From a virus, in IMG/VR virus record IMGVR_UViG_3300032736_000010, positions 1 through 23,355 of that record: DNA of 23,355 nucleotides; one strand, written 5' to 3'. Under the pieces are notes generated by a model. That model made no database searches, was not told where the DNA came from, and saw only the letters and a program-made list of their open reading frames with translations. A program made the translations under genes and the position numbers. Of this stretch, positions 1 through 23,355 are shown one piece after another. Positions within the stretch are counted from its first letter, which is position 1; the number at the start of each line of letters is the position of its first letter.

Positions 1-273
1 AAATTCAGCAGAATCTTGATTGTTCCATAATTCAATTATTTTAAGCTCACATAAATCTTTGGCTTTCTCAATGTCTGCTAATTCTTCTTCAGTAATTGTA
101 ATGTTATCAAATCGGTAAGCAATCTTTATTTTTTGAATTAACGTATCAATCCCATCAAGCATATCAGGATACGCTTCTATTAGTATATTATATTTAGGAT
201 CTGTACTCATTAATTCCTTTGTGTTCCCAGCTTCCCATTCCCCTTGTCTGTTATCTAAAATTTCAAAAGTCAT
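1..273 (-). CDS. Hypothetical phage protein, 3' end cut by window edge
   Basis: The minus-strand frame opens with ATG at 273 and stays open to base 1, giving 91 residues without a stop, so the C-terminus lies outside the window. The visible part begins MTFEILDNRQGEWEAG and continues as an acidic, mostly helical protein rich in Glu, Asp, Ile and Leu, with no signal peptide or membrane segment. I do not recognise the family. It follows the major capsid protein gene beyond an intrinsic terminator and a 170-base AT-rich spacer with a promoter-like box, so it probably belongs to a separate transcript. Its position after the capsid gene is where head-completion or head-tail connector genes usually lie, but nothing in the sequence proves that role. 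Confidence 0.6.
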   Translation of the reverse strand, partial: MTFEILDNRQGEWEAGNTKELMSTDPKYNILIEAYPDMLDGIDTLIQKIKIAYRFDNITITEEELADIEKAKDLCELKIIELWNNQDSAEF

Positions 274-332
274 ATCTGTTTCGTTTTGCTTTAGCTAATT
301 TAAAATAAATTTTTAATATACCAAACAAAATG

Positions 333-360
333 CAAAAATATTTTTAATTTATTTTTTAAA
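333..360 (-). promoter_or_regulatory. Putative Bacteroidetes-type promoter
   Basis: On the minus strand TATTTTTG (340 to 333) matches the TAnnTTTG -7 box known from Bacteroidetes. A TTTA lies about 16 bases upstream, near where the -33 TTTG is expected. It sits after the capsid-gene terminator and about 60 bases before the ATG at 273. AT-rich DNA makes chance matches common, so this is a candidate only. Confidence 0.4.
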
Positions 361-447
361 GCTAATCTTCATTCGTCATTTAAGGCTATTTAAAACACAA
401 CTTGTGAGGCTAAATTTGGCACAAAATGTATAACTACAATTAAACAT

Positions 448-477
448 AAAAAAACCCCGACCGTTAAGCCAGGGTTT
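448..477 (-). terminator. Intrinsic terminator after major capsid protein gene
   Basis: Read on the minus strand, arms at 477-468 and 461-452 form a 10-bp stem (with two G-U pairs) around a six-base loop, followed directly by seven U residues from the A run at 448-454. It begins about 20 bases after the capsid stop codon and would end the head transcript. Confidence 0.85.
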
Positions 478-498
478 AGTTTGTTGTTTAGTAACTAA

Positions 499-1692
499 TT
501 ATGCAGTCTCTAAAGCTGCTTTGTCAGTTGTAAAGTCTCCTGTTACGAATCCTTTTGGTAAGTAGTTAGTTAAAGCTACTCTTTCGCTTACTCTTACAGT
601 TACAAAACCGTCTCTTACATTAGTTCCATCTTCTCTAAAGAACTCAACAGAAACGTTATCTCTAACCCATAGTTGCGTACCCATTCCGAAGTTACCAACT
701 AAATAGTCTCCAGTTGGGATAGCCGTGTTAATTACAACAGGCACTCCTAAGAAAGTAGGCTGCAATCCAGCGTAAACAGAATCTTTAATATAGTGATTAT
801 CTGTACCTTTCAATAATAAGATTTTGTGGAAATCTGTAGGGTTAAGCATAATATAATCAGCGTTGTAATTAGATAACGCTAATTGGTTTAATGCAGCAGT
901 TAATACGTCAAATTCGTTAGCAGCTTCAATTGCACCAGCGAATCCACCAGCAGCAAATGCAGTTGCATCTGTAATGATACCAGATAAGTTAGAACCTGTT
1001 CCAGCACCGCTTAAAATTTGCGTGTCCTCAACTTCTAGTAATTTTTCTGGCGCTCTTGCAGATAAATAAGAAGTAAGTTGTGGCGTGTCAGCTAACATTT
1101 CTTCTGAAATACGGAAGTAAGTACCGATTTTTCTTACGTTAGCATCAGCAGCAGTCATATCAAAATCAGACTGGGCCAAAGTAGCGCCTTCTGCAACTGG
1201 TGCAGCAGCGTTATTATAACCGCTTTCTTTTACATATCTTACAACGTCAGAAGTAGTAGACCCTTGTGGGATTAACTGTCTTGCGTGTACTGGTCTTGTT
1301 GGGTCAAATTTGTACCCAGCTACTCTATTAGCAGGAATAACCTCGCCAGTAAAGTCTGCGACAGTTGTCATATTAGCTTTAATTTCAAAAGAAGCAGAAC
1401 GAGATCCACCTTTTACAAGGCTTTCAATTGCTCCGTTCTTTAATGCAGATAATAAACCGTTTTTGAAAGTTGCAGGCTTAGAAGCCTCAAAACGCTTTTT
1501 GTTTGCAGTTTCGTTAGCGTCTAATCTTTCGTTTAGTTCGTTAAACTTGTTTACAAGGTTTGTAACCTCGCCTTTAATCATTTCGTCTGCTTTTCCTGTT
1601 GCAGAATCTAATGCTTGACCGTATGCTTTTTCGATACGAGTGTCAATTTCGTTAGATATATTATCTAACTGTGATTTTAAATTTTCGTCCAT
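499..1692 (-). CDS. Major capsid protein, HK97 fold
   Basis: A 397-residue protein that would build the icosahedral shell. Residues 1 to about 70 are charged and coiled-coil-like (MDENLKSQLDNISNEIDTR), as expected for the delta/scaffolding domain that the prohead protease removes in HK97-type heads. The rest fits the HK97 capsid family: a segment around TSDVVRYVKESGYNNAA, a central GSGTGSNLSGI-like loop (seen as GAGTGSNLSGI), and the C-terminal VSVEFFREDGTNVRDGFVTV region where capsid proteins of this family contact neighbours. Length is normal for the unprocessed family. It follows the protease gene by six bases and is the last gene before a strong terminator, fitting a highly expressed product. 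The ATG at 1692 is preceded by an A/T-rich leader and no Shine-Dalgarno sequence. Confidence 0.92.
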   Translation of the reverse strand: MDENLKSQLDNISNEIDTRIEKAYGQALDSATGKADEMIKGEVTNLVNKFNELNERLDANETANKKRFEASKPATFKNGLLSALKNGAIESLVKGGSRSASFEIKANMTTVADFTGEVIPANRVAGYKFDPTRPVHARQLIPQGSTTSDVVRYVKESGYNNAAAPVAEGATLAQSDFDMTAADANVRKIGTYFRISEEMLADTPQLTSYLSARAPEKLLEVEDTQILSGAGTGSNLSGIITDATAFAAGGFAGAIEAANEFDVLTAALNQLALSNYNADYIMLNPTDFHKILLLKGTDNHYIKDSVYAGLQPTFLGVPVVINTAIPTGDYLVGNFGMGTQLWVRDNVSVEFFREDGTNVRDGFVTVRVSERVALTNYLPKGFVTGDFTTDKAALETA

Positions 1693-1698
1693 TTTAAT

Positions 1699-2379
1699 TT
1701 ATTTTTTAAGACTGTTATACAAATATTTCAATACTTCGCTAACATCTTCGTTTTTTGTTTCCGGCAAAGTGTCTTCAACAGACGGCTCTGTGGCATTTAC
1801 AAATAAAGATTTTAGTTTGTAAAGTTCAGCTTCAATAGCATAGCCTAACTCGTCGGATATATCGCCCTTACGAATTAGTTTAGCTAGGTTATCATATTTA
1901 TTAGCTATTTTCTCAACGTCTACATTTCCTTTTATATCTAATATAAGGGCCTGGTCGTTTGCTGCTAACGTTACGGCGCTAATTTCAAAAAGTTTTACTT
2001 CTCTAATTTCACGGTAACCGTTAGCCATTCCTTTATTAATTGGCAATATACCAACGCTATTTTCAGTAACAACGCCGGCCTTAATTAATTGCATTACGTC
2101 TTTACCTAATCTAGTTTGTGGTATTTCAGCTTCAAATACTAAACCTTTTTCGTCTTCGTATAGGTTTAACATTTTACCTAGTGGCCAATCCATATTGTGC
2201 TGGTATAAATACCTAACACGGTCGCCGTTTTCCTTTATAGTTTTAGTATATGCGCCTTTTGTAATTATATCGCCATCGGAATCTACATTCCCAAAAACAG
2301 AACCGTAACCTTTAACGATACCGCTTTTATTGTCAGCGTCTATAAGTTCGCCAATCGGCGATGCTTTATATAACATCAT
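1699..2379 (-). CDS. HK97-family prohead maturation protease
   Basis: A 226-residue protein of the HK97 gp4-like serine protease family, which trims the capsid protein inside the prohead. The N-terminal half carries the family pattern: GIVKGYGSVFGNVDSDGDII (about 20-39), YQHNMDWPLGK around His61, the probable catalytic histidine, and TENSVGILP around Ser108, in the place of the family's catalytic serine. LFEISAVTLAAN (130-141) matches the conserved strand that follows. The last 70 residues are charged and probably removed or disordered. It lies between the head morphogenesis gene and the capsid gene, the standard order. Two ATG codons are adjacent at the start (2379 and 2376), and either could be used. 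The serine motif differs slightly from the usual S-x-G-F form. Confidence 0.88.
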   Translation of the reverse strand: MMLYKASPIGELIDADNKSGIVKGYGSVFGNVDSDGDIITKGAYTKTIKENGDRVRYLYQHNMDWPLGKMLNLYEDEKGLVFEAEIPQTRLGKDVMQLIKAGVVTENSVGILPINKGMANGYREIREVKLFEISAVTLAANDQALILDIKGNVDVEKIANKYDNLAKLIRKGDISDELGYAIEAELYKLKSLFVNATEPSVEDTLPETKNEDVSEVLKYLYNSLKK

Positions 2380-2390
2380 AGTTTATAAAA

Positions 2391-2404
2391 TTTCTGTAAA
2401 GATA
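2391..2404 (-). promoter_or_regulatory. Promoter-like TATCTTTACAGAAA box
   Basis: The minus-strand string TATCTTTACAGAAA lies 12 bases before the protease ATG. It matches boxes before the portal (4626), membrane-protein (7037) and tail-tube (22564) genes. It resembles the Bacteroidetes -7 element TAnnTTTG with A in place of the last G. Whether it is a promoter or a translational leader cannot be decided from sequence. Confidence 0.3.
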
Positions 2405-2420
2405 TTAAATTTTGTTTTAT

Positions 2421-3242
2421 TTATGTAAGGCCAAAACCTATACCTGTAATAATATCAGTTGTATTTGCATCTGGCTTTGGAAAAGGCGCCGCAGAACACC
2501 TACAATTTACAACGTTTCTAGCGCTACCACTACCAGGCCCAATAATATATTCCCCACCTACAAAAAAGTTTTTATTAAAATCCACTATTTGTTTATTAGC
2601 AGCACCGTGCCAATCTCGTTCCCTTCCGTCCATTGAAGTAATCCATTCCTTATGCATATCTTGACCAGCGTAAACGCTTTGAGCGCTACGCATAGTCGCT
2701 ACATTTGCAGCCCTTGTCGCTTCTGTTCTAACTAAACGCCTTGCTTGGAATTTACTGTAGTTATCATATTGGCGCATTAACATTCTAGCCCTTACAACTT
2801 CGCCCTCTGCCATAAATATAGGGTCGGCCATTAGCTTACGCAATACACTAAGCAAATTACCCTTTGCGGTGCCTTGTACTAACGTAACCCTTTCGGCAGC
2901 CACTTGCATACCATAGGAACGGAAATAAGCCCTCCAGCTTTCTTGCTCTTGGGTTGCATCAAATTGTTTAGTAATAAATTTGTCTGAATTATTTGCATAC
3001 CAATTAGCAAATCGCATACCAATACTTTCGTAAAGGTTCTCGTACCCTTTTTGGAAACCGTCTTTTGTAAATACCGCTAATAAGTCAGCAGAATTTAAAC
3101 CGCCGTTTTGCGTGTATATATCTACGGCCTTTTTGCTTTCTGTTAAATAGTATTTAGTAAACTCTTTTAAACTTGCAGCTTCGGCAGTATTTAAAAGGCT
3201 TTCAAATTCCTTTTGCCATTTTGCCCTTTGCTCATTGTTCAT
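2421..3242 (-). CDS. Head morphogenesis protein, Mu gpF-like minor capsid protein
   Basis: A 273-residue protein of the phage Mu F-like (SPP1 gp7-like) head morphogenesis family, a few copies of which associate with the portal during procapsid assembly. The recognisable part is the C-terminal domain: TEATRAANVATMRSAQS, then KEWITSMDGRERDWHGAANK, then GPGSGSARNVVNCRCS, which holds the family's typical N-C-R-C signature near the end. The N-terminal half is helical. The gene starts one base after the portal gene ends (ATG at 3242, portal stop at 3243), so translation is probably coupled. It sits between portal and protease, its standard place. Confidence 0.87.
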   Translation of the reverse strand: MNNEQRAKWQKEFESLLNTAEAASLKEFTKYYLTESKKAVDIYTQNGGLNSADLLAVFTKDGFQKGYENLYESIGMRFANWYANNSDKFITKQFDATQEQESWRAYFRSYGMQVAAERVTLVQGTAKGNLLSVLRKLMADPIFMAEGEVVRARMLMRQYDNYSKFQARRLVRTEATRAANVATMRSAQSVYAGQDMHKEWITSMDGRERDWHGAANKQIVDFNKNFFVGGEYIIGPGSGSARNVVNCRCSAAPFPKPDANTTDIITGIGFGLT

Positions 3243-4598
3243 TTACTCTTTGTTTGGTTGGTCTAGTAATGGGTCTGGCATATTTAAAGGCATAAGATTG
3301 GCTGGTATAAAAAAGTCGTCCATTTGTACGTTATCTTCTCTGCCATAATACATCGCTTCACGCTTTTCGTTTGGCGAAACCCACCAAGCTTGGCTTAATT
3401 GCCCTACAATTTTTTCTAATTCGTCCTGTAATTCTGGAACGGCGCTATAATCAAAATCAATATAAATGTTAGGGCCATACTGCGGCGCTAACCATCTGTT
3501 TAATTCGTCTCTTAATTTTGCCAACTCTGGAATAACCGCGTTTTGATATAAAGCCTTTTTGGCTTCCTTCATATTGTTATAAGTTGCGCTATCGGTATTG
3601 TTTAATAATTGTACCGGTACGTTGTAAATATTACATAAATCTTTAACAGTAGAATTATATTGTTCAATAAGCGCCAAATCAGTAGCGGGCAATCCAAAGT
3701 TTACCCAGCTTAATTTTGACGGCGTTATAATTATATCGCCAGCATTTTGGCTGCCCTGGTGCTGCTTTCTGAACTTATCTTTTAACGCTTGCGCTTGTAC
3801 TTCGTTTATATCGCCTTCTTCTGACATTAATATACCCCTAGCCGTTTGGTTCTGTAAGTATTTAACACCTGTTGTAAGCGCTTCATTGTTTGCGGTTAAA
3901 GAACGTAACCCAGCGCGTAATGGCGACTGTCCGTATAAATGCGTTCCAGTTCCGTCATAGTCTGGGTTAAAATCTTTAATATGGCAAATAGAATCTGCTG
4001 GCGCTTCAAACGTTCCGTTGTATTGCAGCTTGTAACCTTGTACTGGCTCCATAATTCCGCCACTTACTATTTCAACGTTTTGCGAAGGCAATACATATAA
4101 TTCTGTAAATTTATTAGCATTACCGCCAGTTTCTGGCCCAATACCATAAATAAATCTGTTGCCAGTTAATTTACCAAAAGCAACTACTTCTGTAAGCCAG
4201 GAATTGTAAGACTGCGCAGGGTTAGGGCGTTCCATTAATTCGTGTAATGGGTGTCCTTGTAATTCGTTAAATGCCTTTCGTTTTAATACCCTTGCATTGT
4301 GCATTACATTAGCGTCCATATAACCGCTGGTCATTGACTTGTAACGCTTAGAATCCGCAACGTTTTTAACCTCATATACTTGAAGCGGTATTGTAGTTGC
4401 CGCCTTTGTTATTAGGTTAATAATAGAGTAAACGGTTGCGTTTGTTTGGTAACCTTGCTTTATATACGTTTCGTCGTTCTCTTGGTTCCATACTATGGAA
4501 TCGCCAAGCCAGTTATAAAGCGCCTTATTATAATTAATATTAGTGTTTTGTGCGCCTTTAGTAACTAGCGACTTAAATCTGTCTAGGATAGATGCCAT
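3243..4598 (-). CDS. Portal protein, HK97 family
   Basis: A 451-residue protein matching the HK97-type (phage_portal) family that forms the dodecameric ring at the unique head vertex through which DNA enters and leaves. Signals are NATVYSIINLITKAATTIPL near residue 55, the HPLHELMERPNPAQS stretch near 115, a GNRFIYGI strand, and the YNVPVQLLNNTDSATYNNM segment near 345, which is the conserved family motif before the C-terminal helical crown. The last 20 residues are proline-rich. Length is typical. It is flanked by the large terminase upstream and the head morphogenesis gene downstream, the expected order for packaging and head genes. Confidence 0.92.
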   Translation of the reverse strand: MASILDRFKSLVTKGAQNTNINYNKALYNWLGDSIVWNQENDETYIKQGYQTNATVYSIINLITKAATTIPLQVYEVKNVADSKRYKSMTSGYMDANVMHNARVLKRKAFNELQGHPLHELMERPNPAQSYNSWLTEVVAFGKLTGNRFIYGIGPETGGNANKFTELYVLPSQNVEIVSGGIMEPVQGYKLQYNGTFEAPADSICHIKDFNPDYDGTGTHLYGQSPLRAGLRSLTANNEALTTGVKYLQNQTARGILMSEEGDINEVQAQALKDKFRKQHQGSQNAGDIIITPSKLSWVNFGLPATDLALIEQYNSTVKDLCNIYNVPVQLLNNTDSATYNNMKEAKKALYQNAVIPELAKLRDELNRWLAPQYGPNIYIDFDYSAVPELQDELEKIVGQLSQAWWVSPNEKREAMYYGREDNVQMDDFFIPANLMPLNMPDPLLDQPNKE

Positions 4599-4611
4599 TG
4601 TCTATATAAAA

Positions 4612-4626
4612 TTTTTTGTAAAAATA
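4612..4626 (-). promoter_or_regulatory. Promoter-like TATTTTTACAAAAAA box
   Basis: On the minus strand TATTTTTACAAAAAA ends 13 bases before the portal ATG, in the 34-base gap after the large terminase gene. It is one of four near-identical boxes in the window that precede start codons, and is close to the Bacteroidetes TAnnTTTG consensus. Confidence 0.35.
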
Positions 4627-4632
4627 CGAATT

Positions 4633-5994
4633 TTACACTACAAAAAAGTTATTAATTAAATTCCTTTCTATTGAGTAACTCGTAACGTCAATATGTTCGT
4701 CGTGTTTTGCGTTAGGAAAAGTGCTTACTTGCTGTATAAAAGCATCGTTCCAATTGTCTTTAACTAAATATACCCTTCCGCCTTCTATAAATGGCGACGA
4801 TGCCCTGGCCCTTTCAATTTTTGAATACCTTACAAAATTGGTTTTTAATTCGCTTACATTAAAGTTTGTTTCTCGCCTTAGTAATTGCACCAATGATTTA
4901 CCGGACGCTTTAGGCTCGACTAATATCTGTTGAATATGCACGCCGCAGCTTTTTACAAAACTTTCAATAAAGGTTTTAAGTTCTGGCATTTCTAGGTATT
5001 TATCTATGCTTTTAAGAACGTACAAATTGCCGTCTTTACCTTTACCACTTATTTGTATTCCTGTGGGGTCGTTCCTGGTGTCTTTTGTATACGCGCCATC
5101 AATAAACATCTCCCAATATACATCGCCTGGTATCTCTGCTTTATTTACAATATTAAACCAATCCTTACGCCATTCCCCACCCTCTTGAGGCGCAGGCTCT
5201 TGCATATACTGACCACTAAAAGTATATCTGTCGGCTTGCCTAATGGCTTCTAATTCGTCAAAGCTATGTTTGCTAGGCCAAAGTGCGTTGTTATCTTTAT
5301 CTAGCGCTGCCAGCTTTAAATGGTGCCACTCCTCACCACTACCACCGTCTAATAAATACCCGCTAAAATCTTCTTCGTGTAGCCTTTGCATAATAACTAT
5401 AATAGGTACGTCTCTGCTATTTACACGCGACCTAATTGTGGTATTGTATCGGTTATTAATAAATGAGCGCTTAACATCTGAAACGGCATCGTCTGGCTTC
5501 AAAGGATCATCAATAATAATAGCCCCACCAGTACCAGCACCAAATCCAGTTATAGCACCTCCAGAAGCAGTAGCATAAACACCGCCACCGTCTGTAGTGT
5601 ACCATTTCTTTTGGCTCTGGCTATCTTTTTTTAATTCAATTGGCCAAATGCTTTGGTATGCGTCGCTAGTAATAAAGTCCCTAGTTTGCGAACTATTGTC
5701 CAAAGCCAGGGCATCTGAATAGGATAAGTGTATAAATTTAGAAGCTGGGTTTTTAGCAAGGGACCACGCTATAAACATTTTTACGGCAATCTCTGTTTTA
5801 CCATACCTAGGCGGTATATTAATTATAAGGCGCTTTATTTCGCCTTTATTTACCTTTTCAAGGGTTTGGGCCAGTTTAATGTGAAACGGCGCCACCTCAA
5901 ACTTATTGCCTGTATTTTCTTTAAAAATAAATCTTGTAAAGAATAGTAAACTATCAATACATTTATCTTTAATAACCTCGCTAATTGCTTCCAT
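4633..5994 (-). CDS. terL: Terminase large subunit (packaging ATPase and nuclease)
   Basis: A 453-residue motor protein that pumps DNA into the prohead and cuts the concatemer. The N-terminal ATPase shows a Walker A motif PPRYGKTE at 61-68, an HLSYSDALA segment at 89-97, and a Walker B motif AIIIDDPLK at 158-166. A coupling-like segment IIVIMQRLHEEDF lies at 198-210. The C-terminal RNase H-like nuclease shows the expected acidic residues: Asp299 in FIDGAYT, Glu360 in LVEPKASGKS, and Asp436 in HDEHIDVTSY. Length is normal and no key residue is missing. It follows the small terminase candidate by nine bases and precedes the portal gene. Packaging strategy (cos or headful) cannot be read from this alone. 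Confidence 0.95.
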   Translation of the reverse strand: MEAISEVIKDKCIDSLLFFTRFIFKENTGNKFEVAPFHIKLAQTLEKVNKGEIKRLIINIPPRYGKTEIAVKMFIAWSLAKNPASKFIHLSYSDALALDNSSQTRDFITSDAYQSIWPIELKKDSQSQKKWYTTDGGGVYATASGGAITGFGAGTGGAIIIDDPLKPDDAVSDVKRSFINNRYNTTIRSRVNSRDVPIIVIMQRLHEEDFSGYLLDGGSGEEWHHLKLAALDKDNNALWPSKHSFDELEAIRQADRYTFSGQYMQEPAPQEGGEWRKDWFNIVNKAEIPGDVYWEMFIDGAYTKDTRNDPTGIQISGKGKDGNLYVLKSIDKYLEMPELKTFIESFVKSCGVHIQQILVEPKASGKSLVQLLRRETNFNVSELKTNFVRYSKIERARASSPFIEGGRVYLVKDNWNDAFIQQVSTFPNAKHDEHIDVTSYSIERNLINNFFVV

Positions 5995-6003
5995 TTTCCC
6001 ATT

Positions 6004-6387
6004 TTAGTATTCTTTGTCTAGTATTTCGTCTATTTGTTTTTTAGCTTCCTCTGACATTTTACCTACCGGAACTGCTCCCTGGTGTCTTATCTCTTGCCTA
6101 GAACCATTAAGCCTATGCGCTTCGTCATCTGTGGCAATCATTTTCATTAAGGCAACTTGCAAAGTAGCATTTTCAGATTGGTACCATTTATTGCGCATCG
6201 AAACCTTAATATTAATCTTATTTTTACTAAGCGCGTCCTTTATAGTGTCTAATTTATCTAAGCCGTGATTGTAAAACGTTGCCCTAGAGCAACTTACATA
6301 AACAACGACATCTTCAATAAAAAATAGCTTGTATTTATCAATTGCATCTAGTGCTTCCTGTTCTAATTCGTTTGTATCGTATGACAT
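6004..6387 (-). CDS. Putative terminase small subunit
   Basis: A 127-residue protein directly upstream of the large terminase. The segment YKLFFIEDVVVYVSCSRATFYNHGLDK (in part residues 19-45) looks like a helix-turn-helix in which VSCSRATFYNHGL would be the recognition region. A helical middle part (ATLQVALMKMIATDDEAHRLNG) resembles the oligomerisation core of small terminases, and an acidic C-terminus (EEAKKQIDEILDKEY) is of the kind that contacts the large subunit. Assignment rests on position, size and the HTH; the family is too divergent to name from sequence reading. An alternative is another DNA-binding packaging accessory factor. ATG at 6387 follows the ParB-like gene's TAA by one base. 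Confidence 0.7.
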   Translation of the reverse strand: MSYDTNELEQEALDAIDKYKLFFIEDVVVYVSCSRATFYNHGLDKLDTIKDALSKNKINIKVSMRNKWYQSENATLQVALMKMIATDDEAHRLNGSRQEIRHQGAVPVGKMSEEAKKQIDEILDKEY

Positions 6388-6388
6388 T

Positions 6389-6850
6389 TTATTTCATTTT
6401 AGACCCGCAAGTTGGGCAAATTTCTTTTAGCAATTCCTGTTGTACACTATCCTGTACAGGGTCGTCTTCGTCAGCAAACATTTCTTTAGGTAAATCAACG
6501 CCCCAATCAACTATTTTCTGCATATTCCATTCGTTAGCCAATATTTCCCAGTCCCAAGATCCAAAGCTAGAATTGTCTTTAATTATAAATTCGTTCTTTT
6601 TTTCATCGCTCCAGCCTTTAACTTGGTGTACCCATACTTCGCTAAATCCAGCTTCTATAATTGCTTTTAAACGCATATTACCGCCCAATACAATCATATT
6701 TTCGTCTACTACTAAAGGCCTAACTTCTAGCATTTCTGGAAATTCTTTTAATGAATTGACCAGCTTTTTAAAATTAGCTTTATTAATATAACGCGGATTG
6801 TGTTCGTTTGGTTTAGGCTCGCTAGGTTTTACTTTTTTAATATTACCCAT
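6389..6850 (-). CDS. ParB-like nuclease-domain protein with zinc-ribbon tail
   Basis: A 153-residue protein whose N-terminal half fits the ParB/Srx domain: NEHNPRYINKANFKKLVNSL (16-35), VRPLVVDENMIVLGGNMRLK (44-63), then AIIEAGFSEVWVHQVKGW. The GGNMRLKA segment takes the place of the G-x-x-R-x-x-A box of the family. The C-terminus ends in ICPTCGSK, a two-cysteine knuckle that could bind zinc as a dimer or with a partner. In phages such proteins often sit beside terminase genes; proposed roles include site recognition for packaging, nicking, or association with a methyltransferase. No partitioning ATPase is present, so plasmid-type segregation is not supported. It lies in a tight run leading into the terminase genes. 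Confidence 0.75.
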   Translation of the reverse strand: MGNIKKVKPSEPKPNEHNPRYINKANFKKLVNSLKEFPEMLEVRPLVVDENMIVLGGNMRLKAIIEAGFSEVWVHQVKGWSDEKKNEFIIKDNSSFGSWDWEILANEWNMQKIVDWGVDLPKEMFADEDDPVQDSVQQELLKEICPTCGSKMK

Positions 6851-6853
6851 ATA

Positions 6854-7012
6854 CTATTTTAACCATAATATAGAAACGCCAAATACTAAAAACATTATTT
6901 GTATCATACGCTCATCCTCTTGCATTTCAAAAGCCTCGTACTGACCGCTTGCATAGTTTACCCCTAACATTAAACCAAAAATTGGAAAAAAAGTAATTTG
7001 AAAAGTTCCCAT
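6854..7012 (-). CDS. Small two-helix membrane protein
   Basis: A 52-residue protein, taking the ATG at 7012, two bases after the upstream gene's stop, rather than in-frame ATGs further up that lie inside that gene. It has a hydrophobic segment MGTFQITFFPIFGLMLGV (1-18), a polar, acidic middle (ASGQYEAFEMQEDER) and a second hydrophobic segment MIQIMFLVFGVSILWLK to the end. That is a membrane hairpin with an acidic loop. The size would suit a small holin or an accessory membrane factor, but no endolysin gene is near and it lies between replication and packaging genes, so I give no function. A promoter-like box occurs 11 bases before the start. Confidence 0.6.
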   Translation of the reverse strand: MGTFQITFFPIFGLMLGVNYASGQYEAFEMQEDERMIQIMFLVFGVSILWLK

Positions 7013-7013
7013 A

Positions 7014-7247
7014 TTAAAAATATTTTTTGTAAAGGTACTCATATATTTCGTAAATCTTGCCTGTGAGTGTCTCATTTGTATAGCAATCTGGCGAAACTTT
7101 ATGCTCCCCTAACACCTCAACAATTAAAAATATTCCATTTCTTCTAGGCTCTGGAATTACTTTTATATCGTTTTGAATACACCATATTCTAGCATTTGTT
7201 TGAGCATCTGTAGGGACGTATTGTTTTATTGTTTTACGCTTTGCCAT
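7014..7247 (-). CDS. Small basic hypothetical protein
   Basis: A 77-residue protein beginning MAKRKTIKQYVPTDAQTNAR. I chose ATG 7247, one base after the primase-helicase stop codon, over an ATG ten codons upstream that overlaps that gene. The N-terminus is strongly basic, the middle has beta-strand character (NGIFLIVEVLGEHKV), and the end is an aromatic helix (IYEIYEYLYKKYF). No family is recognised. The basic start would suit nucleic-acid binding, but this is only a guess. It shares the transcript of the replication genes. Confidence 0.6.
   Translation of the reverse strand: MAKRKTIKQYVPTDAQTNARIWCIQNDIKVIPEPRRNGIFLIVEVLGEHKVSPDCYTNETLTGKIYEIYEYLYKKYF
7023..7037 (-). promoter_or_regulatory. 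Promoter-like TACCTTTACAAAAAA box
   Basis: Minus-strand TACCTTTACAAAAAA lies inside the last codons of the small basic protein gene and ends 11 bases before the ATG at 7012. It matches three other boxes before start codons (2404, 4626, 22564). If active it would start a late transcript for the membrane protein, ParB-like and terminase genes. Confidence 0.35.
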
Positions 7248-7248
7248 A

Positions 7249-8964
7249 TTAAAACGGTATTTGGTCTTTTTCAACATCTAAATCGACAACTTCCATCATT
7301 CTTTTTGGGGCCTCAAATTTATCGTCTCCTGGTTGTAATGGTTTATAAACTGCGCCATTTTTAAAGTCTGGTGCTATTTTAAAACTACCTAGACCACCGT
7401 TTTCTTTACGCTTAACTTTTTCAATGTATATATCAACGCTATCGCTTCCATAACTCGTTGGGTAGCCAATATTTCTATAACATATAATACCATTGTAACA
7501 CTTGTTAAAAAAGTCCGCAGAACCACTTATATCGTAAAGCGTTGGCTTTTTATATCTGTTATTGTCGCTTTCTATTTTTCTAGGGTGCGCCACTAAAAAT
7601 AAATGCGTATTGGTCTGCTGGCAGAATTGTGTTATTTGACTAAGTACTCGGCCTATATAACTATGGTCTTTTTGCGCACTATGGTCGAGCATATTCCAAG
7701 GGTCTATAACGCATACATTAACCCCTTTTTGAAATACTAATTCCCTAAAGTGGTTAAGTATGGCCTCCAGAGTTAGGTTTTTTAAATCTATTTTTACCCA
7801 GTAAAAATGCTCCTCAATAAAATCTTTGGTTTGATTAAGCTGGTCGTTTGAGCAATTTGTTTCGTTTAGCTTATTAGCTACTCGTTTTATATGGCCTTCA
7901 TAAGGGAAACTTTCTGGGGAAAACATAGCGCATCTAAAGTCGTATTTCATTGCAACGTTTACGCATATTTGGTCTACAATATCAGATTTACCGCTATTTG
8001 GTATTCCGGTTATTACCGTCCATTCGCCCATAGCAAGTTTAAAATATTCATTACTGCCGCCCAAACCAATATCGTAATTAGTTACACCTTTTTCGTTGTA
8101 TTGCAGTACATCGTCCCATATATCAGATATACTTAAAACACCTTCTAATGGGAAGTTTTTAGCGCTCTTTACAATACTTCGTAACGTTTCGGCACCTTTA
8201 GCTACTAACACTTCGTTAGCGTCTTTATATTCCCCAAAATCTACATATTTACAGCGGTAATGGCCAAACCTCCTGGCAAGTTCTGCGCGTAATTGCAAAC
8301 CTGCCTCGTCGTTGTCGGTGCAAATAACTATTTCCTCTTTATCTTCAAAAGACCGCCAGCAATTATCTAAATACTCCAAGCGTTGGTTTCCTTTACTCGC
8401 TCCATTAGGAACCGAACAAACAGAATATATACCAGCTTCGTGTAAACTTAGCGCGTCCATTTCGCCTTCAACTATGTAAACCGTCTTTAATTCGTTTATA
8501 TTATCTAAACCGTAAAATATTAATTCAGCACCAGATACCATTTTAAAATTCTTTTCAGAATCTCTAAACTTTACATTTGTAAGCTGGCCGTCTTTGTAGT
8601 AATTAAAATTTATAGTCTTGCGGTTATTTTTAACCTGTGGCATATATGTCACGCTTTCGCCAACCTTCCAATGCGCAAGGGTAGCCTCGTAAATACCACG
8701 GCCTTTAAACCAATCAATAATTTTAGCCGATAAATTAATTTCAATTTTAGGCGGTATAACATAATCCTCTTTTGGTTTAAACTTAACCGAACCGGACCAG
8801 CCGCAGTTATGGCAGTTGTAAAATCCTTTTTCTACATTTACACTAAGGCTATCGTCTGCTTTGTTTTTCCTGGTTGGCGTACATTGTGGACATTTTGTTT
8901 TCACGTCCCCTGTTTGGCGCCCTTTAAGTGAAATACCAAGGTCTTGAAGTTCTTTTAAATACAT
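7249..8964 (-). CDS. Bifunctional primase-helicase, T7 gp4-like
   Basis: A 571-residue replication protein combining primer synthesis and DNA unwinding. A zinc-binding domain at the N-terminus has CPQC (25-28) and CHNC (51-54). The TOPRIM primase core has YIVEGEMDALSL (163-174) and the metal site CTDNDEAG (215-222). The C-terminal RecA-like helicase has Walker A GIPNSGKSD (320-328), a Glu-containing FSPES, and Walker B VCVIDPWN (417-424), followed by LFLVAHPRK and the conserved DISGSADFFNK. This is the same order as T7 gp4 and Twinkle-like proteins. The protein ends in KDQIPF, resembling the hydrophobic tip of SSB proteins. It is separated from the methyltransferase gene by 74 AT-rich bases that hold a conserved leader motif. 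Confidence 0.93.
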   Translation of the reverse strand: MYLKELQDLGISLKGRQTGDVKTKCPQCTPTRKNKADDSLSVNVEKGFYNCHNCGWSGSVKFKPKEDYVIPPKIEINLSAKIIDWFKGRGIYEATLAHWKVGESVTYMPQVKNNRKTINFNYYKDGQLTNVKFRDSEKNFKMVSGAELIFYGLDNINELKTVYIVEGEMDALSLHEAGIYSVCSVPNGASKGNQRLEYLDNCWRSFEDKEEIVICTDNDEAGLQLRAELARRFGHYRCKYVDFGEYKDANEVLVAKGAETLRSIVKSAKNFPLEGVLSISDIWDDVLQYNEKGVTNYDIGLGGSNEYFKLAMGEWTVITGIPNSGKSDIVDQICVNVAMKYDFRCAMFSPESFPYEGHIKRVANKLNETNCSNDQLNQTKDFIEEHFYWVKIDLKNLTLEAILNHFRELVFQKGVNVCVIDPWNMLDHSAQKDHSYIGRVLSQITQFCQQTNTHLFLVAHPRKIESDNNRYKKPTLYDISGSADFFNKCYNGIICYRNIGYPTSYGSDSVDIYIEKVKRKENGGLGSFKIAPDFKNGAVYKPLQPGDDKFEAPKRMMEVVDLDVEKDQIPF

Positions 8965-8981
8965 AATAAATAGTTTAGTTC

Positions 8982-8996
8982 CTGCTAAATTAAAAA
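8982..8996 (-). promoter_or_regulatory. Leader motif copy 1 (shared 15-mer)
   Basis: CTGCTAAATTAAAAA on the plus strand, 18 bases upstream of the primase-helicase ATG, occurs identically at 13668-13682 upstream of the 51-residue gene, and in degenerate form near 293-308 upstream of the left-edge gene. All three lie between a TTTG-containing upstream box and the first codon, which suggests a shared promoter/leader or operator. Confidence 0.4.
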
Positions 8997-9038
8997 TTTA
9001 TTTTAAATATGCAAATATGGGGTCTGATATTTACTGAA

Positions 9039-9824
9039 CTATACACCTTTAGCAAATAGCTCATTATGTTTTTCTGCGGATCTTAATCTCTCCTCTATTA
9101 TTGGAATATACTTATCATTAATTTCTATTCCAATATAGTTTCTATCATTTAGTATACAAGCAACACATTCGCTTCCTGAACCAGCAAAAGGGATTAAAAC
9201 TGTATCTCCTTTATTGCTGAAGTGCTTTATTATTTTATTGCTAATACTTAATGGCTTTTGAGTAGGATGATCAACTCGTTCATTTTCAAAACGCTTACCT
9301 GCAAGTATAGGAAAATTCCATACATCCCCGCCGTGTTTGCCTTCTGGATTAGGTGTCCAAACCTTACCATTTTTTATTATTTTATTTTTAAGCCTTTCTG
9401 TACTTTTATAAGGCTCCCTAATTTTGTGATATGTGTAATTTTCTGATTTAGAAAACCACAATAAAGGTTCGTAATTTGCAGATGGTGATTTAGAATAACC
9501 AGAAAAACTATTCTCATAGAACCATATAAACTGCCTACGATACTTTAGATCTATCTCGTACAAATATATCTGTATGTAACACATATAATGATGTATGCCA
9601 TAGATAAATATAGACCCAGATGGCTTTAATTTTTCATTTGCAACAGAAATCCATTCCTTAGACCAATCCAGCCATTTAGTCAAATCGTCCCAAACTTTAC
9701 TTTTATCCCCAAAGTTCTTTTTCAAGTTGTAAGGAGGGTCTGCAATTATTAAGTCTATTGAGGAATCTGGAATCTCTCGCAATTTTTCTATACAATCGCC
9801 GTGTAAAATTTTGTTTAGTATCAT
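9039..9824 (-). CDS. DNA adenine-type methyltransferase, beta class
   Basis: A 261-residue site-specific DNA methyltransferase of the N6-adenine/N4-cytosine type. The catalytic motif DPPY is at 29-32 (IIADPPYNLKK), before the S-adenosylmethionine motif PFAGSGSEC at 212-220, which defines the beta order; HPTQKP at 186-191 and NYIGIEIN at 229-236 are further family motifs. No cognate endonuclease gene is adjacent, so it looks like an orphan enzyme, perhaps protecting the phage from host restriction. DPPY with this context favours adenine over cytosine. The target sequence cannot be read off. The gene joins the upstream gene by three bases yet has three GATC sites in 786 bases, unlike the rest of the window, which hints at recent acquisition. 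Confidence 0.92.
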   Translation of the reverse strand: MILNKILHGDCIEKLREIPDSSIDLIIADPPYNLKKNFGDKSKVWDDLTKWLDWSKEWISVANEKLKPSGSIFIYGIHHYMCYIQIYLYEIDLKYRRQFIWFYENSFSGYSKSPSANYEPLLWFSKSENYTYHKIREPYKSTERLKNKIIKNGKVWTPNPEGKHGGDVWNFPILAGKRFENERVDHPTQKPLSISNKIIKHFSNKGDTVLIPFAGSGSECVACILNDRNYIGIEINDKYIPIIEERLRSAEKHNELFAKGV

Positions 9825-9827
9825 TTT

Positions 9828-10109
9828 CTACTGTTTTGAAAAATTAAAAAATATTGTTTTCAGCTTTTCAAGATATAAAGTAAAGTCCATTGCTTCCTCT
9901 TGAGCGTGTTTAAGCCATTCTAAGGTCGTTAAATCGTTTCGGTCTAAGTTAGTACCGTATTTTTCTGTTCCTATCTTAGAACGCGTTAAAAACGCTTCTA
10001 CGACGCTATTAACTATTGAATCGTCAGTATGGTTTGTGCATCGCTTGCATTTAATAAAAAAACTTCTTTTGTTATCATTTGGTTTTCCCATAGTGTTGTA
10101 GTCGGACAT
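9828..10109 (-). CDS. MazG-like / all-alpha NTP pyrophosphohydrolase-like protein
   Basis: A 93-residue protein resembling a widespread group of small phage proteins with the pattern RSKIGTEKYGTNLDRNDL (about 45-62) followed by EWLKHAQEEAMDFTLYLEKL (64-83). The E-E-x-x-D in QEEAMD and the helical make-up recall the metal site of MazG-type nucleotide pyrophosphohydrolases, which would act on nucleotide pools, but the fold is not proven. A CKRC pair sits in the N-terminal part. The ATG at 10109 gives a 97-base overlap with the upstream gene; no ATG lies closer, although a non-ATG start around residue 25 would still keep the recognisable domain. Confidence 0.6.
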   Translation of the reverse strand: MSDYNTMGKPNDNKRSFFIKCKRCTNHTDDSIVNSVVEAFLTRSKIGTEKYGTNLDRNDLTTLEWLKHAQEEAMDFTLYLEKLKTIFFNFSKQ

Positions 10110-10420
10110 TGTAATTCGTGTTTTTGTAAATTAGTTAAATCTCTTAAATCAAATATGTAATCAAAATATTGTTCGCTTACTAAGTAAAAAACTAGGTAAT
10201 CGTCCATTGCTAAAAGTTTTTCGTATTTGTAAACCTCTAGCATCTTTGTTTTGTAGCTATCGTTTCTGAACTTAAATTCTAAAACGCAATTTTTACCAGT
10301 ACAGGTTTTGCCTATTGCGTCGTAATGGTCAAAGCCACCTCCGGACCATTTTAAATTCCAACCCCTGGAGTTTAACTCTTTAACTTTTAATTGTTCTTTC
10401 GCGTGTATCTGACTAATCAT
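10013..10420 (-). CDS. Small PD-(D/E)XK-nuclease-like protein
   Basis: A 135-residue protein whose central part reads GGGFDHYDAIGKTCTGKNC then VLEFKFRNDSY. A buried acidic residue in YDAIG and the E-F-K in a hydrophobic strand about 15 residues later fit the D...(D/E)-x-K active site of the PD-(D/E)XK fold, and the following helix (MLEVYKYEKLLAM) and strand (YLVFYLV) fit the core topology. A role in trimming or resolving DNA during phage replication is plausible but inferred. The start overlaps the end of the replication initiator gene by eight bases, so the two are probably translationally coupled; the 3' end overlaps the next gene by 97 bases. Confidence 0.6.
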   Translation of the reverse strand: MISQIHAKEQLKVKELNSRGWNLKWSGGGFDHYDAIGKTCTGKNCVLEFKFRNDSYKTKMLEVYKYEKLLAMDDYLVFYLVSEQYFDYIFDLRDLTNLQKHELQCPTTTLWENQMITKEVFLLNASDAQTILTIQ

Positions 10421-11369
10421 TTTTTAGGTAGTTATAAATATCGGTTATATCCTGGTCGGTAAACTGAACGTTTTGCCTAATTAAAAATTCATTGATAACG
10501 TCGCCGTTATATGTTTGCGCTTGAACCTCAACTTTACCTAAAGCGTTAGTTTTTAAAAACCATTCTTTTACGCCTTTTAAATAAGCCATAGCTTTTGGTT
10601 TGTTATTTTGCTTAATAGCCACTTTATATTTCGCCATAATATTATCAATTTTCCTAATTCCATTACGAGCAGTTTTTAAAGCGGGTAAACTTAAAACGTT
10701 TGGTTGCCAAAAAGGGTCTTGTCTTGCCCAGCGAATTGCAGCATAAACTTCTCTTAAATCATAGTCGTTTTTTTCAAACCATTGCAAAGCATTTTTCCAA
10801 GTTAATTCCTGCGACTTATTTTTAGGCAAAGTGTTTTCGCCATCAAATAGTTTTATAAAATTAGGATAGGCGCTTTCAACTAAATCAGAAAATTTAGGCG
10901 ACGCATCAACCTTTTTTGGTTGTGCGGTAGTATTTCTTTCTTTTAATATTTCTGTATTATTACTAGTATTATTATTAGTATTACTTTGTAGCCGATTTGT
11001 GTGCGGCCGGTTTTCGGGCTGCACGTAAACTGTGCGGCCGGATAATCCATTGTCGGATAATCGGTCTGCCGGTTCCAAAACCAATTCATAGTTGTAACCA
11101 ATAAACAAACCTTTGTCGCCCTTAACCCTTTCGCGTATTAAATAACCAGCGTTTTCTAACTCTTTAATTTTAGTTTTTACCGCAGCTTTTCCATCTTTAA
11201 AAGCGCTAATAATAAACTCTATTGAAATGCTAAATTCAGAAGTATGAGAAAATAAAAAACAATATAATCCAACGGCGCCCATTGTTATATTTTTATCTCT
11301 TAAAATTGGGTTAGGTACAACCGTAAAGTTCGTAAAATCTTTTGGTTTTTTTATTAATCCTGTTTTCAT
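10413..11369 (-). CDS. Replication initiator with N-terminal winged helix
   Basis: A 318-residue protein of the O/DnaD-like phage initiator kind. The N-terminus has a helix-turn-helix region: TMGAVGLYCFLFSHTSEFSI (about 29-48), then a domain with KAAVKTKIKELENAGYLIRE, the usual recognition helix and wing of such initiators. Residues about 100-155 form a low-complexity linker rich in Asn and Thr. The C-terminal domain (KNALQWFEKNDYDLREVYAA, WARQDPFWQPNVLSL) resembles the helicase-loading region of many phage initiators. Just as in lambda O, the linker DNA holds repeated GC-rich strings beside an AT-rich tract and may be the origin. It is preceded by a 110-base leader with two hairpins. The ATG at 11369 follows a U-rich tract directly. 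Confidence 0.75.
   Translation of the reverse strand: MKTGLIKKPKDFTNFTVVPNPILRDKNITMGAVGLYCFLFSHTSEFSISIEFIISAFKDGKAAVKTKIKELENAGYLIRERVKGDKGLFIGYNYELVLEPADRLSDNGLSGRTVYVQPENRPHTNRLQSNTNNNTSNNTEILKERNTTAQPKKVDASPKFSDLVESAYPNFIKLFDGENTLPKNKSQELTWKNALQWFEKNDYDLREVYAAIRWARQDPFWQPNVLSLPALKTARNGIRKIDNIMAKYKVAIKQNNKPKAMAYLKGVKEWFLKTNALGKVEVQAQTYNGDVINEFLIRQNVQFTDQDITDIYNYLKND
10931..11062. other. Candidate replication origin inside initiator gene
   Basis: TGTGCGGCCGG occurs at 11000-11010 and 11031-11041, and CGGATAATC at 11039-11047 and 11054-11062. Beside them lies an AT-rich tract at about 10931-10985. The two copies of the 11-mer are read in different codon phases (G-R-T in one, R-P-H-T in the other), so conservation is at DNA level. 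Iterons plus an AT-rich unwinding region within the linker of the initiator gene match the lambda origin layout. Confidence 0.4.
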
Positions 11370-11374
11370 AAAAA

Positions 11375-11420
11375 TAAAAAAGCAGGGGGTTCGGCGATGC
11401 GGCGCTTACTACCCTTGCTT
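11375..11420 (-). terminator. Terminator-like hairpin immediately before initiator ATG
   Basis: On the minus strand AAGCAAGGG (11420-11412) can pair with CCCCTGCTT (11388-11380) with one mismatch, around a GC-rich loop that can itself pair. Six U residues and then AUUUUU follow, ending at the ATG at 11369. A terminator shape with no space before a start codon suggests attenuation rather than simple termination. Confidence 0.5.
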
Positions 11421-11474
11421 TAAATGTTTTATAATTTTAATCTAATTCCGCATAACTAGATTAAAAAACATTTA
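11421..11474. repeat. Long inverted repeat (18-bp interrupted hairpin)
   Basis: Bases 11421-11428 pair with 11467-11474, and 11435-11444 pair perfectly with 11457-11466, with a six-base bulge on one side and a 12-base loop. It lies directly upstream of the terminator-like hairpin in the initiator leader. No U tract follows, so it is not itself a terminator. It could be an antiterminator, an RNA-processing site or a protein-binding palindrome. Confidence 0.55.
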
Positions 11475-11480
11475 TAAAAA

Positions 11481-11723
11481 TTATTCTAGTATCATTTTCA
11501 TTTTTTGGCAAAATGTTTTCAGTTCGCCAAAGTTTCTAAGAAAGTTTTTTAGGCTTATATCGCCATCGCCATAGCGCTCAAAAAGTATTTCAATTAAGAG
11601 TTCCCTTTCGACTTCTGTAATGGTCCCAATGTATTCGAAGCCATCTTTAGCGCCTGTAATTACATCGCGTCTGCGACCTATCTTTTGTAGTTCCTCGTTG
11701 TAGTAAAGGTATATGTACTTCAT
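11481..11723 (-). CDS. Hypothetical 80-residue protein
   Basis: The protein begins MKYIYLYYNEELQKIGRRRD, has a central TEVERELLIEILFERYGDGD helix, and ends in a basic and hydrophobic helix (FCQKMKMILE). It has no cysteine knuckle, signal peptide or membrane segment, and I do not recognise a family. The ATG overlaps the end of the VRR-NUC gene by four bases (ATGA), which supports it as a real, coupled gene. It is the last gene before the double-hairpin leader, so it ends the upstream transcription unit or precedes an attenuator. Confidence 0.6.
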   Translation of the reverse strand: MKYIYLYYNEELQKIGRRRDVITGAKDGFEYIGTITEVERELLIEILFERYGDGDISLKNFLRNFGELKTFCQKMKMILE

Positions 11724-12097
11724 AAACCGTTTTTAAAATATTGGTCAATTACTATTTTGCAGTTCTCAAAATCGTTAAGCCAAACTGCATACCAATTACA
11801 TACTTTAAGATCTTCTAACCACTCTGTTTGGTTTTTTGTTGGCTTATTATATCCAGCTTTTAATTCTATTGCTAATCCATTAAATTGATTGCTAGGCGTA
11901 AATATTAGTATATCTGGTATGCCACTTGTTACACCTAAATACTTTAATTTAAACCGTTCAAACGGCGAACGCTTCCCCTCGTTGGCTGGGTGCGTTATTA
12001 ATGCCTTTGGGTATTGAAGACCTATATAATTTAAAACCGCCCTATGTAAATGGTCTTCTGGGCCTAAAAACCGCATATATGGATTAACCTTTGCCAT
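11720..12097 (-). CDS. VRR-NUC domain nuclease
   Basis: A 125-residue stand-alone VRR-NUC protein of the PD-(D/E)XK superfamily, common in phages and related to the nuclease domain of FAN1. The hallmark is GVTSGIPDILIF (55-66) with the invariant G-x-P-D, then GLAIELKAGYNKPTKNQTEW (74-93), which supplies Glu78 and Lys80 and the downstream Gln. Glu14 in GPEDHLHRAV and the HPANEGKRS segment (36-44) complete the pattern. Such enzymes cut branched or flap DNA; here a role in processing replication or recombination intermediates is likely. The gene starts 13 bases after the HTH gene and is coupled to the next gene by an ATGA overlap. Confidence 0.88.
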   Translation of the reverse strand: MAKVNPYMRFLGPEDHLHRAVLNYIGLQYPKALITHPANEGKRSPFERFKLKYLGVTSGIPDILIFTPSNQFNGLAIELKAGYNKPTKNQTEWLEDLKVCNWYAVWLNDFENCKIVIDQYFKNGL

Positions 12098-12109
12098 ATT
12101 GCAAAGTTA

Positions 12110-12403
12110 CTATATTTTGCTATTGAATTGCATTTCAAGTGTAAAATTAAAAGGAACAGTATATTTTATTCCAAACTCTTTAAACAAAACCTCTGCCCTT
12201 TCAAGTTCTGCTTCGTCAATAATTACCACCCTTTCAATAGGCGGGCTAGCCGGTAATTCAAAATGTATTTTAGGGTACCTGTTTTTAATCGAACTAATTG
12301 AATTTTTACTTAAGCCGTATTTATCGGCTATCTCTTTTAAAGTTAATTCGCTATAATGATAGTCCCAGGCAGCCTTCTCTTGCAATAATTCTTTTGGCGT
12401 CAT
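12110..12403 (-). CDS. Helix-turn-helix protein
   Basis: A 97-residue protein with a clear homeodomain-like HTH at about 20-42: LTLKEIADKYGLSKNSISSI, in which KEIADKYG is the first helix and SKNSISSIKNRY the recognition helix. The C-terminal half (ERVVIIDEAELERAEVLFKE) is acidic and helical and may dimerise. It could regulate transcription or act as a DNA-binding accessory of the neighbouring nuclease. It starts three bases after the upstream gene's stop and lies between the helical protein and the VRR-NUC gene. Confidence 0.7.
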   Translation of the reverse strand: MTPKELLQEKAAWDYHYSELTLKEIADKYGLSKNSISSIKNRYPKIHFELPASPPIERVVIIDEAELERAEVLFKEFGIKYTVPFNFTLEMQFNSKI

Positions 12404-12406
12404 AAA

Positions 12407-12625
12407 TTAATCTAATTTTAAAAAGTCAGCTTCGCCATATTCTGCAAACCATTCTTTATTTTCTTTATACTTATCAATAACGGCGTTAATTAAAACCAGG
12501 TCGTCAATAGAACTTCCTTTTATTTTATCCACTAGCGCCTCTATTTTATTTAAAATATTAGTTACCATTGTTGGGTCTGTATCGTAAAGGCTGTTAAATT
12601 CTTGCCTTACTACATCTTCAAGCAT
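12407..12625 (-). CDS. Small acidic helical protein, start uncertain
   Basis: From ATG 12625 the protein is 72 residues: MLEDVVRQEFNSLYDTDPTM, then helices with an acidic C-terminus (EWFAEYGEADFLKLD). A TTG lies one codon upstream. The frame stays open and protein-like for 34 more codons up to 12727 (LETYISAANNIKNQIKKLDL, strongly helical), directly after the amber stop of the RecE-like gene and in the same frame, but no ATG, GTG or TTG occurs there except the TTG next to 12625. An ATG at 12723 begins a different frame of 32 codons that ends TGATG on this start, so coupled reinitiation is possible. I do not recognise the family. Confidence 0.55.
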   Translation of the reverse strand: MLEDVVRQEFNSLYDTDPTMVTNILNKIEALVDKIKGSSIDDLVLINAVIDKYKENKEWFAEYGEADFLKLD

Positions 12626-12727
12626 CAAGTCCAGCTTCTTAATTTGGTTCTTAATATTGTTTGCTGCTGAAATATAGGTTTCAAGGTGTATAATACCCCA
12701 ATTATAGGGTGGTAATTGACCATAATA

Positions 12728-13489
12728 CTATAATACTATTATTCCGTTTTCATTCCTTTCGTAACCTCTGTAACCGGTAGCTATACCAGTCTCTAAATAA
12801 AACCTCCAATCTGCTATGGCGTTTTTATATGCATTACGCCCTTCTTCAATCATTTTTTCGCTTAGCGTATAGCACTCAACGCTATATGGGTAATTTGTTT
12901 CTATTGCTATAAACACAAAGTTTTTCGGGTCTATGCCTAGCATATCGCTATAAAAAGTAGCTTGTAAATGATAACCCCATTTGTAAACGTCGCTTTTAAA
13001 TGCTCTAGGGCTATTGTCTTGACAACTCTTTGGGTCTGAAATAAAGCCTAGCATTTTATTAATGCAGTCGGGCCTTACCCTTACATCTACGCCTTCATAA
13101 GTTGTATAATGCGAAAGTTCAATATCGCCTTTAGTATAATAAACCGCCTGCTCGTTGGCCTGAAAATTATCTTTAATTTTTAAAATAATTTCATATTGGT
13201 CTGCCTCAATAACGCTTTTGCCTTCTGCTAGTTTAACTTGCTTCGCAGCTTGCTCTTTGCCGGCCTTTGTGCGCTTATCTATTTTAGGCGATACATAGAA
13301 CTCATCGTAAAAGTTTTCCGGCTCTAAAACCGCCGTATGGATTGCCGTACCTAATTGCAAAGCGTTACCATAACGCGGGGCCTGGTTAAGGTAATGGTAA
13401 ACCGATTTTTTATGTATTGTCTTTAAAGCGCTTGAACTTATCGCCTTGCTTTGGTGGTAAACTTCGTTTGTTTCTACTTTTGTAATCAT
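12728..13489 (-). CDS. RecE-like exonuclease (putative exodeoxyribonuclease VIII), PD-(D/E)XK fold
   Basis: A 253-residue nuclease resembling the catalytic domain of RecE, which chews 5' ends to leave 3' single strands for an annealing protein. The pattern fits: SSSALKTIHKKSVYHYL near the start, LGTAIHTAVLEPENF with His51, GVDVRVRPDCI with Asp141, FISDPKSC with Asp152 and Lys154 as the D-x-K pair, and YKWGYHLQATFYSDML with the conserved Gln. The size equals a stand-alone RecE nuclease domain. The likely partner is the annealing-type protein at 14208-14699 in the same module. The start overlaps the small upstream gene by four bases (ATGA). Confidence 0.87.
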   Translation of the reverse strand: MITKVETNEVYHQSKAISSSALKTIHKKSVYHYLNQAPRYGNALQLGTAIHTAVLEPENFYDEFYVSPKIDKRTKAGKEQAAKQVKLAEGKSVIEADQYEIILKIKDNFQANEQAVYYTKGDIELSHYTTYEGVDVRVRPDCINKMLGFISDPKSCQDNSPRAFKSDVYKWGYHLQATFYSDMLGIDPKNFVFIAIETNYPYSVECYTLSEKMIEEGRNAYKNAIADWRFYLETGIATGYRGYERNENGIIVL

Positions 13490-13641
13490 ATCAAATTTAA
13501 TTTTTGTAATAATTTAATAAACCAACTTCTGTTCGCATAATTTTCTGCCTCTTGTGGCGTAAGTATCTCAACTCTAATGCCGTGCTTTGTTTCGCGCTCG
13601 TAATAAACCAAACCCGACTCTAATGTTTTAAATTTTTTCAT
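13486..13641 (-). CDS. Small hypothetical protein (51 residues)
   Basis: The frame runs from ATG 13641 to TGA at 13488-13486, which overlaps the RecE-like gene's ATG as ATGA. The product starts MKKFKTLESGLVYYERETKH and ends WFIKLLQKLNLI. It is basic, and the segment KHGIRVEILTPQEAENYANRS looks like a strand followed by a helix. The coupling to recE and the leader motif upstream support it as the first gene of a new transcription unit. I recognise no family; because of its position it may modulate the exonuclease, but this is a guess from context. Confidence 0.6.
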   Translation of the reverse strand: MKKFKTLESGLVYYERETKHGIRVEILTPQEAENYANRSWFIKLLQKLNLI

Positions 13642-13667
13642 AATAAATAATTTGCTAATGTTTTACA

Positions 13668-13682
13668 CTGCTAAATTAAAAA
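13668..13682 (-). promoter_or_regulatory. Leader motif copy 2 (shared 15-mer)
   Basis: The plus-strand string CTGCTAAATTAAAAA is identical to 8982-8996. It lies between the terminator at 13726-13757 and the ATG at 13641, with the near-consensus box TAGTTTG (minus strand, about 13707-13701) upstream. The arrangement suggests a promoter and leader for the recombination-replication operon. Confidence 0.4.
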
Positions 13683-13725
13683 AATTCTTTTAATTACCAA
13701 ACTATTTTTAAAAAATATTTTAAAT

Positions 13726-13757
13726 AAAAAAAGCGGCCCATTATAGACCGCCTTTTT
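13726..13757. terminator. Bidirectional intrinsic terminator after SSB-like gene
   Basis: GCGG (13733-13736) pairs with CCGC (13748-13751), flanked by seven A residues on one side and five T on the other, so that a hairpin with a U tract forms on either strand. It lies 20 bases after the SSB-like gene's stop and separates it from the recombination operon. Confidence 0.75.
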
Positions 13758-13777
13758 GTTTAGGTTAGTTTCTACCG

Positions 13778-14062
13778 TTAAAATGGTAAATCGTTAGGAG
13801 CTTCTGCCAAAGCTGGTGCTGTCTCAAAGCTGGCAGTTTTAGCTTCTGGCTTCCAAGTATCTACTTGTACCTTAACGTTTTTACCGTATTGGTCTGGTTC
13901 TTTTTTCTTAGAAATATCCAGCTTAACATACGTTTTACCGTTGTACTCAAATAGGTGTTCTTTTGGTAAATCACTAAGGCAAACCGTTACCTTAAAAAAT
14001 TCGCCATACTGACCACTAACTGTTTTACCGCTTCCCGCGTAAATTGCTTCTTGTTTTTCCAT
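13778..14062 (-). CDS. SSB-like single-stranded DNA-binding protein
   Basis: A 94-residue protein with beta-rich character: SGKTVSGQYGEFFKVTVCLS, then EYNGKTYVKLDIS and YGKNVKVQVDTW, consistent with a small OB-fold. The last residues, EAPNDLPF, match the acidic-hydrophobic tip by which SSB proteins recruit partners. It is shorter than a bacterial SSB, so it is either a minimal phage version or an unrelated OB protein with the same tip. The neighbours are an annealing-type recombinase and a RecE-like exonuclease, which makes protection of single strands during recombination and replication the natural role. A terminator follows. Confidence 0.72.
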   Translation of the reverse strand: MEKQEAIYAGSGKTVSGQYGEFFKVTVCLSDLPKEHLFEYNGKTYVKLDISKKKEPDQYGKNVKVQVDTWKPEAKTASFETAPALAEAPNDLPF

Positions 14063-14067
14063 AATTA

Positions 14068-14208
14068 TTATTTGTTTAATTTAATTTGATTATCGTTTAA
14101 TTTTTGCAGCACCTTGCAAATTGCATCGGGCGTACCCTTAATTTGTATTTTGGCGCTTGTTTTACTTTCGTATATAACCTCGATGTCTTGTATTGTTGTC
14201 GTCTGCAT
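14068..14208 (-). CDS. Small hypothetical protein (46 residues)
   Basis: ATG at 14208 shares its A with the preceding gene's TAA (TAATG), and the frame ends at TAA 14070-14068, five bases before the SSB-like gene's ATG. The product begins MQTTTIQDIEVIYESKTSAK, with a strand-strand pattern followed by a cysteine-containing helix (DAICKVLQKLNDNQIK). The tight packing on both sides supports it as real. No family is recognised; with its beta-beta-alpha outline it could be a small accessory factor of the flanking DNA-binding proteins. Confidence 0.55.
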   Translation of the reverse strand: MQTTTIQDIEVIYESKTSAKIQIKGTPDAICKVLQKLNDNQIKLNK

Positions 14209-14699
14209 TATATACTAAATTTAGATTTTATTTGCGCTCTGTATTCTTTTTTCATTCTAAAGGCGGTCATAACCTTTTCAGCTTGTACTTTAGTACCGCT
14301 AAGTGTTCCCTGTAGTTGGCTATCAGTTAGCCAAGGCCTAGCATCTTCTTTTTTCTCCTGGTTGCTTACCGCATTGCCTACTTCCTCTGCGCTTGCAATT
14401 GACGTATCAATACCAATACCTAAATAACCCAACGCCCTGCCTAATGCGCTAGTAAAACCGTTTTCTAAAAAGCTAGTCTTGTTTATATAGCTACTATCTC
14501 GGTATTCCTGGGCGTGCGCAGTTACTACTGGCCTATGTTTTTCGTTTAATATCTCAACTTTAAAAACGCCCTCTTTGTCGTCTAGCCTTTCAATAGTCTC
14601 AATAATAGCCCAATCTTTAAATGTGGATTTAGACCTAAAATGTTTTAGACGCTCGTTTACTGTAATGTAATCATTCCCTTTAATGTTTACTGCTTTCAT
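14208..14699 (-). CDS. Annealing-type recombination protein candidate (ERF/Rad52-like)
   Basis: A 163-residue protein. The core resembles phage ERF-like and related single-strand annealing proteins: VNERLKHFRSKSTFKDWAII (14-33), VVTAHAQEYRDSS (58-70), then INKTSFLENGFTSALGRALG (72-91) and IGIDTSIASAEEV. The last two stretches are the most conserved part in many phage homologues, where the phrase N-K-T-S-(Y/F)-(I/L)-E-N...S-A-x-G-R-A-L-(A/G) recurs. The C-terminus is variable. It would pair complementary single strands produced by the RecE-like exonuclease. I am moderately sure of the family and less sure of the annealing activity, because the name is often applied by context. Confidence 0.6.
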   Translation of the reverse strand: MKAVNIKGNDYITVNERLKHFRSKSTFKDWAIIETIERLDDKEGVFKVEILNEKHRPVVTAHAQEYRDSSYINKTSFLENGFTSALGRALGYLGIGIDTSIASAEEVGNAVSNQEKKEDARPWLTDSQLQGTLSGTKVQAEKVMTAFRMKKEYRAQIKSKFSI

Positions 14700-14715
14700 A
14701 ATAATTTGCTAATGG

Positions 14716-14883
14716 TTAAACTTCTATTTTTAATCCTAATTCTCTAAGCGCCATAATATCCGAAACGGTTAGCCTAGTTGGTTCGTCTAATTTGTTTTTA
14801 AGCGTTGGCATAGTACAACCTAAATGCGCGCATACATCGCGCTTCAATAGCTTCTTTTCTTTTAACTGTTTTCGTATATCCAT
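14716..14883 (-). CDS. Tiny helix-turn-helix regulator
   Basis: With ATG 14883 the product is 55 residues: MDIRKQLKEKKLLKRDVCAH, then LGCTMPTLKNKLDEPTRLTV. LKRDVCAHLGCTMPTLKNKL has the shape of a Cro/C1-type HTH, in which a short helix is followed by a turn and recognition helix, and the end SDIMALRELGLKIEV is a fourth helix. An upstream in-frame ATG (14922) would add 13 residues rich in Tyr and Phe, but it precedes the promoter-like box, so I chose the shorter form. It is the first gene after the tail terminator and may control the early genes. Confidence 0.65.
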   Translation of the reverse strand: MDIRKQLKEKKLLKRDVCAHLGCTMPTLKNKLDEPTRLTVSDIMALRELGLKIEV

Positions 14884-14899
14884 ATATAAATAATTTCTA

Positions 14900-14907
14900 C
14901 AAAAATA
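14900..14907 (-). promoter_or_regulatory. Putative promoter for the early module
   Basis: Minus-strand TATTTTTG at 14907-14900 matches TAnnTTTG exactly. A TTG lies about 16 bases upstream, and the ATG of the tiny HTH gene lies about 17 bases downstream, so the leader is very short. The box follows the tail-module terminator, the expected place for a new promoter. Confidence 0.45.
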
Positions 14908-14941
14908 AAAATAAATTTTCAATTAAAAAAATATTTTACAT

Positions 14942-14977
14942 AAAAAAAGGGGCAGCAATCCGAAAATTACCACCCCT
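14942..14977 (-). terminator. Strong intrinsic terminator after tail-tip gene
   Basis: On the minus strand, arms at 14977-14966 and 14959-14948 form a 12-bp stem (three G-U pairs) with a six-base loop, followed by seven U residues from the A run 14942-14948. It begins 26 bases after the 1281-residue gene's stop and divides tail from early genes. Confidence 0.88.
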
Positions 14978-15002
14978 AGCAAAGAAACAAAAAAGGGAAT
15001 CT

Positions 15003-18000
15003 TTATACTATGCCGCCGTCTTGTAAAGTCCAATGGACATCTAAATCGGCTCTGCCTGCTGCTGCTGCGCTTGTGTATTTAGTTGGCGTAAATGTAGCCG
15101 TAACGCCATTTTTAACATTCTGCGGCCCCCAACCATTGTATATTGCATCTAAATTAGTAGGCGTTAAGCTTGTATTTAACATAAATTCACTTGCATTACC
15201 TACGTTTGTAACGTCCCAATTACTAATATCAATATTTAAGTTAGCGCACTCCTGGAACATTGCCTGGATACTTATAATATCTGCCATATTCCATTCGTTT
15301 ATTCTATTAATAGTAGTTAATGTAGTACAAGAATTAAAAGCTGAATAAAAGTTTGTGGTATTAGTAAAATTAGGTACGTCTGTAACTTGCGATAAATCTA
15401 AATTTCCGCAACCTGCAAAATACAATCCAAAATTAGTACCACTAAATCCTGATCTAGTTAGTCTTAAATCTCCCCATTGTTTTATAGAAATTATTTTATC
15501 GTCATCTGTAACAACTCTAAACCCTTCTATTGTTCCTGTTATTCTAATTTCATAAATTCCTTTAACGGCGTAAGCGTGTGTTCTGTTATTATAAGCAGTA
15601 ATTGTTTCAACGTTACCGTCGCCCCAATCTACGCTAAAATTATAATTTCCTTGGCTCATAAGCCCTAACATAACGCTAAATTCATTAGTTGAACCTCCGC
15701 TTATATTTCTAGTGTCCCAAACTGAAACAAACGTTCCTGTTGAAGGCGGCACTGGGCAATTAAATAATCCTGTTGCACTTACATTTCCAACACTTGTGCC
15801 GCTAGTCGCTTGACCTGTAACAATATAATCTACAAAAGAGGCGTCTCTTACTCTTTCATTAATTCCTAAAGTTAATTCTGTAGTTGTTTGTCCGGTTATA
15901 TAACCAGTGCTGCTATCGCTACATTTTTCTAAAGTGTAATAATTTATTGTTGGTATAATTGGGCAGCCAACTTCTCCAGTGTCGGTTACTGTGCCAACGC
16001 TTGTGCCAGTTGTGGCTGTTCCTGTTACAATATATAAGTCGCTGCCAACACTAACCCTATCGTTATTAGATAGTGCTATTTCGGTAGTCTCTTGACCTGT
16101 TATCCAACCCGTGCTATTATCGCTACATTTTTCTAATGTATAATGTAATGGTATTGGCGCCGTACATTCAGTAACTCCTGTAACTTCTCCAGGCTCGCCA
16201 CCAAACAAACTAATATAAAAGTTGTTTGCCATTAAATACGAACCGCTAGAAAGTGGGCTTGTTAAATTAGCCGTATTATAAACCTTATTGCCATTTGTTG
16301 GGTATGTACCAACGCCATCGTGGTATGCCGTTATATTAGGCACTAAACCGCAAGGGCTAGGGAATTGGTCCGTGGAACGTAAAAACGCCGTTAAACTTGG
16401 CGGTATTGGACAACCTACTTCGCCAGTATCTGTAACCGTTCCAACGCTTGTACCTTCGCTAACTTCGCCAGTAACTACGTAATCTACCAAACTAGCATCT
16501 TGAACCCTATCATTAATAGCTAAAGTAATCTGCTCTGTATTTTGAGCAGTAACCCAACCAGTTGTGTCATCGCTACATTTTCTAAGTGAATAATATAAAT
16601 CTTCTAAACATTGCTCGCTTATTTTAGTAATTTCTATTGCAGTAGTTCCAGCAACTCTAAACGGTTCTGTTTCGGCGCAAAAGTCATTACTAGAACTGTC
16701 AGCATTTACTATAAACTCCTGGTAATTGCCTTCACAATCATAATATCCTATTGTAACGTTGTCAAGTAAATCATTATTTTGAACCTGGTAGGTAGAACAT
16801 TGATTTGTAGCGACAACTGGATAGGATATTTGACTACTATTAAATGTAGTTTCAATATCTGTTTGCTGATCGCCAAGGTGTGAATTAAAACTATATTGGT
16901 TCGCCTTTACATTAAATTCTAGTGTATCAATTACTAAAACTTTTTCTTGCGTGTAGGTGTTAAAATTAATGTATAAGCGGTCTATTAATTGTATTGGGGA
17001 CTTATTATCTATTTTCTTTAAAGTACCCTCAAAACGCTCCATTTTAAGCCTATTGTCGTTAATACGCTGCTGGGCCGTTAAATCTTCTATAAACTTTGGC
17101 GCAATATCGCCGCTTCTTAAAAACTTAGTTATATAACCTTCTAAGTTTAAACCAACAGGCTGCATATAACCTTTTTGAAATCTGTTAAAGCTACTGCCTT
17201 GGTAAATATCTTTGTACTTTAATTTATTAGTTAGATTTTTTAATGTTGTTTGTGAATTGCTAGTTTCTAAATTTTTAGAATCAAATATTAAAGTTTCGCT
17301 TTCAACGTCTGGCGCATCTAAATACAACAACGTTTTCCAGTTCATTTGAACGCCACCAATAAAGGCAGCAATATGAGCGCCTCCAGCATCTTTTTTAGGC
17401 TTGCTAAATCTAAAACTAATATCGTAAGGCTTATAATTTGCCGTTACATTTGGGCAGTTATAAGTTATTTCTTTTTTATATGTAAGCCATTCCCCCCTAC
17501 CAGAATAAACAAAACTGTTTACAAATGGCGTTTCAGTCCATACGCTAGTTAATTGGTCGTAATAAAAAGTTTGGTAATTATCGGTATAAGCGCCACTAAC
17601 ATATTCCCTAAATCTAGCTACTATTTGAAAGTAAACAAAGTACCTTGCAATCGTACCCTGGAAACCTCCGTTTTGCATTTGCACCTCAAAACTAAAATCA
17701 AATTTTGTATTGTCATCCTCGCTGCTTTCAGCCTTAATTAAAAACGTATTAGAAAGTATATCTTCAAAAGCGCTAGTAGTACCTAATATTTTAGCAGACT
17801 TATAACCTTTAATTCCATTTGTGCCTATGCTTACAAATTCACTATCATAAACCCAGTCTGCAAAATCGCCCTCAAAATTACCGTTGGGTATATAGTTAAG
17901 TTGCCTATCTAAATTAACAGTATTTGAAACTTCTATTAAACCACCGCTTGTTTCTTTTAAAAGGTCGTCCCCAATAGGCAAAGCATCGCTTGGTATAAAT

Positions 18001-18848
18001 ACAGTATCACCTAATATATTATTGCTTTGGTAAGCGCCTAAATAATTATATTTTCTGTAAGTTATAGCTGCAAGCGTTGTAATATCTGCATTGTTTATAA
18101 TAATCCAATCGCCATTGGCTTGAAATATACGACAATTAAACCCTGTTAAAATAGATTTTAAAACCTCTGCCGTATTAAATTTATAAGTATTTTCGTCGGT
18201 GTAAGTGCTACTATTTACAATAACATCTTCAAATACGTTAGTTATTGCAGCAGCGTTTTCCTCTTTTAAATTTGTTTTAACGTAAATATCAGCGTCAAAA
18301 CCAGTTTCTTTTAAAGACTTGTGTAAGCATTCCCAAAGCGTAACCTCGTTATTAGGCGCAACAGGAAAATCAATTCCTTTAAGTAAACCTAAACCGTCCA
18401 CGGCTTTAAAAGATACGTTAAAAGGCGCCGCAGATAGTTTCTGTTGGTAGGTGTCCTGTATTAAGAAACCTTGCCAAAATAACTGGTAATTATTTTCTGG
18501 GTCTTCGCTATTCCATAGTTCGTTATAATCCTGGTATTGGTCGTTTATGTCTTCCCAATATGGTTGCCTAGTTTCGGCGTAGTATATTTTTACTAAAAAT
18601 TCTCGTTCGTCAAAATCGTAAAAATCTTCGTAGGTAACCGCATCAGTTTGTATTAAATTAATTGCGCAGTTAGAAGCTATAATTGGGTCGTAAAAATCGT
18701 TGTCTTGCTCCCATTTAATACTAGCAGGCGAACCGGTACCTATTAACGGGTAAATATAACCGTCATAGTTTTTCTGTAAAATATCTAAACGCCTTTTATT
18801 CCCTTCCGTATCGGAAAAATCCAAACGGTATTTTGCTCCGTATGCCAT
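15003..18848 (-). CDS. Tail-tip / receptor-binding protein with C-terminal adhesin
   Basis: A 1281-residue virion protein following the tape measure gene. Residues 1-310 resemble the distal-tail/hub part of Bacteroidetes siphoviruses (YQLFWQGFLIQDTYQQKLSA). Residues 318-480 start NYIPNGNFEGDFADW, the opening of many jelly-roll carbohydrate-binding domains. Residues 540-660 look like a second hub-type region. Then come three degenerate repeats (751-815, 901-964, 969-1035). At 1064-1105, NYNFSVDWGDGNVETI and THAYAVKGIYEIRITG fit a PKD-like fold. Residues 1110-1240 show the BspA/DUF285 pattern (NEWNMADI, FQECANLNIDISNWDVTNV), a surface-binding leucine-rich type. The whole protein would join tail tip to host recognition. 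Function of each part is inferred. Confidence 0.78.
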   Translation of the reverse strand: MAYGAKYRLDFSDTEGNKRRLDILQKNYDGYIYPLIGTGSPASIKWEQDNDFYDPIIASNCAINLIQTDAVTYEDFYDFDEREFLVKIYYAETRQPYWEDINDQYQDYNELWNSEDPENNYQLFWQGFLIQDTYQQKLSAAPFNVSFKAVDGLGLLKGIDFPVAPNNEVTLWECLHKSLKETGFDADIYVKTNLKEENAAAITNVFEDVIVNSSTYTDENTYKFNTAEVLKSILTGFNCRIFQANGDWIIINNADITTLAAITYRKYNYLGAYQSNNILGDTVFIPSDALPIGDDLLKETSGGLIEVSNTVNLDRQLNYIPNGNFEGDFADWVYDSEFVSIGTNGIKGYKSAKILGTTSAFEDILSNTFLIKAESSEDDNTKFDFSFEVQMQNGGFQGTIARYFVYFQIVARFREYVSGAYTDNYQTFYYDQLTSVWTETPFVNSFVYSGRGEWLTYKKEITYNCPNVTANYKPYDISFRFSKPKKDAGGAHIAAFIGGVQMNWKTLLYLDAPDVESETLIFDSKNLETSNSQTTLKNLTNKLKYKDIYQGSSFNRFQKGYMQPVGLNLEGYITKFLRSGDIAPKFIEDLTAQQRINDNRLKMERFEGTLKKIDNKSPIQLIDRLYINFNTYTQEKVLVIDTLEFNVKANQYSFNSHLGDQQTDIETTFNSSQISYPVVATNQCSTYQVQNNDLLDNVTIGYYDCEGNYQEFIVNADSSSNDFCAETEPFRVAGTTAIEITKISEQCLEDLYYSLRKCSDDTTGWVTAQNTEQITLAINDRVQDASLVDYVVTGEVSEGTSVGTVTDTGEVGCPIPPSLTAFLRSTDQFPSPCGLVPNITAYHDGVGTYPTNGNKVYNTANLTSPLSSGSYLMANNFYISLFGGEPGEVTGVTECTAPIPLHYTLEKCSDNSTGWITGQETTEIALSNNDRVSVGSDLYIVTGTATTGTSVGTVTDTGEVGCPIIPTINYYTLEKCSDSSTGYITGQTTTELTLGINERVRDASFVDYIVTGQATSGTSVGNVSATGLFNCPVPPSTGTFVSVWDTRNISGGSTNEFSVMLGLMSQGNYNFSVDWGDGNVETITAYNNRTHAYAVKGIYEIRITGTIEGFRVVTDDDKIISIKQWGDLRLTRSGFSGTNFGLYFAGCGNLDLSQVTDVPNFTNTTNFYSAFNSCTTLTTINRINEWNMADIISIQAMFQECANLNIDISNWDVTNVGNASEFMLNTSLTPTNLDAIYNGWGPQNVKNGVTATFTPTKYTSAAAAGRADLDVHWTLQDGGIV
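15744..15944 (-). repeat. Tail-fibre protein repeat unit 3
   Basis: Codes residues 969-1035, NYYTLEKCSDSSTGYITGQ through NCPVPPS. It shares with the other units the frame Y-(T/S)-L-x-K-C-S-D...T-G-(W/Y)...V-T-G...G-T-S-V-G...C-P. It is the most divergent at its end (SATGLFNCP against DTGEVGCP). Confidence 0.75.
15957..16148 (-). repeat. Tail-fibre protein repeat unit 2
   Basis: Codes residues 901-964, LHYTLEKCSDNSTGWITGQ through DTGEVGCPI. It directly precedes unit 3 and is separated from unit 1 by an 85-residue unrelated stretch containing two more cysteines. Cysteines at both ends of each unit may form a disulfide or metal site. Confidence 0.75.
16404..16598 (-). repeat. Tail-fibre protein repeat unit 1
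   Basis: Codes residues 751-815, LYYSLRKCSDDTTGWVTAQ through DTGEVGCPIPP. The end (GTSVGTVTDTGEVGCPI) is identical to that of unit 2, while the start differs, which points to duplication followed by drift or partial exchange. Confidence 0.75.
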
Positions 18849-18852
18849 ATTG

Positions 18853-21297
18853 TTATTTTATTCTGGATCTTGTTTTATCTGCTCTTTGCAAAGCTACTAC
18901 TAAATCTTGACCCCTTACAATGAACTCGCCGTTTACGTTTACATTACCGCCACCGCCATTATTACCACCCATAAGGTTTTGCAATTTATTTAAAGGCGCT
19001 ATAACCTCTGGATTGCTTTTTGCACCTGGATATTCCCCTACTAAAGCATTTACAGGGCCGCTAACAATACCCCCTTTAGCAAAGGCAGTTTGACCACCTC
19101 CGCCGCCACCAGCTATTTTACCAGCTTGCGCTTTAGCAAAAGAACCTAATGCAATTAACGCTATACCACCTGCAATTGCAATTGCGGGGTTTAATGTTTG
19201 TAATGCTTTTTTTATACCTTCAACTCCAATACCAATTGAAATGGCTAATTTACCAAGTTGAACAGCCATATTACCTACGGTGCCTAATATAACAGTAGAT
19301 AAACTTTGTACTAAATTACCACCACCAGCAAGCGCACTTCCAAGGGCTTCGCCAATTCCTACTGCTAAATCATTTAAACCGCCTGTAACAATTTCACTAA
19401 GCCCAACGTTAAATGCTGATGCATTTTCTAAAATTTTATTATTACCTTCTTCAAAACCTATGGCTGCATTACTTACGCTTTCGTGAAGACTTCCGTAAGA
19501 ATCTTTAACCACATTAGCGAAAGTTTCTACATTTGAAGTATCTAAAGCGTTTTCTAAGTTTTGCCCCATTGATAAAAGCAAATCGTCTACCCCAGAAATA
19601 TCTCTTTCCATTTCAGATAAAAGCATATCTAGATCGTCTGGGACTGGTAATTGTGCTTTTGTTGTGTTTTTAGTAGGTGTTTTTTTAGGCTCAGGCGTTG
19701 CATTAGGTGTTAATATACTGCCGTAATCTTTAGCTTTTGGGGCTTGGCCTACATTAGAATCAATTTGCCCAACTCCGGAAGCTGCCGCTGCTGCTTTGCC
19801 TGCCGCTTTTCCTATCTTATCAGCTTCTGCCATAGCTAACCTGCCGGCAATTGACATTGGCGCAGCAATTCCACTTACAGCGGTTTTTAACTGTTCCCAA
19901 GTGCTTAGTGAAGGTGCAATTTGATTTGCAGCAGTAACAAATGCAGTACCAACCGCTAAAACTCCCGCAGCAATAGCAACGTAAGGGTTAGCAAGCATCG
20001 TTATATTTAAAGTTTTTACTCCAGCAATAAGTTTACCAATTACGGCGCTACTAGCAACCGTTGAAATTACCCCAGACAACGCGCCAAATGCAGTAATTAT
20101 TTGACCAACGACAACAAGCGCTGGCCCTAATACGGTTATAATACCGCCTAATATAATAATAGCTTTTTTAGCTTCTGGGCTTAATTCCTGAAAACCTTTA
20201 AATAAATTCATTAAAGCCTTAGACGCGGCTTTTATATAAGGTAAAAACGTTTTTAATAACTCGCCTCCTAATTCAGTAAAAGCTACCCTAAGTTCGTTTA
20301 AACTTTTTTGTAATTTAAAAGATGCACTTTTTGAAGTTGCTTCAAACGCTTTAGCAGTTGCCCCTTGCGTTTTAGTCATATTATCAAATATCTGCCTAGT
20401 AGTATCTACGTTGGCGCCTAGTAAATCCATTACCCCGGATAAGGCCCTAACGTTTCCAAAAACTCTTTGAGCAGCGGTGTCATTACCTTCAAAATTTGCT
20501 TTTAATATTTCTAATGTAGCTAGTAAACCGTCTTCTTTTAAAGACTTTCTTAAACCAGCACTTGAAAGGCCCATTTGTTTTAGCGCCTGCTCTGCGTCTG
20601 TTGTGGGTTTTAATAAACTAGCAAATATACCCCTAACTTGTGTCGCGGCTTCTGCGGCATTTGTACCAGTCCTAGAAAGTGCAGCAAATGCAGCACCAAC
20701 TTCGCCAAAAGAAACACCCATATTTGAAGCAATAGGCAAAACACGGCCCATTGAAGCAGCTAATTCCGCAGCTTCCAGTTTACCTTCTCTAACTGCGGCA
20801 ACCATTACGTCGGTCGCATCGCTAGCACTAAGAACCTGCGAACCGTATGCGTTCATAGCAGAAGTAGCTAAGTCGGCAACAATTTTAGTTTCGCCTAACC
20901 CTACCGCAGAAGCCTTTAACGAAGCGTTTAATACGTCCATTGCTTCGCTTCCACGCAAACCAGCAGAAGTTATAAAAAACAAAGCATCTGCCGCATCGTT
21001 AGCGCTTACGCCTGTTTCAGAAGCCATTTTCTTAGCAGCTTCGCCCATTTTATCTACTTCGGCACTTGCTACTCCTACTAACGATTTTATCTTGGTCATA
21101 GACTTGTCAAAGTCCACGCCCATTTTAATAGCAGCGCCACCAGCTAAAGCTAAAGGCAAAGATAGTTTTGAAAGGCTAGAACCTATCCCAGAAACACTTT
21201 TACCAAATGATTTTAGTTTGCTGCTCGCAGTATTTAAAGAGGCACTTAACCTAGAGGCGTCCCCTGTTAATAATACCTTTAATTCATTAGTAGCCAT
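18853..21297 (-). CDS. Tail tape measure protein, TP901 core type
   Basis: An 814-residue protein that sets tail length and leaves with the DNA. Residues 1-50 are Ser/Leu/Lys-rich. Residues about 60-330 match the TP901 tape-measure core: GVDFDKSMTKIKSLVGVASA, ETGVSANDAADALFFITSAG, VGLGETKIVADLATSAMNAY, AASMGRVLPIASNMGVSFGE, and GTNAAEAATQVRGIFASLLK. Two hydrophobic zones (about 380-430 and 690-735), rich in Ile, Val, Gly and Ala, could cross a membrane on ejection. A Gly run (GGGGGG) precedes the C-terminal domain. At roughly 1.5 angstrom per residue the tail would be near 120 nm, a family rule applied here. The gene follows the chaperone pair, the standard order. Confidence 0.93.
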   Translation of the reverse strand: MATNELKVLLTGDASRLSASLNTASSKLKSFGKSVSGIGSSLSKLSLPLALAGGAAIKMGVDFDKSMTKIKSLVGVASAEVDKMGEAAKKMASETGVSANDAADALFFITSAGLRGSEAMDVLNASLKASAVGLGETKIVADLATSAMNAYGSQVLSASDATDVMVAAVREGKLEAAELAASMGRVLPIASNMGVSFGEVGAAFAALSRTGTNAAEAATQVRGIFASLLKPTTDAEQALKQMGLSSAGLRKSLKEDGLLATLEILKANFEGNDTAAQRVFGNVRALSGVMDLLGANVDTTRQIFDNMTKTQGATAKAFEATSKSASFKLQKSLNELRVAFTELGGELLKTFLPYIKAASKALMNLFKGFQELSPEAKKAIIILGGIITVLGPALVVVGQIITAFGALSGVISTVASSAVIGKLIAGVKTLNITMLANPYVAIAAGVLAVGTAFVTAANQIAPSLSTWEQLKTAVSGIAAPMSIAGRLAMAEADKIGKAAGKAAAAASGVGQIDSNVGQAPKAKDYGSILTPNATPEPKKTPTKNTTKAQLPVPDDLDMLLSEMERDISGVDDLLLSMGQNLENALDTSNVETFANVVKDSYGSLHESVSNAAIGFEEGNNKILENASAFNVGLSEIVTGGLNDLAVGIGEALGSALAGGGNLVQSLSTVILGTVGNMAVQLGKLAISIGIGVEGIKKALQTLNPAIAIAGGIALIALGSFAKAQAGKIAGGGGGGQTAFAKGGIVSGPVNALVGEYPGAKSNPEVIAPLNKLQNLMGGNNGGGGNVNVNGEFIVRGQDLVVALQRADKTRSRIK

Positions 21298-21337
21298 ATA
21301 ATATTTTTATATCACAAAAATAACCAAAAAAAGACAC

Positions 21338-21664
21338 TTAATTAAGTACCTTATCTGCGAGCGCTTTAAACGCCTCAAATTCTTCTTTAGTAGACTTAGG
21401 CCCACTAGGTTTATTATAAACGTCCTGGGGTAGTTTAAATAGCTTATCTGGGGTAATTAGGTCGCGTTTTTTACCTACGTTAGTATTATATACCATAGAA
21501 GATAAATACCTAAACATTTCCCATTGTAGATTTGTATTGATTAAAAAATTTTCCCCCAACAGAGCGTTTTCCTTCCACGTATGCTTCCAAAACTTATCCG
21601 GTTCAATACCGGCTTGCCCTATATAATAGTCGGTTAAATCCTCCCACGTTAAGGAAGCTGCTAC
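21338..21664 (-). CDS. Tail assembly chaperone T part, made by -1 frameshift
   Basis: This frame continues the upstream chaperone gene after a -1 shift: reading enters at G 21664 and gives VAASLTWEDLTDYYIGQAG and on to the stop at 21338, 108 residues. The shifted frame has no ATG between its upstream stop (about 21702) and the middle of the frame; the only early alternative is a TTG at 21559, which would cut off the best-conserved part (LTWEDLTDYYIG, FWKHTWKENALLGENF). That explains why a simple ORF call would shorten it. The fusion is about 234 residues. In lambda gpG/gpGT and relatives, the G part coats the tape measure and the T part recruits the tube protein. The position between tube and tape measure genes agrees. 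Confidence 0.82.
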   Translation of the reverse strand, partial: VAASLTWEDLTDYYIGQAGIEPDKFWKHTWKENALLGENFLINTNLQWEMFRYLSSMVYNTNVGKKRDLITPDKLFKLPQDVYNKPSGPKSTKEEFEAFKALADKVLN

Positions 21665-22041
21665 TTTTTTGTCGTCGCCTTTGTAGGTTTTGCATTCCTA
21701 CTTATGCCGCCGTTTAAATCATTGCCTAAAATACGGCTTTCGGTAAGCGTATTAACCATTTCATTAAACTGTTCAGAAGTAACATCGTCTAACCAAGCGC
21801 CAACTTTATACAAATTGTAATCTATTTCGTTGCCTTCTTCTTGGTCGTTTGCTAATAAACCAGAATAAACAAGCGCCCTAATTGTATTAAGATTTAAGGA
21901 ACTAGAAAAAACTTTGTCTATTTGGTCAAGTGAAATTTTAAGTTCGTCCGTAAAGGCCGCCCAGAAATTCATTGAAAAGTGAAGTGTTCGGTTTTTCCCA
22001 CCAATAACTAGCGAGTAGTACCCTCTTTTTTTGTTTGCCAT
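21661..22041 (-). CDS. Tail assembly chaperone G part
   Basis: A 126-residue protein between the tail tube and tape measure genes. It starts MANKKRGYYSLVIGGKNRTL, has HFSMNFWAAFTDELKISLDQ, and a helical core with LARYSG-like LVYSGLLAND. The pattern of a short beta N-terminus followed by N-x-x-x-x-x-F and L-x-A-L-V-(Y/W)-(A/S)-G-L matches small tail chaperones of GTA gp11/gpG type. The C-terminus (RNAKPTKATTKK) is basic and disordered and ends on the slippery site. Most ribosomes would stop at the TAG at 21663-21661, making the short form; a minority would shift to make the fusion. The start has AAGGAAAC eight bases upstream, one of the few SD-like leaders here. Confidence 0.85.
   Translation of the reverse strand: MANKKRGYYSLVIGGKNRTLHFSMNFWAAFTDELKISLDQIDKVFSSSLNLNTIRALVYSGLLANDQEEGNEIDYNLYKVGAWLDDVTSEQFNEMVNTLTESRILGNDLNGGISRNAKPTKATTKK
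21664..21670 (-). promoter_or_regulatory. Programmed -1 frameshift site, A AAA AAG
   Basis: The minus-strand heptamer A AAA AAG is in the zero frame as AAA AAG with the TAG stop immediately after it, the classic X XXY YYZ arrangement. Downstream, CTTCC (about 21656) can pair with GGGAG, and CCGGT with ACCGG further on, as possible stimulators. Confidence 0.85.
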
Positions 22042-22067
22042 TTTGTTTCCTTTTTTAATTAATCGTG

Positions 22068-22091
22068 AAAAGGCGGTAAGTTAATACCGCC
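22068..22091 (-). terminator. Leaky terminator between tail tube and chaperone genes
   Basis: A perfect 7-bp stem, GGCGGTA with TACCGCC (22072-22078 and 22085-22091), with a six-base loop, is followed by only four U residues on the minus strand. It would reduce, not stop, transcription past the tube gene, matching the need for many tube copies and few tape measure copies. Confidence 0.6.
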
Positions 22092-22111
22092 CTATATTAT
22101 TAAACGCTTCC

Positions 22112-22522
22112 CTATGCGTTTGCAGACTTCACAATAGCGCCAGTAATGGTAATTGAACCACTATAAGATACTGGGCTTTCCATTTCAGCAGATTGCTCAA
22201 TACTTGAAATGTAACCTTCGGCGGTGTAAATAGCATCGCCAGAAGCAGCCGTTCCAAATACCGCAGTTATTTGCGTTCTGTTAATAATGTAATCTGCTAA
22301 TTCAATTGCGTTAGCGGTGTCGGTATAATCTACTAACCCCTCAAAAGAAATTTCTCCAGACCTTACGCCAGAAATAACCTCTTGCCAACCAGCGCTATTT
22401 TTAGTAGTCGCCTCTGGTAAATCGTGTGAAATAGTAAGAGTACACGAAGTAGTGTGTCCTACTGTGATATCTTCTACTTTAAGTAAAAGGTTAGTTCCGT
22501 TAAATACTCCTGTTGTTGCCAT
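22112..22522 (-). CDS. Major tail tube protein, TP901-1 type
   Basis: A 136-residue protein of the TP901-1-like major tail protein family, whose hexameric rings stack to form the tail tube. It starts MATTGVFNGTNLLLKVEDIT, then SCTLTISHDLPEATTKNSAG and GVRSGEISFEGLVDYTD, the signature stretch of this family, and ends with a beta-rich ESPVSYSGSITITGAI. Length is typical. It is followed by a leaky-terminator-like hairpin and the chaperone genes. The AT-rich 180-base spacer upstream carries a promoter-like box, agreeing with strong late expression. Confidence 0.9.
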   Translation of the reverse strand: MATTGVFNGTNLLLKVEDITVGHTTSCTLTISHDLPEATTKNSAGWQEVISGVRSGEISFEGLVDYTDTANAIELADYIINRTQITAVFGTAASGDAIYTAEGYISSIEQSAEMESPVSYSGSITITGAIVKSANA

Positions 22523-22548
22523 ATTTATATTTTAAAATGTAATATTAA

Positions 22549-22564
22549 TTTTTTTGTAAAGATA
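22549..22564 (-). promoter_or_regulatory. Promoter-like TATCTTTACAAAAAAA box
   Basis: On the minus strand TATCTTTACAAAAAAA lies 27 bases before the tail tube ATG. It has the same core (TAyyTTTACA) as boxes at 2404, 4626 and 7037. Here it lies in a true intergenic spacer after the LamG gene, making a promoter role more plausible than for the others. Confidence 0.45.
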
Positions 22565-22679
22565 ATATATTTTTAGTAACTGTTTAAGGGCAGTAAATTT
22601 AAACCCAAAAATTTAATTTATTAAATTTCATAGCCGCTAATGAATGATATTTTATTGTCCAAGACGTTCATTTTTATAT

Positions 22680-22697
22680 GGGGGCTTTTACACCCCC
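22680..22697. other. GC hairpin after the LamG gene
   Basis: GGGGG (22680-22684) pairs with CCCCC (22693-22697) around an eight-base loop, five bases from the LamG stop codon. On the gene's own strand an A-rich stretch, not a U tract, follows, so it is not a canonical terminator for it. A U-rich run follows on the plus strand. It may stabilise the 3' end or act with Rho. Confidence 0.45.
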
Positions 22698-22702
22698 TTT
22701 AT

Positions 22703-23355
22703 TTAATTACAAGGTGTTTCGTTATATAGTGTTGTTACTTCTCCTGCGGTAATTGGTTTATTAAAAATTCTAAGCTGGTCTAATCTTTCGTTATAGTATT
22801 GCGTATTAAAATTACCAGCCGTACCAATTGCAACCCCTATATCTAATCCAGAACCTCCATAAGGATTTGAAGGTAACGATTGAGTGCTTACCAATGTGTT
22901 ATTAATATATACTTTTCTTTGAAGGTTAGGAATATCTATTGAAACCGCAATATGATGCCATTGTGAATCATTAAATGTTTGTGTAGTTTGATAATCAGCG
23001 GCTACATTGCTATATCTTGTATAAAAATACAAAGTTCCATCAGCAAAATAATAAACATTTAAACTAATACCAAATCCATAATAAACACTATAAATAACAC
23101 TATTCCCAGCCAAACCAGGCGAACTTGCATTCATCCAAAAAGAAACAGATTGAGATACTTTTTGATTTAAAACTCCAGATAATCCATTACTACCACGACC
23201 TAAGTCTATATAACCATTGTTAAAATCAGCTGCCAAATCAAAATACCCTTGTGGGTAAGTAACATTTGTTTGTACTCCGTTATAGTTACCACTTAAATCA
23301 AGAGGCGAACCATCTAAAGGATAAGCAGCAATACAACTACTATCTCCTAATATAT
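22703..23355 (-). CDS. LamG/concanavalin-A-like lectin-domain protein, 5' end cut
   Basis: The frame is open from the right window edge to TAA at 22705-22703, giving 217 residues; a TTG at 23236 that could be taken for a start lies inside a continuous domain. Upstream residues read SCIAAYPLDGSPLDLSGNYN, then VTYPQGYFDLAADFNNGYID, the standard opening of a LamG-like jelly-roll. Later come SVSFWMNAS, WHHIAVSID, VYINNTLVSTQ and the closing RLDQLRIFNKPITAGEVTTL, all expected in order. The fold binds glycans or proteins. Position between the (unseen) neck genes and the tail tube suggests a virion decoration or head fibre. The protein ends 12 residues after the domain. Confidence 0.88.
   Translation of the reverse strand, partial: ILGDSSCIAAYPLDGSPLDLSGNYNGVQTNVTYPQGYFDLAADFNNGYIDLGRGSNGLSGVLNQKVSQSVSFWMNASSPGLAGNSVIYSVYYGFGISLNVYYFADGTLYFYTRYSNVAADYQTTQTFNDSQWHHIAVSIDIPNLQRKVYINNTLVSTQSLPSNPYGGSGLDIGVAIGTAGNFNTQYYNERLDQLRIFNKPITAGEVTTLYNETPCN

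Follow-up and report, generated by a model that had tools for sequence, protein, structure and literature searches.

A tail assembly chaperone gene with a probable -1 frameshift at a conserved but changing slippery heptamer in flavophage-like viruses

Two frames between the tail tube and tape measure genes

The window, that is the whole stretch of viral DNA analysed here (23,355 bases), carries almost all of its genes on the minus strand, and all features of the chaperone locus lie on this strand, which had not been named in an earlier note on the sequence (Table 1). The zero frame ends in ACA AAA AAG TAG. The -1 frame opens at 21697, 9 codons 5' of the heptamer, and continues to 21338. A -1 slip on AAG is predicted to yield a fusion of 234 aa with the junction peptide ...TTKK-VAAS... 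(...ATTKK-VAASLTWEDLTDYYIGQ...). The first start-like codons of the -1 frame are a TTG at 21559 (codon 37) and an ATG at 21517 (codon 51), with no ATG, GTG or TTG before codon 37 in the window. In the mechanical ORF list, the second frame appears as a 73-aa fragment with a TTG start that is 35 residues short, exactly the loss by a simple gene caller that the earlier note had described. Its account of an A AAA AAG heptamer next to the stop, a -1 frame of 108 codons and a product of ~234 residues likewise matched the sequence, so that the anatomy of the locus as first described is confirmed.

Table 1 Features of the chaperone locus and its neighbours in the window.
Feature	Position	Strand	Basis
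Zero-frame tail assembly chaperone (gpG-like), 126 aa, ATG start at 22041	21664..22041	-	ORF; phrog_2115; AlphaFold model; dN/dS ~0.16 in clade
Slippery heptamer A AAA AAG (P site AAA, A site AAG)	21664..21670	-	sequence; heptamer in frame in all distinct junctions of relatives (161/161)
Zero-frame stop codon TAG, immediately 3' of the heptamer	21661..21663	-	sequence; heptamer-stop distance 0-7 codons in relatives
-1 frame extension (T-like domain), 108 codons after the slipped AAA, stop TAA at 21340..21338	21338..21667	-	open frame; always -1 in relatives; dN/dS ~0.14; weak Phage_TAC_6 / Phage_tail_T matches
Candidate downstream RNA stem, 5' arm GCTTCCTTA (21658..21650) and 3' arm TAGGGCAAGC (21621..21612)	21612..21658	-	fold; pairing in clade; 5'-arm codons
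Tail tube protein, upstream neighbour	22112..22522	-	PF06199, phrog_1407
Tape measure protein, downstream neighbour	18853..21297	-	PF10145, phrog_1533

The gene pair sits between the tail tube and tape measure genes, the place of lambda G/GT-type chaperones. All 31 members of the zero-frame family (31/31) matched phrog_2115, a phage tail protein family, and the AlphaFold model of the zero frame (mean pLDDT 78) resembled predicted phage proteins, several of which are named 'tail assembly chaperone'. Comparison of this model with the PDB using Foldseek revealed no significant match, and VIA-align gave low Z values only; the Z value of 2.4 for the HK97 chaperone structure 2ob9 is weak and proves nothing alone. 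The -1 domain was modelled with a mean pLDDT of 85 and matched the Pfam families Phage_TAC_6 (8/31 members) and Phage_tail_T (1/31) weakly, below the curated cut-offs. A tblastn search with either half against the named-phage collection returned no match. Position, phrog_2115, likeness of predicted structures and the weak Pfam matches of the -1 domain together support the tail-chaperone identity proposed in the earlier note.

The slippery heptamer and both frames in relatives

The genes of the window, 6,240 codons in all, contain 55 in-frame heptamers of the type X XXY YYZ (three of them A AAA AAG), and one would fall inside a ten-codon overlap by chance in roughly one of ten cases. A single heptamer is weak evidence, because such heptamers are common in an AT-rich genome. 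Scans of viral contigs yielded several hundred relatives of each half, and both halves could be placed by profile HMM at 177 loci and 155 more, 332 altogether, which represent 161 distinct junctions of 170 bases. At all 332 loci the second half lay at -1 and the short overlap contained an in-frame X XXY YYZ heptamer, and both held for each of the 161 distinct junctions. The heptamer was G GGA AAG in 80 of these, A AAA AAA in 44 and A AAA AAG in 20, with C CCA AAG (13), G GGA AAC (2) and A AAA AAT (2) being rarer. It was present in 30 of 30 clusters, compared to 2.7 expected after codon shuffling of the whole gene or 4.8 after shuffling of the last 25 codons, and on a tree from which the junction had been left out, at least three changes of its type were counted. 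This change of heptamer type with slipperiness retained is the strongest evidence for a frameshift at the sequence level. Because the type switches while the shift stays, chance, sequencing error and transcriptional slippage as the general mechanism become all but untenable.

The heptamer lies immediately 5' of the stop codon in 60 of the 161 junctions, whereas one to seven codons separate the two in the rest. A shift directly at the stop codon, as put forward in the earlier note, is therefore true of the window, yet a distance that varies from 0 to 7 codons in relatives indicates that the adjacency is incidental. A shift driven by the stop codon was dropped, since the stop moves while the heptamer remains. 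An AAAGG located 7 nt 5' of the window's heptamer was rejected as a Shine-Dalgarno-like stimulator, as it is unconserved in the clade.

Both frames are under purifying selection, as observed directly in three clades (dN/dS 0.10-0.18). Values determined by the NG86 method were 0.165 for the zero frame and 0.139 for the -1 frame in the window's clade, and 0.158/0.181 and 0.107/0.100 (zero/-1) in two G GGA AAG clades. The -1 domain is strongly conserved, with the motifs IGQ.G..P..FW..TW.E and LPQD. Conservation of the heptamer and of both frames in homologues was the comparison suggested in the earlier note, and its reading as a programmed -1 frameshift gains support from the conservation of the heptamer together with its interchange. 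Relatives lacking a slippery heptamer or sharing a start for the second frame, either of which that note regarded as speaking against such a shift, were looked for among these junctions, and neither was found.

Two separate proteins would result if the second frame were translated independently, beginning at TTG 21559 or ATG 21517 and perhaps depending on translational coupling. Start codons do exist in the -1 frame and ORF callers report such a fragment, but a protein begun at either of them would lack the best-conserved stretch of the domain (IGQ.G, FW..TW.E), as both starts lie inside the domain and TTG 21559 is already 3' of the codons for this stretch. A start for the second frame is not conserved among the relatives, and 97 of the 161 junctions have none at all between the opening of the frame and 20 codons past the heptamer. 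As internal initiation also gives the heptamer no reason to be retained and interchanged, we consider it very unlikely. Transcriptional slippage on the A-tract, which would generate the fusion at the level of the mRNA instead of by ribosomal frameshifting, is likewise very improbable. The six-A run of the window and A9 runs in some relatives and in Flavobacterium phage 11b are in line with it, whereas most relatives carry G GGA AAG or C CCA AAG at this site and have no long homopolymer. Polymerase slippage usually needs 8-9 or more A, and the six of the window are a short run for it.

The second frame could formally also be reached by a +2 shift or by a hop over the stop codon. Every relative, however, has a correctly phased canonical -1 heptamer (36 heptamers in the correct phase compared to 9 and 7 in the other two), and the stop has shifted in L017 and L157 with the heptamer being kept, which makes this route extremely unlikely. 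A sequencing or assembly error in what is truly a single frame might be suspected from the homopolymer at the junction. Since many metagenomes show the same break, in 161 distinct junctions whose stop and heptamer sequences differ, and not one locus has both halves in one frame, the probability of such an error is negligible.

Downstream RNA stems

In relatives with G GGA AAG, a 7-bp stem starts 5-6 nt past the heptamer, its 3' arm lying in a stretch ~40 nt further on that encodes IGQ[AV]G. The stem forms in 41 of 42 distinct G GGA AAG sequences, including a few with end mismatches at the seventh pair. Two-sided changes were found at three stem pairs, from G-C to C-G in one and from A-U to G-C in two. 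Of the 84 base pairs in the 12 distinct arm pairs, 77 form, compared to a mean of 67.9 and a maximum of 76 upon permutation (0/10000). Pairing of the arms also exceeded that expected under synonymous recoding (mean z -4.2; p <=0.05 in 41/42), and covariation was 0.307 versus 0.197 and 0.143 versus 0.073, levels that 0 of 500 shuffles reached. Each covarying pair underwent 5-6 changes along the tree, and in the independent comparisons the two sides invariably changed together (4/4, 3/3 and 3/3), counts of co-change that are too few for significance alone. Block recombination of the segment may explain part of the co-change of the arms (L034 versus L022). The stem alignments were made for each length class separately, as MAFFT misaligned the stem arms when classes were mixed. 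Taken from these sequence comparisons, the downstream stem probably stimulates the slip in many relatives. Examples of the covarying stem, which has 7 bp and extends to 12 bp, 5-6 nt past the heptamer, are L127:2600-2671 and L022:3378-3446. In the A AAA AAA lineage, L215, L216 and L217 have a different structure, a compact hairpin (GCGTA...TACGC) soon after the heptamer.

The candidate stem of the window comprises 9 bp with a 1-nt bulge and begins 5 nt past the heptamer. Its pairs are kept in 98% of cells in the window's clade, yet they are nearly invariant. The codons of the 5' arm, GCT TCC TTA, are free of synonymous change in 14 relatives; judged by the other degenerate codons, the chance of this invariance is ~0.005-0.009, a value computed after the pattern had been seen. 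Compared to a synonymous-codon null, the stem was not significant (z -0.8 to -1.4, near-identical L002), and it did not stand out from control windows (-0.86 versus -0.60). Swapping of arms within the A AAA AAG clade made almost no difference, and Rfam had no match in the window at gathering score. These data suggest the window's own downstream stem only as a candidate stimulator. It is possible, although we regard it as somewhat less than an even chance, that heptamer type and downstream stem evolve together in these flavophage-like viruses and jointly tune the chaperone frameshift, the G GGA AAG lineages having a strong covarying stem and the A AAA AAG lineage of the window a weaker one. If so, heptamer and stem together would hold the ratio of short to long chaperone steady.

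Proposed mechanism, known systems and host

With the frame and its conservation read directly from the window and its relatives, we consider it very likely that the locus is a siphovirus G/GT-type tail assembly chaperone gene, producing a short form and, by slippage, a -1 fusion, in a virus whose host is probably a marine flavobacterium. That ribosomes slip here, how efficiently they do so and what the two products do is inferred from the family. Most ribosomes would terminate at TAG and release the short chaperone of 126 aa, whereas a minority, with tRNA-Lys on AAA in the P site and on AAG in the A site, would slip back by one base on A AAA AAG, pass the TAG and synthesize the 234-aa fusion bearing the -1 domain. 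On the model of lambda, the short form would coat the tape measure protein and the fusion would recruit tail tube subunits, the efficiency of slippage setting the ratio needed for tail assembly. In lambda, gpG and gpGT are made at ~30:1, the partner of G being the tape measure protein and that of T the tail tube protein (PMC5009743), and the G-T slippery site is G_GGA_AAG (PMC7618472).

Many relatives of the window share lambda's own G GGA AAG, whereas the window itself differs from lambda in having A AAA AAG and, immediately 3' of it, the stop. Many relatives also differ by their covarying downstream stem; no report of a lambda G-T stem was found in the accessible literature. E. coli dnaX shares the A AAA AAG heptamer, which is followed there by a hairpin (PMC3711429). 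In contrast to the phage locus, dnaX is a cellular gene and its shift shortens the product, and the Shine-Dalgarno-like stimulator of dnaX corresponds to an element that is unconserved in the window's clade.

Both halves of the window's gene matched gp54 and gp55 of Cellulophaga phage phi18:2 by predicted fold, the fold matches being assigned to the two proteins by protein length and position, and the gp55 frame matched the -1 profile with 31.6 bits. As in the window, gp54 and gp55 are adjacent and lie between the tail tube and tape measure genes. Unlike in the window, gp55 is in the +1/-2 frame relative to gp54, with a nine-A run in the overlap (L182:12519-13230). The pair, annotated as two hypothetical proteins, may be joined by -2 frameshifting or transcriptional slippage. 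In Flavobacterium phage 11b, gp38/gp39 (L183:11365-12029) show a zero frame that ends in AAA AAG TAG and a similar domain that continues in -1. Here the annotated gp39 begins at an internal ATG, which is the truncation foreseen in the earlier note, and the pair is again listed as two hypothetical proteins. In contrast to the likeness in layout, phage 11b is very distant from the window (11.4 bits). Judged by sequence, gp38/gp39 is a probable -1 frameshifted chaperone. Its G AAA AAG was set aside as the slippery site, as relatives point to an upstream A AAA AAA in a nine-A run, and the relatives L341-L384 retain this upstream A-run.

Frameshifted tail chaperones are already a well-known phage device. 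As far as the literature found goes, the device is little documented in phages of this bacterial phylum, where the gene is annotated as two hypothetical genes. The newest element may be the covarying downstream stem in relatives, which is possibly unexpected to specialists; in a literature search, with many key papers outside its reach, no such stem was found described for the frameshift site of a phage chaperone. Several hundred natural variants with heptamer swaps and a compensatory stem form a series in which control of a protein ratio by slippery site and RNA structure could be measured. The same set lets gene callers recover the missing half of a chaperone that is easily misannotated in these phages.

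The closest relatives of the window's portal protein among named phages are those of Cellulophaga phages and Flavobacterium phage 11b. These portal relatives make the flavobacterial phage of the earlier note, and with it a flavobacterial host, plausible. Among genome-collection scans for the chaperone gene, one gave an empty result. The gene was also present on L116 and L117, contigs placed in the bins of a Woesearchaeota archaeon and a gammaproteobacterium. These bins were rejected as host evidence, the contigs being probably misbinned phage contigs and L117 apparently an IMG/VR record.

Two further genes on the minus strand of the window were noted. A Laminin-G/concanavalin-like protein (PF13385) is encoded at the contig end (22703-23353), upstream of the tail tube gene. 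At 15003-18848, a tail protein of 1,281 aa contains three similar repeats of ~65 residues (LEKCSDxSTGWITGQ...) together with a C-terminal DUF285 match and a PKD match below the cut-off.
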